DNA of 64,000 bases from Deltaproteobacteria bacterium (GTDB lineage Bacteria > Myxococcota_A > Polyangia > JAAYKL01). A program made the translations under genes and the position numbers. The DNA lies in the NCBI GenBank assembly GCA_016935665.1, contig JAFGQN010000064.1, forward strand, positions 62,001 through 126,000, in the 5' to 3' direction. Shown piece by piece: positions 1 to 64,000 of the stretch; within the stretch, counting starts at the first letter, position 1, and every line of letters begins with the position of its first letter. Under the pieces are notes generated by a model, which worked only from the letters and a program-made list of their open reading frames with translations, was not told the DNA's origin and searched no databases.

Positions 1-3000
1 CTTGAGGCACAGTATGAAAATGATATTTTTGGCAACAAACTGACGTATATCGATTCGTGGGGGTCTGTGTATCAGTATACCTACAATATTGATGGTACTA
101 TAAAAGAAATTTTAAACCAGGATAATCAGCGAGTGGCGTATACCTATACGCCCGCAGGACAACTCGACACCTTCACAGATGGTCGTGGCAACGTCACTGA
201 CTATGACTACGACGCCAATGGACGTGTCAGCAAAGAGATTGGTCCCACCGGCATCCAAACGGAATATGTATATCGGAGAGATGGTCTGCTCGTGGAAAAA
301 GTGGTTGATGATCAGCACACCAGATATAACTATAACGAACGGGGATTCCTAACTGAAATCGAAGAGTCTGAAACTGGGAGAGTGACCCAATACACCTACT
401 TTCCATCCGGTGCCCAGGAGACAGTTACCGATGCCGGGGGCAGTGTGTACCGGTACGAATACACTCCGGTCGGGCAAATTAAAAATACCTGGTGTAATGA
501 CGAAATTTCATCTTCATACAGCTACAATTCAAAGGGACAGATTGAACGGATAAGCTCCGGAAACAACGGTTCGATCAGCTTTCAGTACGATAGTCAGAAT
601 CGAATCACAAAGGTTGTTGATGCACTTGGTTATGCAGAAGAATATGAATATGGCGCCACCGGGGAAAAAACGGGATATATTGACAAAAACGGAAATCACT
701 GGCGATACACCTATACGAAAACAGGAAAACTGGACAGCACCATTGATCCGGAAGGGAATGTCACCTGGAATATTTACAATGAAAAAGGTCTCCTCGAGAG
801 TGTGATAGATGCCGACGATAGAGCAACCCGATTTGAGTATGATACTCGTGGGCGCATCGCTAAAGAGATTTTTCCCAACGGTGCATTTGTCACATATGCC
901 TACGACAACGTCGCCAATACAATGACAGTAACCGATGAACGCAATTTCTCAACGGAATATCACTATGATTCCTTTGACCGGCTGATTGAAAAGGTCGACC
1001 CCTATCAGTATCGGACGCGTTACGCATACGACAGGCATCATCAGCTCGTCGGCATTGAAAATCCAAATGGCGACAGCTACGACTATGGGTATGATGATCA
1101 GCAACGGCTGATAATGAAGATTGATGAAGACGGTGTCAGGCGGGAGTATCGTTACGATGCAAACGGAAACAAAGTTTATGCCGGTGATAACACGGGGAAA
1201 GGCATTACGTACACGTACGATCACAAAAACCGACTCCTTTCCCAAATCAATGAAATGAATGAAGTGGTTGCATATAAATATAATGATGCAGAAAATACAA
1301 AGACTGAAACCATCGCTGATGGCAAAGATTACCTGTACCAGTACGACAAAATGGGCAGAATTGTGCGGGAAGTGAACCGTGGAGGAGATGAACAGCGTTT
1401 TGAATATGACGGTAATGGAAATCAAATTTACAAACGTGCATTTGATGGCCAGGAATTCTTTTATACCTACGATTATCGCAACAAACTAACCGAAGCAGTG
1501 TATCCGGATGGAACCAGTGCAACCTATGCCTACGATAAACATGGCAATCTTACTGCTGCAACTAATTCAGACAGTTCGTTGCAGTTTGAATACGATGAAA
1601 TGAATCGGCCTGTCCTGACTCGGGATTTGGCGAAGCAAAACGAAATCGCTTTTGAGTATGACTGGGCCGGAAACAGAAATTTTGTTTCCTGGAATAACGG
1701 GGAGCGCACCCAGCGGTTTGAATACGGAAAAGTCAATGAACTCATTCAGGCCACGGATTACGAAGGGAACAGCGTACAGATGGTCTATGATGCGCTGGGG
1801 AGGGAAATTCAACGAATACATTCGGGAGGCAGTACCACCGACAAAGGCTATACTCCCGCAGGCCGACTGCAATATGTAAGAAACAGCAGCGAGCAGTCCG
1901 GGCGGCTCCTGCCCTCCAGAGCATATGTATATGACTCAGCGGGAAACATTGATTATCAGATAAACGACGAAGGTCGGATACAAAAGTACGAATACGACGC
2001 CGCCGGTAGATTGACCCATGCGTTCTATCCCACCTTTGATGGTCGCAAAAAAGAACTTGATATGCAAAATCGCCTGCGTCTTGGTTTGGATTCCTATGAT
2101 CGCACCCACACGTACGGTCTGCCCACCATTGAATCATCGGAGCCCCTGCAGTGGAATGCTGCTGATCTTTTGGCTGTTGAAGATGCCTTTGCACGTATCA
2201 GTTCCGACAATACTGCGCTTCAATACAATGAACCGATGTGGCAGGAAAGCTTCTATTACGACGACGCCGGCAATCGAAACTACAAAGTCAACTACCATGG
2301 CGCCATTAAGTACGATTACAATGAGGCCAACGCATTGATTAAGGCGGGCAACAGAGCGTATGAGTACGACCAGTCAGGCAACATGGTTCGCGAGCATATA
2401 GGAGATAAACAGGCCGTTTACTCATACAATTTCAACAACCGCGTGTCGCGAATCGAAACCAATTCCAATGATTTTTTAACCTGGAGCAAAACCACCTATG
2501 CGTTGGGAATGGAATACGCATACGATGCGCTGGACCGCCGGATTTCGCGCCATTATTATCAGCACAACGGCATCGGGTCTAACCAAAGAGATTACAAATA
2601 TGAAGACTCTCTGCATTTCCTGTACGCCGGATTTGATATGGATGTATTGGCAGATTTGTTCGACACCAATATGCAGGAGCTGGGACCAACGGATATTCAA
2701 CATCACATTCTTACCCCCAAAGCAGAGTACCTGCGCGGTAACGGAGACATTTTAAGCCGTACGGATTTCTATGGATTCAGAAACGGTGATACCCAAAATA
2801 ATGCTAAAAATTATTACCACCAAGACATTCGCCATTCGGTCGTCGCGGTATCCCAAAACAACGGTGAGCTTAAGGGACGCTATGATTACGATGCCTTTGG
2901 CAATCCGACCAAAGATGATTTCAACCATATTAACGAATACGGCTTTTTAGGCAAGCGTTACGATTTGGCTACGGGCCATTTCAACTTTGGCTTCAGAGAC

Positions 3001-3984
3001 TACTATCCCGCCCTGGGTGCGTTTACCACCGAGGATCCAATTCGCGAGGGGGCAAACTGGTATCGGTATTGCGAGTCTGATCCGGTGAATCATATAGATG
3101 CTCTTGGGTTGGCGAATGTTGACCCTATCAGTGAAGCCCAGGGCATCCAGGCGCATATTCTGATCAGTGCCGTTTATGCTTTTAGAATCAGGGAAAGAAG
3201 ACACGGTCAAATCTATTTGGATTTGCCGTTCACGCACATAATGGGTTTGTATGCGAAATGGCCCGGTCAGGATGTAGACGGTATAGAAGGGGTAAAGAAG
3301 CGACCGGACATAGCGCTGCATGCGGAGGATAATGGAAATTGGTATATTTGGGAAATCAAGCCAAAGAACAGTTATGGACCAGGTGAAAATCGATATTTAG
3401 AGGGGATAGGACAATTGAACGACTATATTAATCTGGCAGGAATGCATACTGAGCATAACGCCCAGGTACTAAGCGGATTTTATGTAGGTGGTCAACGGAA
3501 TATTCCTTTTCCCGCCTTAAGGGGCCGACCCTATGCGTTTATTACTGTTGAAAACCATAGAGAGCATGCTGGAATGTTGTACTATACCATCGACGATGGA
3601 AGCGAAGAGGAACCTCAACCACAGGCAAGGTCAATAAGTGAGCGTGCGCGGGAAGCTGTTGCGAACGATCCCAATATCCAAGTGCCGGATGATTTCTGGG
3701 AACCGCTCGGATCATTGAATTCTGGCATAACTCAGGCGCAAAATGACGAGTTAACACGTGCGTTTAATGAACTTTCTGCCCAGGACCAATTCCATGAAGA
3801 CATGCAAAGGGTAGGAAAGTGGATGGTTGTCGTCGGCGTTACCGGGCTGGCGGCGCCATATGTTGCGCCAGCGCTTTCGTCTGCAGAGGTAGCGATATCC
3901 TCTGGTGTCGCTGCCACTGGAGACAAAGTAATCCGTGTATTGGATAGCCTGTTTTCAGGCGCTGAATCGCTTTTGGGTTTCTAA
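1..3984 (+). CDS. RHS/YD-repeat protein with PD-(D/E)XK-like C-terminal tip (5' end outside window)
   Basis: The frame is open to the first base of the window, so this is the C-terminal part of a larger protein. A GTG at 67 is only an internal codon. About 900 residues are YD repeats of the type YDxxGNxxxxxD/YxYDxxGR, which in this family build a hollow shell enclosing the C-terminal tip. The RHS core ends at the typical GFLGKRYD...GHFNFGFRDYYPALGAFTTEDP block, followed by DPVNHIDALGL near residue 1015 counted from codon 67. The last 290 residues are a different domain. D1081, E1096 and K1098 in RPDIAL and WEIKPKN match the PD-(D/E)XK nuclease core, so the tip is probably a DNase-type toxin. 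The extreme C-terminus holds hydrophobic stretches (about 1255-1290). The next gene lies on the other strand and is not an obvious immunity gene. Family assignment is sure; the nuclease call is an inference from three residues and their spacing. Confidence 0.9.
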   Translation, partial: LEAQYENDIFGNKLTYIDSWGSVYQYTYNIDGTIKEILNQDNQRVAYTYTPAGQLDTFTDGRGNVTDYDYDANGRVSKEIGPTGIQTEYVYRRDGLLVEKVVDDQHTRYNYNERGFLTEIEESETGRVTQYTYFPSGAQETVTDAGGSVYRYEYTPVGQIKNTWCNDEISSSYSYNSKGQIERISSGNNGSISFQYDSQNRITKVVDALGYAEEYEYGATGEKTGYIDKNGNHWRYTYTKTGKLDSTIDPEGNVTWNIYNEKGLLESVIDADDRATRFEYDTRGRIAKEIFPNGAFVTYAYDNVANTMTVTDERNFSTEYHYDSFDRLIEKVDPYQYRTRYAYDRHHQLVGIENPNGDSYDYGYDDQQRLIMKIDEDGVRREYRYDANGNKVYAGDNTGKGITYTYDHKNRLLSQINEMNEVVAYKYNDAENTKTETIADGKDYLYQYDKMGRIVREVNRGGDEQRFEYDGNGNQIYKRAFDGQEFFYTYDYRNKLTEAVYPDGTSATYAYDKHGNLTAATNSDSSLQFEYDEMNRPVLTRDLAKQNEIAFEYDWAGNRNFVSWNNGERTQRFEYGKVNELIQATDYEGNSVQMVYDALGREIQRIHSGGSTTDKGYTPAGRLQYVRNSSEQSGRLLPSRAYVYDSAGNIDYQINDEGRIQKYEYDAAGRLTHAFYPTFDGRKKELDMQNRLRLGLDSYDRTHTYGLPTIESSEPLQWNAADLLAVEDAFARISSDNTALQYNEPMWQESFYYDDAGNRNYKVNYHGAIKYDYNEANALIKAGNRAYEYDQSGNMVREHIGDKQAVYSYNFNNRVSRIETNSNDFLTWSKTTYALGMEYAYDALDRRISRHYYQHNGIGSNQRDYKYEDSLHFLYAGFDMDVLADLFDTNMQELGPTDIQHHILTPKAEYLRGNGDILSRTDFYGFRNGDTQNNAKNYYHQDIRHSVVAVSQNNGELKGRYDYDAFGNPTKDDFNHINEYGFLGKRYDLATGHFNFGFRDYYPALGAFTTEDPIREGANWYRYCESDPVNHIDALGLANVDPISEAQGIQAHILISAVYAFRIRERRHGQIYLDLPFTHIMGLYAKWPGQDVDGIEGVKKRPDIALHAEDNGNWYIWEIKPKNSYGPGENRYLEGIGQLNDYINLAGMHTEHNAQVLSGFYVGGQRNIPFPALRGRPYAFITVENHREHAGMLYYTIDDGSEEEPQPQARSISERAREAVANDPNIQVPDDFWEPLGSLNSGITQAQNDELTRAFNELSAQDQFHEDMQRVGKWMVVVGVTGLAAPYVAPALSSAEVAISSGVAATGDKVIRVLDSLFSGAESLLGF

Positions 3985-4031
3985 ATGCTACGCGTCTCAG
4001 GCTCAATGGCATACTGAAAAAGCAAAGCGAC

Positions 4032-4727
4032 TTACTCGACGTTTACAAGTTCAGTCGAGCCGCCATCCGGGATGTTTTCAATTTTAACCACCATGTGTCT
4101 TTTATCATCTGTGACGTAGTAAAACGCTTTCCAAAAAAATCTGCGCCAATCGCTGAACGTAAACCGAACTTTATGACAGCGGAAAGTGCCGGCTTTTACC
4201 GTTACAGTTTCGTGTCCTTCGAGTTGAAAGGACATGGGGTACGCCTTCAGTTTCGGCAACGCGTCCATCTGGAGTAAATCGAACTCATATACCGTATCGT
4301 CTTCGAGCGGAAGGGCGCTTAGAATGAGCATGTTCTCCGCTGTGACGTTGGGTGAAAATCTGGTTTTCTTCCGTATGGGCTTTTGATTCCATGTTCCCGA
4401 AGCCGTGACGTTGCCAATACCGTCAAAGTCGAAACGCATCTGCCCATTCCTGCTGCGATAGCTGACGTGTGAAGGGTGACCTTTCGCGTTCGCGGTAACC
4501 TGCCATTGGGCGGTTTTGTCCCTGTATATGTACGAGAGGGTCTGGCCATGGCTGGTTTGCGCCACCTTGTAGCTGGTAACACCGGTATATGTGGCGCCGT
4601 CTTCTTTTGTTACGCGAACGGTATGCGTCTCACCGTTTTGGATGTGAATGGTTTCCGTTTGGCCCCATACCACTGCCGCGATGCAAAACACAACACCAAA
4701 CCAGATCAGTTTTTTAAGAAGCTTCAT
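4032..4727 (-). CDS. Exported DUF3108-like protein
   Basis: A 231-residue protein starting MKLLKKLIWFG, with a signal peptide ending near VWGQ, so it should be periplasmic or outer-membrane associated. The chosen ATG has an AGGAG box 8 bases upstream; an upstream in-frame start would add 19 residues and overlap the radical SAM gene. The middle and end (YEFDLLQMDALPK, GHETVTVKAGTFRCHKVRFTFSDW, FYYVTDDKRHMVVKIE) follow the DUF3108 pattern, in which a beta-rich domain contains a VxAGxFxCxKV strand. The role of DUF3108 proteins is poorly defined. The gene lies 34 bases behind the radical SAM gene on the same strand, so the two are probably cotranscribed. Confidence 0.6.
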   Translation of the reverse strand: MKLLKKLIWFGVVFCIAAVVWGQTETIHIQNGETHTVRVTKEDGATYTGVTSYKVAQTSHGQTLSYIYRDKTAQWQVTANAKGHPSHVSYRSRNGQMRFDFDGIGNVTASGTWNQKPIRKKTRFSPNVTAENMLILSALPLEDDTVYEFDLLQMDALPKLKAYPMSFQLEGHETVTVKAGTFRCHKVRFTFSDWRRFFWKAFYYVTDDKRHMVVKIENIPDGGSTELVNVE

Positions 4728-4761
4728 GAGTATTGTTCTCCTGGTAACCACAAATGCCCGA

Positions 4762-6537
4762 TCACATCTTTTTGTGCAGGGCAATGTTCCGATAGTTCAT
4801 ATTTGAATTGTAGGCCCAGATGGCGGCCTCAATGCTTTTCGTATGGGCAAGGCTGTAAAAAAAGCGTCGGACCACATTGAACCGGGAGTAGAAGCGCCGG
4901 TTGCAAAGGTGGTGTTGCTGTGTGAATGCCTCGTATGACATTTGGTCCAGGCGGAAGGTCAACGCGCCCATATCGTATTTGGCCCAGTCTGCTGGAAAGT
5001 CCGTGTACAGTAGCTTTTGCTGCGATTCCAATGTCTTGAAGAATTGGGTGCCAGGTAGCGGCGTCATTACTGTTGCCTGAATGACGTCCATGGGAAGTTG
5101 AAGAATATCGTCAGCTTTCTGCTCAAGGCGCTGACGGGTTTCGCCTGGTGTGCCGTTGATAAACGCACCCAATACAGCGATTCGGTGTCGTCTTATGTTG
5201 CGCAACGCTTTTTTATAGTCCACCCCGATGTTGCCCTTTTTATTCATTGCTGTCAGAACGGCGGGATCCTGGGTTTCCAGTCCCAGAAATATCATCCTGC
5301 AGCCGGCTTTTCGGGCCCAGTGGAGGAGAATGTCATTCGTTGCGATGTGAACAGATGCCTGACAAAACCATGTTTTATCCAACCGTCTCTCCACCATTCC
5401 CTGAAAGAGCCTTTGGGCTCTGTCCATGGACGCTGCGCTGTTACCCGCGATGTTGTCGTCCACGAAGAACAACTGACGGTTCGGGATGCACGCTATTTCG
5501 TCGAGCACGTCTTCCACAGGCCGCTCCCGGCGTTTGCCGCCATTGAACGCGGTGACCGAGCAGAACGCGCAGTTCATTGGACATCCGCGGCTGGTCTGAA
5601 CCGTGGCGAAGAGGTAGCTTTGGTCAAAGAGATCGCGTCCTGGAAAAGGCAGGTTGTCGAGTGTCGGTGGCTGACCAGAATACAGGCGCTTAAGCTTTCC
5701 CAACATAAAATCTTCGATGAGCCCAGGCCATACCCCTTCCGCCTCTCCAGTCACCACTGTATCCACATGGCAAAGCGCTTCTTTCGGTTGCATGGAAGCG
5801 TGAATGCCCCCCATCACTACAGGTACGTGATGCTCGCGGTACTTTGCGGCGATGTCATATCCCCGTGCTGCGGACGAAGTAAAAGTTGTAATCCCCACCA
5901 GATCTGCATCCCTGTATTGAAAAGGCGCTATGTTTTCATCAATGATTTCGATGTCGAATCGTTTTGGCGTCAAGGCGGCAATGATGCCCAGAGAAAGCGG
6001 CGCAAAGCGTGAGGTGCGGTTGTGAGACATTCCTGTTCTATCGGCATTGACGGGATTGACCAGGATTAGTTTTCTGTCCGTGGCGGAAGAGACAGCGTGG
6101 GACCGAGCCGAACCCGGCGCCCGACGCTTGATGTCGCGCAATACCATCAGCATTCCTGCCGTATAACTGACGAGAGCGGCTCCAAAACTCAAAGTAAACG
6201 CAGCGATTCGGCTACCATCGCGAGGGATGATAGCGAATGTGGTTGCCACGGTGGGAAGCGCAAAACAGAGGATTGGTACCATATACGGAGAAGATGCCCC
6301 CACCGCTTGAACGGCGTGTTTGTTTCTCAATGTGCTGTGAACTCCGAAAATATACGTTGCTGTGAACCCGACAACGAAGGCGACCATCGGGACAATGGCT
6401 GCGGCGGAAGGTGTCACCGTGACGGCAATGATCGCCGCAAAGCTGACAAAAGCTATCAATGGCGCAAGGTAGACGGCTTTAAAATTGTGCGTTCTTTCCA
6501 ATATGTTCATGGCGCCAGCATAATTGCTATTCGGCAC
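4762..6537 (-). CDS. Cobalamin-binding radical SAM enzyme with N-terminal membrane domain
   Basis: A 591-residue protein in three parts. Residues 20-135 contain about four hydrophobic segments, which is unusual for this family. Residues 156-285 are a B12-binding Rossmann domain (LILVNPVNAD, VVMGGIHASM, VVTGEAEGVW). Then comes the radical SAM core with the CxxxCxxC cluster motif at C319, C323 and C326 (SRGCPMNCAFC), and a C-terminal part with GLETQDPAVL and TPGETRQRLE. Such enzymes cleave S-adenosylmethionine and often methylate or rearrange lipids, hopanoids or antibiotics; the substrate here cannot be read. The membrane region suggests a lipid substrate or membrane tethering. An internal ATG at residue 10 (position 6510) is an alternative start. 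It probably forms an operon with the exported DUF3108-like gene. Confidence 0.85.
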   Translation of the reverse strand: MPNSNYAGAMNILERTHNFKAVYLAPLIAFVSFAAIIAVTVTPSAAAIVPMVAFVVGFTATYIFGVHSTLRNKHAVQAVGASSPYMVPILCFALPTVATTFAIIPRDGSRIAAFTLSFGAALVSYTAGMLMVLRDIKRRAPGSARSHAVSSATDRKLILVNPVNADRTGMSHNRTSRFAPLSLGIIAALTPKRFDIEIIDENIAPFQYRDADLVGITTFTSSAARGYDIAAKYREHHVPVVMGGIHASMQPKEALCHVDTVVTGEAEGVWPGLIEDFMLGKLKRLYSGQPPTLDNLPFPGRDLFDQSYLFATVQTSRGCPMNCAFCSVTAFNGGKRRERPVEDVLDEIACIPNRQLFFVDDNIAGNSAASMDRAQRLFQGMVERRLDKTWFCQASVHIATNDILLHWARKAGCRMIFLGLETQDPAVLTAMNKKGNIGVDYKKALRNIRRHRIAVLGAFINGTPGETRQRLEQKADDILQLPMDVIQATVMTPLPGTQFFKTLESQQKLLYTDFPADWAKYDMGALTFRLDQMSYEAFTQQHHLCNRRFYSRFNVVRRFFYSLAHTKSIEAAIWAYNSNMNYRNIALHKKM

Positions 6538-6608
6538 AGGGGCATATCACAAATGACAAGTGGTCGATTTCAATGGGTAAGATGCCATATGGGGGGGACA
6601 AGTGGCGG

Positions 6609-7082
6609 TTATTTTATCTGGGGTGAACCATTCTCCGATTGAATTTGTCGCTGCAGCACCTGCAGCTTCTGGTTGAGTATTCGGCTGTATCGGTATTTTA
6701 CAAAGGTAACGGTTAGCCCCACTGCCTCGGCCAATAAGATGAGTAGAATAAAGGGAAGCACTCCCCTGAGTCCCAGCAGATAGGCGATTGTTGAGGTGCC
6801 GCCGCCAATGGTGAGACCAATAAACGAAAATGCCCAGAATGGATGGGTTCCAATACGCCTGTGCACCATAACGAACCCTGTACGGGACACCAGCCCGATA
6901 ATCGCTCCGGCGAAGGCGCCGTGTGCCACCCCCGGGAAGACCGACACGCCAAACCGAAGGTAAAACGGCAGCGCAACCAGCCCCCCAATCATTCCTGAAA
7001 TAAGGAAGGTAAAGCCGCAGTCCTTCAGTTCTTCCAGCTTGCGCTGCCTATATGCCAAGGGCATCTTTAAAGGCTTTGACAT
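6609..7082 (-). CDS. Small four-helix membrane protein paired with LytTR regulator
   Basis: About 157 residues starting MSKPLKMPLAYRQRKLEELK. Four hydrophobic segments (FTFLISGMIGGLVALPFYL, VAHGAFAGAIIGLVS, FWAFSFIGLTIGG, VLPFILLILLAEAVGL) are followed by a polar, Gln-rich tail (LQVLQRQIQSE) that could form a short coiled coil. A longer reading of the frame to 7337 is only a shadow of the LytTR gene. The start at 7082 overlaps the end of the LytTR gene by 35 bases; the ATG at 7064 is an alternative. The overlap and order match known LytTR regulator/membrane-inhibitor pairs, where the membrane protein antagonises the regulator. That role is inferred here; the sequence itself shows no named domain. 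Confidence 0.6.
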   Translation of the reverse strand: MSKPLKMPLAYRQRKLEELKDCGFTFLISGMIGGLVALPFYLRFGVSVFPGVAHGAFAGAIIGLVSRTGFVMVHRRIGTHPFWAFSFIGLTIGGGTSTIAYLLGLRGVLPFILLILLAEAVGLTVTFVKYRYSRILNQKLQVLQRQIQSENGSPQIK

Positions 7083-7581
7083 AGTTTCTCGATACCTCAA
7101 TTTCCTCATCCGTCTCCTTAATTCGAAGCAGGAGACGTCCACCGAACCAGGGGATGATTTCCCGCACCCATCGAATATTGACCACATAGGATTTATGGAT
7201 GCGAAAAAAGTAGTTACTTTTGTAGTCCCGTTCAATTTCAAACAATTTTCGATTAATCTCAACACTTCCCTGATTGGTTTGTCCATAAACGTAGTTTCCA
7301 TTGGACACAAAATAGTGAATCTCCCCAATCGGAACAATGGTGTACCCCTGGTCGCGTTTACCCACTACCATTTCACTGACGCAACCGTTGTTTTGTCTTT
7401 GAAGTGCCGAGAGCACCCCGGCGACGGCCTCCGGGTGAGCAGCATCGTACACAAGAACAATTCCTTTGTCTGGAATAACGCCCCCCCGCGGTGCGAGGGT
7501 GAGGTCCGCGATATGAGACACGTTTACCCCTGCCGCTTTCAGGGCCGATTCAATTTTTTGAATGCTGTCTTTGTCCGTCAT
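7048..7581 (-). CDS. LytTR-family DNA-binding regulator
   Basis: A 177-residue protein. The C-terminal 100 residues are a LytTR DNA-binding domain: IVPIGEIHYFVSNGNYVYG, FEIERDYKSNYFFRIHKSYVVN, then EEIEVSRNYVKAFKDAL. FxRIHKSYVVN and the SRxYxKxxK end are family hallmarks. The first 75 residues (KAAGVNVSHIADL, IVLVYDAAHPEAV) carry no receiver-domain aspartate pattern, so this is not a classical response regulator. It overlaps a downstream membrane protein gene, which suggests a membrane-controlled regulator. It is read away from the bactofilin genes across a 400-base intergenic region that probably carries both promoters. Confidence 0.85.
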   Translation of the reverse strand: MTDKDSIQKIESALKAAGVNVSHIADLTLAPRGGVIPDKGIVLVYDAAHPEAVAGVLSALQRQNNGCVSEMVVGKRDQGYTIVPIGEIHYFVSNGNYVYGQTNQGSVEINRKLFEIERDYKSNYFFRIHKSYVVNIRWVREIIPWFGGRLLLRIKETDEEIEVSRNYVKAFKDALGI

Positions 7582-7984
7582 AAGCCGTTTCTGTTTTTGT
7601 CAGAGCGGCTGCTATTCTGAACCGTTATTTAGAAAATGTCGACACGATGACGCATCGAAATCCCATGTTTGAAAAAAAAGGTTGTGGACATAAAGCGCTC
7701 ACATTCCACATTCCGGGACGTTCTTGCTCTCTACAACCGCAATATAAAATGCGACGGACGATGATGGAATTGAACTGCACAAATTAAACACTTAAATTTC
7801 CACGCGTCGGGTCGATAGACTTATAACAGATGAACCAGAAAATGACGTCACAGCAGCGCTGTTTCGAATTTTTTTTAAAAATCGCCGCTTTGCAATTGGA
7901 CCAGAAATGACGACTTGAGGCAGTTGTTTTAACAAGGGCGAACGGTTTCCAACACGGAGACAATCCACACGGCAGGAGGTGTGT
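7582..7984. other. Divergent intergenic region between LytTR gene and bactofilin genes
   Basis: About 400 bases without a convincing reading frame. It should contain the promoters of the LytTR gene (leftward) and the bactofilin pair (rightward). Two CCGTT cores, which resemble LytTR half-sites, lie at 7585-7589 and 7622-7626, but their 37-base spacing is not the usual 21-22. An AGGAGG ribosome binding site at 7974-7979 sets the bactofilin start. No terminator or RNA structure was recognised. Confidence 0.4.
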
Positions 7985-8299
7985 ATGACGAACACAATTA
8001 TTGGAAGCTCGATTGTCATCGACGGAGAAATCTCCGGCGATGAGGAACTCGTTATCCAGGGCACAGTGAAAGGGCGCATTGTTTTAAAGGAAAATCTTTT
8101 TATTGAAGCATCGGGAGTGGCCGAAGCCGATGTTGAAACGCGGAATGTTTCCGTGTCTGGAAAACTGACGGGCGATGTCCATGTTTCAGAAAAATGCGAG
8201 ATCAATGATGGCGGCAAGGTGGTTGGTGATATAAAGGCGCCCCGCATCGTCATTTCCGATGGCGCCATCTTTAAAGGAAATGTGGATATGGAAGGGTAA
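7985..8299 (+). CDS. Bactofilin (first of tandem pair)
   Basis: A 104-residue bactofilin (DUF583 beta-helix). The pattern TIIGSSIVIDGEISGDEELVIQG, then repeating short strands with V/I at every second position (VKGRIVLKE, VEADVETRNV, LTGDVHVSEKCEI, VVGDIKAPRIVISDGAIFKGNVDM), is diagnostic. The ATG at 7985 sits 5 bases after a perfect AGGAGG; a GTG six bases upstream would overlap that site. Bactofilins polymerise without nucleotide and scaffold cell-shape enzymes, stalks, chromosome segregation or pilus machinery. It lacks the extended N- and C-terminal tails. A second bactofilin follows 61 bases later, so hetero-polymers are possible. Confidence 0.92.
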   Translation: MTNTIIGSSIVIDGEISGDEELVIQGTVKGRIVLKENLFIEASGVAEADVETRNVSVSGKLTGDVHVSEKCEINDGGKVVGDIKAPRIVISDGAIFKGNVDMEG

Positions 8300-8360
8300 T
8301 TGCAACAACAATGGTCCCTGGCAAAACATGCGGAAAGAACAAGTTGAAGAGGAGTAAGCG

Positions 8361-8708
8361 ATGGAAAAGAAAGCCAAAGAAAATGAACCCGTTACCATCA
8401 TTGGAGAAGCCACGGCCATCGCCGGCATACTGGCGGGCGACGAGAACCTGACGGTCCATGGACGCATAGATGGCAGCATCAATCTGTCAAAGCTGCTGAC
8501 CATTGAAAGCACCGGTGTGGTGCGGGCAGAAATAAAAGTACGCGAGGCGTACATTTTGGGTGTGTTGGAGGGCAATCTGGAAGCGGAGGAGTTGGTCCAC
8601 ATCACCTCGGAGGGACGCATGATCGGTGACATCAAAGCGCCAAGAGTGATCCTCGTGGACGGCGCCAGATTCAAAGGGAATATTGACATGGGCACGAAGG
8701 AAGACTAG
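8361..8708 (+). CDS. Bactofilin (second of tandem pair)
   Basis: A 115-residue bactofilin with a charged N-terminal tail (MEKKAKENEP) before the beta-helix core (TIIGEATAIAGILAGDENLTVHGRIDGSI). The end (MIGDIKAPRVILVDGARFKGNIDM) is nearly the same as in the preceding gene, which shows the two are paralogues from a tandem duplication followed by divergence. A GAGGAG box 6-7 bases upstream sets the ATG. Likely cotranscribed with the first copy and likely a cytoskeletal scaffold protein. Nothing nearby (no M23 peptidase or ParAB) shows which process it serves. Confidence 0.92.
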   Translation: MEKKAKENEPVTIIGEATAIAGILAGDENLTVHGRIDGSINLSKLLTIESTGVVRAEIKVREAYILGVLEGNLEAEELVHITSEGRMIGDIKAPRVILVDGARFKGNIDMGTKED

Positions 8709-8956
8709 GCGGCAGAGGCAGTGGACATTAACTTGCCACCACTTTGGGGGCGTATACCCGTCTGTGATCAAGCTATCCCATCCAAATCCTGACAAGAAGG
8801 CGATCCATAAAGGTGTGAGGCTCGCACTTCGAATTATCGAACCCCTTTTCTCCGATGTCTGTCGGCGTCTGAATACATGTTCCATGTTTTTTTATTGCTG
8901 TTTATTTTACTGCAATGCACATAGATAAGCATTATCAATTGTAAGAGGAGGTTCAG

Positions 8957-9191
8957 ATGGCCATTAGAGAAATCGTGCTGTATCCGGATGACATTTTGAA
9001 AAAGGAATGCCGCTCAGAATACGGAAGGTGAATTTTTTTTACTTGATGCAAACGGCTATTTTGCAGTCGCTATTCAGCATGAAGTGGACCATCTGAATGG
9101 CATCTCGCTCGCAGACAAAATGACCTATCTGCGAAAAAAAATGATGTTGAAAGATTTACAGAAAAAGAAACGATTAAAGAAACAATTCTAA
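8957..9191 (+). pseudogene. def: Peptide deformylase gene with internal deletion and frameshift
   Basis: A good AGGAGG site precedes ATG 8957, which opens MAIREIVLYPDDILKKE, a standard peptide deformylase N-terminus (xxxxILxYPDxxLxxx). After 24 codons the frame stops at 9029-9031. From about 9027 another frame continues with FFLLDANGYFAVAIQHEVDH and ends at 9191. The third zinc motif HExDH is present, but about 100 central residues, including GxGLAAxQ and EGCLS with its zinc cysteine, are missing. So this is a deletion remnant and cannot encode an active enzyme. A functional def copy must exist elsewhere in the genome, since the enzyme is normally essential. Confidence 0.85.
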
Positions 9192-9337
9192 AACCAGGGC
9201 CAGTCTATTATCCCCAATCGCGGAAGCGGCGGGCGCGATGTTACCAGACAAAGGGCAGGGTGAGCACCTTTGCTTCGGGGCTGTCGGAATCTATATTTCG
9301 ACAGCTCGATTTCCCTGGCAGTCGGAAAGTAAGCGTT

Positions 9338-11575
9338 TTACATCAGGAATGAAATCAACAGTATAAAAGGGCCCTGGTAGGCGTTCATGGGTTCGGTAAT
9401 TTCCCACGAAGCGCTTAGGCAGGCGTTGTCCTGGGCACTCCAATCGCAACCAATAGACCAGTCGCGATAGGACGTGGCCGGCGCGTCGAGGCCGGGAATA
9501 TCGTAGGCGCCGCCGTAATACATATTGGGGCCACCGGGAACAAGGCCGGGGGCCGGACCGTACGTGGATACCTGGTCATCGTCCGGATAGTAGGGATACA
9601 GCGGATCTGTCACTGTGGCCGGAATGCCGTTGTATGAATCGTTTCCATCGGTATTGCCGCCAGCTGTGTAGGAGAACCAGGCGTGATAAATCTGGAATGA
9701 CGAATGCTCGCCGCCGTATGCTGCCATGTTGGTTAAATAAACCATATTCATGGCGTTCATCCCCATCATGTAGTGGGCATATTTGCGTCCCTGCATAGCC
9801 ACTTCGTCGAGGGTGTAGGATCCGCGGATGCCAAAATGGTGGGCCATAAGAAAGTTGGCGCCGTATTGCGCGTTCTGGCGATTGCTGCCCCATCCCCATT
9901 CCCATGGATTTGATGCGTCGCCATACATTCCGCCAAAAATTCCGGCCTGTTGCATTCCCCGGTCAACAATGGCTTCTCCAGCCGCTGCCCGGATGGCGTC
10001 GATGGTGGTGCTGTCCACATGACTGTTTAATAACATGTGCCAGGCGGCCACAGATAGTGTGCCGTCGCTGGGGGTCACATTCCAGGGCAATCCGCCTTCC
10101 CAGTCATCCCATGAAATCGAACTGACAACTTGCGCAGCGGAATTCGTTTCGGGAGAGAGACGATACACCGCAGCGGCCGCCACCTTGCGCTGCAGGATTT
10201 CTTCCTCGTTTGAAAGCGAGGCGCCCGCCAGCCATTGCCAGCCCTTCAAAGCGGATTTGGCATAGATTTGTGCACGCGCGTCGGCGCCGGCCAGCGCAAA
10301 GACAATGGCGGCATGGGCCAGCGACACTACTGCATTGCCGGTGGCGGCGGCAATGGTCACTCCTCCTCCCGACCAACCGTCGCCACTGGGGGATGTGCCG
10401 TCGAAATAAGCGCGCGCCTCATCGGACTGTCCGGGGGGCGATACCACTGAGCCGTCGTGTCCCTTGGTGGAACTCATGAAGTGGCCGTCGGGTCGCTGCA
10501 TCCGCACGTAAAAATCCAGCTCCCAACTTAGTTCATCGAGAATGTCCGGGACGCAATTGCCACTCTCCGGAATATTGAGCTGCGCATCGCTCCACGCTGC
10601 CGGATTGATTTCATACGCAAACAACATGACCGGCAGTCCGCGACCCCAAAGGGTTTTCTGATAATCCCCGGCGTCATGCCAGCCGCCATGCAAATCCAGG
10701 GTGCCATTGTTGGCGGAATCGGGACCCGGTGTAACTGCAAAATCGTCGTCGTGACATACGGTGTCTACCCAGTTGCCGCCAATACCCGCAGCCCCCAATA
10801 TCGCATCCGATGCGTAAGGCAGTTCTTTGGAATGATTGCATCGCTGATAATAAAACGATTTCATGGCGACCGCACCCACGATACCGTATACATCGGGATG
10901 AATGCGAAACGCGTAGCTGCGTTCGCTGGTATTGGGCAGGTACAGGTAATAATTGCCTTGTGTGGTTATCTCTGAAAAGTCAACAGTGGAATAAGACTGC
11001 ACCGAGTCTTCATCGTCAATCGCTGCGCTGGATGTGTAGGTGGATACCAGTGAATCGTCTGCGGCACGGCGCAATTCCACAGAGACCGCTGACAGTCCAC
11101 GGATGGCGGCAATCTTTTCATCGGTGGGGCGCCATCCAAAATGATTCAAAATGATGGTGTCGCTGACACTTCCCTGTGAACCCGTTGCCGCGTCAAGGAC
11201 TTCTTCGGCATATATATCGCTTCTCAATGCGCAGGTCTGCTGAACATCAAGGCCTGTTCCCGTATCAATTTCCACAGTGACGGTGGTATCCAGAACATCA
11301 ATCGTATCCCATTCACTGTCGCTGGCGGTATCCACGATGGCGCCGGATTCTGAATCGCTGGCCGTGAGCGTGTCAGTGCTGGAGACACTGTCGCTTGATG
11401 CGATGGCTGTACTGCTTGCCGTATCGGACATACTGTCGGACGCCGTGTCGGTCTGCGCGTCTGTTTTGGTGTCATCCGTGCCATTGCCTGAATGATTGTT
11501 GTCGTCCGAGCAACCTAAACAGCCACTTATCCACAGGATTGCAGCCAGAAATAGTCCCAAACGTGTTTGTTTCAT
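9338..11575 (-). CDS. GH9 endoglucanase-type lipoprotein
   Basis: A 745-residue lipoprotein with the lipobox ISGC (Cys19), then a Ser/Thr/Asp/Ala-rich linker to about residue 110. Next is an Ig-like CelD N-terminal domain (DTIILNHFGWRPTDEKIAAI) and an (alpha/alpha)6 GH9 catalytic domain. GGWHDAGDYQK near residue 296 carries the nucleophile-activating Asp pair. The C-terminal SWEITEPMNAYQGP near 725 is the probable place of the catalytic acid Glu. GH9 enzymes cut beta-1,4-glucan by inversion, as endo- or processive cellulases. A strong AAGGAGG precedes ATG 11575. It heads a minus-strand group with GH67 and CE1-type lipoproteins, which fits combined cellulose and xylan attack at the cell surface. 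Confidence 0.9.
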   Translation of the reverse strand: MKQTRLGLFLAAILWISGCLGCSDDNNHSGNGTDDTKTDAQTDTASDSMSDTASSTAIASSDSVSSTDTLTASDSESGAIVDTASDSEWDTIDVLDTTVTVEIDTGTGLDVQQTCALRSDIYAEEVLDAATGSQGSVSDTIILNHFGWRPTDEKIAAIRGLSAVSVELRRAADDSLVSTYTSSAAIDDEDSVQSYSTVDFSEITTQGNYYLYLPNTSERSYAFRIHPDVYGIVGAVAMKSFYYQRCNHSKELPYASDAILGAAGIGGNWVDTVCHDDDFAVTPGPDSANNGTLDLHGGWHDAGDYQKTLWGRGLPVMLFAYEINPAAWSDAQLNIPESGNCVPDILDELSWELDFYVRMQRPDGHFMSSTKGHDGSVVSPPGQSDEARAYFDGTSPSGDGWSGGGVTIAAATGNAVVSLAHAAIVFALAGADARAQIYAKSALKGWQWLAGASLSNEEEILQRKVAAAAVYRLSPETNSAAQVVSSISWDDWEGGLPWNVTPSDGTLSVAAWHMLLNSHVDSTTIDAIRAAAGEAIVDRGMQQAGIFGGMYGDASNPWEWGWGSNRQNAQYGANFLMAHHFGIRGSYTLDEVAMQGRKYAHYMMGMNAMNMVYLTNMAAYGGEHSSFQIYHAWFSYTAGGNTDGNDSYNGIPATVTDPLYPYYPDDDQVSTYGPAPGLVPGGPNMYYGGAYDIPGLDAPATSYRDWSIGCDWSAQDNACLSASWEITEPMNAYQGPFILLISFLM

Positions 11576-11694
11576 TCATATCCTCCTTGCATTTTGTTCA
11601 TTCCACCAGACGTCGGTCGCTTTTAAAATACACCGGTTCGGCTCGGCGACGAAAGTCGCCAGTGAAAGACAGTATAACCTGGAAGCGGGTTTGG

Positions 11695-14202
11695 TCAGGG
11701 AATTATTGCTGGGGAGGGCTGCCCGGTTTCGATTTGCGGACAGCGCGGTTTGTCGCGGTTGGATGGGCACTTAAGGCCCTGATAAAACGAGAGGTTGTTG
11801 GCCGGGGCAGCGTATCCGTCCGGGATGTCCTGTTTGGAGAACGTTTGGAAATACGTCAGGCACGCGTCGCGCCACCAGCGGGCTTCGTAGTGCTGAATCT
11901 TTAAAAATTCGGCCACTTCGCCGAAGCGTCGATCGTCCACGCGGTCTTTTACAGATTCCCATTGGGCCCGCATGTCATCCACTTCGTCTACGCCCAGGCT
12001 GTAGCGATGCACCAGCTCTTCCCACACCGTTTTGCCCGAAGCCAGTTTGTCGCCCCATCCCGCATGGTGGAAAAAGAGCAAATAGTCATCGGGAACGCTG
12101 CTGCGGTTGCCAAACAGGTTTTTCACTTCATCAAAGTACTGAGATACCGCATTGCTGCCGCTGCCGGTGCGATCGAACCCAATCCCCTGTCCGTCGGCGT
12201 TGTGGTAATATACCGGATTCCATTCGGCGCGACTGAGGCTGTTTTCCCATGGCATGGGACCATAGTGATGGTCGGTGCCCATAATATGAACCAGGCCCAG
12301 GGGGGTCATGTAATTGACCAACGCTTCACGGGACGCCATCATCATTTTCACTATTGGCGCAACAGCCTCCGGATCGTTTGTAAATGTCTGTCGTGTCCAT
12401 TCTTCGGCAATGGCTTTTGCGGTCAAATCGGTGTTCCAGGCCATGCGTCCATATACGTACCAATTGGCCTGATTGAAATGGGAGCCAGTCCAGTCGGTGT
12501 CGTCTCCCACGTTGGACACACCGGAAATCGCGGTGGTTTTATGGCCAAACAAAGATCCATCAATCGTTTTCGCCAGCGTGGTCCCCTGACCATCTGCATA
12601 GGTGTCCGCCTGAAGAATCTCCTCATACATGGGGCCGAGATATGCCAGATGTGTGTTTTGCCCCAGATATTCCTTGGTAATCTGCAGTTCCAGAGCGATG
12701 GGTGTTTTGGACATACCGCCAAACAGTGGACAAAACGGTTCCCGGGGTTGGAAATCGAGGGGACCGTTTTTGGATTGAACAAGTACGTTGTCATTAAATT
12801 TGCCGTCCAGCGGTTTAAACTCGTCGTACGCCTGTCGGATGCGGTCGGTGTTTGAGGACGCATACACAAATGCGCGCCACAGCACGATGCCACCATGGGG
12901 AGCCAATGCTTCCGCCATCATGTTGGCGCCGTCGGCGTGGGTGCGATTGTAATCCTGTGGCCCCGGTTGTCCTTCGGAGTTCGCTTTTACAAGGAATCCG
13001 CCAAAATCCGGGATTTTCTCATAAATTTCGTTGGCTTTGGATGCCCACCACTGTTTCACACTGCTGTTTGTTGGGTCGGCGGTGCTTAAGTTGCCAATTT
13101 CGATGGGCGCGCTGAAGCGAGCGGTCAGATACACTCGAATACCGTAGGGACGAAATACGTCTGCCAGTGCTTTAACCTTATCGAGATACTGACCGGTGAG
13201 CACCTGTGCATTGGCGTTCACATTGGTCAGCACCGTTCCGTTGATGCCGATGGACGCATTGGCGCGCGCGTATTCCGTGTAACGTGGTGACAATGACCCG
13301 GGAAGCGCACTCCAGTTCCACAGGGATTTTCCAGCATAACCGCGTTCCACGGTGCGGTCGAGGTTGTCCCAGTGATTGAGAATTCGGTTCGCAATTTTTG
13401 GCGCGGCTTTCAATGGGAGGCCGCTCAGCGGCAGATGCTGCTGCAGATGGCGCAGCAGTGCAAAACTGCCGTAAAGCACGCCCACATCAGAGTTGGCGGC
13501 AACCACAGTAACTTTCTGGTCGTCCACTTCTCCGGTGGTAACCAGGTAACCTTCGTCACCCAATTTACCAAGCTCGCCATCGAGCCCCATGCCGGCCACC
13601 ACATTCGATGAGTCGGGAGTGCCGATGATTACGGCGCCCGCTCCCTGGATGCTGTCATTGGCACTCACCGATTCGCCCGTTAAGCCACTGAGGCCTTCAA
13701 CCAGCTCGTCAGCGGCCGCTTTTAATGTGTCTGAATTTGAGGAATTGACCACGTGGGTGAACGCCGCCTGGTATTGCTCAACCCGTGCGGATGGCACTTT
13801 CGGATAGCGCAACCACAGGCTGGACCCGTCTTCGTCTGCCATATCAGCGGGAAATTTATAGTCAATTTTTATATCGTCTGTGTCGGAGTCAGAATCCCCA
13901 TCCGAGTCCGCGTCGGAATCGCCGTCCGCGTCGGAATCACCGTCCGCATCGGAGTCAGTGTCTGCATCCCCATCCCCATCCGAATCCCCATCTGTATCCC
14001 CATCCGAATCCGAGTCGGAGTCCGCATCTGAATCGGAGTCCGCATCGGAATCCGTGTCTGAATCTGAATCCCCATCCGCATCGCTGTCGCCTGAATCCGT
14101 TTCCGTATTTTGATTTCCCGAACCGGAATCCGCACACATGGGCAAGAAAACCACAAGAAACGCCAACACTAGCCACAAAATCCTTCGTTCACCATATTTC
14201 AT
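11695..14202 (-). CDS. GH67 alpha-glucuronidase lipoprotein
   Basis: About 835 residues. After a hydrophobic signal ending in FLPMC comes a DSD/DGD repeat linker (to about residue 110), then the N-terminal GH67 domain ([10 protein letters not shown]) and the TIM-barrel. [20 protein letters not shown] near 275, [16 protein letters not shown] near 403 and [18 protein letters not shown] near 485 are GH67 hallmarks around the catalytic carboxylates. GH67 enzymes remove 4-O-methyl-glucuronic acid from xylo-oligosaccharide ends. Most GH67 enzymes are intracellular or periplasmic, so a stalked lipoprotein form is notable. ATG 14202 has AGGAG 8 bases upstream; the GTG at 14211 overlaps that box and was rejected. 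The C-terminal tail is proline-rich. Confidence 0.9.
13876..14093 (-). repeat. Asp/Ser/Gly linker repeat in GH67 lipoprotein
   Basis: Degenerate 6- and 18-base units encode D-S-D, D-G-D and D-A-D runs just after the lipidated cysteine. The opposite strand stays open through such repeats and gives false Ser/Glu/Pro-rich frames. The acidic run probably forms a stalk; its DxDxDG spacing resembles calcium-binding type-3 repeats, which is only a suggestion. Confidence 0.8.
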
Positions 14203-14387
14203 CCATTTCACTCCTTTGAATGGTTTGTCAATTCATGTGTGTCTAGTGTACCGCGAGAAAAAACTTCGGGTCAAAAAGGGGAAAAGATTTGGGGCACGGC
14301 AACGGTCGTTGCGCTCGCACGCACGAGATACATCTTTTGTTGGTATTGTTATTTGTTGGAGTGATGAACGACGGTGGTCAGTTGCGT

Positions 14388-15491
14388 CTAGAACTGTGAG
14401 AAGAAGTTCCAGATGGCATCTTCTGAACCACTGGCGGGAGCATGACTACCGCCCTGCGCCTCGCACCAGATGGTGGTAGCATCACAGTCCTGATATTCCA
14501 CACATGGGCTGGGGGAGACGGGTGAAGATTGGCTGCCGCAACCGTTTCGGGTCAGGTATTTGTCAAAGGCCGCTTTTCCGCGACTGATGCTGACAACATT
14601 GTCAGCGGTGCCGTGGAATGCCATGATGTTCAATGGCGCGGTGTTATTCTCGTCATAAGGGATAACCTGCATGTCCCCGGACATTGGCGCCACTGCTCGG
14701 AATACATCGAACTGGAAGCCGACGGTATAGGACATCATGCCGCCAAAACTGAATCCGGTTGAGAAGATTCTATCCTGATCGATACAAAGACTCTCGTTGA
14801 CTTTGTCCAAAATGGTCTGCAGCAGTTTCATGTCACCGCCATTGGCATTCCACCATCCGGGTCCACTGGCTTCTCCGTTGCTGCCTTGAAGACCATCCGC
14901 TGTAACAAATATGGCGGTTCCATTGGAACGTTGCTTGAGTCCGCTGTATCCGCTGTTCACAATCTGACCGCCGTTGCCGCCCAGGGGATGCCATACGAAA
15001 ATCAAACGATACGGATTGTTGGCATCGTAGTTGGTGGGAACGTCCAGCATCCACTTGCGGGAAGTCCCATCGATGTTTTCGGTGAAATTTCCAGTGGCCA
15101 AAGGCGAGGAGCCGCCGCAACCGGCGCTGACGTTGCCCGCGTCGCTGTCGGAATCCCCATCGGAATCGCTGTCGGTGTCACCGTCGCTGTCGGAATCGCC
15201 GTCTGTATCGGAATCGCCATCTGTATCGGAATCGCCATCTGTATCGGAATCGCCGTCTGTATCGGAATCGCCATCTGTATCGGAATCGCCGTCCGTATCA
15301 CTGTCGCCATCTGAATCACTGTCGCCGTCCGTATCACTGTCGCCGTCTGAATCACTGTCGCCGTCTGAATCACTGTCGCCATCTGAATCACTGTCGCCAT
15401 CGGCACTTGATGTTTCATCGTCTCCCCCGTCCGATCCGGAACAGGAAAAACATAAAAGTGCAAGCATTAACGCGAATATTAAAGACCTCAT
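14388..15491 (-). CDS. CE1-type esterase lipoprotein (feruloyl/acetylxylan esterase or PHB depolymerase-like)
   Basis: A 367-residue lipoprotein with lipobox CFSC (Cys17), an Asp/Ser/Gly repeat linker over about residues 30-117, then an alpha/beta hydrolase related to the LpqC/PHB depolymerase and CE1 group. It reads [18 protein letters not shown], with the nucleophile in GFSFGGMM near residue 244, the Asp in HGTADNVVS near 294 and the His in GGSHAP near 347. Such enzymes release ferulate or acetate from arabinoxylan. A GGAG box precedes ATG 15491. Its place beside GH67 and GH9 genes favours a xylan side-chain esterase over polyester breakdown, but substrate cannot be fixed from sequence. Confidence 0.85.
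15141..15402 (-). repeat. 18-base tandem repeat encoding acidic linker
   Basis: The most regular of the linker repeats. Units of 18 bases (six residues GDSDTD or GDSDSD) recur with few changes over about 260 bases in the esterase lipoprotein gene. Near-identical neighbouring units in the middle suggest recent slippage or unequal crossover, so linker length may differ between strains. Confidence 0.85.
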
Positions 15492-15676
15492 TCTATTTGC
15501 TCCTTTGCAGAATAGTTTTAAACAATCAATTCAATAGTACATACAAGCAGGGAAACAGGGTGTGCATTTATTGCATGTGCAGATGTCGAACCTGACCCAA
15601 CTGGTAATGAAACAATTAAACCGCCTTGTCCAGTTGCCTTGGGCTGGAGAAAAATCCCTGAAATCCAGAAAGACGC

Positions 15677-15704
15677 TTGACTGTGGTTCCTGTGTCACTG
15701 TAAT
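15677..15704 (+). promoter_or_regulatory. Putative sigma-70 promoter of the unknown gene at 15793
   Basis: TTGACT at 15677-15682 and TGTAAT at 15699-15704 are separated by 16 bases and would give a leader of about 80 bases. The rest of the 15492-15792 gap shows no other element. The call rests on the two hexamers only. Confidence 0.35.
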
Positions 15705-15792
15705 GTGTTCGGTAACGCAACAGTTTGATTTGGTTTTTTTTGGGGTTGCCTCTTAAGAAAAGGGGGCCAGCAAAGACTTAAGGAGATTTGAT

Positions 15793-16569
15793 ATGGAAAT
15801 CAGCAATCTTAAAGGACTCAGCAATGCGGCGATGATTGGCGCCACCGGCGGATGGGTGGACCCCGCGCAGGAGCGGCCGATGCTTGAAGGGATTCCCGAA
15901 GTGGCCGGTTTTGTGCCCACCCTGGATAAGGCGCGCGACAACCTGATTGCAATGCAGCTGTCGGGGGAGATGACAGCGACGGAACAACGATTAAAGGAAC
16001 TGAACGATGCAGCGGTAAACCAGGACGCGACCTTTGACCGGCTGGCGCGGGGTGTTCATGGTATCTTCTCGGCAACAGCGTGTCTGGTCGGTGAATCGGA
16101 AGCGGAAGGGCAACGGCTGCTACGCCTTCGGACGGTGCTGTTTCCCGATGGGTTACTTATTGTGAACCGATCCTATATTGAAGAGGCCGGGAGCATTGAA
16201 ATGGCAAAGGGGCGGCTGACTGAAGATGACCGCGCCTTTCTGGATACGTTTCCGTGTGTTGGCGGGACCATTTTGACTCGCGTGGACGAATGGTTCGAGG
16301 CTGGCGTCGTTCTTGGCGGCCTTGAGCGGGATCGCTCGCAGCTGGCAGAGGCGTCGGAATCAGCGGAAGTGGTTTCCAAATCTGATATGATGGTCGCTCG
16401 GAATCAGTGGATTCGCGTGGTGCGCGCCATTCTGGCGGGGCTTGCGCTTTCCGAAAAGGCAGGGGAAAATACGGTGACCACCATTCTCCAGCCTCTCAAA
16501 AAAGCGGTCGCCAGACTTGGCGCCAAATCCAGCGGCAACAAAGAGGTTTTAGTCACCGAAGAGTCCTGA
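15793..16569 (+). CDS. Conserved-looking protein of unknown function, mostly helical
   Basis: 258 residues with no signal peptide or membrane segment. A GGAG box 8 bases upstream and even codon use make it a real gene. The sequence is rich in Ala, Glu and Leu and probably mostly helical. It has a middle segment LLRLRTVLFPDGLLIVNRSYIEEAG and a C-terminal helix pair (NQWIRVVRAILAGLALSE, ILQPLKKAVARLG). No catalytic motif was recognised and the family is not known to me. It stands alone between the esterase group (opposite strand) and the Tad locus, so context does not help. Confidence 0.7.
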   Translation: MEISNLKGLSNAAMIGATGGWVDPAQERPMLEGIPEVAGFVPTLDKARDNLIAMQLSGEMTATEQRLKELNDAAVNQDATFDRLARGVHGIFSATACLVGESEAEGQRLLRLRTVLFPDGLLIVNRSYIEEAGSIEMAKGRLTEDDRAFLDTFPCVGGTILTRVDEWFEAGVVLGGLERDRSQLAEASESAEVVSKSDMMVARNQWIRVVRAILAGLALSEKAGENTVTTILQPLKKAVARLGAKSSGNKEVLVTEES

Positions 16570-16774
16570 ACCTCCGTCGTCATTAAAAAAACTGCTTCGC
16601 ACGTACTCCTCAAAGGCCATCTCGACCCCAACCAACCAGTCCACGCCCCCTGTCACAGGCCCCTTCCAGTATAAATTTTGCCCCCATTGCCCCTTTAAAA
16701 GGTGGCACAGACAGGATCGGATCCAATGGGGCTACCTCCTGGAGGCGCCAGCCAGCCAAATTTTTGCCTCATCT

Positions 16775-16880
16775 CCCCCTCGTGGAGGTGGTCGTTATTG
16801 GAACAGATCCAATGCGTCCCCCTCGTGGAGGTGTTCGTTATTGGAACGGATCCAGTGCGCCCCCCCTTGTCGAGGTGTTT
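16775..16880. repeat. Short direct repeats, about 43 bases
   Basis: Units beginning CCCCCTCGTGGAGGTG recur at 16775 and 16818, with a decayed third start at 16862, a period of 43-44 bases. A related GGATCCAATG stretch occurs near 16719. Only about two and a half copies exist and there are no Cas genes. The surrounding gap 16570-16937 has no convincing gene. Confidence 0.6.
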
Positions 16881-16937
16881 TGACGGTTAGCGGGCGCCGG
16901 AACAAAAATGAGGATGAGCAAACGAATTGGGCAGCGG

Positions 16938-17430
16938 TTACAAGTCTTCCATGGATTCAATCTCTTCTTTGGTGAGGCCAGTATAGCTTAGAACTTTTTC
17001 GATGGGCTCACCGTTTTGAAGCATCGTGCGGGCAAACCCAATTTGTCCTTCTTTGACTTTTTGGCGAGCATTTTCAGCATCCTTGCGAAATTCTTCGGCG
17101 TCCTTGCGAAATTCTTCGGCGTCTTCGCGGAAGGTGGCCATATCATGGAGGTATTTTTGTCGGGCTTCCCGTACCCGGTCGTTTCGTTCCAAAATGGTTC
17201 AGAACATTGATGCAAATCACCGGGGTCAGCTTTGTGTAGCTGTCTCCGTCACTCAACTGCGCCACGTCGTTTTGGGCCCAGTAATACAGCGACCGGTTGG
17301 CAAAGCGAGTATTGCCCTGAATTTGCATCTCAATATTGTATTGATGGGCATTTTCGTCCTCCGCCTTCACATCAAGGACGCTTTTGACGAGGGAAGAAAC
17401 TCCAGCAGAATAGCCATGGGATATGACGCC
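16938..17430 (-). pseudogene. Decayed Rpn-family PD-(D/E)XK nuclease/putative transposase gene
   Basis: Two fragments in different frames. The upstream piece reads VLDVKAEDENAHQYNIEMQ, FANRSLYYWAQNDVAQLSDGD and YTKLTPVICINVLN, the core of Rpn (recombination-promoting nuclease) proteins, with the D...ExQ nuclease signature. The downstream piece ends in a charged heptad region and the typical C-terminus IGFARTMLQNGEPIEKVLSYTGLTKEEIESM. The N-terminal part and a central segment are missing and the frame shifts near 17190. Rpn genes are often multicopy and mobile, and this one is dead or incomplete. Exact limits are uncertain. Confidence 0.6.
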
Positions 17431-17636
17431 CTGGCAGGGACCGCTGCCCCAACTGGATGTGTTCCGTATACAAGGTGCCTTGTTGCACAGGTTTTCGGGT
17501 GCGTTTGTTATTTTTGTAATATTGTCTCAATAATGGAATCTGTGTGTTGACTGTGAACACGGTGAGGGACATATTTTCAATTGAGGGTGTTCATACCTCC
17601 TGCACGTTGGCGCCAACCACCCACAACGCTCTCGAT

Positions 17637-17720
17637 GGATCGTGTTTTCTTTTGGTACGTTCGTTCCTGCCCCCATAAGCGATCTGAAATACGGACACCC
17701 TGAAAGGATGGCAAATTATG
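17637..17720 (+). repeat. Leader repeat upstream of first Flp pilin gene
   Basis: This stretch matches 18168-18251 in front of the second pilin gene: GGATCGTG, a T-rich stretch, GTACGTT, a C-rich stretch, CGATCTGA and TGAAAGGA before the start codon. It seems to have been duplicated together with the pilin gene. It may hold a shared promoter or 5' leader element. No coding capacity. Confidence 0.6.
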
Positions 17721-17900
17721 CAAACAAACAAAGCACGTAAATTCATTCATAATAACGAAGGCGTTTCGGCGATTGAGTACGCGATAATCGCGGCGTTGGT
17801 GGCGTTGGCCATACTTGTGGGGGCATCGGCCCTGGGGACGGCAATGAATAATTCCCTGGAAGGATCCGCAAATGATTTTTCAACTGCTGTGTTGCCTTGA
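17718..17900 (+). CDS. flp: Flp-type class IVb pilin (first copy)
   Basis: A 60-residue prepilin. The short N-terminus MQTNKARKFIHNNEG ends at the prepilin peptidase site, followed by VSAIEYAIIAALVALAILVGASAL, with the conserved Glu and Tyr of Flp pilins, and a short C-terminal tail. The processed subunit polymerises into Tad adhesion pili. It opens the Tad locus and is followed by a second pilin gene with its own similar leader. An AAAGGA box lies ahead of the ATG. Confidence 0.93.
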   Translation: MQTNKARKFIHNNEGVSAIEYAIIAALVALAILVGASALGTAMNNSLEGSANDFSTAVLP

Positions 17901-18167
17901 GTCATTCCACCGACTCGTCCTATAAAAAATACACATTGGTTTTGGTGGTAGAAACGTTTTGAAGAGCGTTTTTCACGTGTCTGCGATGTACGATTGTACC
18001 TTTGGAATGATGCCTGAACGAATATTGTTGGTTTTGGTGGTTTTGGATTTTTTTTATAAAAATGTATTTCCGCCATTGACGCAGAGTTTAAAGGAGCTAA
18101 ATTTTTACACTAGGAGTCGTTGTTCCCACTGTACGTTCTCTCATGCCTCCCCCAAATGACTCCAAAG

Positions 18168-18251
18168 GATCGTGGTTCGTTTCAGTACGTTGCCTCCAGC
18201 CTCTCCATCGATCTGATAAACCAAAAAAATTTGAAAGGACGTATTGCCATG
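18168..18251 (+). repeat. Leader repeat upstream of second Flp pilin gene
   Basis: Second copy of the leader described for the first pilin gene, with conserved blocks in the same order and the same TGAAAGGA ribosome binding region. A TCATGCCTCC stretch at 18141 also matches TCATACCTCC at 17591, so the similarity reaches further upstream. The gap 17901-18248 otherwise holds no gene. Confidence 0.6.
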
Positions 18252-18425
18252 AGGAAATTATTCGAAAAATTAGCTCGTAGAGACGAAGGTATATCGGCGT
18301 TGGAGTATGCATTGATCGCAGGACTGGTCGCTTTGGCGATTATTTTTGGGGCAACTCAGCTAGGGACAAATATGAACTCATCGTTCAACACTTCTGCGAC
18401 TCAGGTAAAGACTGCTAGCGAGTAA
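18249..18425 (+). CDS. flp: Flp-type class IVb pilin (second copy)
   Basis: A 58-residue paralogue of the preceding pilin: MRKLFEKLARRDEG, then ISALEYALIAGLVALAIIFGA and a short tail. The frame can be read upstream to 18120, but the pilin-like start at 18249 has GAAAGGA in front and gives the usual length. A longer frame would put 43 unrelated residues before the leader. The two pilins share the cleavage region and hydrophobic core but differ in their tails, so one may be minor or the two may be used under different conditions. Confidence 0.92.
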   Translation: MRKLFEKLARRDEGISALEYALIAGLVALAIIFGATQLGTNMNSSFNTSATQVKTASE

Positions 18426-18559
18426 AATTAACTGTCGAGGCTTCTTGGTGTCAACAGATGACACAATATTCTCTTCTCCTTTCGGAAGCATTGCTATTTT
18501 TGGGAGGCAGCAATGGTTTCCGTTGGGAGAAGAGAGCGTCTCTAAAGGGGGATGTTCTC

Positions 18560-19027
18560 GTGTTTGGAAAACGCAAAATGAAAACGCAGATGGAGTCAAA
18601 CGCGACCCGAAACCAGGCAACGTTCCCGGCCAAACGGCATTCCGAAAGGGGCGTGGCAGCCCTTGAGCTGGCCATCCTCATGCCCCTTTTATTAATGATA
18701 TTATTTGGGATTATCGACTGGGGATATGTTTTTTACGTGGACTTGACGATGACCAATGGGGTTCGGGAAGGGGCCAGAGTTGGCGTCACCCGCAACACCA
18801 TCGCCATAGCGGAAGCAGATGCGAAAACGGCAGCCACCAATTATGTGTCGACACTTGGAACGCACAACAACATTGTGATTTCTGCCGCCATGACTGGGAC
18901 GGAACAACTGAGTGTGGAAGCGAGAATTGACGATTTTCAGCCGCTTGTTGGATTTTTGCCGGATTCGGCGTTGCCGTCAAAGTTAACCACCCAGGCTTCA
19001 ATGAGATGGGAGCTTTCGGGTGAATAA
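18560..19027 (+). CDS. TadE-like pseudopilin
   Basis: About 155 residues. After a basic N-terminus, SERGVAALELAILMPLLLMILFGIIDWGYVFYVDLTMTNGVREGAR is the TadE-like domain, with a Glu in the hydrophobic segment and a prepilin-type cleavage site. The GTG at 18560 has AAGGGGGA 7 bases upstream; ATG 18578 is an alternative with a weaker site. TadE/TadF are minor pilins processed by the Tad prepilin peptidase. It lies between the major pilins and cpaB. Confidence 0.85.
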   Translation: MFGKRKMKTQMESNATRNQATFPAKRHSERGVAALELAILMPLLLMILFGIIDWGYVFYVDLTMTNGVREGARVGVTRNTIAIAEADAKTAATNYVSTLGTHNNIVISAAMTGTEQLSVEARIDDFQPLVGFLPDSALPSKLTTQASMRWELSGE

Positions 19028-19039
19028 AGGAAAGCTGAA

Positions 19040-20065
19040 ATGAATACTGCAACGAACTCGCCAGAGGCGAAGATTGTAGGTAAAAATCGATTAAAAGCCA
19101 TAGCGTTTTTTCTGCTGGCTGCGGTGGTCGGGATTGCCGGACTGTTTCTGATTATGCGTTATATGGACCAGATAAAACTAGGCGCATTTGGCAGCGGAAA
19201 CGGAGAAAATGTTGCCGTGGCAACGGTTCCGGTGGTCGTGGCATCTGTGGATTTACCCATCGCCACATCGCTTCAAGCCAAGCATTTAAAAGTGGTTAGA
19301 TGGCCCAAAGACAATGTGCCGGAGGGCGTCCGAACCGCCGTTCAGTCGTTGACTGGTTCGACCACACTGCAGGCCATAGTGAAAGGAGAGCCCATATTGT
19401 CCAGCCGCGTTGCCGGTCCCGAAAACGAAGGAATGGCCGCATTGCTGACCGTTGGCAAACGCGCCATGGCGGTGCAGGTGGATTCCGTGGTGGGAGTGGC
19501 GGGATTTGTGCGCCCAGGAGACTTTGTTGATGTGATCACGACAATGACACCGGATGATGAAACACGGGAGCAAATGGAAAACGCCGCGGCAAAGGTGTCG
19601 AAAATTATATTGCAGAACATTCGAGTTCTGGCCGTGGGAGAACATCTCGAAACAGAAAATCGCAAGCCAACGAAAGTGAAAGTGGTGACGTTGGAAGTGG
19701 ATGCCGCGCAGTCCGAGAAGTTGGCGCTCGGCAGTCAGCATGGGAAAATACAGTTGACCATGAGATCCCGTATTGACCAGGAACAACAGGAGACTGTTGG
19801 TGTGACTCCTTTGGCATTGCTGGCCCCGGATGCGGAAGAACTGGAAACTCAGGCGGTGGCGCCGCAGGACACAGTCGCGGCGATTGATAAAAAAGCGGAC
19901 AAGGAAGAGTATAAACGCAAGGCGAAACATCGTCGCCGCGACAAAGTGGAGTCAAAACCGGAAGAGCCGGTGGTTCGCCCGAATAAACCGGAAGAGCCTG
20001 TGGTTGAGATTCTGCGCGGTGGTACGGTAGAGAAGCGCAAACTCATGCAGAGCAAAGAGAATTGA
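19040..20065 (+). CDS. cpaB: Flp pilus assembly protein CpaB/RcpC
   Basis: A 341-residue protein with one N-terminal membrane helix (AIAFFLLAAVVGIAGLFLIM), a SAF/CpaB domain (VPVVVASVDLPIATSLQAKHLKVVRWP) and the RcpC-type core (AVQVDSVVGVAGFVRPGDFVDVI). The C-terminus is an unusually charged tail with two EEPVV-type repeats (about residues 290-330). CpaB is periplasmic and is thought to help place the secretin and to contact peptidoglycan. The gene is 12 bases behind tadE and is followed by cpaC. Confidence 0.92.
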   Translation: MNTATNSPEAKIVGKNRLKAIAFFLLAAVVGIAGLFLIMRYMDQIKLGAFGSGNGENVAVATVPVVVASVDLPIATSLQAKHLKVVRWPKDNVPEGVRTAVQSLTGSTTLQAIVKGEPILSSRVAGPENEGMAALLTVGKRAMAVQVDSVVGVAGFVRPGDFVDVITTMTPDDETREQMENAAAKVSKIILQNIRVLAVGEHLETENRKPTKVKVVTLEVDAAQSEKLALGSQHGKIQLTMRSRIDQEQQETVGVTPLALLAPDAEELETQAVAPQDTVAAIDKKADKEEYKRKAKHRRRDKVESKPEEPVVRPNKPEEPVVEILRGGTVEKRKLMQSKEN

Positions 20066-20178
20066 AAATTTCGAAGCCCCAAACTGGCACGTCGCGAAAA
20101 ATACAATAAATAACAAGGTACAGGAAAACGAGTAAAGCCAAATGAGTTGCTCGAGCAGCCGTCATACGGGGGGTATTG

Positions 20179-21792
20179 ATGGAAATGCGTTTGAGATTCT
20201 GTTTATGTGTTCTGACAACCTTGTACACAGGGAACGTTCAGGCTCAGGGTGTTCGGGATGTATCTGCATCTCCATCCGCATCCTCGAATGAGATTGAACA
20301 GGGGAATGATAGTGAGGGGGAGGGGGGGGCCGGGCAAACGACCATCCAGACGCGCTTTGAAGATGATGTCAGTAAAGAACTGAGTCTGGAGGTGGGGCAA
20401 ACCCGTCTGGTGCACATTTCCAAAAAAATCATTCGCGTGTCCGTTGCAGAACCGGATGTGGCCGACCTGCAGGTGGTGACAAAAAAACAAATGCTGATAA
20501 CTGCCAAAGCAGTGGGCTATACTCATTTGATTGTCTGGAGTGAAGACGACAACCCAGTGGTGTTGGCGGTGAGCGTGACGCGAAATCTGGATCAGTTGCG
20601 CAAGCAATTCGTCGAGTTGTTTCCCAAAGAAGATATTCAAATCAGTGCAGTGGGTGATTTGCTGGTGCTTTCGGGTACTGTCAGCGATCTTAGAATTCCG
20701 GCGCGTGCTGCGGAAGTGGCATCGTTGCATACGGATAGGCTGGCCAATCTGATTCAGGTAGTGGGAGATCAGCAGGTTCAGCTGGATGTGCGGTTTGCCG
20801 AAGTATCCCGCACCGGCATGCGCAAAACCGGTGTGAATTTTCTTTGGGGCGATTCGCAGGAGGGATATGTGGGCGGTCAGGCCAGCTCGGGCACATCCCC
20901 CGGGCAGTATCTGCGGGGGGATGGCGCCATTCCGGGTACCGGCGATGCGCGAATCCCCCTCGTTCCCGGCCCCGTTCATGGGGATGCATTCAATCTGTTT
21001 TTTTCGTCCGGTTTAAAAGGATATCCGTTTAGCGCCATACTCAGCATTATGGTGCAGGAAGGACTCGCCAAAGTGTTGGCGGAACCTTCATTAACCGCAT
21101 TGAGTGGCCAGGATGCGGAATTTCATGCGGGTGGTGAGGTCCCCATAATTGTGTCTGAGGAACTGGGGCGAGTGCGCATGGAGTACAAAAAATACGGCGT
21201 GTTGCTCAAGTTCACTCCAACGGTTCTGGGCGAAAAGGCCATGAGTCTGAAACTGGAAGTGGAAGTGAGCGAGCCCGATACCAACGCGGGTATTGTCGCA
21301 TCGGGATTTCAGGTGCCTGGATTTAAAACCCGTCGCAGCGAAACCACGATACGCCTCGCCGATGGCCAGAGTTTCGCCATTGCCGGACTCCTGTCCGATT
21401 CCTCCCGCCATTGGGTGAGTAAAGTCCCCATCCTTGGAGATATTCCAATATTGGGCGCCCTGTTTCGGTCCAGCGCGTATCAGCGGGAAGAAACAGAACT
21501 GTTGATGGTCGTTACCGGTCATTTGGTACATCCTGTCCAGAAGGAAAAGTTTCCCTCATTACCTGGGGAGGATGAGTTTAACGATCCCAGTGACTTTCGT
21601 CTTTTCCTTTTGGGCAGCATCAAACCAAAGAAAGTAAAAAAAGAGAATCGCCGTAATGATGCCAGGGCCACTTCTGCACGCCCCGCGCTCGAAACCGGGA
21701 ATTATCAGAAGAGAACAAATACAAAGAGCAGCGCCCCTGAGCGGAAGCTGGCTGAGGGACCCCTTGGTCCTGTGGGATTTATTCGAAACTGA
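20179..21792 (+). CDS. cpaC: Tad secretin CpaC/RcpA
   Basis: A 537-residue outer membrane secretin. The signal peptide MEMRLRFCLCVLTTLYTGNVQA is followed by an N-terminal pilus-secretin domain (VGQTRLVHISKKIIRVSVAEPDVAD), a BON-like segment (GDLLVLSGTVSDLRIPARAAEVA) and the secretin core with VLAEPSLTALSGQDAEFHAGGEVP and GFQVPGFKTRRSETTIRLADGQSFAIAGLL. The C-terminal 60 residues are basic and proline-rich. It forms the channel through which the Flp pilus exits. ATG 20179 follows a GGGGGG stretch; the TTG just before it was rejected. Confidence 0.93.
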   Translation: MEMRLRFCLCVLTTLYTGNVQAQGVRDVSASPSASSNEIEQGNDSEGEGGAGQTTIQTRFEDDVSKELSLEVGQTRLVHISKKIIRVSVAEPDVADLQVVTKKQMLITAKAVGYTHLIVWSEDDNPVVLAVSVTRNLDQLRKQFVELFPKEDIQISAVGDLLVLSGTVSDLRIPARAAEVASLHTDRLANLIQVVGDQQVQLDVRFAEVSRTGMRKTGVNFLWGDSQEGYVGGQASSGTSPGQYLRGDGAIPGTGDARIPLVPGPVHGDAFNLFFSSGLKGYPFSAILSIMVQEGLAKVLAEPSLTALSGQDAEFHAGGEVPIIVSEELGRVRMEYKKYGVLLKFTPTVLGEKAMSLKLEVEVSEPDTNAGIVASGFQVPGFKTRRSETTIRLADGQSFAIAGLLSDSSRHWVSKVPILGDIPILGALFRSSAYQREETELLMVVTGHLVHPVQKEKFPSLPGEDEFNDPSDFRLFLLGSIKPKKVKKENRRNDARATSARPALETGNYQKRTNTKSSAPERKLAEGPLGPVGFIRN

Positions 21793-21817
21793 TGCGACAA
21801 GTCAGGATGATTGAATC

Positions 21818-22999
21818 ATGAGTGATGTACCAATTGATGTCATATTAATAGGACTGGATGAACAGCAGGAACAGTTGATAGAACGTAACCTGGGCGGGCA
21901 ATTGAACGTGGTGGCCAGCGAACCCTCGCCGGAGCACGGCCTCACCACCATTGCGGCGAACCCGGATGCCATCGCACTGTTGTTTCTCGATGCCCATCCC
22001 GAACAGATGTTGCGCTTGACGCATCAGGTGAGTTCCAGTCTGCAAACCGTGGTGGTGGTATTGTCCGCCACGCGGGATCCTCATCGAATCGTTCAGGTGA
22101 TGAAAGCAGGGGCCAAAGACTATGCCATTATCAGTGATGACAATGTGAGTGACGTGGAGCGCGCCATTCACGAGTTGTCTGCACTGCACGAGCAGATATT
22201 GAAAGACAAGCATGGCAAAGTGATTAGCGTGTTCAGTGCCAAAGGGGGCAGTGGCGCCACCACCGTCGCGGCCAATCTTGGAAATGTGCTGCAGCGAAAT
22301 GGGTTGGAAAAAGGCAGGGAGCCGCGCAAAATAGTTCTGTTGGATTTCGATATGGATATGGGCGATTTGTCAATATTTCTCGACGTGCGCATCGGATACA
22401 GCTATCAGGAAATCCTCGACAATATGTATCGACTCGATAGCGAGCTGTTGTATGGGTCGTTGACCCATCACAGTAACGGTCTTTATATTGTGTCCCACTG
22501 CAACAATGTGGACGCCATGGAAACGGTCGCCGCAAAGGACCTGACGCGAATCGTGGTGTTTTTGAAACAGCATTTTGACTTTGTGATAATCGACGGTTTA
22601 AGAGGATTTTCCGAGAAATCGTTGGCGGCTCTCGATAACTCAGATCATATAGTGATCACCCTCACCCCGGATATTCCATCTTTGCGTAACGCCAATCGAA
22701 GCCTGCAGATATTTGGACGACTGCGCTACACTGAAGAACATGTTCATCTTGTTTTGAATCGTTACAATAAAAAGCCAGGCATCACTGCTGATGAGATGGC
22801 CGATGCATTGGGGCGTCCCATCACCTGCACTGTCGCCAACGATTTTCCCCTGGTCAATAAATCGGCGCATCAGGGAACAACCGCCGTGGATTTATCGCCC
22901 AAATCGAAAGTCGCAGCTGATTTTCAAAAACTGGGATACCTGTTTGTTGATGCGCCCAAACGCAGACGACGGAGCTTTTTACCATTTCGGAGGGCCTGA
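21818..22999 (+). CDS. cpaE: Tad locus ATPase CpaE (receiver-like plus MinD-like)
   Basis: A 393-residue protein. The first 120 residues form a degenerate response-regulator-like domain (VILIGLDEQQEQLIERNL, VLSATRDPHRIVQVMKAGAKDY). From 134 on there is a MinD/ParA ATPase with the deviant Walker A motif KGGSGATT (142-149), DFDMDMGDLSIFLD, and VIIDGLRGFSEKSLAALDNSD. CpaE/TadZ places the Tad machinery, usually at a cell pole. Its TGA overlaps the ATG of cpaF, which indicates coupled translation. Confidence 0.92.
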   Translation: MSDVPIDVILIGLDEQQEQLIERNLGGQLNVVASEPSPEHGLTTIAANPDAIALLFLDAHPEQMLRLTHQVSSSLQTVVVVLSATRDPHRIVQVMKAGAKDYAIISDDNVSDVERAIHELSALHEQILKDKHGKVISVFSAKGGSGATTVAANLGNVLQRNGLEKGREPRKIVLLDFDMDMGDLSIFLDVRIGYSYQEILDNMYRLDSELLYGSLTHHSNGLYIVSHCNNVDAMETVAAKDLTRIVVFLKQHFDFVIIDGLRGFSEKSLAALDNSDHIVITLTPDIPSLRNANRSLQIFGRLRYTEEHVHLVLNRYNKKPGITADEMADALGRPITCTVANDFPLVNKSAHQGTTAVDLSPKSKVAADFQKLGYLFVDAPKRRRRSFLPFRRA

Positions 23000-24327
23000 T
23001 GGATTTGCACCAGCGTTTACAAAAAGGGAAGTCGAGGACCAATGATATTCAGGGACCGCCGGAAATGGTGCCTCATATTTATCAGCAGATTAAAGCCGAA
23101 ATCCACAATCAGCTCATCGACGAACTGGATTTGTCCAAATTCGACGTGCTGGAAAGCGATGACCTGCAAAAGGAATTGCGGGGGGCCATTGAAGCGGTAG
23201 CGAATGTATCGGCGTTGCCGTTGAATCGACACGAACGAGAGCGTCTGGTTCAGGAAGTGATCGACGAAGTGACGGGCCTTGGCCCACTGGAACCGCTGTT
23301 GGCCGATCCGTCCATTTCGGATATTTTAGTCAACGGTTACAACACCGTGTACATTGAACGCAAGGGGCTGCTCAGTAAAGTCCCGGTCACCTTTCGCGAT
23401 GACGCCCATCTCATGCAGATCATTAACCGGATTGTCACCCGTGTGGGGCGCCGGGTGGATGAGTCATCCCCCATGGTGGATGCGCGTCTGATGGATGGTT
23501 CCCGCGTCAACGCCATCATTCCGCCTTTGGCGCTGGATGGACCGTCCCTGTCCATTCGCCGTTTTGGCACCAATCCGCTGACCATTGATAAACTGGTGCA
23601 AAACAACTCCATGACCGAAAATATGAAGCAGTTTCTGGCCGCCTGCGTTCGCGCCAGACTGAATGTCCTTATATCGGGTGGGACTGGCACCGGAAAGACA
23701 ACATTGCTCAATGCCGTATCGGCGTTTATTCCCAACACAGAACGAATTGTAACCATCGAAGATGCAGCTGAGCTGCAGTTGCAGCAACCGCACGTGGTTC
23801 GATTGGAAACCCGACCCGCCAATATCGAAGGGAAAGGTGCAATTGTGGCCAGGGATTTGGTGGTGAATAGTCTGCGAATGCGACCGGATCGCATTATTGT
23901 GGGAGAGGTGCGCAGCGCAGAGGTGATGGATATGCTGCAGGCGATGAATACCGGACACGAAGGCTCCATGACTACCGTACACGCCAACAGCCCGCGTGAT
24001 TCGCTGGCGCGTCTGGTGGCCATGGCGGGTCTGTTCAGCGCGCACTTCAGCGAAACTCTAATGAATCACACCCTGGCCAGTGCACTTGATTTGGTGGTGC
24101 ATATCAATCGGTTTTCAGACGGAACAAGGAAGGTGGTATCCATTTCGGAAATCAGCGGCATGGAAGGAAACGTGATTTCGTTGCAGGAGGTGTTTGCCTT
24201 CAGGCAGACAGGCGTGGACGCCGAGGGGCGCGCGTTGGGCAAGTTCATGGCCACCGGTATTCGACCGCGCTGCATGGAACGAATTGAGCGGGCCGGATTT
24301 TCCTTTGATGGGACATTTACTTCATGA
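22999..24327 (+). CDS. cpaF: Tad secretion ATPase CpaF/TadA
   Basis: A 442-residue hexameric type II/IV secretion ATPase. The N-terminal helical domain (LGPLEPLLADPSISDILVNG) is followed by the Walker A motif GGTGTGKTT at about 227-235, the Asp box ERIVTIEDAAELQL, and the Walker B/His-box region RPDRIIVGEVRSAEVMDMLQAMNTGHEGSMTTVHAN. It powers assembly, and possibly retraction, of Flp pili. The start overlaps the cpaE stop, and the end overlaps tadB by four bases (ATGA). Confidence 0.95.
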   Translation: MDLHQRLQKGKSRTNDIQGPPEMVPHIYQQIKAEIHNQLIDELDLSKFDVLESDDLQKELRGAIEAVANVSALPLNRHERERLVQEVIDEVTGLGPLEPLLADPSISDILVNGYNTVYIERKGLLSKVPVTFRDDAHLMQIINRIVTRVGRRVDESSPMVDARLMDGSRVNAIIPPLALDGPSLSIRRFGTNPLTIDKLVQNNSMTENMKQFLAACVRARLNVLISGGTGTGKTTLLNAVSAFIPNTERIVTIEDAAELQLQQPHVVRLETRPANIEGKGAIVARDLVVNSLRMRPDRIIVGEVRSAEVMDMLQAMNTGHEGSMTTVHANSPRDSLARLVAMAGLFSAHFSETLMNHTLASALDLVVHINRFSDGTRKVVSISEISGMEGNVISLQEVFAFRQTGVDAEGRALGKFMATGIRPRCMERIERAGFSFDGTFTS

Positions 24328-25286
24328 ACGAAATCGCGATTTATATCGTTGTGGGGATAGCCATTCTGCTGGCGGCAGAGGCGGTGTACTTTATGGTGCG
24401 GTATCGGGGAGAGCGACAACGCGCCAACCTGAAACGCAAGCTGAATCAGCTGGGGGATGCGTCCAGTGTTTCGTTGTTGAAAGAGCATCGCATTGCCGAT
24501 TCCCGGCGCATGGAGCGCTGGCTGTCAAAGCTGTCCTTTGTGCGTGCTCTGGAGAAGCTTATTTTGCAAACCGACCTGAGTTGGACGGTGGCCTCGATGC
24601 TGGCGTACAGTCTGCTCATCGGGTTTTCGCTGGGGATGGTTGGCATTCTGCTGATTCCGCATCTTGTGGCTGTGGTGGTGTGTCTGGTTCTTTTTGGACT
24701 GTCTCTTCCGTTTTTTATTGTGCTTTCAGAACGATCAAAACGCGGTCGGAAAATTTCGACACAGCTTCCCGACGCACTGGATATGATGGCGCGATCTCTT
24801 CGCGCGGGGCACGGCACCGCTGCGGCATTCAAACTGGTGGCCACCGAGATGGCGCCTCCCATCGCAGTGGAGTTCGGACGATGCTTTGAAGAAAACCGTG
24901 TGGGCGTGGACTTTAGAGAGGCGGTCTCCAGGATGACGCAACGTGTTCCCAGGAATATGGATTTAAAACTGTTTGCTGTGTCATTGATTATTCAAAACGA
25001 GACCGGCGGAAACCTCATTGAAATTCTTGAAAAAATTTCAAGTACGGTGCGCGAGCGATTCAAGTTTTACGGCAAGTTGCGGGCGCTCACTGCGGAGGTG
25101 AAAGCGTCAGGATTTGTACTGGCGCTGCTGCCATTTTTGTTTACGGTGGTCATTATGACGATGAATCCCAAATATCTGGTGCCGCTGATGGAAGAACCGT
25201 TGGGGCGCTTTATTGTCGCTGCTGCGATATTGCTTTGGATTGTGGGAGTGGTCAGTATCAACCGTCTCTCAAAGCTGGATTTGTAA
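24324..25286 (+). CDS. tadB: Tad inner membrane platform protein TadB
   Basis: A 320-residue membrane protein with an N-terminal helix, a cytoplasmic stretch, two central helices (SLLIGFSLGMVGILLIPHLVAVVVC), the type II secretion F domain (LPDALDMMARSLRAGHGTAAAFKLVATEM, IQNETGGNLIEILEKIS) and two C-terminal helices. It forms the inner membrane base with TadC under the CpaF ATPase. Translation is coupled to cpaF by an ATGA overlap. Confidence 0.92.
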   Translation: MNEIAIYIVVGIAILLAAEAVYFMVRYRGERQRANLKRKLNQLGDASSVSLLKEHRIADSRRMERWLSKLSFVRALEKLILQTDLSWTVASMLAYSLLIGFSLGMVGILLIPHLVAVVVCLVLFGLSLPFFIVLSERSKRGRKISTQLPDALDMMARSLRAGHGTAAAFKLVATEMAPPIAVEFGRCFEENRVGVDFREAVSRMTQRVPRNMDLKLFAVSLIIQNETGGNLIEILEKISSTVRERFKFYGKLRALTAEVKASGFVLALLPFLFTVVIMTMNPKYLVPLMEEPLGRFIVAAAILLWIVGVVSINRLSKLDL

Positions 25287-25311
25287 CTGTGCGTTTATAA
25301 AGGGGGGATAA

Positions 25312-26280
25312 ATGCAGGACATGCTGCCGTTCGTTGTGGCCCATGCCCGGGAAATCGCTGCGGGCGCGCTGGGTGTAATTGTTATCTTTCTCATAACTAT
25401 GGGCGTTCGAAGTTTACTGCACTCCCAATCTGAAGTGCTTAAGGATCGACTGCGTCGCTCTGTGGAAACGGATACGTCGCCCGTTGTCGAAGTGGTTGAA
25501 CCATCAATGAGACAATCGTTCTTTGAGAGAATTGTCGGGGTTATCACTCAGGTGGCCAGACCTACCAGTGAAAAGGAGATGGGGCATTTGCAGCAAAAGC
25601 TGGCCCAGGCCGGTTTGCGTAAAAACAACCATTTGCTGTGGTATCTGGCCATCAAAATATTTTTGGCGCTGGTGCTGGTGCTTTTGGTCATTGGCGCAAA
25701 CAGGTTGCGCAGCGAAGGGGTGGCGCATTTTCCATTTATATTGGTGTTCAGCATGATTCTTGGTTTTTACGCCCCGGGGGTTTGGTTACGCTCAAGGGTG
25801 ACCAAAAATCAGCAGGCATTGAATCGTGCATTGCCGGATGCGTTGGATTTGCTGGTAACCTGTGTGGAAGCGGGCCTGGGATTGGATGCGGCGATGATAA
25901 GAGTGGCCGAGGAAACATCTTTATCTGTGCCGTTGCTTTCAAACGAACTGCGCCAGGCGTCTCTGGAAATTCGGGCGGGGGCCTCGCGTGGAGAGGCGTT
26001 CAAGCGCATGGCATGGCGCACCGGTGTGGATGAAATTCAAAATCTCTCCGCTATTATTGTGCAGACCGAACGCTTTGGCACCTCAGTAGCACAGGCGCTG
26101 AGAGTAATGGCCGATGGGATGCGCATTCGGAGAATGCAGCTGGCAGAGGAAAGGGCGGCCACCGTGTCGGTGAAGATGACCATTCCCCTGGTATTTTGTA
26201 TTTTCCCGTCGTTGCTCATGATCATTTTAGGGCCCGCGATTATCAAAATTTACCATTACCTGGTATCACAGGGAGGCTGA
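25312..26280 (+). CDS. tadC: Tad inner membrane platform protein TadC
   Basis: A 322-residue partner of TadB with the same F-domain layout: ALPDALDLLVTCVEAGLGLDAAMIRVAEE, then TGVDEIQNLSAIIVQTERFGTSVAQALRVMADGMR, flanked by membrane helices. The C-terminal FCIFPSLLMIILGPAIIKI is typical of TadC. It starts 25 bases after tadB behind a GGGGGG stretch. Confidence 0.92.
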   Translation: MQDMLPFVVAHAREIAAGALGVIVIFLITMGVRSLLHSQSEVLKDRLRRSVETDTSPVVEVVEPSMRQSFFERIVGVITQVARPTSEKEMGHLQQKLAQAGLRKNNHLLWYLAIKIFLALVLVLLVIGANRLRSEGVAHFPFILVFSMILGFYAPGVWLRSRVTKNQQALNRALPDALDLLVTCVEAGLGLDAAMIRVAEETSLSVPLLSNELRQASLEIRAGASRGEAFKRMAWRTGVDEIQNLSAIIVQTERFGTSVAQALRVMADGMRIRRMQLAEERAATVSVKMTIPLVFCIFPSLLMIILGPAIIKIYHYLVSQGG

Positions 26281-26281
26281 G

Positions 26282-27079
26282 ATGCGAAGTGCGATGATCC
26301 CCCTTGCGTTGCTGTTGGTGGCTTGTGGCGGCAGTGCGCCCAAAGAGACCGTCTCCAAAACCGAAGTGGTTCCGGTTTGGGAGAGCGATGTGGAAAACAC
26401 CGCGTATGAATTTTACCGTTCTGTCAGTAAAACGCTGTTGCGGACCAATCAGCCGCGTCGGGCCTTAAAAACCATTTCCAAAATGATGCGGCAGCGCCCC
26501 AAAGAAGCGGAGCCGGTGTATCTGATGGCGCGCGCATATCTTGAGCTGGATGACGTGGCGTCTGCCAGGCGGTCGCTGAATCGGGTGATTGAACTGGATG
26601 ACAAATATGCACCGGCCCATGCTCTATTGGGAATGAGCTTCGACATGACCGGCGAGCACGCCGCCGCCGTGCCGCATCACAAAGCGGCCATTGAACTGGA
26701 TCCGGATGATGCATCGTATTTGAACAACCTGGGATTCTGTTACTACCTGATGCGGGACTACAGACGCGCGGTTATTTTTTATCGCAAAGCGGTCGCCAAA
26801 GATCCGGGCGTACATCGCATTCATAATAATCTGGGATTTGCCCTTGCAAGACAGGGGAAAATGTCGCAGGCGCTCACCAGCTTCAAGCTGGCTGGGGTAC
26901 CGGCTCAGGCGTATAATAATATGGGGTTTGTGCACGAGGAGCGGGGCGAATTGGAGCGGGCGTATAACTATTATCTGCAGGCATTGGAACTGGACCCGGT
27001 GCTGATGCAGGCGAGACGAAATCTGGAGCGGGTTTGCGCGGTACTGGGACGACCAATTCCACAACTGGAGGCACAGTAA
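26282..27079 (+). CDS. tadD: TPR lipoprotein of the Tad locus (TadD-like)
   Basis: A 265-residue lipoprotein with lipobox LLVAC (Cys15) and at least four tetratricopeptide repeats (about residues 50-250: PVYLMARAYLELDDVASARRS, YAPAHALLGMSFDMTGEHAAA, ASYLNNLGFCYYLMRDYRRA, RIHNNLGFALARQGKMSQA). TadD proteins are pilotins or assembly factors for the Tad secretin. The start is one base after the tadC stop, and the stop overlaps the next gene (TAATG). Confidence 0.88.
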   Translation: MRSAMIPLALLLVACGGSAPKETVSKTEVVPVWESDVENTAYEFYRSVSKTLLRTNQPRRALKTISKMMRQRPKEAEPVYLMARAYLELDDVASARRSLNRVIELDDKYAPAHALLGMSFDMTGEHAAAVPHHKAAIELDPDDASYLNNLGFCYYLMRDYRRAVIFYRKAVAKDPGVHRIHNNLGFALARQGKMSQALTSFKLAGVPAQAYNNMGFVHEERGELERAYNYYLQALELDPVLMQARRNLERVCAVLGRPIPQLEAQ

Positions 27080-27393
27080 TGAAAGTAATTTATATTCATC
27101 GACATTGGGCAGTGGCTGGAGTGATTTTTGCAATCGCATGTGTTGCCGTTTTTGTGGGGGGATGCACATCGAGGCAGCATATGGATTTAAACTATGGACA
27201 CAGCAACGCTGCCGCTTTAGCTTCGCAGCGGGTATATCCCGGTTCGAGCAGTGCCCAGCCCAATGGCCTGGACTCCGAAGAGGCGGCCATCGTTCACGAT
27301 TCCTACCGCCGGAGTATCGGAAAAAAAGGGTCGTCCAAAGGCAGCAGTGAACCGGCGCGGGTGCTGCTGATAGAAGACGACAAGAAAAAGTGA
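27079..27393 (+). CDS. Small lipoprotein of the Tad locus
   Basis: A 104-residue protein starting MKVIYIHRHW, with a long hydrophobic signal and lipobox VGGC. The mature part has LNYGHSNAAALASQRVYPGS and GLDSEEAAIVHDSYRRSI, a pattern (G...Q...GLDxxxAxxxxxxY) found in small lipoproteins of many Tad loci, and a lysine-rich end. The frame could be read from 27034, but the ATG at 27079 overlaps the previous stop and gives a proper lipoprotein signal. Its exact role is unknown; secretin support is a guess. Confidence 0.75.
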   Translation: MKVIYIHRHWAVAGVIFAIACVAVFVGGCTSRQHMDLNYGHSNAAALASQRVYPGSSSAQPNGLDSEEAAIVHDSYRRSIGKKGSSKGSSEPARVLLIEDDKKK

Positions 27394-27406
27394 AAGGACA
27401 AAGGTC

Positions 27407-28678
27407 ATGAGAGTTCAACGTGGTCAACTGCGGCGAACTCGGGAACAACGAGGTGGCACCGCTCTTATCGTAACGATATTGCTGGTGGTGCTTCTCGGCA
27501 GCGTGGCGTTGGTGGTGGATTTGGGAAATCTGTTCCGGGTGAGAACTGAGTTACAGACGGCGGCGGACGCGGCAGCCCTTGCCGGTGCGCCAGAGTTGGA
27601 TGGGTCTTCGGGGGGGCTGGATGCGGCCCGCGCAGCAGCGATGGATTATGCTGCCAAAAACCCGGCGGACGACGGACCGGTGGAATTGCTTCCGGAAGAT
27701 GTGACGTTTGGTCACTGGAATCTGGAGACCAGCGAATTTACCGATATGGGGGCGTATCCGGATGATCCCATGGAGGTAAACGCCATAAAGGTACTCACGC
27801 AACGGTCGGCGGCGCGCGGAGATCCGGTGGAGTTGACGTTTGCGGGAATATTTGGAAAGGATCAGTCGGATGTGTCGGCAGATGCAATCGCGCTGGGGTG
27901 TGGCCCCGCCGAAGCTGGGTGTCCCTTTCCTCTGGTGATTTCGGAGTGTTCGCTTACCAAAGAGGATGCTGATGCAATTACCGACTGTGAATTTTGCATG
28001 GTGTTTCAGAATAACAACAGCGACAATGCAGGCTGGACCAGTCTGGAATCCACGGGTGTGGTTGGCAATCCCAAAATTGCGGATTTGATTGTGCAGGCCT
28101 GTTACGGCACATCGGAAGAGCCGGTAATGGCCATAGGCACCGACGACAATGGAGTCAATTTCGAGGAGTGCGCGGTGGACGAAGCGTTGTGCAACAAGGC
28201 GGGATACAATGATCAGATTCAGGTGAATAACGGCAATATTCTCAACACTGGCAACAATTCCTGCGTCACCGGTGCGGTGGATGGATGCAACAATCCCTGT
28301 CCGGTAATTCAGGACATTTTACTGCGCGGCCATAAGGGGGAAGAGGCGGATACAGACCCAAATAACGTCCTGGAGGCCAAATCATTCGTGGCCCGCGTAC
28401 CCGTGGTGGAAAGTGATATTTCCGGTCCCTGCACCTCGGACCAGTATTCCGGTCAAAAACGGATCATTGGATTTGCCGCCATTGAGTTCTTCGGCGCCCG
28501 CTGCAGCAGCACGGACCTTGAGGTGCTGGACAGCGATTTCAACCCACCAATCCCCTGCACTGTGCCCCCCAGCGGTGACTATGTGGCAGCTGTTTTAAAG
28601 TGCGATTTGAAAGAGAACGGCATGGCCGGCGGTGGTATTTTTGGTCTTTCCGCCGCCCATTTCAGGCTCGTGAAATAG
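27407..28678 (+). CDS. TadG-like pilus-associated protein
   Basis: A 423-residue protein with a basic N-terminus, then GGTALIVTILLVVLLGSVALVVDLGNLFRVRTELQTAADAAALAGA, the TadE/TadG N-terminal domain. The remaining 350 residues are a secreted domain with many cysteines (for example CGPAEAGCPFPLVISECSL, DCEFCMVF, CVTGAVDGCNNPC), which points to disulfides and an extracytoplasmic place. There is no von Willebrand A domain as in some TadG. It may be a tip or minor-pilin-like component. GGACAAAGGTC precedes ATG 27407. Confidence 0.85.
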   Translation: MRVQRGQLRRTREQRGGTALIVTILLVVLLGSVALVVDLGNLFRVRTELQTAADAAALAGAPELDGSSGGLDAARAAAMDYAAKNPADDGPVELLPEDVTFGHWNLETSEFTDMGAYPDDPMEVNAIKVLTQRSAARGDPVELTFAGIFGKDQSDVSADAIALGCGPAEAGCPFPLVISECSLTKEDADAITDCEFCMVFQNNNSDNAGWTSLESTGVVGNPKIADLIVQACYGTSEEPVMAIGTDDNGVNFEECAVDEALCNKAGYNDQIQVNNGNILNTGNNSCVTGAVDGCNNPCPVIQDILLRGHKGEEADTDPNNVLEAKSFVARVPVVESDISGPCTSDQYSGQKRIIGFAAIEFFGARCSSTDLEVLDSDFNPPIPCTVPPSGDYVAAVLKCDLKENGMAGGGIFGLSAAHFRLVK

Positions 28679-28700
28679 AACTTGGCAAAGGAACGGTCTG

Positions 28701-29258
28701 GTGCATCTGTTTTTAGATATACCTTGCGTGGGGATTTGCCTCGTGGCGGCAGCAATAGACTGGCGAACCCGCCGAATTCCCAACTGGCTCACGTTCCCCG
28801 CCATGATACTCGGTCCCGTGTTGCAGTTACTGTTGCATTTGCTTTTATCGGACTGGCAGACCGCCCTGAAAGGGGGACTGTTTTTCGCCCTGGTGGGTGA
28901 GGTGGTGCTGCTGGTGGTGTTCCTTGGCCTGAATGCCATAAACGCCATGGGAATGGGCGATGTTAAACTGGCGGCAGCGGTGGGGGGATTTGTGGGCTGG
29001 CCTGGAGCGCTGGAAACGGCAGTGCTGATATTTTTGTGCGGTGGCATTCTGGCACTGGGACTGGCGATAAAGGGGAAACTGGTCGGAGACGTTGTGAGTC
29101 ACATGATCCACAGCTCTGATTTCTCTTCCAATCGCACCAACGAGGATACTCCAAATAAAAAAGGAGTCCACATCATGGCCTATGGCCCGGCTATCGCTGC
29201 AGGAATGGTGTTTTCCGCAGTGCTGCGCCACTTCAATATGGGACTGTTGGGATTATAA
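28701..29258 (+). CDS. cpaA: Tad prepilin peptidase CpaA/TadV
   Basis: A 185-residue polytopic membrane aspartyl protease. The two catalytic aspartates lie in AAIDWRTRRIPNWLT (near residue 20) and GMGDVKLAAAVGGFVG (near 87). The family cleaves Flp, TadE and TadF precursors. The C-terminal AYGPAIAAGMVFSAVL is the usual last helix. It starts at GTG 28701 behind AAGGAA and closes the locus, ending only four bases from the oppositely directed next gene. Confidence 0.9.
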   Translation: MHLFLDIPCVGICLVAAAIDWRTRRIPNWLTFPAMILGPVLQLLLHLLLSDWQTALKGGLFFALVGEVVLLVVFLGLNAINAMGMGDVKLAAAVGGFVGWPGALETAVLIFLCGGILALGLAIKGKLVGDVVSHMIHSSDFSSNRTNEDTPNKKGVHIMAYGPAIAAGMVFSAVLRHFNMGLLGL

Positions 29259-29262
29259 AATA

Positions 29263-30054
29263 TTAGAAGGGCAGACCGTATTGTGCGCCAATGGTCACCA
29301 TCAGGTTCATTGCGCGCAAGGCGATGTCGCCATCATCAGTATCGTCGTCGTCGTCTTCCTTGTAAACATTGATTAAGTCCATTTCCCACATCAGACCGGG
29401 CACCAGTGTGATGGGGCCAACGGGAATGGTATAGCCAGCATACAGTCTGGGATTGATGTTGAATCTGCGTGTTTTATCCCAGTCCTCTGTTTTAAAGGAG
29501 TAGTCTTCGTCGTCGATTTTGTATTTGCCACCCAGCGTAAATGACAGCACCAGCGCACCGCCCACACGTAGATTGGGGATGGGTTCATACACAACACCAA
29601 ATGGTAATTCCATGCGGCGCCAGTAGATTTTGGTTTCCTGGGTCGAGTCCTGAACATCCACATCGTAACGTCCGCCGCGGCCAATAAAATCGAGCCCTGC
29701 CGCCAGCGCCAGATTGTTTTTCAGCTGATAATTGTAATAAAAACCAAAACCGCCGGCAAAACGGGCGCGGATTTCTTCGCTGTCCGAATCCTCGATAATT
29801 CCGGCTCCCCCCAGCATCAGATGAGCTCCGACAATGTGGGTTACCGGTCCAGTGGGTTCGGCAACCGGTGCAATGGGCGCTTCGGCTTCCACTGCGGTGT
29901 GTCCCCCGGAATCTCCTTCAGCTTCGCCCTCTGGGGCATCCACCATTTCTTCGTCTGTTCCTACATCTGCACCCAGCTCGTCGTCCTGTGCCGCCGCGCT
30001 GTAGCCCATTGTTATGCATGTCATTAAAATTGCGGAAATAATGATTTTTTTCAC
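29263..30054 (-). CDS. Outer membrane beta-barrel protein
   Basis: A 263-residue protein that starts at GTG 30054 (AAAGGAG 7 bases upstream) as MKKIIISAILMTCITMGYSAAAQ, a classical signal peptide. An acidic linker (DDELGADVGTDEEM, VDAPEGEAEGD) precedes a barrel of about eight amphipathic strands (THIVGAHLMLGGAG, FGFYYNYQLKNNLALAAGLDFIG, LYAGYTIPVGPITLVPGLMWEM) that ends in Phe. A longer frame to 30102 adds residues before the signal and was rejected. It may be a small OmpA-like or porin-like barrel with unknown ligand. Confidence 0.8.
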   Translation of the reverse strand: MKKIIISAILMTCITMGYSAAAQDDELGADVGTDEEMVDAPEGEAEGDSGGHTAVEAEAPIAPVAEPTGPVTHIVGAHLMLGGAGIIEDSDSEEIRARFAGGFGFYYNYQLKNNLALAAGLDFIGRGGRYDVDVQDSTQETKIYWRRMELPFGVVYEPIPNLRVGGALVLSFTLGGKYKIDDEDYSFKTEDWDKTRRFNINPRLYAGYTIPVGPITLVPGLMWEMDLINVYKEDDDDDTDDGDIALRAMNLMVTIGAQYGLPF

Positions 30055-30373
30055 AGTGATACTCCTTTTCACGATTGGAACCTCTGTACAAATGAATGTC
30101 AAAATTACCCGAGTATTTGAGCATAGTTGCTGCGGATGTCAATTTTTTTAGAGCCAGTGGCCCATAGGTGTGTTGTGCAACCGATAAAATTGGCGTAGGA
30201 AAGCGGATGCGTGTTAATGGAGCGCTGTAAATTTTCAATCAGGTGACAACCTGGCCCCCGTTCGCTGCCATGGAGGACCAGTATTAGTCCAGTCCAACGG
30301 AATAAACGGGTTGTCCGGACGCGTTACCGGATTGAAACGCGACAGGCGTTCAACCGAGCAGGAGTGAAGCAAT

Positions 30374-30940
30374 ATGAAACGAAACACAGTCATTGTTTTT
30401 ACAGTATTGGGCATGTTGGTATTGGCTGGCGGATGTCAGAGCGAAAATGCGCAGGCGGCCACCACCGATGTCCAGGAGATGGATTTTGTGGTCACCGAAC
30501 CCGGGAAGGATGCCAGCGGCGAGGAGATGCTGCGGGTGAAGGTGACGGATACAGCGGAAGCGAAGAAGCAATCCTCGATGGACCCCGTGCTGATGGAAGC
30601 AGAAGATGTGTTTCTCAACTCGATTATATTGGCCAAAGGGGTGCATCAGCGGGAGCCGGTGGAACCAGGGACGTCGTTTTCAGTGGCTGACGGTACAAAA
30701 ATATATGCCATTCTTGACGTGCACAACGCCACCGAAGCACCCGCGGAACTCAGTGTGTCCTGGAAACTGCCCGCCAGTGATAGAGAAATTGGCACAACCG
30801 CCGTTGAGGCCAAACCGGCCAAAAGCTGGCGCACCTGGTCGTTTACGCGCTGGGCGAAGAAAGTGGGCGTATGGGAAGTGATCGTACGCAACGCCAACGG
30901 AGACATTATCGCCCGCGCGCCTTTTGAAGTGGTGGAATAG
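30374..30940 (+). CDS. DUF2914 lipoprotein
   Basis: A 188-residue lipoprotein with lipobox LAGGC (Cys21) and the DUF2914 domain: YAILDVHNATEAPAELSVSWKLP, then PAKSWRTWSFTRWAKKVGVWEVIVRNANGDIIARAPFEV. The WRTWS and GxWxVxVxxxxGxxxxxxxFxV pattern is the family signature. DUF2914 domains are secreted or membrane-attached beta domains without a defined role. A GGAGTGAAGCAAT stretch precedes the ATG. It stands alone between the barrel gene and a MATE exporter. Confidence 0.85.
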   Translation: MKRNTVIVFTVLGMLVLAGGCQSENAQAATTDVQEMDFVVTEPGKDASGEEMLRVKVTDTAEAKKQSSMDPVLMEAEDVFLNSIILAKGVHQREPVEPGTSFSVADGTKIYAILDVHNATEAPAELSVSWKLPASDREIGTTAVEAKPAKSWRTWSFTRWAKKVGVWEVIVRNANGDIIARAPFEVVE

Positions 30941-31086
30941 GTCCGACCGGTTGGGAAATTCAAGTATCATCGTTCGCCATATGCGGCCAATAGCACCCGC
31001 GCGCAGCTTCTTTGCAATTAGAAGAGTTGCCACCGTTAAAATCATCCTTACATTGCTCCCATGTCGTTTTGCTGTTTTTCCAGTGG

Positions 31087-32454
31087 ATGAATATGATGGC
31101 GGGCAAACCCGATTTCCTTAACGGTGAAATCCCACAGTTGATTCGGCAGTTGGCGATTCCAGTCAGTGTGGGGATGTTTTTTAATACAATGTACAACGTG
31201 GTGGATACCTGGTACGCCGGGGTTTTGTCGACGACCGGCATCGCGGCGTTGACCCTGTCATTTCCGGTGTTTTTCGCGGTGTTCTCCGCCGGGCATGGGA
31301 TTGCCACAGCCACAACAGCCATTGTGGCTGGGGAACTGGGCAAATCCAGCGACAGGTCAGCGGCGGCATATCTTGCTCAATCGATAGGTTTCAGTGTTGT
31401 CCTGTCTGTGTTTCTGGCAGCGATGGGTATTGTGTTTGTAAAACCGCTGCTTGCGGTAATGAGCAGTGACAGCGGGGTGGTGGCGCTCGCACAGACGTAT
31501 TTGCAGATTCTCTTTTTGGGTGTGCCTTTCATGATTGTGATAGGCGCTGTCAATGCCGGGCTGACTGCCCGCGGGGACACGCGAACATACCGCAATATCC
31601 TTATCGCGGGATTTTTGGCCAATCTGGCGCTCAATCCATTGTTTATGTTTGGTGTGGCGCCACTGCATCTCCCGGCCATGGGAGTGCGCGGCATTGCGCT
31701 GGCCACCGCGTTGATTCAGGTGGGAGGGCTGTTGTACATTGTCCATCGGGCCAAAGTGCAGGGGTGCTTCGAGCAAATGACTCTGGCGGATCTGCGACCG
31801 CACAGGGAGATGCTCAAACTCATCGTTTCGCAATCATTGCCGGCGGCTACGGGGATGCTGATGGTCTCGGTGGGCATTTTTATCATTACCAGCTTTGTGT
31901 CCAGGGCCGGGGATACCCACAGCGTGGCCGCGTATGGTGTGGCCATGCGCATTGAGCAGATTGCCCTGTTGCCCACCATTGGTCTGGGCACCGCCATGTT
32001 GGCCATAACGGGACAAAACAGCGGAGCAGGGCAGTTCGACCGCATTCGCGACACCTATCGCACATCGCTGCGGTACGGCGCCGCCATCATGGCCGCCATG
32101 CTGGCGTTGATTGTTCCGTTTGCGCCATTCTGGATTTCCCTGTTCGACGCGACACCGGAAGTGATTGCCGTGGGCACCGTATATTTGCGCGTCGAAATGA
32201 TCACTTTTTATGCGTACTTCGCGGTATTCCTATCCATCTCCCTCTTTCAGGGCCTCAAACGTCCCATGATTGCCGTATGGTTGGGACTGTATCGCCAGGT
32301 TGTCGCCCCGCTGACCATTTTCAGTGTGCTAATCTATGGTCTGAACTTTTCCATATACGCCATCTGGTGGGGCATCTGCGCCATCACCTGGAGCGCCGCC
32401 ATCTTTGCCCTGCTGTACAGTCAAAGAACCTTAAAAGGGATTGTCGCCCTTTGA
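31087..32454 (+). CDS. MATE-family efflux transporter
   Basis: About 455 residues with 12 membrane segments. MATE features are IPQLIRQLAIPVSVGMFFNTMYNVVDTWYAG at the N-terminus, LTLSFPVFFAVFSAGHGIATATTAIVAGELG, and a matching second half (LPAATGMLMVSVGIFIITSFVSRAGD, EQIALLPTIGLGTAMLAITGQNSGAG). MATE proteins export cationic drugs or metabolites with H+ or Na+ coupling. The start is uncertain: ATG 31087 gives a normal N-terminus but has no clear ribosome site, and a TTG at 31012 would add 25 unrelated residues. Confidence 0.9.
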   Translation: MNMMAGKPDFLNGEIPQLIRQLAIPVSVGMFFNTMYNVVDTWYAGVLSTTGIAALTLSFPVFFAVFSAGHGIATATTAIVAGELGKSSDRSAAAYLAQSIGFSVVLSVFLAAMGIVFVKPLLAVMSSDSGVVALAQTYLQILFLGVPFMIVIGAVNAGLTARGDTRTYRNILIAGFLANLALNPLFMFGVAPLHLPAMGVRGIALATALIQVGGLLYIVHRAKVQGCFEQMTLADLRPHREMLKLIVSQSLPAATGMLMVSVGIFIITSFVSRAGDTHSVAAYGVAMRIEQIALLPTIGLGTAMLAITGQNSGAGQFDRIRDTYRTSLRYGAAIMAAMLALIVPFAPFWISLFDATPEVIAVGTVYLRVEMITFYAYFAVFLSISLFQGLKRPMIAVWLGLYRQVVAPLTIFSVLIYGLNFSIYAIWWGICAITWSAAIFALLYSQRTLKGIVAL

Positions 32455-32573
32455 TGCAGCGCCGCATTCGGTAGGCACCCGCTAAACAATAGCGGCGATT
32501 TACCCAATTGCGGTCGCCAATTAAAAAAAGAGTGATTACGGTTGTTTGAGTTAAAAATTCGGAGGAAAGAATA

Positions 32574-33206
32574 ATGGAATTAAAGCATTTAAAAGAACGA
32601 TACAGCGTCAAGAAATTCGATGAAAATCAAAAGCTTGGCCCCGAACAGATTCAGTGGTTGAAAGATGCGTTTTATCTGTGTCCATCATCGTTCAATTCTC
32701 AGCCCTGGAAAATGATTATTGTGGAAAATGACGCCCGAAAAAAGGCATTGGCCGCCGCGGGCAAAGATACAAATGGAGACTGCATAAAGGAATGTTCTCA
32801 CCTGCTGGTGCTGGTGCGTCGTCCCATGACCATGTCCCACGCCAAAAAAGTGATTGAAACCACGCCCATCTTTCAAAAGTTGATTGAGCGAATGAAAGTG
32901 ACCACCGGTAAACTCGCCGCCTTTTTATGGGTGTATTCGAAAAAACACGGGGGTCGACACTGGACACAAAACCAGGTGTATCTGGCAACGGGATTTCTGT
33001 TGGCCGCATGCGCGTCTGCCGGAATTGGCGCTCTGCCCATGGAAGGCATCAACGCTCGTAAAATGGACAAATTGCTGAAACTCCCCGCCCACGAGCGAAC
33101 AGTTTTGGCCATTGCAGTGGGAATGCCCCATGCCGACGATGCTCAGAACCCCTCCAGACTTCAGAAATCCAGGTTGCCCCTGGACGAGGTGGTGGCCACG
33201 ATATAG
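32574..33206 (+). CDS. Nitroreductase-family flavoprotein
   Basis: A 210-residue FMN-dependent nitroreductase. RYSVKKFD at the N-terminus, CPSSFNSQPWKMIIVE (FMN contact), YLATGFLLAACASAGIGALPMEGIN and VLAIAVGMP are family motifs. These dimeric enzymes reduce nitro groups, quinones or aldehydes with NAD(P)H. A GGAGGAAAG box lies just ahead of ATG 32574. It is a single gene with no pathway neighbours. Confidence 0.92.
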   Translation: MELKHLKERYSVKKFDENQKLGPEQIQWLKDAFYLCPSSFNSQPWKMIIVENDARKKALAAAGKDTNGDCIKECSHLLVLVRRPMTMSHAKKVIETTPIFQKLIERMKVTTGKLAAFLWVYSKKHGGRHWTQNQVYLATGFLLAACASAGIGALPMEGINARKMDKLLKLPAHERTVLAIAVGMPHADDAQNPSRLQKSRLPLDEVVATI

Positions 33207-33293
33207 TTAGTCACACACACCACCTTCATAGCAGGGATTTTTGGGACATCTTTTTTTTCGCCTCGTTCACGAGAATGGAGTACAACACATTAC

Positions 33294-33959
33294 ATGATAC
33301 AGCTGGATTCGATAACGGTTCAACTGGGGACGCAAACCATTGTGAATCGCTTTTCTCTGGAGATTGCCAAAGGCGATAAGGTGGCCGTATATGGGGAATC
33401 CGGATCGGGCAAGAGCACTTTACTGAAAACACTGATTGGGATGCATTTGCCCGTCAACGGACGCATCGTCATGCAGGGACTGGATTTTGTGCCCGCCAAT
33501 CTGCCCACCATTCGCAAAGAAGTGTTTTATCTGCCACAGGATATTTTGGCCCAGGGAGAGGAAACCGCCATGGACTATCTGAAAGCCCCCTTTGCGCTGG
33601 CGGTAAACAGGGGGGCGATGTTTCCGGAGATGCGCCTTGGCGAATTGATGGCGACGTTGCGGCTGAAAGCCGAAACGCTCACACAGCCCCTTGGTCGGCT
33701 TTCGGGGGGAGAGCGCAAACGCGTGGGCCTCTTGAGAGGGATGCTGCTGAATCGAGCCATTATTCTTGCCGATGAGCCGTCGGCAGGCGTGGATGCATCC
33801 AATCGCGACGTGATAGTGAATATGCTGTTCAGACAGAGCGATGCCACAGTGGTGGCAGTGACCCATGATGAGGAGTTCCTGAGCATGGCTGACAAAAAGG
33901 TACAGATGCACAGTCACGGAATGCCCGATGACACAACGGATGCCCATGGGCGCCCATGA
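33294..33959 (+). CDS. fetA: ABC transporter ATP-binding protein, FetA-like
   Basis: A 221-residue ATPase with Walker A GESGSGKSTLLK (about 35-46), signature LSGGERKRVGLLRG, Walker B AIILADEPSAGVDA and the switch His in VVAVTHDEE. The next gene is a FetB/UPF0014 permease that overlaps it by 32 bases, so this is the FetA (YbbL) partner. In Escherichia coli FetAB exports iron and gives peroxide resistance; the same role here is inferred from pairing. Confidence 0.85.
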   Translation: MIQLDSITVQLGTQTIVNRFSLEIAKGDKVAVYGESGSGKSTLLKTLIGMHLPVNGRIVMQGLDFVPANLPTIRKEVFYLPQDILAQGEETAMDYLKAPFALAVNRGAMFPEMRLGELMATLRLKAETLTQPLGRLSGGERKRVGLLRGMLLNRAIILADEPSAGVDASNRDVIVNMLFRQSDATVVAVTHDEEFLSMADKKVQMHSHGMPDDTTDAHGRP

Positions 33960-34758
33960 TATTTCCAATATAGGGTTAATCCTTGCCGCCGCGAGTTTGG
34001 CTGTGTCCGTTGTGGTGTATGCGTTCACCAAAGTGGGGCTCATCCGGGATTTGTTTATCTCGATGGGACGTATGGGGATTCAGCTGGGACTGGTGGGGCT
34101 GTATCTGACCGGACTGTTTCGCCTCAACCATCCCCTGGTGAATATTGGTTACGTTCTGTTGATGATGGGGGCCGCCAATTACTCTGTTTTGAAAAATACC
34201 GGACTGAAACAATCCATGTTTGTGTATACGTTTCCCGCCACTCTCATCAGCGTGGGGGCGGTGGGACTCTACTTTATGACACTGGTGTTTCAACCGCAGC
34301 CGCTTTACGACGCGCGCTATCTGATTCCCATCTCGGGAATGCTGCTGGGCAACAGCATGAACCGCACCATTATTACGCTGGAGCGGTTTTACAGTTCCGT
34401 GCGCAAGGACGAATCCGGCTACAGCGCACTGATTGCCATGGGCGCCACAGTCAATGAAGCTACATCCTCTAATTTGAAAACAGCGTATCGGGCGGGGCTG
34501 GGGCCGGCGCTGGCCAATCTGGCGACCATGGGCATTGTGTCATTGCCCGGGATGATGACCGGCCAGATTCTGGGTGGCAGTGACCCGTCCGTGGCCATTA
34601 AGTACCAGGTCGCGATTATATTGGCCATCTACGTAGCCACAGATTTGTCCGCGTTGCTCTGTATCACCTTCAGCAAGCGAAAAGGGTTCACCCCGTACGG
34701 ATTCTTAAACCACGATATTTTCAAGGGAAAATCGTCCGCTGCCAGTGGCTCGACGTAA
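33928..34758 (+). CDS. fetB: ABC permease of UPF0014 family, FetB-like
   Basis: A 276-residue permease with about seven membrane helices. The signature ISGMLLGNSMNRTIITLERF, the MGATVNEA element, and MGIVSLPGMMTGQILGGSDPSVAIKYQ are diagnostic of UPF0014/FetB. The alternative starts at 33940 and 33946 shorten the overlap with the ATPase gene. It should form a homodimer with two FetA-like subunits to export iron or a similar substrate. Confidence 0.88.
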   Translation: MTQRMPMGAHDISNIGLILAAASLAVSVVVYAFTKVGLIRDLFISMGRMGIQLGLVGLYLTGLFRLNHPLVNIGYVLLMMGAANYSVLKNTGLKQSMFVYTFPATLISVGAVGLYFMTLVFQPQPLYDARYLIPISGMLLGNSMNRTIITLERFYSSVRKDESGYSALIAMGATVNEATSSNLKTAYRAGLGPALANLATMGIVSLPGMMTGQILGGSDPSVAIKYQVAIILAIYVATDLSALLCITFSKRKGFTPYGFLNHDIFKGKSSAASGST

Positions 34759-34806
34759 CAATAGCGCCGGCAGATTCACTCAAGAGTATTGAAAAACCGC
34801 ATTTTC

Positions 34807-36306
34807 ATGTATATGGAAGCGATGATTACGAGACGTGTCATTGCGACAACACTGCTTTTATGGTTTCTGGGATGCGGCGGATGCGGCGGGTCGTCGGATG
34901 AGAGTTCCGGAAAAGACTTTATTGGACAGGAAGAAGTTTCGTCCCCCAAAACGGCCGCGCCCAAACGGACGCGAACTGACTTGTTTACCGTTGATTTAAT
35001 TACGGACGTCGTTTTTCGTTATATGCGCGATGGTTGGACGCTGCGCAATAAATCCGATGTCACCGGTGCAAAACTGAGGGCAGGGGGCGTGAATCTGGTT
35101 TTTTCCGCCGTGGGCACCTCTCCCAAAGGCAAACCCAATCTCGATGAGGGAATTTCGATAACGCATAAACTTGTAAAAGACGCGGGAAGCGATATAGCGG
35201 TGGCCACCAGTTTTTCCGAGGTGTTGGAGAACCAGAAAAAGGGCATCGTATCGGTCATGATTCTCGTGGAAGGCGCTGGTGAACTGGAAAATGCCGATGA
35301 AGACAGACTCTACGAATTAAAACGCAAGGGCGTAACGGCCATTGGTTTGGTGGGGGGGAGAACCAATCGCCTGGCCGATGCGGCGGTCTCCGGGCTGGGC
35401 AGCAAAGGCGGCCTCACAAAGCGGGGCGGGGAGTTTGTTCAACTGCTGCGTGAGCTTGGCATCGCCGTGGACTTAACCCAGGCATCCAAAGAGGCCTTTT
35501 ACGATGTGCTGGTGCGCGAGGGCATTCTGGCCATGGTCTCTCATTCTGCAGTGGATGCATTGCGACCGCATCCAAGGAACCTGGACGATTTGCAGATTCT
35601 CTCCCTTGCGCGCAGTGGGGGCGTCATGGGACTTGTTTTTAATCCGGACTTCATCATTACAACGCCCGGAACAGACGGCTCCATTGATGATGTTATCGCT
35701 CACATGGTGCACATAAAAAAACTGGGAGCCATTGATGCGCTGGCATTGGGAACCGACTTTGCGGGTATTTATCCGCCCAAAGGACTCAAAGATATTTCGT
35801 ATCTTCCCGTGCTCGCAGATGCGATGCTGGATGCGGGGTTTACGTCGGATGAAATCGCAAAGGTGTTTGGCAAAAATACCGCGCGTTATTTTGAGAATAT
35901 AAGCGCCCAGCAGGGAACCGCCGAAATTGCGCCCCAGCCTGTGTTGCGCCCGATTGATATTGATTGTGACACGTTCATTGGCGATGTGAGCGGTATCGCC
36001 GTTAAATCATGCGATCATCGCGTGCTCGAAGACGGCCCCTCATTCGCCGCCGGCGCCCGGCAGAAATTCCGCCTGAGGGATATGAGTCGCAAACCCGCAC
36101 GACTCGAGGTGTTTGGCGTCCCCGATACCCCATGGCAGGTGGAAGCGCAGGATCTCTCTGGTAGAGTCCTTGTCAAACGCGTTATCCGCCTCGACGACAC
36201 CGGCAAAGGCCAGGTTCCCCTCCCCGAAAACCGCAATGTCACACGACTCTTTTTAAATCCCGCGCGTCCCTCCATGCTGCGGGAAGTTGTGGTGTGGGGG
36301 GACTAG
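34807..36306 (+). CDS. Renal-dipeptidase-like lipoprotein with degenerate metal site
   Basis: About 499 residues with a lipoprotein signal (TTLLLWFLGC) and a membrane-dipeptidase (peptidase M19) TIM-barrel. Family landmarks can be lined up by eye, but several metal ligands are changed. The DGHND block is VDLITD (His lost), the EGG/H block is VEGAG, DLSH is DLTQ (His lost) and GSDFDG is GTDFAG. The SHS...HPRNL block (MVSHSAVDALRPHPRNLDD) is kept. The last 110 residues form an extra beta-rich domain (FGVPDTPWQVEAQDLSGRVLVK). So it probably does not act as a normal zinc dipeptidase. The start is uncertain: ATG 34807, ATG 34822 or TTG 34789. Confidence 0.75.
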   Translation: MYMEAMITRRVIATTLLLWFLGCGGCGGSSDESSGKDFIGQEEVSSPKTAAPKRTRTDLFTVDLITDVVFRYMRDGWTLRNKSDVTGAKLRAGGVNLVFSAVGTSPKGKPNLDEGISITHKLVKDAGSDIAVATSFSEVLENQKKGIVSVMILVEGAGELENADEDRLYELKRKGVTAIGLVGGRTNRLADAAVSGLGSKGGLTKRGGEFVQLLRELGIAVDLTQASKEAFYDVLVREGILAMVSHSAVDALRPHPRNLDDLQILSLARSGGVMGLVFNPDFIITTPGTDGSIDDVIAHMVHIKKLGAIDALALGTDFAGIYPPKGLKDISYLPVLADAMLDAGFTSDEIAKVFGKNTARYFENISAQQGTAEIAPQPVLRPIDIDCDTFIGDVSGIAVKSCDHRVLEDGPSFAAGARQKFRLRDMSRKPARLEVFGVPDTPWQVEAQDLSGRVLVKRVIRLDDTGKGQVPLPENRNVTRLFLNPARPSMLREVVVWGD

Positions 36307-36687
36307 TAGTCCGTCTGTCGGACCGTCCATTTCAGGCAAGTATAAGTTCGAAATTCCAAATGAAGTCGGAATGGTGTAAGGTGTTGCCAACGTCGGGCAC
36401 AGAAGAAAAGCCTGGCATGTTGACTTAAAAACACTGGATAGAAAAACAAGAATGTTGTTTCCACCTGATTTGCGGGACTGAGTGCCCAATGCCAGTCAGT
36501 TAAGCGAAATTTATTTGGATTCATCGCCATTTACAGCAGGTTTTCCCGGATTTCGTTTTGAATCGAACCATGCAGCATCAAGCGTTTTTGCAAACACCTT
36601 GAAGCTCTCCGGTATATCTGTTGGGGCTAAATAGATAGACGAGCTGAGTAAACTATGTGACAAGTGATGGGGGCTCACCCCATTTCT
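36307..36687. other. Intergenic region, no gene seen
   Basis: About 380 bases between two convergent genes. GTCCG-TCTGT-CGGAC at 36309-36323 could form a five-base-pair hairpin just after the dipeptidase-like gene, but no T-tract follows. No other structure or reading frame stands out. Confidence 0.4.
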
Positions 36688-38109
36688 CTACTCGCTGCCG
36701 AAAGCGGCATCGAAGGACACGCCGTCGAAAGGCACCACGATGATCTTGCTGCCGTGGTTGGAGTTTGCCGGTATCTGGTTGTCCTTATCCACGTCGGCCA
36801 CGGCCCATGTGATATGGGTGGGGTGACCGTTTTCCAGCACCACGCCCGGGCGCTCCATCTTGTACCACTGGTTGCAGGTGCCGTCCTCGAAGCAGAAGAT
36901 CTTCTCCCATTCCCTGGGAGACCAGCCGTAGCCGTTGTCCTGCCAGTCGTGGATGCCGTCCTTCGAATACACGTGCCAGCCCACGCGGTCTCCGGACCCC
37001 GAGTAGATGACGTGGTAGGTCCCTGCGCTGTACCAGATGTGGGGATCTTCCTCCCAGTCGAAGGTGGGTTTGTTCACGCGCGGGATTGAGTCCCGTTTCG
37101 GGTAGATGGATTTGTTATCGCGGGTGGGATAGGACCACGTGGGCGTCTGCTGCACGTAGTTTCCGCACAGGGTGTCAGAAATTGCGATGTATCCATTTCG
37201 CTGCACAATCTGGAACCTGCCGTCGTGACGCTGAACGAGACTGACATTGGACTGGTAGAGCGCCAGCTTCGGTTCGCAGCTCGTCCACGGGCCGTCGAGG
37301 GAGTTCGACTTATAGATGGTGAAGGGACGGGTCTCGCTCACCACGACGGCGTAGGTCCCGTCCAGCAGCTCCAGAGCGCTGACGTTGTGCCCCTTGTGTG
37401 GCTGTGAGCCGGCGTCATTCCACACATAGTCCACGCGCTCGTAGGGCCCCAGCACCCCTTGCGCGCTAATGGCATGGTAAGCGTCAGAGCCCAGCCAACC
37501 CGGGTTGAACGAGTCGGTGATTGCGTTCCAGGTACTCATGAACATGTGGTACTTGCCGTCCTTTGCTTTGATGATTTGAGCGTCCCAGTAGTAGTATTCG
37601 GGCCCGATTCCCGCGCCGCGGGCGCTCTCTATGCCGTTGCAGAGGTCACGCGGCCGCACGCCGTCAACGCCCCAGGTTTCGGAACTCAGCGAATCGCAAG
37701 TGATGGGTCTCGGTTTGAGATAGTCCATGAACGGCCTGGGCGTCGTGTCAATTTCGATGTCCGTATCCGTGCCGGTATCCGTATCCGAGTGAGTATCTGT
37801 GTCTGAGTCGGTGTCCGAGTCAGTGTCAGAATCCGAGTCGGTATCCGAATCCGAGTCTGTGTCCGAATCCGAATCCGTATCCGTGTCGCTATCCGTATCC
37901 GTGTCGGCATCCGTATCCGTATCCGTATCGGCATCTGTGTCTGAATCCGCATCTGAGTCCGTATCCGTGTCAGAATCGCTATCCGAGTCCCCGCTTCCAT
38001 TTTCGGTTTCGGTATCGCTATTTTGATTTGCCGATTCACCGCATGACGAGAGTGAGATACTCAAACTAAAAGTGGCGATATAGAAAACAAACGTTCTCAA
38101 CATTTTCAT
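36688..38109 (-). CDS. Five-bladed propeller glycoside hydrolase lipoprotein (GH43/GH62/GH117-like)
   Basis: A 473-residue lipoprotein with signal and lipobox SLSSC (Cys23), an Asp/Ser/Thr repeat linker (about residues 37-117) and a beta-propeller catalytic domain. [61 protein letters not shown] and [16 protein letters not shown] show the repeated blade pattern W-D/E-D-x-x-h-x-x-x-D/A-G-x-Y-H. An Asp-Asp-Glu set typical of clan F-like propellers is plausible, but residues cannot be fixed without a structure match. Substrate may be arabinose side chains or another plant or algal glycan. The composition is more GC-rich than its neighbours. Confidence 0.75.
37757..38000 (-). repeat. Asp/Ser/Thr linker repeat in propeller glycosidase
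   Basis: Six-base D-S and D-T units (DTDSDSDTD type) over about 240 bases directly after the lipobox region. It has the same role as in the other lipoproteins here, but this linker uses Thr in place of Gly, so it seems to have grown on its own. Confidence 0.8.
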
Positions 38110-38360
38110 ATCTGTCTACCTTTCCTAATGTAAAAATAGAGGCTTTGTCTCCGTTTCCTGTCGTATAAAATCGAAAAGTGTGGACAATGCGCCTTCCTGA
38201 GTACGTGGGGGGCCGACATCAATAGCGGGGGGATTTATAAAAAAAAACCAAAAAAATAGTAACTATCGAGCGAATACACCGATGTGGCGGTGTCCTAACA
38301 AATGAGCGATCATTCTTTTTGTCTTTATGATTTCAATTCACGCCCCCATTGCGCCTTGTC

Positions 38361-39062
38361 CTATGAACGCAGCAACACATACACCGCCCCGGTACCCCCA
38401 TCGAACGGACGCGCTGAGGTGTAGGCCAGGACTTTTTTGCCCATGGCCCCCCGGGTGAGCCACGCGCGCAGTTTTTCCTTTAGAACGGGGATATTGTTTT
38501 CTGAGCCCAGTCCCCGGCCGTGGACTATCAAAACGCATTTTTTCCCGGACTTGTACGCTTTGTTGATGAACTCTGCCACATGTTGGCGGGCCTCATCTCG
38601 CGTCATGCCGTGCAAATCCAGGTGTGCCTGAACCGAAAATTCGCCCTTGCGCAGCTTTTTTACGATGCGACGATCCAGGCCGTTAATGAACGCTTCGATG
38701 TACTCATCTGTATCGGCAATGTCGAAATGCCCTTTGCCATGAACCAGCTCATCCAGATGTCGCATGACCAGTTCGGAGTCGTCCATGGCATGAATATCGT
38801 CGCGAATCCGATGTTCTTTGGGTGCTTGTTTATGCTCAATGGGCATGGTCCCTTCCATCATTTGCGAAAGAATCAGCTTTTCTTCATCGATGGCGGGCGA
38901 CACCGGTTCATTGTTTACGTTTTCTTCGCTGGGTGTCATTTCCTTCAAATCAGCCAACTCAGCTTCCTTCTCCGCAAGGGTCTGTTTTAATTTCCCGAAG
39001 GGGCGATTGGAAAAAGTCGGCGTTTTTTGAGGAGTTTGCTTTTTCTTTTTCTTCGAAGCCAT
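38361..39062 (-). CDS. Smr-domain protein
   Basis: A 233-residue protein. The lysine-rich start (MASKKKKKQ), a charged helical region and a C-terminal Smr domain (about 145-233) with LDLHGMTRDEA and VLIVHGRGLGS are clear. The motif LDxHGxxxxxA plus HGxGxG defines the family. Smr domains nick DNA or cut RNA, and stand-alone Smr proteins act in ribosome rescue or recombination control. Its first 76 bases overlap the 3' end of the upstream transporter gene in another frame. Confidence 0.9.
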   Translation of the reverse strand: MASKKKKKQTPQKTPTFSNRPFGKLKQTLAEKEAELADLKEMTPSEENVNNEPVSPAIDEEKLILSQMMEGTMPIEHKQAPKEHRIRDDIHAMDDSELVMRHLDELVHGKGHFDIADTDEYIEAFINGLDRRIVKKLRKGEFSVQAHLDLHGMTRDEARQHVAEFINKAYKSGKKCVLIVHGRGLGSENNIPVLKEKLRAWLTRGAMGKKVLAYTSARPFDGGTGAVYVLLRS

Positions 39063-40351
39063 GGCGTATTCGCGCTTTCGTCGTTATCAAACTGATTGCC
39101 TGCATATAGTACTGCGGAAATCCAGATTACAATAAAGCAAATGGCGACGAGCGCCAACCATCGGTAGGATAGCAGTGCAGATAAAAGCAGCGTGGCGTTT
39201 ACACTGATGGCCTTGGCGGTGCGGTGTATGAAAATATCCGCAAATGCTTTTGCCCTGTATCTGGATTCTGAAGGCAGCAGGACATACAGACTTTCTCGTG
39301 CCGACTGGTTGATGGAATAGTTGAGTCCATTGTCAAACACACATAAGAGGGCTCCCATCGCGAGTATCGGTGCGATTAAAAACGCCCCGGAACCCATCAA
39401 AAGCAATGCTGGCAGAAACAGCAACGCCCGGGTGACTCCCAGCCGTGTCATGACCACTCCTGTGAGCAGCAGCTGCACCGAGAGAGATACGATATTTACG
39501 ATCATGTACACTGTGGAAAAACAGGCGCCGATGTCCGCGCCATCCAATGTTGTTGCTACAACAGATGTAAATTGGAAATCCACCAGCGAGGAAACGATTT
39601 CGTAACTTCCCACAATCAGGGCGATGGCCATAATGTATTTGGAACGGATGAGTCTCGAAACGGGCAGAGGCGTTTCAGGAGATGGGGGTGCAAGGGAATG
39701 TTCGCTGTGGACAACGGCAGATGGGCTGAATCGCGACGCTATCTGTGCCAGCAGCGCAATGACAACTGTAATTCCGGAGCCGACAAACAGCCATTTGGAA
39801 ATACTCATATGCAGCAGCAGCCCTCGGGTGACGGTTGCTCCGAAAGCCCCCCCCAGTACGCCGCCAAACACAATCATGCCGTAAAGCCGTTTCACCTGGT
39901 CTTTGCTCACCGAATCGTTGAGAAACGCGAAGAATGCGCCTACCATGACCATATTGAAAAGGTCACCAAAAACGTAAAACGCCCACACAAACGATACACT
40001 TTGTGTGGCAAAAAAGGCCAATGCAACCGCAATCGTCAACATCAAACCGGACATCATTGCAATGAGATGGCTTTTACGGTACGCGCGTGCCACTGCAACA
40101 AACAGTACCATTGCAACAAATGCCACAATCATGTTGATATTTTTGGCCAGCAATTCACTTTGCGCCGCTGTGAATGTGTAATCCAGAAAACGAAGCGGAT
40201 GTGCATCGTAGTATTCAACAAAAATCGATTTCTTTAGTGGTTTTAAAATCCAGAAAACCCCGATAATGCAAAAAAGTTGCAGGCTCATCAGTAGTGCGAA
40301 TGGCCATTCCGATTTGCTGGGGTATATATATTGAATATTTCTTCTAAACAT
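38987..40351 (-). CDS. Npt1/Npt2-like nucleotide transporter family membrane protein
   Basis: About 454 residues and 11-12 membrane helices. WPFALLMSLQLFCIIGVFWILKPLKKSIF and FGDLFNMVMVGAFFAFLNDSVSKDQVKRLYGMIVFGGVLGGAFGA match the ATP/ADP-translocase-like branch of the MFS fold found in many free-living bacteria. Substrate is unknown; the family name does not prove nucleotide transport. The start is uncertain (ATG 40351, 40420 or 40471, none with a good ribosome site). The basic C-terminal tail (RRKRKSKLLKKRR) is encoded inside the Smr gene start. Confidence 0.7.
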   Translation of the reverse strand: MFRRNIQYIYPSKSEWPFALLMSLQLFCIIGVFWILKPLKKSIFVEYYDAHPLRFLDYTFTAAQSELLAKNINMIVAFVAMVLFVAVARAYRKSHLIAMMSGLMLTIAVALAFFATQSVSFVWAFYVFGDLFNMVMVGAFFAFLNDSVSKDQVKRLYGMIVFGGVLGGAFGATVTRGLLLHMSISKWLFVGSGITVVIALLAQIASRFSPSAVVHSEHSLAPPSPETPLPVSRLIRSKYIMAIALIVGSYEIVSSLVDFQFTSVVATTLDGADIGACFSTVYMIVNIVSLSVQLLLTGVVMTRLGVTRALLFLPALLLMGSGAFLIAPILAMGALLCVFDNGLNYSINQSARESLYVLLPSESRYRAKAFADIFIHRTAKAISVNATLLLSALLSYRWLALVAICFIVIWISAVLYAGNQFDNDESANTPWLRRKRKSKLLKKRRLFPIAPSGN

Positions 40352-40544
40352 AGATGTGAAGTGTATCAGAATTGGTTTACGAATCGAAAAAAGGGTCCGT
40401 TGGTAAATGCATTTATCCATATTACATATTTGTTGTAAAAATGAATCGTGAAGTGGACATGCAAATGGCATAGTGTTACTATTTCTTCACACTGTTTACG
40501 ATTTAATGTTTTCCGAAATTACTAAAATCCTTTGGGGGGTATAA

Positions 40545-41795
40545 ATGGATAGCGGTGACATTCCGGAAAATGTGTTGAAACACGGGCGAAATGACTCCAG
40601 TCAGCAGGTGTTTTCATCTTCTGGAGCTCTGATTAAACAGAAGCCGATCAACGTTGATTTTTCCAGACTGGAAAAGATGGAAACTATCAGCAAAATAGCC
40701 GGCGGAGTGGCTCACGATTTAAATAATTTTCTTGCACCCATTATCAGCTATGCGGAGCTCGCCATCGACGATTTAAGTGAGGATGAAGTTCTGTACTACG
40801 ATATGGAACAAATCCTTGAGGCTGCGCGCTACGCTCACGGCCTGGCACGGCAACTGCTGGCGTTTTGTCGGGAACAAAAGCCAACTTATTCGGTTATCAA
40901 TTTAAATAAATCGGTGAAAGGCGCAAAAAAAATGCTGCGGCGTTTGTTGCGTGAAAATATTATATTGGATTTTCGTTTTGACCCCAATCTGGAGAGTATC
41001 GTTGCCGACATTTCCAGCATCGATCAGATTCTGATAAATATGACAGTTAATGCTCAGGATGCGATGCCTATGGGCGGAAGATACGTGATTGAGACGTCCA
41101 ACGTGATTCTTGACGACATGTTCGTTCGGCGTAATCCGTTCGCCAAACCCGGGGACTATGTGATGATTTCGTTTTCTGACAACGGTCACGGGATGTCCGA
41201 GGAGGTGAGGAAGCGCATTTTCGAACGTGGGTTTTCCACAAAAAAGGGCGCAGGTACTGGGTTTGGTTTGGCGACGGTGCAGTCCGTTGTGGAGTCACAG
41301 GGAGGATTTATTCAGGTCATCAGCGACCTGGGGCAGGGCACCTGTTTTAAAATTTTTCTGCCACCGGCCAGACACCCGATAAACAGTATTCTGGTGGATG
41401 ACGAACATGAGATTGTAAAAGGCAATGGCGAGTGGATTCTGATTGTGGATGACGAAATTCCCGTTCGCCGTCTGAGTACGCGCATCCTCGATAAATACGG
41501 CTACCATGTTTTGGAGGCGTCTTCGGGAGAAGAAGCGCTGGAAATACTTTTTAAAAAGAAAGGGAAAGTGGATTTGGCGGTTATCGATTTGGTGATGCCG
41601 CAAATGGATGGTTTGCAGGTGCAACACGAAATTCGGCAACATTTTCCTCATGTCAAAACACTGATAATGTCGGCCTATGAGCCCGAGCATGTCCAGCATT
41701 ATTACTTTGTTCGCGAAAAACAGGAAATACTTCAGAAGCCGTTCACAGTGGGGGCGTTGGCCAGAACAGTACAGCAGGTCCTGTCAGACGATTAA
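40545..41795 (+). CDS. Hybrid histidine kinase with C-terminal receiver domain
   Basis: A 416-residue soluble hybrid kinase. The HisKA domain has IAGGVAHDLNN with His57. An HATPase_c domain follows, with N-box INMTVNAQDAMPMGG, G1 FSDNGHGM and G2 GAGTGFGLATV. A receiver domain (about 297-416) has IVDDE, the phospho-acceptor in VIDLVMPQMDG, and the conserved Lys in LQKPFT. There is no sensor or membrane domain; the first 40 residues are short and polar. The kinase-plus-receiver order suggests signalling through a phosphorelay. GGGGGG lies ahead of ATG 40545. Confidence 0.92.
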   Translation: MDSGDIPENVLKHGRNDSSQQVFSSSGALIKQKPINVDFSRLEKMETISKIAGGVAHDLNNFLAPIISYAELAIDDLSEDEVLYYDMEQILEAARYAHGLARQLLAFCREQKPTYSVINLNKSVKGAKKMLRRLLRENIILDFRFDPNLESIVADISSIDQILINMTVNAQDAMPMGGRYVIETSNVILDDMFVRRNPFAKPGDYVMISFSDNGHGMSEEVRKRIFERGFSTKKGAGTGFGLATVQSVVESQGGFIQVISDLGQGTCFKIFLPPARHPINSILVDDEHEIVKGNGEWILIVDDEIPVRRLSTRILDKYGYHVLEASSGEEALEILFKKKGKVDLAVIDLVMPQMDGLQVQHEIRQHFPHVKTLIMSAYEPEHVQHYYFVREKQEILQKPFTVGALARTVQQVLSDD

Positions 41796-41819
41796 TCATT
41801 AACGGTTCGGGCTGGCGCC

Positions 41820-43775
41820 TTAACCCTTCGATTTTAATTTGTACAAAGAAACGTTATTTTCCCGCAGAATTCGTTCGTATTTATTTGATTCGCGAAGCAA
41901 CTCAAGGAATTCCTTTTGCTCTTTGATTTTTTTAGCGTTTCCTCTGCGGCGACGTACATCCAAATCCAGCAATATGCCGTATTCGGGTTTTTTGAATCGG
42001 TATCCCTTCAATTTGGTGCTCCATATTCGGTGACGTGCTGCAAAATGTGGGACAAGGTGTTCGGATGCGAGAACCGATGCATCAGGGGGAATCATTTTTT
42101 TGATTTTTTGGACCGTTTGCGCAGTGGCGCGCTGGTTTTTATCCGGGTCTCGTATCAGATTTTCGTATCCCACTTTAAATGAGGGATTGGGCCAGAAGAT
42201 CCCGTAGGCGGCGGACATGGCAAATGCAGAAAACAGCATTCCCATCACCAATGCACTGCGAAGTTTCTCTGCATTCAGTTTAAGTGCCGATGCTATCTTA
42301 CCATTGGATATGGATGCCAGCACCGCGGGCACTGCGACAAATAACAGCGGCGCCAGCCAGGTGGAATACTGCATTGATATGCTGTACTGCCGGCTTCTGG
42401 AGCTTAGTAATATCATTGACAATCCAAACACATACAGGATGAAATATCTGCCTCTTAAAAACGGCAGACCGAGAAGCGGCACTATCAGCTGCAGGAGATA
42501 CACCACTTTGTCTTCCTGGAGCATATATCGAAACATATACATTGGATTGGTCACCGCGCTGAGGATGATGCTGGTGGGGACCGAATGATCTCCGATGAAA
42601 AAGGCCTTGAACGTGTTGTCGTAGGAAACGGCTTTGGAGACTGCCGTCACATAGATAACCGCACCGTAAAGGACCGCTGTCGCAATCGCGGTCAGCGCAA
42701 CACGTTTGGGTTTTCCGGTGAAGAATGCGTACATCCCGATACACAGCGCGATTGCAACCATATCCTCACGACAGAGCATAAGCAGGCACAGAGAAACAAA
42801 AAAGCGTCGCATCGCGCCGGTTTCGAGGAAATAGATGCTCCACAGAATGAACGGTCCCGCCAGGATTAAGGAATGGAGTTCGTAAATAGCTGGACCGTGA
42901 AATATGGGGTGCAGCAGATATATGATGGCGAGCGCTGCTCCCAGCCAGGGATTGCGTCCCTGATGGGTTGCCAGCAAAAACAGCGGGATGACGCCACTGG
43001 CAATCCACGCACACTGAAATGTCAGTAGCACTTCCGCCTCTGCCCCTGGCCAAAGAAGCAGCAGCGGTGATATTAAGATGAGAATGGGATCGAAGTGACG
43101 TGCCGCGTGGGTGCCCTCTGGAACCAGCGAACATCCCAGTGGATTACCGTGGAGACTATGCCAGACACTGTTGATATAGAGTCCAAAATCCCAGCCTCGC
43201 GTCCCCAGATGCTCGTGATGTTGCAGTCCAAGGTGGGAAAGGAAAACGACCCATGAAATTGTTGCGGCTGCAACGACGAGCACAGGGAACAGACGTTTTT
43301 TTTTTTCGCCCGGGGCGAGTGCTGCTGCGAGAAATGGAATCTCGTACGCCACGAACGTCGCGATGATGCCCGCCCCGGCGCAGAGCAGCATCGTAAAAAA
43401 AGGAGCCTCTTTGGCCAGTGGATGCACGCCTGCATAGAAAACAAAGGGAAAGATGAGCAATCCGATGCCAAACCGATTTATCTTTTTACAAAACGCAGTA
43501 AACGTCGTCTCGCCCCGTTTTGCATAGCGTCTGTATGCGGCAAAACAGAGCGCGAAAAAAAACAAAGACGAAATCGAAGCATAAAACGCCACCTCTGACT
43601 GAAATTCGAAATTGTTTTCGAAAAGGAGTTGCTGTTGGCTCAAATGCGTGAGTTGCCAGATGATGAGACCAGGCAGTGCGCCGATGAGTACAGTCCAGAG
43701 AAACGGACGAAAGCGTGCCACCAGTTCATCTGAAATCTGAATGTTTGAAATTTTTTTGAAATAGTTTTTAAGCAC
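41820..43775 (-). CDS. DUF2079 multi-pass membrane protein
   Basis: A 651-residue protein with about 12 membrane segments. GWDFGLYINSVWHSLHGNP, then ARHFDPILILISPLLLLWPGAEA, is the DUF2079 core, related to GT-C glycosyltransferases; IYELHSLILAGPFILWS follows. The C-terminal soluble part (IPPDASVLASEHLVPHFAARHRIWS) is also typical. The start is GTG 43775, with GGAG 7 bases upstream. An extension to 43982 would cross a lysine-rich homopolymer region and add 69 unlikely residues. Substrate is not known; a role in cell-surface sugar transfer is inferred from the fold. Confidence 0.8.
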   Translation of the reverse strand: MLKNYFKKISNIQISDELVARFRPFLWTVLIGALPGLIIWQLTHLSQQQLLFENNFEFQSEVAFYASISSLFFFALCFAAYRRYAKRGETTFTAFCKKINRFGIGLLIFPFVFYAGVHPLAKEAPFFTMLLCAGAGIIATFVAYEIPFLAAALAPGEKKKRLFPVLVVAAATISWVVFLSHLGLQHHEHLGTRGWDFGLYINSVWHSLHGNPLGCSLVPEGTHAARHFDPILILISPLLLLWPGAEAEVLLTFQCAWIASGVIPLFLLATHQGRNPWLGAALAIIYLLHPIFHGPAIYELHSLILAGPFILWSIYFLETGAMRRFFVSLCLLMLCREDMVAIALCIGMYAFFTGKPKRVALTAIATAVLYGAVIYVTAVSKAVSYDNTFKAFFIGDHSVPTSIILSAVTNPMYMFRYMLQEDKVVYLLQLIVPLLGLPFLRGRYFILYVFGLSMILLSSRSRQYSISMQYSTWLAPLLFVAVPAVLASISNGKIASALKLNAEKLRSALVMGMLFSAFAMSAAYGIFWPNPSFKVGYENLIRDPDKNQRATAQTVQKIKKMIPPDASVLASEHLVPHFAARHRIWSTKLKGYRFKKPEYGILLDLDVRRRRGNAKKIKEQKEFLELLRESNKYERILRENNVSLYKLKSKG

Positions 43776-44359
43776 AAACAAGCTCCATTTTATAAAGGCT
43801 CCTGGTTTCGCAACGACGGACCGACAAACGGATGTGCCGGCAAAGGGTTTTTTCTTCTTTAAAATCAATAACAGTTCAATAAATGGTTTGCATCTAAAAT
43901 TAATACAGTATCCGTTTTTTTTTTTTTTTTGCCGTGGCAGAGGGGCTATTACCATACCATGCAGGGACATAGCCCTGGACATCTGTCATTTTTGAGTTTT
44001 AGGTCCAGGCAAATCTGGTACGGAAAAATACCACTGGTAGATGATATTTTGTGCGGAACAGATCGCATGAACAAGTTTGTACTGACGAGGACTGCTGTCA
44101 AACATCTTGAAACCTCGCGCTGGCAGATGCATATCCTCTGCTGTGTCACTGCAAAATTTTGATGACACTCCATCTTCTCGACCAAATGAACGACTTTTTC
44201 GACCGGATGGTCGTTTTTTTTTAACGACAGCGCAATTTCTGTCCTGCTGAAATTCAGATGGCGCGAAATGCTTTGGATTTTGGCCTCTGGCATGCTTCTC
44301 GAATTGAGTCCGCTGCGCTGCGACGGATGCAGCCTCGCAATTTCACTGGAGGTATGCTC
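43776..44359. other. Divergent intergenic region with long T-tract
   Basis: About 580 bases between the DUF2079 gene (leftward) and the IPT/kelch lipoprotein gene (rightward). It holds a run of about 16 T at 43915-43930 and a terminator-like hairpin near 44200. Open frames here are short and lack ribosome sites. The ribosome site GGAGG at 44348-44352 belongs to the lipoprotein gene. Confidence 0.5.
44200..44222 (+). terminator. Terminator-like hairpin with T-tract
   Basis: CGACC-GGAT-GGTCG (44200-44213) followed by nine T. A competing six-base stem AACGAC/GTCGTT uses 44189-44194 and 44210-44215. No gene ends here on the plus strand, so it would stop a short leader transcript or an unannotated RNA upstream of the lipoprotein gene. 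The stem is short. Confidence 0.4.
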
Positions 44360-47296
44360 ATGAAAAATTATCAAATAATAATGGGGGTTTTTATGATGTT
44401 ATGGCTGTTATCTGCCGGGTGTTCCGACGACAAAAAGGCGTCCCCCGCAGATACCACCATGGGCACCGGAGATACAACATCTGATTCATTATCGGATACT
44501 GCGGATTCCAGTTCGACAGATACGGTATCTGATACGACCGATAGCGCCACCGAGTCCACGACACCGGGGTTCACACTCGTGAGTATTTTGCCGGCTGCGG
44601 TGAACATTGGTGTACCTCAATCCATCACCTTGCAGGGCACTGGATTTCAAGCGGGAATGACCGTGTCACTCGTTTTGGGGGAAACCGTTTTTGAATTGGG
44701 TGGGGCCACGGTCGATTCGGTGGAATCGGCGTCGGTGACCATTCCCGCAGGCGCTGCCATCAGTCAGGGATTGTACAATGTGGTATTGACGTTGCCGGAT
44801 ACCACAACCGCCACACTGACCGGGGCGCTTACCATCTCCACATTGCCACCGCCGGAAGTCAGCCAGGTGGAACCGGCGCTGGCATGGATGGGGCTCGCCG
44901 ATGACGGTGTCATCTCCGATAAAACAATTCAAATCAGCGGAGCGAATTTTGTAAATACGCCCTGGGTGATTCTGGTGAGTGTGGATAATCCCGATACGTC
45001 TTATCCCGCATCTGAAGTGAATTTCATGGATGAAAACACACTCGTCGCCACCATTCCCTCTGAAACCGCCGCGATTCCTGCGGGCGATTATCATGTGTGG
45101 GTGACCAATCCGGATAGGCTGGCCGGCCAATGGATGCTTTCGGATGGTATCACTCCAGGCGTTTTTGAAATCACCGCCAGTGCACCACCGCAGATTTCCA
45201 GCATTGATCCCGTGCAGAATCCCTTCAACGAGGTATGCGCACCGTTTACCGTAACTGGTCTGCACTTCAATCCGTTATCGACCCTTTCGCTGCTGACTGC
45301 GGATGGCGAAATAGCGTTGAGTGTGACCAGCGCGACAGAAACACAGATTGTTGCCACCATCCCCGCCGATACACTCGAACTGGGACTCTATCCCGTTTTG
45401 GTGGTGAATCCGGACGGTCAATCCGATACATTTTATGCGTTTGAAGCCAAAAGCCCCACGGACGGTCATTTTACCGGTAATTTTGAGCAGCCGGCATCTG
45501 CGTTGAACGTGGCCAGAGAACGTCATGCGGTCACCTTTGGATTTGACATGAACGGCGGCACCTGGCTGTATGCGGCCGGCGGTCTGGATGCACAAAACGG
45601 TGTGTTGGGAAATGTCGAGGCTGCCGCGGTCAACATTTACGGCAACGTCGGCGAATGGCGGTTGCTGGAGCAATGGCAGGATGTGGCAAACCCGCGTGTG
45701 GAAAACAGCTTCATGACCCAAAGAAGTGGACACGCCATGGTCCGTATTCAAAATCGGTTATTTGCCATCGGTGGCAACACCTGGGATACCAGCAGCGTGT
45801 TGAATGCACAAAACGCGGCATTGGACACCATCGAGACAGCAACCATTCTTGGCGAAGAGACGCGGGTGAGCGCTGCAGTTCCCACTCGCACCGCTGATGG
45901 CGCATTGCCCACAGGCACATGGTACTATCGCATTTCTGCTGTTGGCCCATCTGGCGAAGGGTTGCCATCCAACGAAGTTCAGTTGCTCAACAGCGGTGGG
46001 GCATTACAGGTGTGTTTTGAGACGTTGGCCAATGTGGCGTCGTACAATGTATATCGTTCCGTTGCGGCGGACGGACGTCATGGGTCGACCCGGTGGATAA
46101 CGTCGGTGACTGCAGAAGAAGGCGCCACCCAATGCGTTACCGATGACGGGAGCATTGCACCCGCTCCGGGATTCGTTTCCGCAGAAACCAACGCTGGCGG
46201 TACACTGGCGGCAGGTGTGTGGATTTATCGGGTTTCAAGCGTCGTCGATGGCGTGGAATCGGTGGCGGGATATCGGACACCCGTGTCTGTTGATGCGGAG
46301 AATGCGACAGTTGCGTTGCGTTGGTCTCCGGTGGTGGGCGCCACATATAACGTGTATCGCACCAATGCCGCCGCTGCTTCGGTGGCCGGAGACGAAGAGA
46401 CATACCTCGTGGCCGAGGGATTGACAGCTGTGTCGTGGGTGGATGACGGCAGCAACCTGGGCAATGAACTTATCGCAGCACAAAATGGCGTTGCGCCGTT
46501 GCCTGTTGGCTCGCTCTCCAGTTGGCAAACGCTTGCCACCACGTTGAGTACACCACGAGAAGGGGCCGCCGCTGCCGTCGTGGCCACGCAATCCGGTACT
46601 CATATTGTTGTCGCAGGTGGTCGATCGGATGGTGGTCCCGACAATTACCTTAGCAGTGTGGAAATACTGACCGTTCAGACGGATGGATCATTGACGCCCC
46701 CCACTGTGTTTACCGAATCGCTACAAACAGCAAGGGCGTTCCTGAATCTCGCCTCTTCTCAGGGCATGGGAACCAGTCCATTGAACGCGGAGCCCATCGC
46801 CGCCCCGGCAGGCAGTCACATCGTGCTTTTCGCAGTCGCCGGTGATGAATCGTTCTCGTCACCCGCACCCAACGATGGCTTAATGACAATCGAAGCCGCC
46901 ATCCTTGATGCGGACACACTCACACTGGGGGCATGGACAACACAGAACGCCGATCTTTCCGCGGGGCGCACCACATACGCCGGCGGCGCAGCTGTGGTTG
47001 ACAATTATCTCTATGCATTACCCGGTGTCGACAATGAACAGGATGGCGTCGACACCGACGGAACTGATTTTGAGCCCGTGCCGCTCACGTCTTTAAGCAC
47101 CCGTTTCGAAATCGTGGCGTCCGAGCCCATTAGCGCCCCCAGTGCGGATTTTCTTACCGGTTTCATGTCGTCCAACGGTGGATTTGTTGTTCCCAGATCG
47201 TATTACGGCACTGCACGTGTAAACTCACACATTTACATCATCGGCGGTAACGACGGCGCCGGTCCCGTGGATTCCATCGAGAAAATTTCACAGTAA
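44360..47296 (+). CDS. Large surface lipoprotein with IPT/TIG domains and kelch repeats
   Basis: A 978-residue lipoprotein with lipobox LSAGC (Cys21) and a short Asp/Ser/Thr linker to about residue 65. Three IPT/TIG beta-sandwiches follow (FTLVSILPAAVNIGVPQSITLQGTGF, PPEVSQVEPALAWMG, PPQISSIDPVQNPFNEVC). After about 380 come kelch-type blades (RERHAVTFGFDMNGGTWLYAAGGLD, RSGHAMVRIQNRLFAIGGN, ARVNSHIYIIGGNDGAGP). Two fibronectin-III-like modules (GTWYYRISAVGPSGEGLPSNE, AGVWIYRVSSVVDGVESVAG) are inserted between blades. This suggests adhesion or glycan binding at the surface. ATG 44360 has GGAGG 7 bases upstream; the ATG six bases before is too close to it. Confidence 0.85.
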   Translation: MKNYQIIMGVFMMLWLLSAGCSDDKKASPADTTMGTGDTTSDSLSDTADSSSTDTVSDTTDSATESTTPGFTLVSILPAAVNIGVPQSITLQGTGFQAGMTVSLVLGETVFELGGATVDSVESASVTIPAGAAISQGLYNVVLTLPDTTTATLTGALTISTLPPPEVSQVEPALAWMGLADDGVISDKTIQISGANFVNTPWVILVSVDNPDTSYPASEVNFMDENTLVATIPSETAAIPAGDYHVWVTNPDRLAGQWMLSDGITPGVFEITASAPPQISSIDPVQNPFNEVCAPFTVTGLHFNPLSTLSLLTADGEIALSVTSATETQIVATIPADTLELGLYPVLVVNPDGQSDTFYAFEAKSPTDGHFTGNFEQPASALNVARERHAVTFGFDMNGGTWLYAAGGLDAQNGVLGNVEAAAVNIYGNVGEWRLLEQWQDVANPRVENSFMTQRSGHAMVRIQNRLFAIGGNTWDTSSVLNAQNAALDTIETATILGEETRVSAAVPTRTADGALPTGTWYYRISAVGPSGEGLPSNEVQLLNSGGALQVCFETLANVASYNVYRSVAADGRHGSTRWITSVTAEEGATQCVTDDGSIAPAPGFVSAETNAGGTLAAGVWIYRVSSVVDGVESVAGYRTPVSVDAENATVALRWSPVVGATYNVYRTNAAAASVAGDEETYLVAEGLTAVSWVDDGSNLGNELIAAQNGVAPLPVGSLSSWQTLATTLSTPREGAAAAVVATQSGTHIVVAGGRSDGGPDNYLSSVEILTVQTDGSLTPPTVFTESLQTARAFLNLASSQGMGTSPLNAEPIAAPAGSHIVLFAVAGDESFSSPAPNDGLMTIEAAILDADTLTLGAWTTQNADLSAGRTTYAGGAAVVDNYLYALPGVDNEQDGVDTDGTDFEPVPLTSLSTRFEIVASEPISAPSADFLTGFMSSNGGFVVPRSYYGTARVNSHIYIIGGNDGAGPVDSIEKISQ

Positions 47297-47362
47297 ACGG
47301 TGACACCGCGCGTCTGCGCCTCCCTTTGAATACATTCCAGCGTATCCTTCCCAATTCTCCAG

Positions 47363-47920
47363 TTAAGCGGTTTTTTTTAACAACATTGAATACAGCCGGT
47401 GTGACTTCTGTGTTTCCAGAACCTCAAATCCATTTTGTTCAATCGTGGCTCTCGTTTCTTCCACCTGCGGGAGGGACACGTGTCCAAGAGGCTCGGCAAC
47501 ATAAAAGACACCGCCGGGTTTAACTGTGTTTGAGATTTGTTTTATCAGATGGGCGGGATTGCTCGCTTCGTGCACCATGGCGATGGCGAGCGCCACATCC
47601 ACTTTCGTACTCAAATCGTCGGCCCGCAAATTATCCGTTGTACACATCCTGGTTTCGATACGATGCATGACGCCCGCTTTTTTAGCGCGTTTGGTCAACC
47701 GGGTAAGCATTGGCTCCTGACAGTCAATACACACCACTTTTCCAGAATCTCCCGTCAGCCGCGCCGCGGGAAGGCTGAAAAAACCCATGGCGCATCCCAC
47801 GTCCATCACTGTCATCCCATCCCGTACAAATGATTTGAGAATGACATCCGGATTCTGGAACAACTTTCGTACCGGACTTGCCAGCAGATAGCCCACCCAA
47901 ACAGGACAAACTTGACTCAT
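47363..47920 (-). CDS. Class I SAM-dependent methyltransferase
   Basis: A 185-residue methyltransferase. Motif I is VMDVGCAMGFFSLPAA, followed by VVCIDCQEPML, VDVALAIAMVHEASNPAHL and VKPGGVFYVAEPLGHVSLPQVEET. The ATG at 47920 has a strong AAAGGAG 7 bases upstream; reading on to 48001 would run through the operator region. It is divergent from a TetR gene and separated from it by three copies of one palindrome, so it is very probably under that repressor. Substrate unknown; a role in detoxification or resistance is possible. Confidence 0.88.
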   Translation of the reverse strand: MSQVCPVWVGYLLASPVRKLFQNPDVILKSFVRDGMTVMDVGCAMGFFSLPAARLTGDSGKVVCIDCQEPMLTRLTKRAKKAGVMHRIETRMCTTDNLRADDLSTKVDVALAIAMVHEASNPAHLIKQISNTVKPGGVFYVAEPLGHVSLPQVEETRATIEQNGFEVLETQKSHRLYSMLLKKTA

Positions 47921-47961
47921 GACTTTTCTCCTTTTCTGTATTTTTTGCGTCTCAAAAAAAA

Positions 47962-48034
47962 TGAACCGTGTTTCACTTACTGAATATGAACCATGGTTCA
48001 CTTTTTGGTCAAGGAAAAAGTGAACTTTGGTTCA
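47962..48034. promoter_or_regulatory. Three TGAAC-N4-GTTCA operator palindromes
   Basis: TGAACCATGGTTCA at 47987-48000 is a perfect 14-base palindrome. TGAACCGTGTTTCA at 47962-47975 and TGAACTTTGGTTCA at 48021-48034 are close copies. They fill the 175-base gap between the divergent methyltransferase and TetR genes. Three spaced copies of one symmetric site beside a TetR gene fit autoregulation plus control of the neighbour. Binding by this TetR protein is inferred. Confidence 0.75.
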
Positions 48035-48095
48035 TCTTTTAAAAAAAATGTGTAGAATGATCTGGCAGAGCAGAAAGGCAAAGCACAGGTTATTA

Positions 48096-48722
48096 ATGAT
48101 GACAGATTCCGATAAAACAATTGATTCTCCAAAGCAGAAGCGGTCAATGGCAACGCGACATCGCATTTTGGCAGCAGGACTAGAGCTGTTCGCGAAGGAT
48201 GGGTATCACCATACCAGCTCAAAAAAGATCGCCGCCGCCGCCGGTGTGGCCACGGGAACTTTTTATAATCATTTTAAGGATAAGAAAGCGCTGCTTTTGG
48301 CGCTGCATCGGGATCACGTGATTGCGGTGCACGAAGAAATTGAACGCTTTTTTAACCAGTCAGCGTCAATTGCATCGCCTCCGGACAGTCGCCAGATGAT
48401 GCGGGAACTGGTTGAGTTGATATTGCGAACGCACCAGTTTGGGCCTGAGCTGCATAGAGAACTGCATATCCTGTCGTTCACCGATGATGACTTTGCCACA
48501 TCCATGCGAAAAGAGCGCGAGAATTCCCATGGTAAATTGCGACAGGCCCTTTTGCCATTCCGGAATAGAATTCGCGTCGACGATTTTGAAACAGCCAATT
48601 TGCTTGTGGGGATGGTGGTGGAAACGGTGGTTCATTCCATTGTCATGGGGATATCACCACTTGATGCCGACCGCTTATTGCCCGCCCTCACCGACATGCT
48701 GCACCGTTACCTTTTCAATTAA
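48096..48722 (+). CDS. TetR-family transcriptional repressor
   Basis: A 208-residue regulator. The N-terminal helix-turn-helix RILAAGLELFAKDGYHHTSSKKIAAAAGVATGTFYNHFKDKKALLLAL is a clear TetR motif. The C-terminal ligand-binding part is helical (MMRELVELILRTHQFGPELHREL, ANLLVGMVVETVVHSIVMG). Start is ATG 48096 or 48099; the frame further upstream runs into the operator region. It most likely represses itself and the divergent methyltransferase gene. Confidence 0.92.
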   Translation: MMTDSDKTIDSPKQKRSMATRHRILAAGLELFAKDGYHHTSSKKIAAAAGVATGTFYNHFKDKKALLLALHRDHVIAVHEEIERFFNQSASIASPPDSRQMMRELVELILRTHQFGPELHRELHILSFTDDDFATSMRKERENSHGKLRQALLPFRNRIRVDDFETANLLVGMVVETVVHSIVMGISPLDADRLLPALTDMLHRYLFN

Positions 48723-48827
48723 TGTGTCGGGGTCTGATTTCCGAGGTTGGAATACGTTGTTTTGAATGGGAAATGCTGGTACATTGCCGCCTTCAAATTT
48801 TGTTTGAGAAGGGAATGATATCCGGAA

Positions 48828-50024
48828 ATGGGCAAAACCTACACTGAAATAAATGAGAAAATAGCCGCCGGCAAGGCCGTGGTACTGACGGCGGAAGAGA
48901 TAATTGACTACGTAGATAAAAAAGGGCTCGACGCCGCGGCAAAAGAGGTGGATGTGGTCACAACGGCGACGTTTGGCCCCATGTGCTCATCGGGTTGTTT
49001 TTTGAATTTTGGCCATTCCAAACCGAAAATTCGCATCTCTGAGGCCTGGATTTCAGATGTTCCCGCATATTGCGGAATTGCGGCAGTCGATGTGTATCTG
49101 GGCGCCACGCAATTGCGCCACAACGATCCTGCCAATATGTATTACCCCGGGGAGTTTCGCTACGGCGGTGGTCACGTGATTGAAGAGCTGGTGGCCGGTA
49201 AAAAACTGCAGCTGTTCGGATTGTCCTACGGAACAGATGATTATCCCCTTAGAGAAATCCGCACCATGTTCGATATCAATGATCTGAATCAGGCCATTAT
49301 GACCAATCCGCGCAATTGCTATCAGAACTATAATATTGCCGTGAATGCATCGGACAAGCGCATCTACACGTATCTTGGCATCCTCGAACCCAGAATGCGC
49401 AACATGACATACTGTTCCGCCGGGCAGCTGTCCCCATTGCTGAATGACCCGTTTTACGAAACCATTGGAATAGGGACCAGTGTATGGCTCGCGGGGGCCA
49501 GGGGCATCGTGTATGCGGAAGGAACGCAGCATGCGTCAAATGTGATGCGTGGCGACAATGGCGTACCGGAGGAGGGCGCCGGTACATTGGGATTGTCAGG
49601 AAACATGAAGGAGATGATTCCGGAATTTGTGCGTGGTGTTTCGATGAAGGGATACGGAGTATCGCTATCGCTGGGGGTGGGAATACCCATTCCCATTTTA
49701 AATGCGCAGATTCTAAAACGCACAACCGTTCGCGACCGGGAAATCTGGGGCAAAGTGACCGACTATTCCCACGACTATCCGGAAAAAACCGGGCGGATTC
49801 TCGCGCGCTACAATTATGAACAGCTGCGCACCGGGCAGGTGGAGTTAAATGGCCGCAAAGTTGCCGTTAGCAGTATGTCGTCCTATCACAAGGCATTGCA
49901 GGTGGCAGAGCTGTTGAAAGCGGAGATTCAAAGCGGAAAATTCATGTTGTCGGCGCCATCGCAAAAACTGCCGCCGAATCAAAGCATGAAAGGCCTCGAA
50001 CGCAACAACGGAGGTCAAAAATGA
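48828..50024 (+). CDS. Homocysteine biosynthesis protein (COG1900/DUF39)
   Basis: A 398-residue protein of the HcyBio (DUF39) family. It has TTATFGPMCSSGCFLNFGH, with Cys53 and Cys57 in the conserved cysteine region, EAWISDVPAYCGIAAVDVYLGATQ, GGGHVIEELVAGKKLQL, NPRNCYQNYNIAVN and GIGTSVWLAGARGIVYAEGTQH. In anaerobes this family makes homocysteine from aspartate semialdehyde and sulfide without O-acylhomoserine. The CBS domains present in some archaeal members are missing. It overlaps the NIL/ferredoxin gene by four bases and so forms an operon with it and the UPF0280 gene. Confidence 0.9.
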   Translation: MGKTYTEINEKIAAGKAVVLTAEEIIDYVDKKGLDAAAKEVDVVTTATFGPMCSSGCFLNFGHSKPKIRISEAWISDVPAYCGIAAVDVYLGATQLRHNDPANMYYPGEFRYGGGHVIEELVAGKKLQLFGLSYGTDDYPLREIRTMFDINDLNQAIMTNPRNCYQNYNIAVNASDKRIYTYLGILEPRMRNMTYCSAGQLSPLLNDPFYETIGIGTSVWLAGARGIVYAEGTQHASNVMRGDNGVPEEGAGTLGLSGNMKEMIPEFVRGVSMKGYGVSLSLGVGIPIPILNAQILKRTTVRDREIWGKVTDYSHDYPEKTGRILARYNYEQLRTGQVELNGRKVAVSSMSSYHKALQVAELLKAEIQSGKFMLSAPSQKLPPNQSMKGLERNNGGQK

Positions 50025-50434
50025 ATGTATCCAAAAAGGCTTATTTGCATTTTCCCAAAGAAATGACCGACAAGCCGTTTATTTCAACACTCTCAAGGGA
50101 TTTCGATTTGTCGGTGAACATATTTCGCGCCATGGTCACACCGGGACAGGGAGGCTATCTCTCCATCGAAGTGTCTGGTGAGGAAAGCAATGTGGAGCGG
50201 AGTTTTGAATATTTAAAAACGCATCTGGTGGAAATCCACGTGGGTGACGTGGGGTTGATGTGGAACGAAGAGACCTGTACTCACTGCACCAATTGCACCG
50301 TACATTGCCCCCCGGGCGCGCTGCATGTGGCAGATTGGAAAACCCGGCGTGTGTCATTTGATGAGTCCAAATGCATTGAGTGCCTGGCGTGTTTGAGTCA
50401 CTGCCCCTATGGCGTCTGCTCCTCCATATATTGA
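50021..50434 (+). CDS. NIL-domain 4Fe-4S ferredoxin of the homocysteine cluster
   Basis: A 137-residue protein. The N-terminal NIL domain (AYLHFPKEMTDKPFISTLSRDFDLSVNIFRA) is followed by a two-cluster ferredoxin with CTHCTNCTVHCPPGAL and CIECLACLSHCPYGV. In methanogens the partner of COG1900 has the same layout and is needed for homocysteine formation, presumably for electron or sulfur handling. The start overlaps the previous stop (ATGA), which supports joint translation. Confidence 0.92.
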   Translation: MNVSKKAYLHFPKEMTDKPFISTLSRDFDLSVNIFRAMVTPGQGGYLSIEVSGEESNVERSFEYLKTHLVEIHVGDVGLMWNEETCTHCTNCTVHCPPGALHVADWKTRRVSFDESKCIECLACLSHCPYGVCSSIY

Positions 50435-50452
50435 CAATGACTTTTACGATGG

Positions 50453-51202
50453 ATGCTTTCCATGCGCACGTTTCGACGGTTTTCATATAAAGATACCAAT
50501 CTCAGAGTTGCCTGTGATCTGTTTGAACCGCTGATAGATGAAGTGGTCAATCAACGCAAGATGCTCGAAAAATACATTCGCGAACATGGCGCTTTTCGTG
50601 AATCGCTGAGCCCAATAGCGGTATTGGAAAATGCGCCCGATGTTGTGACGCGGATGGCCGCCGCCGCGCAACAGACAGGCGTGGGTCCCATGGCAGCGGT
50701 GGCCGGAACATTGGCGCAGATGGGCGTTGAAAGAGCACTGTATCTGGGCGCCACCGAATCAATCGTTGAAAATGGGGGGGATATGTACATTGCAGCCGCC
50801 TCCCCTGTTACCATTGGGATTCACAGTGGGGATGAAAAGTTTGGAGATGCCCTGGCATTCCGGGTGCCTCCGTCTCGCGTGGCCATTTGTTCATCGTCCA
50901 GTAAAATGGGCCATTCATTGAGTTTTGGAAAATGCAGTCTGGCGACAGTTGTTTCCTCAAATGCATCTTTGGCAGATGCGGCAGCCACCCTCCTTGGGAA
51001 TATTGTTCAATCTGCCGATGACCTGGCTTCCGCGGTTGCGCGGGTTGGCGCCATTGATGGTGTGGACGGTGTGATGGCTATCATGGATGGTCAGATTGGC
51101 CTAAAGGGGAGTCTTCCTGAAATTGTCCGAAATGCGGACTGTGCGACCGATGGTAAAATAACCCGGGACAGACACTCGCTTCATTGGTTGATAGAAAATT
51201 GA
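50453..51202 (+). CDS. UPF0280 (ApbE-like, COG2122) protein
   Basis: A 249-residue protein of the UPF0280 family, distantly related to the ApbE flavin transferases. RTFRRFSYKDTNLRVACD, VTRMAAAAQQTGVGPMAAVAGTLAQ, ESIVENGGDMYIAA and CSSSSKMGHSLSFGKCSLATVVS are typical. It is the third member often found with the COG1900 and NIL-ferredoxin genes; the detailed reaction is not settled. Nineteen bases separate it from the ferredoxin gene. ATG 50453 is used; 50462 is possible. Confidence 0.88.
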   Translation: MLSMRTFRRFSYKDTNLRVACDLFEPLIDEVVNQRKMLEKYIREHGAFRESLSPIAVLENAPDVVTRMAAAAQQTGVGPMAAVAGTLAQMGVERALYLGATESIVENGGDMYIAAASPVTIGIHSGDEKFGDALAFRVPPSRVAICSSSSKMGHSLSFGKCSLATVVSSNASLADAAATLLGNIVQSADDLASAVARVGAIDGVDGVMAIMDGQIGLKGSLPEIVRNADCATDGKITRDRHSLHWLIEN

Positions 51203-51424
51203 TTTAACCCACATCACGTGAAAATTATTTTGGTATAGTCGTTTTGTCTGGATATTTCCATTATGCGCGGCTGCTGATGAATCCAGCAGCCGCGTGCCGT
51301 ACCTCCAGGTTGAAACATAAACTTTTTTGGGGTGGAATCGTTACACAGTGTGAATTCCGGACCGGATAAATCGGTGCGCCGAGATTTATGTGTCGCTGGT
51401 AGTCCGTCATCGAAGGAGAGGAGC

Positions 51425-52537
51425 ATGAAAAGTATCTTTTTTATGTTGGCGCTCGCTCTGATTTTTTGGAATTTCACTGCCTGCAACAGTGATTCAAAAA
51501 AAAACGATAATGGGGATACTGGGACCAGTCCGGAGGACAACAACCCATTTCGGCCAATTGAGCTGGAGAATATGGCGAGGGCGCTGGCAATAGCGGTTGA
51601 GGGGAAAGGAAATCCCGAGAAGGCGTCTATCGCTGTCGTAGCGAATCTACAGTCGGATTTCTGGCATCCCAATCAGATAGGTATCAGTGCAGCGTCCGGC
51701 GAGATTGGTTGCATCGCCATTTTTGATGCGCCATTGAATGGCGAGTTGAGCGAGCAATTGGCGATTTTGCAGAATCGAATTGATAACAAGTATACTGGAA
51801 TGGCGGTGTCTCCAATCGATCCGGCAGGGGGTGAGCCCACATTGGCTGAGGCGGAAGCGCAAGGCATTAGTGTGATTACGTTTGATTCCGAGGCTGTGGC
51901 CAACAGTGTTCGCAAGCTGTATCTGGGTACCATTAATCGCGATGCAGGTCGGCAGGCGGGGATGAAGATGGCCCAGTTGCTGGGAAGCACTGGCAAAGTG
52001 GCCGCTTTTGCCGGAATATTCACCGATGAAAACAACGCATCCGAGCGATACGTCGGTATCCAGGAAGCGCTTGCCACCACGAATGTTGAGTTGCTCCCAC
52101 CGTATGCGGATGATGCGGGTAAGGCGGTGGCCAGACAGAATGTGGAATTGGCCATATCTCAACATCCAGACCTTACAGGAATCATTACTATCTGGTCGTA
52201 TAATGGTCCAGAGGCGGCCAGAGCAGTTGAAGCGCTGGGAAAGACGGGGCAGATAAAAATTGTGGCATTTGACCTTGAGCCCGATACAATTTATCACCTG
52301 GATGCAGGTGTTATCAATGCGGCGGTTGTTCAACGGCCATACTGGATGGGGTACCGGAGTGTTTACATTCTCTATGCAATGAACGTTTTAGGGGCGGATG
52401 CGACGCGAACCCTGTTGGCGCCATGGTTTGAGGAAAGCGGCAATTTTATTATCAATACTGGAACTGATGTAATAACCGGGGAAAATCTCGATGTTTATCG
52501 CGATTATCTTCAAAGTTTGGGAATAAGCAGTTCATAG
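51425..52537 (+). CDS. Orphan sugar-type solute-binding lipoprotein
   Basis: A 370-residue lipoprotein with lipobox NFTAC (Cys20), then a periplasmic binding protein of the ribose/xylose type (Peripla_BP_4): SIAVVANLQSDFWHPNQIGISAASGEIG, YTGMAVSPIDPAGGEPTLAEAEAQGISVITFDSEA, LYLGTINRDAGRQAGMKMAQLL, and GIITIWSYNGPEAARAVEALGK. No ABC permease or ATPase is near, so it either serves a transporter encoded elsewhere or acts as a sensor. GGAGAGGAG lies ahead of the ATG. Confidence 0.9.
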   Translation: MKSIFFMLALALIFWNFTACNSDSKKNDNGDTGTSPEDNNPFRPIELENMARALAIAVEGKGNPEKASIAVVANLQSDFWHPNQIGISAASGEIGCIAIFDAPLNGELSEQLAILQNRIDNKYTGMAVSPIDPAGGEPTLAEAEAQGISVITFDSEAVANSVRKLYLGTINRDAGRQAGMKMAQLLGSTGKVAAFAGIFTDENNASERYVGIQEALATTNVELLPPYADDAGKAVARQNVELAISQHPDLTGIITIWSYNGPEAARAVEALGKTGQIKIVAFDLEPDTIYHLDAGVINAAVVQRPYWMGYRSVYILYAMNVLGADATRTLLAPWFEESGNFIINTGTDVITGENLDVYRDYLQSLGISSS

Positions 52538-52821
52538 TAAACGCGTTTTTGTCGGTCCTCACCGGATGGCGATATCGAGATTCAGTTTAACCGCAGTGTA
52601 CATCATCCTTCTTATTTAAGAAACCATCAATTCCAATTACATACCCGATGATTGTCCAGTTTGTAATTTTACTGATGTCATAAAAAGACCATGTGGGTAA
52701 AAAATCCATCATCAAAATGCTGATTTAATGATATATATTGAGTAATGATCGTAACTGACATCTGTTGCGAAGATGGAAAACGTGTAAGTATTTTGAAATC
52801 GGCATCCCGTTATGTGAAAAA

Positions 52822-54657
52822 ATGAATATTGCTGAACATCGGTGTTTACCGCTCATATCCTTTTTCATCATTTTCCTGACCACTGCATGCGGCCGGATTG
52901 GATTTGAAGTTCGGGGAACAGACAGCGACGGCCCCACCGATGATACCCAACCCGATGACACGTTCGGGAACGACACGCTTTCAGATTCAGTCATTTTCTC
53001 TGATGAGACAGACAACAATCAATTGGACTCCGTGTCCGACAGTGAGTCCGTTTCTGATTCGGATGACGATAGCGCCTTCGCGTCGGATACGGATAATGGT
53101 TCAGAAACAGCTTCCGATTCTGATTCCGACACTGGGACCGAGTTCGATTCCAGCACGGAAACCGATACAACCGTGCCTTGTCCCGTCCTCCCCTTCGGGA
53201 GGGTTATTTTGTCGGATACTGATATTGCCGACTTTGTTCACTTCGGTGAATCCAGTTTTGATTTGGCCGCTGTGACGGGACAATCGTTTGACAGCGCCTG
53301 GCGAGTCACAACCCAAACTGTGTCCGGACCGGTGGTGACGGAACAACTTTATCACGATATTCCCACAACAATCGATGCTGGGGATCACATGGTGGTGGAA
53401 TTCTGGGCGCGCTGTATTTCATCGGCGTCGGGGGATTGCCACGTGGGAATGCTGCTGGAGCAGGGCGGCACGCCCTGGACCAGTCTGGTGGAATATTTTT
53501 CATTTGTGGGCACGGACTGGACATTTTTTCAGGTTCCCGTGGTGGCCGAAGCAACATTCGCTGCCGGCGCCACCCATGAAACCTTCAGATTGGGATACAG
53601 CGACCAGGTTGTCGAAATATATCCATCTCAAATCGTTAGTTACGGCGCCATTGATACATCGGCCCGTCCGGAGTGTTTGCCCGACAACACCCTGCTGCAG
53701 ACCGAGGTGGCGCTGATCAGCGAGCCACCCACAACGGCCACGGTGGATATCCGCTACGAATATTTCTTTGAAGTGAACGGTCAACCCAAACCGGTTGCCA
53801 CGGCGACAGGATTGCCGGCATGGCTCACGTTGAACAATGAGCGTCGAGGCATTACCGGAATCCCTGGATATGAGGATGTGGGAACCACATCGCCAATCAC
53901 GTTGCAGGTGGCCAGTGAAAACGGCGTGGATTCACAACAGTTTCAGATTGTGGTATCTGTCCATCCCGGTCTGGTGGGACACTGGCCTCTGGATGAAACA
54001 GGGGGGACTGTGGCCACAGATGTTTCGGGAAACGGACGACATGGCATCGTGATGGGTGATGTGTCCTGGCAACCATCGGATGGATATTACGACGGCGCGA
54101 TACGTTTCAATAGCTACAGCGGCGTCTACGATTATGTATTGCTGCCGTCTGATGGCCTGATGGACAATATCCAATATAGGTCGCACACCCTGGCGGCCTG
54201 GGTGCGCATGGAGAGTATTCCTTCTGGTGTGGATGGTTCCGACAATGATTTTGGATACGGTATCCTCATCAAACACGGGTACCATACAGGCCTGTGGTAC
54301 AATGCGCTTAGGGAATTTCATGCCACACTGAATTTTACGGATGCATTATATGATCCCGCTCTGGAAGTTACCGATTCGAATGTGTATCACCATGTGGTGG
54401 CGCGATATGACTTTGATAATAATGAATTCATGCTCTTCGTCGATGGGACGCCCGCCGGGACCGCGTGGTTGTCCGGCACCGAAACAGCCAATGATTTTGG
54501 CGCCACTCAATGGCGAATCGGCATTGCCGATCCCAGTGCTTCCACATATGCGTGGCCGAGTGACATGAGTGCCGATGACGTTCGCATTTACAATCGCGCA
54601 CTGACATTTTGGGAAATCATGTCATTGGCAGATGTCAATCCAAACGATTTGGATTAA
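52822..54657 (+). CDS. LamG/concanavalin-domain surface lipoprotein
   Basis: A 611-residue lipoprotein with lipobox LTTAC (Cys23) and an Asp/Ser/Thr/Glu-rich linker to about residue 120. A CBM-like beta domain (about 125-290: HMVVEFWARCISSASGDCHVGM) and an Ig-like putative cadherin module (ATGLPAWLTLNNERRGITGIPGYEDV) follow. The C-terminal LamG domain reads LVGHWPLDETGGTVATDVSGNGRHGIV, then YHHVVARYDFDNNEFMLFVDG and DDVRIYNRALTFWEI. It is probably a glycan-binding surface protein. The start is chosen for the lipoprotein signal; the ribosome site is weak. Confidence 0.85.
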   Translation: MNIAEHRCLPLISFFIIFLTTACGRIGFEVRGTDSDGPTDDTQPDDTFGNDTLSDSVIFSDETDNNQLDSVSDSESVSDSDDDSAFASDTDNGSETASDSDSDTGTEFDSSTETDTTVPCPVLPFGRVILSDTDIADFVHFGESSFDLAAVTGQSFDSAWRVTTQTVSGPVVTEQLYHDIPTTIDAGDHMVVEFWARCISSASGDCHVGMLLEQGGTPWTSLVEYFSFVGTDWTFFQVPVVAEATFAAGATHETFRLGYSDQVVEIYPSQIVSYGAIDTSARPECLPDNTLLQTEVALISEPPTTATVDIRYEYFFEVNGQPKPVATATGLPAWLTLNNERRGITGIPGYEDVGTTSPITLQVASENGVDSQQFQIVVSVHPGLVGHWPLDETGGTVATDVSGNGRHGIVMGDVSWQPSDGYYDGAIRFNSYSGVYDYVLLPSDGLMDNIQYRSHTLAAWVRMESIPSGVDGSDNDFGYGILIKHGYHTGLWYNALREFHATLNFTDALYDPALEVTDSNVYHHVVARYDFDNNEFMLFVDGTPAGTAWLSGTETANDFGATQWRIGIADPSASTYAWPSDMSADDVRIYNRALTFWEIMSLADVNPNDLD

Positions 54658-54660
54658 CGT

Positions 54661-54796
54661 GGCTGTGAAAAGGGGACTGTCGGGAGGTCGAGTAAGCCGA
54701 GGACGCTGATGCGCAGCCGGTTACCCACGTTCAGTCCCCGGCGAGGGTGAAACCCCACCAGTCCTCAGGGTGTATGGAGAAAAAGGCAGTGACCGC
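54661..54796 (+). ncRNA. Structured non-coding segment upstream of PIN-like gene
   Basis: GGGGACTG (54672-54679) pairs perfectly with CAGTCCCC (54732-54739). Inside, GTAA(G)CCG pairs with CGGTTAC around GCTG-ATGCG-CAGC, giving nested stems. After the main stem, GGGTGAAACCCC and GAGG...CCTC can form one more hairpin. The segment ends at the start codon of the next gene. It resembles a 5' leader RNA or RNA-element partner, but it matches no class I can name. Only pairing by eye supports it. Confidence 0.45.
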
Positions 54797-55732
54797 ATGA
54801 AAAAAAACAGAAACTATATTCTCATTGCAGATGAGGGGGTTTCCAGGGAAATCAGCTATCAATTTCGAACATTTTTACAAAAGCAAGGCTATGTACATCG
54901 TGCCACATGTATGATTGCCACTGAACATTCAGGAATGCCGGATGGCCAGATTATTCGCCAGCTTCTCAATCCAGGGACAATATTCTTAACTACTGACAGA
55001 CCGCTGCATAACACCGTGCTGTCACGCTCGCTCACCTCGTACTATGTAAGCCATGATGGCCATTTCATCAGCGCAAAACTCAAGGGTATTCGCACACTCC
55101 CCCAAAATCCCCGCTGTGCATCCGTTCTCCCTGAAAATCATCTCTACCACGCGCCTCCGCCCAATATCCGCGCGTATCTCCTGCCATTGTCTGAACGATC
55201 GCTCAAAAAACTTCGCACGAAACGTCGGCGAATCCGCAATCACTTTGACGGCGACGCTCATATCGAGACGCTTGCTGTTACGGTTTCCTGGAAAGCTATT
55301 GGCTCAAAAACGCTCATCGGCTTGAGGCTTAGAATAACTTCAAATTCAGGAATCCCGGCGCTTGACGCCAGTGAACTCTATGTCCTGGAAAACATTCTCC
55401 CCGTCCATAGAAATCAGGTCGCCGTCAACTATGCCTTAATGCTCCCCATTCAGCTTATGCTGCATGGCATCACGACCCGTATTTATTACGATGCGCCAAC
55501 AATGGCTTCACCGACAGAGATATTTCATCAGAGCGAGATTACGCCCGGTTTCAAGCTGTTTACAGAACTTTCACGTGTATTTTCCCATGTTGAGTTTTGT
55601 CCTTCCGTCAAAGGCCGTTTCATCGAACCGCTGCGAAAAAAACTGATGCAGCTGGTTGCAGCAAACTCAAACGAGATTGTTGAAGGAAATATTGAAGAAA
55701 TTGAGCGCAACGTTTTCAAAACGCGGAAATGA
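54797..55732 (+). CDS. Unknown protein with PIN-like N-terminus and possible RNase H-like C-terminal part
   Basis: A 311-residue soluble protein, start MKKNRNYILIADEGV. Residues 7-90 show the spacing of acidic residues of DUF5615/Mut7-C-type PIN domains: ILIADEG, then MPDGQIIRQLL, then IFLTTDRPLHNTVL. Residues about 155-290 contain NQVAVNYALMLPIQLMLHGITTRIYYDAP, which is similar in layout to the central helix-strand part of RNase H folds, though the expected Glu is Val. A run of basic residues (LKKLRTKRRRIRNH, about 136-149) lies between. Neither call is secure. It is preceded by a structured non-coding stretch and followed by coding debris, which suggests an accessory island. Confidence 0.55.
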   Translation: MKKNRNYILIADEGVSREISYQFRTFLQKQGYVHRATCMIATEHSGMPDGQIIRQLLNPGTIFLTTDRPLHNTVLSRSLTSYYVSHDGHFISAKLKGIRTLPQNPRCASVLPENHLYHAPPPNIRAYLLPLSERSLKKLRTKRRRIRNHFDGDAHIETLAVTVSWKAIGSKTLIGLRLRITSNSGIPALDASELYVLENILPVHRNQVAVNYALMLPIQLMLHGITTRIYYDAPTMASPTEIFHQSEITPGFKLFTELSRVFSHVEFCPSVKGRFIEPLRKKLMQLVAANSNEIVEGNIEEIERNVFKTRK

Positions 55733-55871
55733 ATCGGATTGCCTGGATGGCTTGATATCCCATCCGCGGTTTCATTTTTTGGTTTTTGGGTGAAGATACA
55801 CAGATGTTATCTGATTTATATATGAGCTTATTATGACATATCGTCCTGGTTTACTCGTCGGATGAGGCATC

Positions 55872-56060
55872 TTGAAAAAAGAGGTTCTGTATCTGATGCA
55901 AAAGAACAATTGGCGTCAAAAAACCAGCTTTGCCTGTTCGTCTCTGCATGCGACTGCGACTCTGGACAAATTATCGGCGGCACTAAAAAAAATGCTCGAA
56001 AAAGCGCCCGAAAGGACCATTGTATGTACGGCGCATGTCATCCGCTCATCGATCAAATGA
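55872..56060 (+). CDS. Small hypothetical protein
   Basis: A 62-codon frame from TTG 55872 (KKEVLYLMQKNNWRQKTSF, KLSAALKKMLEKAPERTIVC). The content looks protein-like with a helical middle, and GATGAGG lies ahead of the TTG. It is in a region of debris, so it may be a fragment. No function is suggested. Confidence 0.25.
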   Translation: MKKEVLYLMQKNNWRQKTSFACSSLHATATLDKLSAALKKMLEKAPERTIVCTAHVIRSSIK

Positions 56061-56168
56061 TTACAGTGTATGGCGCGCAACCAATGCCTGCGTAAAACTG
56101 TATTGAAATGCTGTTGGGTAAAAAGACGTTCACCGGTGAATTACAGAGGAGCCTTCTTTTTGTTGTAA

Positions 56169-56411
56169 GACTGGGCCCAACGATGGGATTTCGTTACCGA
56201 AGATGTATTTGGAAAGGGCCCTAATGCCACAGAAGAAATCCTGCGGACCGCCCATGATCATTTTCTGTGCCTCAAAACACCGTGCTCCGGGGATTTTACC
56301 AGCGAGGCGGAATCGTTGTCCAGGCGGTTTAACATGGCACTGGCATGGCGCGACGTATCACTTAATATTCTGGAGATGCAGTTGAAGCAATTGGTCGACG
56401 CACAGTGTTGA
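56169..56411 (+). pseudogene. Start-less coding remnant
   Basis: An 80-codon frame without a start codon near its beginning, reading WDFVTEDVFGKGPNATEEILR, DHFLCLKTPCSGDFTSEAES and MALAWRDVSLNILEMQLKQL. The sequence looks like the C-terminal helical part of a real protein that has lost its front. An in-frame stop lies directly upstream. The family was not recognised. The rest of 55733-56713 shows no other gene. Confidence 0.4.
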
Positions 56412-56713
56412 ATAGCAGATTCGGAAAAACGGTGTCATCGTCCCCCACAACGCCGCGCGATTATGTGGCTCGTCTGGTGATTGTTTTATTTGGCGCAAAT
56501 TCAACCCCTTTTGGACGATCCATGAACACTGTATTTTGAATTGAGCTGGGCGATGGAGAGAGGCTTTCATTTTATCGCCGGCAGGAACGCGCTCCCCGGT
56601 CCCTTTTTAAAAATCCTGTCACTGAATAAATCCATGTGGCGCGATCGATGAAGACAGAAAAGGGGTGGGGAACGAAAAACAGATTTAAGGAGCAATGAAA
56701 GGGGTTAAAACCA

Positions 56714-57838
56714 ATGAACTTTAAATGGCGTCCTTTTGTCAGCTGGACAATCATAACGATGTTGGGATGTTTCCTGTGCATGTGCGGTGAAACCTCGGAT
56801 ACTGGTGACAATGACAGCAGCACTGCCGATGGAGATTCAGATGGGGATTCCGACAGTGATAGCGATACGGATGGGGACTCTGACGGCGATTCCGATGCGG
56901 ATGGGGACAGTGATTCCGACGGCGATTCCGATGGAGATAGTGACAGCGACGGGGATTCGGATGGCGACAGTGACAGCGATAGCGATAGCGATACAGATGG
57001 CGACAGCGATGCAGATGGCGATTCGGATGGCGATGGCGATACTGAAAGCGAAACGGAAACGGAGACAGATACCGGATCCGATGGTTACACTTTGGCGCCC
57101 GTCACGGATTATTCGGCGACGGGGCCTTTTGCGACCAAAACAGAAACAAATGTGGGTCCCGGTGGTGGTTACACCGTTTTTCGTCCTGAGACTCTGGGCG
57201 AAAATGGTTTTCTACACGCGCCCATCGTGTTTGGACCGGGCATTGGTCAACAGGTGGGGGTACATACAGAGATGCTCACCAATTTTGCATCCCACGGCTT
57301 TATCGTAGTGGGAACGCCAGTGCTCAACGAAGGCCCCAATGGTCTCAACAACCTGGCCAGCATGAAAAATGGCATTGACTGGATTGTGGGTCAAAATGAT
57401 ACCCCCGGAACGTACGAAGGAAAAATCTGGGTAGATCATGTCATTGCCATGGGCTTCTCTGTGGGCGGGACGGCAGCGGTAGATGTGGGTGAACACGAAG
57501 CCGTGGCCACCGTTGTATCCATTCACGGTCACACTTCTGATGCTGCACTTCATGGCACGTTGTTTCAAACGTCGGGCACGCAGGATACCGTTGGGCTACC
57601 TATGCAGCAGAAGACTTATGACAATTCAGATGTCCCCACATTCCTGGCCACTTTGACGGGTGCGCCGCATCAATACATTGAGAAAAACGGCGGTGGCGAG
57701 GAAAGACCGGCGATTCTGGCCTGGATGCGGTATCGGATATACAACGATACGGGCGCTAAAAAATATTTCTTTGGCGATGATTGCATCCTGTGTTCCGCCC
57801 CATGGGAAAATCCCCAGCGAAAAAACTGGACTGAATAA
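56714..57838 (+). CDS. Cutinase/PET-hydrolase-like esterase lipoprotein
   Basis: A 374-residue lipoprotein with a hydrophobic signal (lipobox probably MLGC, Cys19), an Asp/Ser/Gly linker (about 39-120), then a 250-residue alpha/beta hydrolase. Landmarks are [31 protein letters not shown], the nucleophile elbow [11 protein letters not shown] near residue 257, and APHQYIEKN near 318 with the probable catalytic His. This resembles the cutinase/polyesterase and chlorophyllase-like group. AAAGGGG precedes ATG 56714. Plant polyesters or acetylated glycans are likely substrates. Confidence 0.8.
56828..57073 (+). repeat. Asp/Ser/Gly linker repeat in esterase lipoprotein
   Basis: Six-base units of G-D-S-D, D-G-D and D-A-D type over about 245 bases. 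It is the only regular GDSD linker here that is carried on the plus strand. It is less regular than the 15.1-15.4 kb repeat, suggesting greater age. Confidence 0.8.
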
Positions 57839-57873
57839 CCGCCTTTTATTCAATTGCCGACAGTTCTTGTTGT

Positions 57874-60800
57874 TCAACGTCCCTTGCGTATGATTTGTTT
57901 GAGTTTTTTCTGATTTCGTTTGATGGTTTTTTTCTTGGCGCCTGAGACTTTGTTCTTTTTGTCGAGAAAAGTATCGTATGCCGCCAGAGCGGATTTAGCG
58001 TACGCTTTTCGCTGCGCTTTTGATTTTTCCAGTTTCGTCAGATTGTATTCGGTTCGCCCTTTCACAAACCAGATATTGGGTTGAATCGCGCCGTCTTTTT
58101 CGATAACGGCATTAAAATGATTGAGAGCCGATATCAGCGCATCCTGCTGCTCCCTCGATGTGAGTTCTTTGTCCCCATCTTTGCCGGAATCCCCCATATT
58201 GTACAGTTCCATCCCTTTGGCGTACAAATCGTCATTTTTGAGACTGGTGTCCGGGGACACTGCATATGGCGATGCTGCCTCCTTAACGGTGCCTGGGTCC
58301 GCTTCTGTGCCTGCCAGTGATTCCGCGGCAGGGGAAATATCCGCATCTTTCTGTTTCGCATCGGGATTGTCTTTGGCCGCATCGGGAACGCTGTCAGTGG
58401 TGTTCGCATTCGCATTGTCATTTGTATCATCCGGTGCCGCGGCATTTGCATTCTCAGCCGGGGATTCAGCCGCTGCTGGATTGGATTTTGATTCTTTACC
58501 AGTGGTGCTTTGCGCGGAATGCGATATGGCGGCGGCTTTAATGTCATTTTTACCGGAAGCCGGAACCTCCGTCTGGTTGTCGGACAGCGCTGTATCTTTT
58601 GGTGATGAGGCAGGAATCGATACTGGGGACCATGGTGTAAACAGCAAAAAGATGGCAGCGGCAAGTGCCATTCCGGCAATAACAGTGGCGGCGATCAGTT
58701 TCTTTTTGCGGGAATCGGCAAACGGGTAGTACGAAATACTGTCCTCATCGGGTATGATCGAGTTTGATTCTGTTTCCGATGGGATTGCCATGCCAGCGCC
58801 ACGTGACTGTGCCGCCGCCGCGTCCTGAGCGGAGTTATGCTGCGCAACCAGCTCCTCCATTCTGTCTGACGATGCGACGGCGGTCACCTCCTCATCGTCT
58901 TCCATGTATGGTTCCGCCAGCGGTTCCATGGGTTGCGTGATTTTTTCCGGATGGGGCTGCTCGTAGACTGCTGGCGCGGGCAGTGTTGCAGATTCCGGCT
59001 GCAGTTTTCGAACCTGCGCGACTTTCAGCTTTCCGGTGGGAGGTGGCTTGGGCGAGTTTTTTTTCTGCCCCGCTGCGCCGCCAAAGATTGCCCCGGGAAT
59101 AGTGGAGAACACGTCATCATCGAAATCCATGTTCTGCATTTCCATCACTTCGATTTCATCGGTGGCGTCGTCTTTCGTCGTGTCTGGTACGATTTCGGCC
59201 GTGGGGGCGGGCACATGGGCCGCTGCGTTGGCAACTGCGGCCTCCACCTCATTCAGTTCCGCCCGTAATCCGGAAATGCCTCTGCCCATCAATTTGCCAA
59301 TGCGCATCTCCAGTGCATTTAAATCTTCCTGAAACTGTCCCTGCAATCGGTTTTCCAGTCCCGGGAGGTTTTGTGCCATCCATTTTTCAAACGCTTTGGA
59401 TACTTCACTGGCGGATTTGGACAGAATATCCTTGCGCATTTTTGAGAGCCGCTCGTTCAGGTCGGTCTGAATTTGCAGTTCCAGGTCCTCCAGTTTTTCT
59501 GATATTTGCGCCATCACTTTATCGGTGATGCTCTCAATCTCCGATTCAATAATGGTACGGCGATGCGACCGGCGTGGCTCGAACGGATCTGATGTGTTGG
59601 TCCACGATGAATATTTTTTCGCCGCCAGACTGGTGCGTGGCTGGGCTTTTGCGCCTGGGCTGGATGAGCGTTTTTCAGCTGCAATACTGGTGCGGGGTTT
59701 GGCTCCGAGACTGGTGCGCGGCCTGGCATCTGATTCGGTTGGGGGTTTGGCTCCGAGGCTGGTGCGGGGTTTGGCGTCAATACTGGTGCGCGGTGTCGCG
59801 TTAAGGCTGGTGCGTGGCCCTGCGTTGAGACTGGTGCGTGGTTTGGCTGAAAGACTGTTTCGGTTTGTGGGCCGCAGTCGGGTGCTGGCGGGGCTGGATG
59901 GCGCCGTGGGCTCAGAGACGGTTCCATTCGCATCCGCCTGTGGCTGCCGGGGATTTGCGTTTGATTGTGCCGTCTCAGGAATTACCGAAATATTTCCTGT
60001 TTGTTCTTTTTCAAGATTGGCGAGGTTCACCAGTGAAAACATGCCATTGGAGGCAATATCGTCGCGACTGCCGGTGGTCCATCCAGGGGAGAACACCACA
60101 ACACAGCCGTGTGTTTTTCCCATTGTCTTGAGTGCTTCAGCTATCCGTTGCGCCTGTTCTGTGGGAGCGCCTTCTCCCATCCATTCCTGCAACTGGCCTG
60201 GCGGAAAGCTCGATAAAGATGCTTCACGGGAAAAAAGCACCAGCTCATCGTTTGTGCTCATGGCCAGGGTGTTGCTTTGAATCTGTGGAATAAAATCGCC
60301 CAAATCCCCGATTTTACTGAAAAGACCGCCGGCGATGTGATCCTGAGTCAGTTTCTGAACCCGCTTACTGACCAGATAAAGCTGGGATTCTCCGCGATGG
60401 GCCACATGAATGCCCCCTGGATAATACACAATCGTTTCCAGACTATTGGTGATTTTGTTTATAAGACTGTTTTTGGCGGACGATTTCAGTACGAACTGTT
60501 CTGTATTTTCATCCATCCGATATGCGTTGGTATTCGCCACACCACTGGTGGCTGTGTCCACCAGCATCTGATCCAGTCCGGAGATGGTCTGCTCAAGGAG
60601 ATTTTTAAAGGATGGATCTTCCACCGCAAGGGTCCCCTGCGAACGGGATTTTTTCGAGAGATAATTGGACAGATACTCTGAAATCAGCGCTGTGGCTGTC
60701 GATCCAAGTTCATTTAACACTTCCGGGGTAATTCCGCCACCACGCAGCCGAATGGGATGGGCTTCCGCAAGGACAATGGCGCCATATTCCGGATTCACCG

Positions 60801-60885
60801 TGAGGTGGACTGTTCCAGTTTGCTCGGGATCGACGAAAGCGACACCAACCGCGTTAGTTGAAAAAATAGGTTCATCTACCGTCAT
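57874..60885 (-). CDS. Pseudophosphatase-like (PP2C fold) single-pass membrane protein with PRTSL repeats
   Basis: About 1003 residues. Residues 1-300 follow a PP2C layout (GGIHVAHRGESQLYLVSKRVQKLTQDHI, DELVLFSREASLSSFPPG, EQAQRIAEALKTMGKTHGCVVVFSP), but GDS is GES, SDG is SRE and the DN of the last motif is lost, so it is probably inactive. Residues about 342-420 hold an octapeptide repeat (AKPRTSLN/G). A long coiled coil follows (about 440-550), then proline/acidic linkers, one membrane helix near 725-745 (LIAATVIAGMALAAAIFLLF), an Ala/Asp-rich external linker and a TPR-like basic C-terminus. ATG 60885 is preferred to GTG 60933. It could be a kinase substrate or scaffold; that is inference. 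Confidence 0.65.
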   Translation of the reverse strand: MTVDEPIFSTNAVGVAFVDPEQTGTVHLTVNPEYGAIVLAEAHPIRLRGGGITPEVLNELGSTATALISEYLSNYLSKKSRSQGTLAVEDPSFKNLLEQTISGLDQMLVDTATSGVANTNAYRMDENTEQFVLKSSAKNSLINKITNSLETIVYYPGGIHVAHRGESQLYLVSKRVQKLTQDHIAGGLFSKIGDLGDFIPQIQSNTLAMSTNDELVLFSREASLSSFPPGQLQEWMGEGAPTEQAQRIAEALKTMGKTHGCVVVFSPGWTTGSRDDIASNGMFSLVNLANLEKEQTGNISVIPETAQSNANPRQPQADANGTVSEPTAPSSPASTRLRPTNRNSLSAKPRTSLNAGPRTSLNATPRTSIDAKPRTSLGAKPPTESDARPRTSLGAKPRTSIAAEKRSSSPGAKAQPRTSLAAKKYSSWTNTSDPFEPRRSHRRTIIESEIESITDKVMAQISEKLEDLELQIQTDLNERLSKMRKDILSKSASEVSKAFEKWMAQNLPGLENRLQGQFQEDLNALEMRIGKLMGRGISGLRAELNEVEAAVANAAAHVPAPTAEIVPDTTKDDATDEIEVMEMQNMDFDDDVFSTIPGAIFGGAAGQKKNSPKPPPTGKLKVAQVRKLQPESATLPAPAVYEQPHPEKITQPMEPLAEPYMEDDEEVTAVASSDRMEELVAQHNSAQDAAAAQSRGAGMAIPSETESNSIIPDEDSISYYPFADSRKKKLIAATVIAGMALAAAIFLLFTPWSPVSIPASSPKDTALSDNQTEVPASGKNDIKAAAISHSAQSTTGKESKSNPAAAESPAENANAAAPDDTNDNANANTTDSVPDAAKDNPDAKQKDADISPAAESLAGTEADPGTVKEAASPYAVSPDTSLKNDDLYAKGMELYNMGDSGKDGDKELTSREQQDALISALNHFNAVIEKDGAIQPNIWFVKGRTEYNLTKLEKSKAQRKAYAKSALAAYDTFLDKKNKVSGAKKKTIKRNQKKLKQIIRKGR
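59628..59860 (-). repeat. Tandem octapeptide repeat A-K-P-R-T-S-L-x
   Basis: About seven good and three decayed 24-base units encode PRTSL or PRTSI with one or two residues between. One unit has become PPTESD and another EKRSSSPG, so the repeat is ageing while the PRTS core is mostly kept. The Arg-Thr-Ser core looks like a basic kinase target. Confidence 0.8.
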
Positions 60886-60987
60886 GCACAGTAAAACGGC
60901 AACCGCATTGAATTGTGTAAGCTTTAAAAGCACATTTTATGGGAGTTTTTTTAAAAAAATATAATCTGTATATTATTAATTGGCGGA

Positions 60988-63591
60988 TTAAACGCTGGGG
61001 ACGACGTTTTCGGTTCCGGCTCGGACGCATTGATGTTGAGTGAGGCCGGGGTTTTGGGACAAATGACACAGAGCGTGACTCGACTGGGCGAAAGACATCG
61101 TCAACCAGTCCGCGCTCCTGAGATGGTTAATTGTGAAAAATGGTTTGATTTCATCTTTTTTGGGGAAAGTTGTTCTGAATGATTCAAACCGAATCCGCGC
61201 TTTGGGGACATGGAGTGTTAGCAGCATCTCAGACAGGGGTCTGTAGAGAGCTGCCGGGCCGCAAATGAAGAAGGTCCTTTTTTCGGGGCCATCGTTCACA
61301 ATATCCATCACTGCCTGAATATCGACGCGCCCCCGTCTTCCCGCCCAGAAGCGTGACGGACGGGAGAGCATGTGGGTCACCTGAATATTTGGGTTTCTGC
61401 TGCAGATGGCATCGATTTCATTCCTGAAAATAATTTCTTCCTCGCGCCTGGAACCATAAATCAAGTGAAATTTGGGGGCGCTGGGGATCATGTCCATTTC
61501 ACGAAGCATGCTCATAAAGGGAGTGATGCCACTTCCCACAGCGATGGCCACAACATCTGAGGTGTCACGCATGGGGACGTGGGAAAATTCACCAAACGGT
61601 CCGGTGACACGAACCGTGTCGCCCACACGGGCGTCGTTGACCAACCAGGGGGACATCGTTCCATTGGGCTGGGATTTTACCGTGATATCCAGGGTTTTCC
61701 CGCTTTTTGGGGAGGAAGAAATACTGTAGGCGCGAGTAACTGTTTTACCTCTGATGTCCGCCGTGACATCCACATACTGTCCGGACCTGAATTTCAACGG
61801 GGCCGCATTCGTGGCAAACAGGCGCAGGGTGACAGTATCAGACGATTCGATGATACGTGAGACGATGGTCATTTGCATGTTTCGCGCATGAAACGGACTC
61901 GATACGTCGTATGAATTGACAAAATCAGGGGCAAGCGGGGTGTTGTCGTATTTTCGGTATTTGGACCGAATGACCTTTCCCACTCGTTTCCCGTCGCGCA
62001 ACATGAGTTTCCAGCCGTTCAGTCGCCTCCGCAGCGCTCCCTCGGATGCGGTCGCGTCCGGGCCGGTGCCGTAAGGTAATATATTTTCAACTCCCCATTC
62101 CGCCAGAATGTCGGAAGCTGTATTGTATCCGGATGTGATTACTCCCTGGTACCCCGCGCTGGGCCTGGTCCATGCGCCCGCAAACCAGAGCCCCTTTACG
62201 GGGCCCCGATTATCCATCCGAAAACCGGGATTCTCTTTTGGGGTATTGGCGAAACCGTAAACGGCGCCATGAGGATTTCCGGTATAGCGAACATTGGTTA
62301 CCGGTGTGGAGAGCACACTTGTCTGGATTGCTTTGCGAACGCCGGGAAAATGGTTATCCACGATACCCAGCAACATTTCGCTGTATCGTTCTTTTTCGAT
62401 GGCATACACTTCAGGGGACAGGCGGATCCATGGGGCGCCCTGCTGTAAAATGGTGACGGCCAGAACGCCCTTGCCCTCTGGTGCAAATTGTGGATTGGAG
62501 TGGTCGTAGGCACATACCGACACAACACCGGGCATGGTCAGGGACGTGCATTTTTCCCACTGGCTATCCATGTCTTCGTCGATGTTGATGTATATCTCGT
62601 GATTGTGAATCCCCACCGCACTGGACGGTCTGTCCAGTCCCAGATACAGAGTGACAGTGGCGGTACTGGGTTGTGCGGCTTCCAGGCGGCGTATGAACCG
62701 TGGCTCCACATGCGTTTTGTCGATGAGGCGATTGAGAGTGCTGTAGGGATCCGCGTTGGATATGACGATTGACGACATGTATCGAATTCCTCTTTCGCTC
62801 ATAATTCCGACAACTCTGCCGTCTTCCACCAGAATTTCCCGGACGCCTTCGGAAAGGTGAACTTCTCCATGGTTCGCTTCTATCACCTGTACGTATGCAT
62901 TGGATAGCGATTGGCTTTTTCCCTCGATGGTCACCGAACCCCAGCGCAGATAGCTGCTCACTCCGGCGGCAAACAGCAGGAACGAGAGTTTTTTGGGCGG
63001 CAAACCAAAATATCCCCAGAGTTGCCCCAGAATGAGTTTTACTTTCGAGTCAAAAATCACTCTGTCCATTACATCCGCCACCGTTGTACCAGCGGCGTGT
63101 GCCAGATTGGGAAAGCGCGCAAGGGTTGGCAGTGGTCTGGTGGAATAGCCGCCTTCCCGGATGAGTTGAACCTCCTTGCCCACTGTCATAATCTGTTCGA
63201 TAAATGCGTGAATACCTTCCGCTTCGTGGGGAAAGGCGCCAATCAGAACTGCTTCGGCCTTCATTGGGGACCGTGGGATGGTGATATCCACGCCGTCCGC
63301 AATGGTGCGATAGAGATCCGGCAGCGGTATAAAGTTCACTTTGTCGGTAATGCCCAGCGCCTGGTAAAAATGGTAGAGCGGTCCAGGGTTGCCTGGAGTG
63401 CCCACTCCGCTCATTGCGTGCAGCGACACCTCAAACTCAAAGTCGTCCCGGAAAAACGTGGTGGCGTATCCACCGGGCTGACTGTGGCGTTCAAACACAG
63501 CCACCCGATAACCATTCTTTGCCAGAGTTGCCGCTGCGGTTAATCCCCCCAAACCACTGCCCACGATGATTGCATCAAATGTGTCTCTCAT
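60988..63591 (-). CDS. Fusion of carotenoid-isomerase-like flavoprotein and ferredoxin-NAD(P)H reductase domain
   Basis: An 867-residue protein. Residues 1-510 are a phytoene-desaturase/CrtISO/retinol-saturase-like FAD oxidoreductase: IIVGSGLGGLTAAATLAKNGYRVAVFERHSQPGG, ANHGEVHLSEGVREILVEDGRV, and GLWFAGAWTRPSAGYQGV. After a linker, residues about 555-800 form an FNR-type reductase: RSGQYVDVTADI, RAYSISSSP near 618 (flavin), AVGSGITPFMSML near 688 (nicotinamide) and FFICGPAALYRPL near 777. A 2Fe-2S domain, usual after such reductases, is missing; the last 55 residues are unlike one. The fusion could feed NAD(P)H electrons to a flavin-dependent saturase or isomerase. Confidence 0.85.
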   Translation of the reverse strand: MRDTFDAIIVGSGLGGLTAAATLAKNGYRVAVFERHSQPGGYATTFFRDDFEFEVSLHAMSGVGTPGNPGPLYHFYQALGITDKVNFIPLPDLYRTIADGVDITIPRSPMKAEAVLIGAFPHEAEGIHAFIEQIMTVGKEVQLIREGGYSTRPLPTLARFPNLAHAAGTTVADVMDRVIFDSKVKLILGQLWGYFGLPPKKLSFLLFAAGVSSYLRWGSVTIEGKSQSLSNAYVQVIEANHGEVHLSEGVREILVEDGRVVGIMSERGIRYMSSIVISNADPYSTLNRLIDKTHVEPRFIRRLEAAQPSTATVTLYLGLDRPSSAVGIHNHEIYINIDEDMDSQWEKCTSLTMPGVVSVCAYDHSNPQFAPEGKGVLAVTILQQGAPWIRLSPEVYAIEKERYSEMLLGIVDNHFPGVRKAIQTSVLSTPVTNVRYTGNPHGAVYGFANTPKENPGFRMDNRGPVKGLWFAGAWTRPSAGYQGVITSGYNTASDILAEWGVENILPYGTGPDATASEGALRRRLNGWKLMLRDGKRVGKVIRSKYRKYDNTPLAPDFVNSYDVSSPFHARNMQMTIVSRIIESSDTVTLRLFATNAAPLKFRSGQYVDVTADIRGKTVTRAYSISSSPKSGKTLDITVKSQPNGTMSPWLVNDARVGDTVRVTGPFGEFSHVPMRDTSDVVAIAVGSGITPFMSMLREMDMIPSAPKFHLIYGSRREEEIIFRNEIDAICSRNPNIQVTHMLSRPSRFWAGRRGRVDIQAVMDIVNDGPEKRTFFICGPAALYRPLSEMLLTLHVPKARIRFESFRTTFPKKDEIKPFFTINHLRSADWLTMSFAQSSHALCHLSQNPGLTQHQCVRAGTENVVPSV

Positions 63592-63629
63592 AATAATTCT
63601 CCATATCCCGGTGTGCTGTCGCGCTTGGG

Positions 63630-64000
63630 TCAGGCATTCTTTCGGATGTTTCGAAGAAGGTCGTATGCGTTGCTGACAAATCCTCGCGAAAAGAGTAGCG
63701 GTGGAACATTTCCACCCAAATCCAGGTGGTTTATATATGTAATCCGAGTGCGTTTCCCGTTGTCGATGGGAGTCAGTGTCCAGCTTCCCCGGATGCTGCG
63801 CACGGGGACGCCCTTTGTTCCGGCGGGTTTTCGCTCAGACGTTTTGGACCAGCGACGAAAGTACTGGGGATGACCTTCTTTGTCACTGACCGACCAGTTC
63901 ACTTTAATCACATAGTACCGGTCTGTAATCATCCAGTTTCCCATCCGCACATACACGTAGTCGCACCCTCGTCCGCACGTGTCAAGGGTGCGCCGATCCT
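63630..64000 (-). CDS. START/SRPBCC-like lipid-binding domain protein (5' end outside window)
   Basis: The frame runs from the right edge of the window to 63630, so the N-terminus is missing. Visible are DYVYVRMGNWMITDRYYVIKVN, GVPVRSIRGSWTLTPIDNGKRTRITYINHLDLGGNVPP and FVSNAYDLLRNIRKN, which follow the C-terminal half of a START-domain (RDYV-like block, G-x-W-x-L/x-P, then the long C-terminal helix). Such proteins bind lipids or sterols. The gene lies 38 bases upstream of the carotenoid-type flavoprotein gene on the same strand and may be in its operon. Confidence 0.7.
   Translation of the reverse strand, partial: DRRTLDTCGRGCDYVYVRMGNWMITDRYYVIKVNWSVSDKEGHPQYFRRWSKTSERKPAGTKGVPVRSIRGSWTLTPIDNGKRTRITYINHLDLGGNVPPLLFSRGFVSNAYDLLRNIRKNA

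Follow-up and report, generated by a model that had tools for sequence, protein, structure and literature searches.

RNA encoded directly upstream of a nuclease is known from IscB with its omega-RNA and from type III toxin-antitoxin systems, and PIN-like nucleases are commonly toxins, VapC being an example. PIN and Mut7-C domains have catalytic residues in common and both are RNases (PMC1779556). Integron cassettes are rich in phage-defence genes, and of the Vibrio cholerae cassettes that were tested, about 10% conferred resistance to phages (review PMC12409362). Here we analyse a gene in a 64,000-nucleotide stretch of DNA from a Deltaproteobacteria bacterium (the window), which a preliminary description had put forward, together with a non-coding stretch directly ahead of it, as a candidate RNA-guided or RNA-neutralised system. 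We find that its product is a nuclease-like protein, rare and so far undescribed, and that the leader is probably no more than a GC-rich junction or 5' UTR, without a partner role.

A rare two-domain protein with scattered relatives

The gene and the parts of its product are as follows.

54797..55732, plus strand: gene for a PIN-like two-domain protein of 311 aa (ORF translation; four relatives)
54797..55081, plus strand: N-terminal PIN-like domain, about residues 1-95 (invariant residues, weak PIN_10 match, model)
55193..55246, plus strand: Arg/Lys-rich helix, about residues 133-150, KKLRTKRRRIRN (alignment of relatives)
55256..55666, plus strand: C-terminal domain, about residues 154-290 (low-confidence model, structure matches, invariant residues)

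The ORF is intact and opens with an ATG at 54797; an alternative GTG start at 54770 would give a protein 9 aa longer. The preliminary description had called the protein unknown, and it scores above the cut-off for no family in Pfam, NCBIfam, PADLOC or PHROGs; sequence searches of the PDB gave no match, and searches of viral and phage collections gave no relative.

Four relatives were found. The copy on a plasmid of Persicobacter sp. JZB09 is intact and 36% identical over 89% of the protein (E 1e-32). A copy in a Salinivirgaceae MAG (37% identity, E 2e-37) is split by a frameshift, its N-terminal fragment being 72% identical to the Persicobacter copy. The other two come from the window's own class, in a search that yielded genomes G498 and G519 with E values of 2.4e-36 and 3.2e-13: G498 carries a full-length copy with 30% identity over 307 aligned columns, and G519 retains the C-terminal part alone, from about residue 88 onward. 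The gene is present in 3 of 318 genomes of the class, the window's own included, and in each of two phylum samples it occurs in one of 379 genomes, which is the window genome itself. Such a patchy spread across two phyla suggests horizontal transfer. The G519 copy, devoid of the PIN-like domain (locus L029, 1444-2157, minus strand), lies immediately next to a thiS-like gene. Fusions of ThiS-like domains to Mut7-C PIN-type RNases are known from other proteins (PMC1779556), and the resemblance is probably a coincidence.

The N-terminal domain resembles PIN_10 and Mut7-C domains

All copies that have an N-terminus share D12, E13, P48, D49, T65, D67, R68, H71 and N72. Judged from the alignment, these invariant residues agree with the arrangement of acids in PIN-like domains of the PIN_10/Mut7-C type, and the PIN-type acid spacing noted at the outset is borne out by D12, E13, D49 and D67, which are kept in every one of these copies. 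The Pfam PIN_10 match is below threshold, with 12.7 bits for the window protein and 15.7 bits for the Salinivirgaceae copy against a cut-off of 26.2. When we aligned the family with hhalign to 20 PIN_10-type sequences from the window's own class, the aspartates fell in register globally (E = 0.15), and the local alignment gave E = 0.0097 at a probability of just 4%. Because the PIN_10 scores lie under the curated cut-off, we call the domain PIN-like and do not count it as a PIN_10 member.

We modelled the protein with AlphaFold from a three-row alignment made of the window and genome-contig rows, with the row from the plasmid collection left out. The model is poor overall (pLDDT 46.5); a single-sequence model reached a pLDDT of 35.7 and was discarded as unusable. 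Residues 1-95 are predicted as b-a-b-a-b-a-b-b with a pLDDT of about 60-70. The best VIA-align matches of this domain are MID domains at Z < 7; no PIN chain stands among the matches listed, which we do not take as evidence against a PIN fold.

A conserved basic helix leads to a C-terminal half with a possible RNase H-like layout

Between the two domains, the basic patch that the preliminary description had pointed out (KKLRTKRRRIRN, residues 137-148) lies within the Arg-rich helix, which is conserved in all copies covering its position. Neither the helix nor the C-terminal domain matches a Pfam family.

The C-terminal half is modelled as bbb-a-b-a-b-a, the RNase H-like order, at a pLDDT below 50. 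Foldseek ranks Argonaute MID-PIWI structures at the top (E 5.4e-05) and RNase H1 lower down; the match to LC11 RNase H1 has a probability of 1.0 and a TM-score of 0.45 by target length and 0.25 by query length. VIA-align returned RNase H1, integrases and PIWI at Z of about 6, with a maximum of 6.8 that falls below 8 and may reflect just a common arrangement. An RNase H-like layout of this half, proposed before from the sequence, is plausible at the level of a low-confidence model. E193, E247, K272, G273 and an acidic residue at 277 are invariant in the domain, as are N292 and E293 just past it. The RNase H catalytic acids are not kept: strand 1 bears no conserved Asp, and D232 is missing in G498 and G519.

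The leader is structured no further than chance

The following features lie upstream of the gene.

52765-54657: LamG-domain lipoprotein gene, upstream of the leader
54658..54796, plus strand: GC-rich leader, insertion junction or probable 5' UTR, not demonstrable as a structured RNA
54672..54739, plus strand: 8-bp perfect stem, in which 54672-54679 GGGGACTG pairs with 54732-54739 CAGTCCCC

The leader is the 139 nt that separate the LamG lipoprotein gene's stop codon from the ATG at 54797. A non-coding stretch ending at the start codon and an 8-bp perfect closing stem had both been described correctly, the stem ending 57 nt before the ATG. The claim of a structured RNA did not survive comparison with dinucleotide-preserving shuffles (n = 200). 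The folding energy of the full leader is -46.2 kcal/mol, and the shuffles average -47.4 (z = 0.35); 125 of the 200 shuffles fold as well, and the best sub-segment reaches a z of only -1.4. Among the shuffles, 7% contain a perfect stem of 8 bp or more, as do 38 of 460 window tiles of the leader's length (8%). The GC content of the leader is 62% compared with about 51% in the window, a value that 3.4% of tiles reach, and GC richness alone suffices to explain the low folding energy.

Further searches gave the leader no family. An Rfam scan, run with the gathering threshold and again with E values up to 5, returned nothing but one chance snoRNA match. The leader has no second copy in the window's genome, matches 38 relatives over at most 37 bases, and its cores have no match in the viral and phage collections. 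Neither an intrinsic terminator nor a sigma-70 promoter was found in or around it. Group II intron domain V, suggested by a resemblance to AAGCCG...CGGTT, was considered and dropped, as no Rfam intron model matched.

The preliminary description had named homologues that lack the upstream structure as the observation that would count against a protein-RNA pair, and this is what the relatives show: none has a leader-like structure upstream. A gap of just 5 nt separates the G498 gene from a short ORF ahead of it (a putative gene), and the sequences that precede the Persicobacter and Salinivirgaceae copies have nothing in common with the leader. A 30-nt match in Nocardia, short and in coding-looking DNA, was judged convergent. 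An RNA-protein system is not supported, and nothing ties leader RNA to the protein.

The gene is probably lineage-specific cargo

Two further features describe the setting.

51203..57873, strand not assigned: lineage-specific 6.7-kb insertion holding the gene, flanked by the 50453-51202 and 57874-60933 genes
55733..56713, plus strand: roughly 1 kb that lacks any intact gene ('debris'), with short frames only and no family match

In G002, a genome of the same genus, the 50453-51202 and 57874-60933 genes are adjacent, 17 bp apart (tblastn ends), and in G001 and G005 other genes follow the 50453-51202 gene. The junction is therefore variable among these genomes, and we take the gene to be lineage-specific cargo. 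The segments after the 50453-51202 gene span 51203-57873 in the window, 1616-5305 in locus L069, 12705-12722 in L070 and 2915-8000 in L071. A deletion in G002 could instead account for the difference; gain in the window lineage is favoured over it because all other relatives lack the gene.

The island with coding debris reported previously corresponds to this insertion, in which the gene is followed by the stretch of about 1 kb. Frame +2 of 55733-56713 holds an open stretch of about 75 codons (FVTEDVFGKGPNATEEIL...), possibly a pseudogene remnant. The other content of the insertion, lipoproteins, does not point to defence, and a non-systematic inspection of the gene's neighbours brought up no known defence gene. 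Several putative lipoproteins of the window genome have Asp/Ser-rich repeats (window 56714-57838 and 53037-53165; locus L017, 8979-9353), which are coded by degenerate repeats in 6-nt multiples.

The window's genome contains a true integron integrase on contig C85 (TIGR02249, 390 bits). Upstream of it (locus L017, 1-2794) are two attC-like sites, 84% identical, and the contig ends inside the array. Searched against the window's genome, the attC of this integron matches contig C85 only and not the leader, and a search of 54601-54796 for paired AAC/GTT core boxes gave none.

In Persicobacter, a repeat that we read from its sequence as a candidate attC-like cassette site lies directly upstream of the gene, at the position matching the leader. 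It recurs at 10 places in the P. psychrovividus plasmid pPP2 with 85-92% identity, its copies sitting between single-gene ORFs on the same strand. The pPP2 locus (L007) is a dense array of hypothetical ORFs with attC-like repeats between them, all genes shown being unannotated. The Persicobacter copy adjoins a tyrosine recombinase (integron/Xer-like, related to integron integrases) and an IS91 transposase. These two lie directly beside the PIN-like gene in locus L003 (2680-4742), and the end DNA of that locus recurs on five other Persicobacter records.

A horizontally acquired nuclease gene as the preferred reading

We propose that the gene works alone, was acquired as cargo by horizontal transfer and encodes a PIN-like ribonuclease not described before, perhaps serving phage defence, and give this reading a probability of roughly 0.55. 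Its mobility is supported by the insertion in the window lineage and by the integron-cassette-like context in Persicobacter. On the molecular level, the N-terminal domain would bind a metal ion through D12, E13, D49 and D67 and cut RNA, while the Arg-rich helix and the C-terminal domain, the latter with a predicted RNase H-like layout lacking the usual catalytic acids, may hold the substrate or restrain the nuclease. The weakest step, taken from context, is the benefit: defence against phages or other mobile DNA is suggested by the phage resistance that some integron cassettes conferred in tests, together with the cassette-like context of the Persicobacter copy. A bolder version, which we put forward as doubtful, would make the protein a mobile single-gene immunity or toxin family that travels as cross-phylum, integron-type cargo; its PIN-like nuclease would be fused to an Arg-rich helix and to a C-terminal RNase H-like domain, degenerate and possibly PIWI-like, that acts as sensor or built-in inhibitor.

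Two other readings centre on the leader. Were it a real RNA working with the nuclease as antitoxin or guide, its place directly before the gene, the 8-bp stem 57 nt from the ATG and its GC richness (62%, where the window has about 51%) would all be in keeping; we consider this very improbable given a fold at shuffle level (z = 0.35), a single copy, no Rfam match, the 5-nt ORF gap in G498 and upstream regions without similarity. The leader might also be a recombination site, now decayed or unusual in form and either attC-like or the end of a transposon, that marks the entry point of the gene and folds as single-stranded DNA and not as RNA. The attC-like repeat at the same place in Persicobacter, the integrase (390 bits) and two attC-like sites of the window's own genome, and the position of the gene within an insertion agree with this. 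It is unlikely all the same, since the leader is single-copy and has no paired core boxes, and the attC of the genome's own integron matches only its own contig.

The remaining readings concern the protein. PIN-like nucleases being often toxins (VapC), it could be a type II toxin whose antitoxin is an unrecognised short ORF. With 311 aa, however, it is about twice the size of VapC, no neighbouring ORF is common to the loci of the relatives, and the ORFs in 55733-56713 match no family, so that we regard a type II system as improbable. Alternatively, the protein could be a minimal MID-PIWI-like one, related to Argonaute, in which an RNase H-type domain comes after a Rossmann-type one and which takes a short guide from elsewhere. 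Argonautes are the best whole-length Foldseek matches (E 5.4e-05), and VIA-align pairs the model with MID or PIWI regions at Z up to 6.8. Yet the whole-length matches superpose at an rmsd of about 20 Å, the model behind them has a pLDDT of 46.5, and Z < 8 possibly reflects just a common arrangement; moreover, Pfam Piwi does not match, the conserved strand-1 Asp is absent, and the invariant acids suit PIN, not MID. We judge this idea to have very little chance of being right.

The reading as a horizontally acquired PIN-like ribonuclease gene has a wider consequence. If the protein is indeed a nuclease, it represents a rare nuclease family that has no name yet, is built of two domains and occurs in distant phyla and in mobile contexts. 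Small single-gene cargo of this kind is where new proteins for defence against phages can be found.

Comparison with known systems

With IscB and its omega-RNA, and with type III toxin-antitoxin systems, the locus shares the layout alone, a non-coding stretch followed by a nuclease-like ORF. Unlike in those systems, the leader is not conserved, has chance-level structure and is absent in relatives, and the window protein matches no family of such nucleases. The RNase H-like fold of RNase HI, integrase cores and PIWI is approached in the predicted bbb-a-b-a-b-a order and in the matches to RNase H1 and PIWI, in a low-confidence model; the window protein differs in that strand 1 lacks a conserved Asp, and two relatives have lost D232. 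No attC was found beside the window copy, in contrast to integron gene cassettes, which the Persicobacter relative resembles as a single gene behind an attC-like repeat. PIN_10, DUF5615 and Mut7-C domains resemble the N-terminal domain in the b-a-b-a-b-a order, in the D(E)...(P)D...T(x)D spacing and in aspartates that fall in register globally. The window protein differs from them in scoring below the cut-off (12.7 and, for the Salinivirgaceae copy, 15.7 bits) and in the fusion of its N-terminal domain to an Arg-rich helix and a C-terminal domain.
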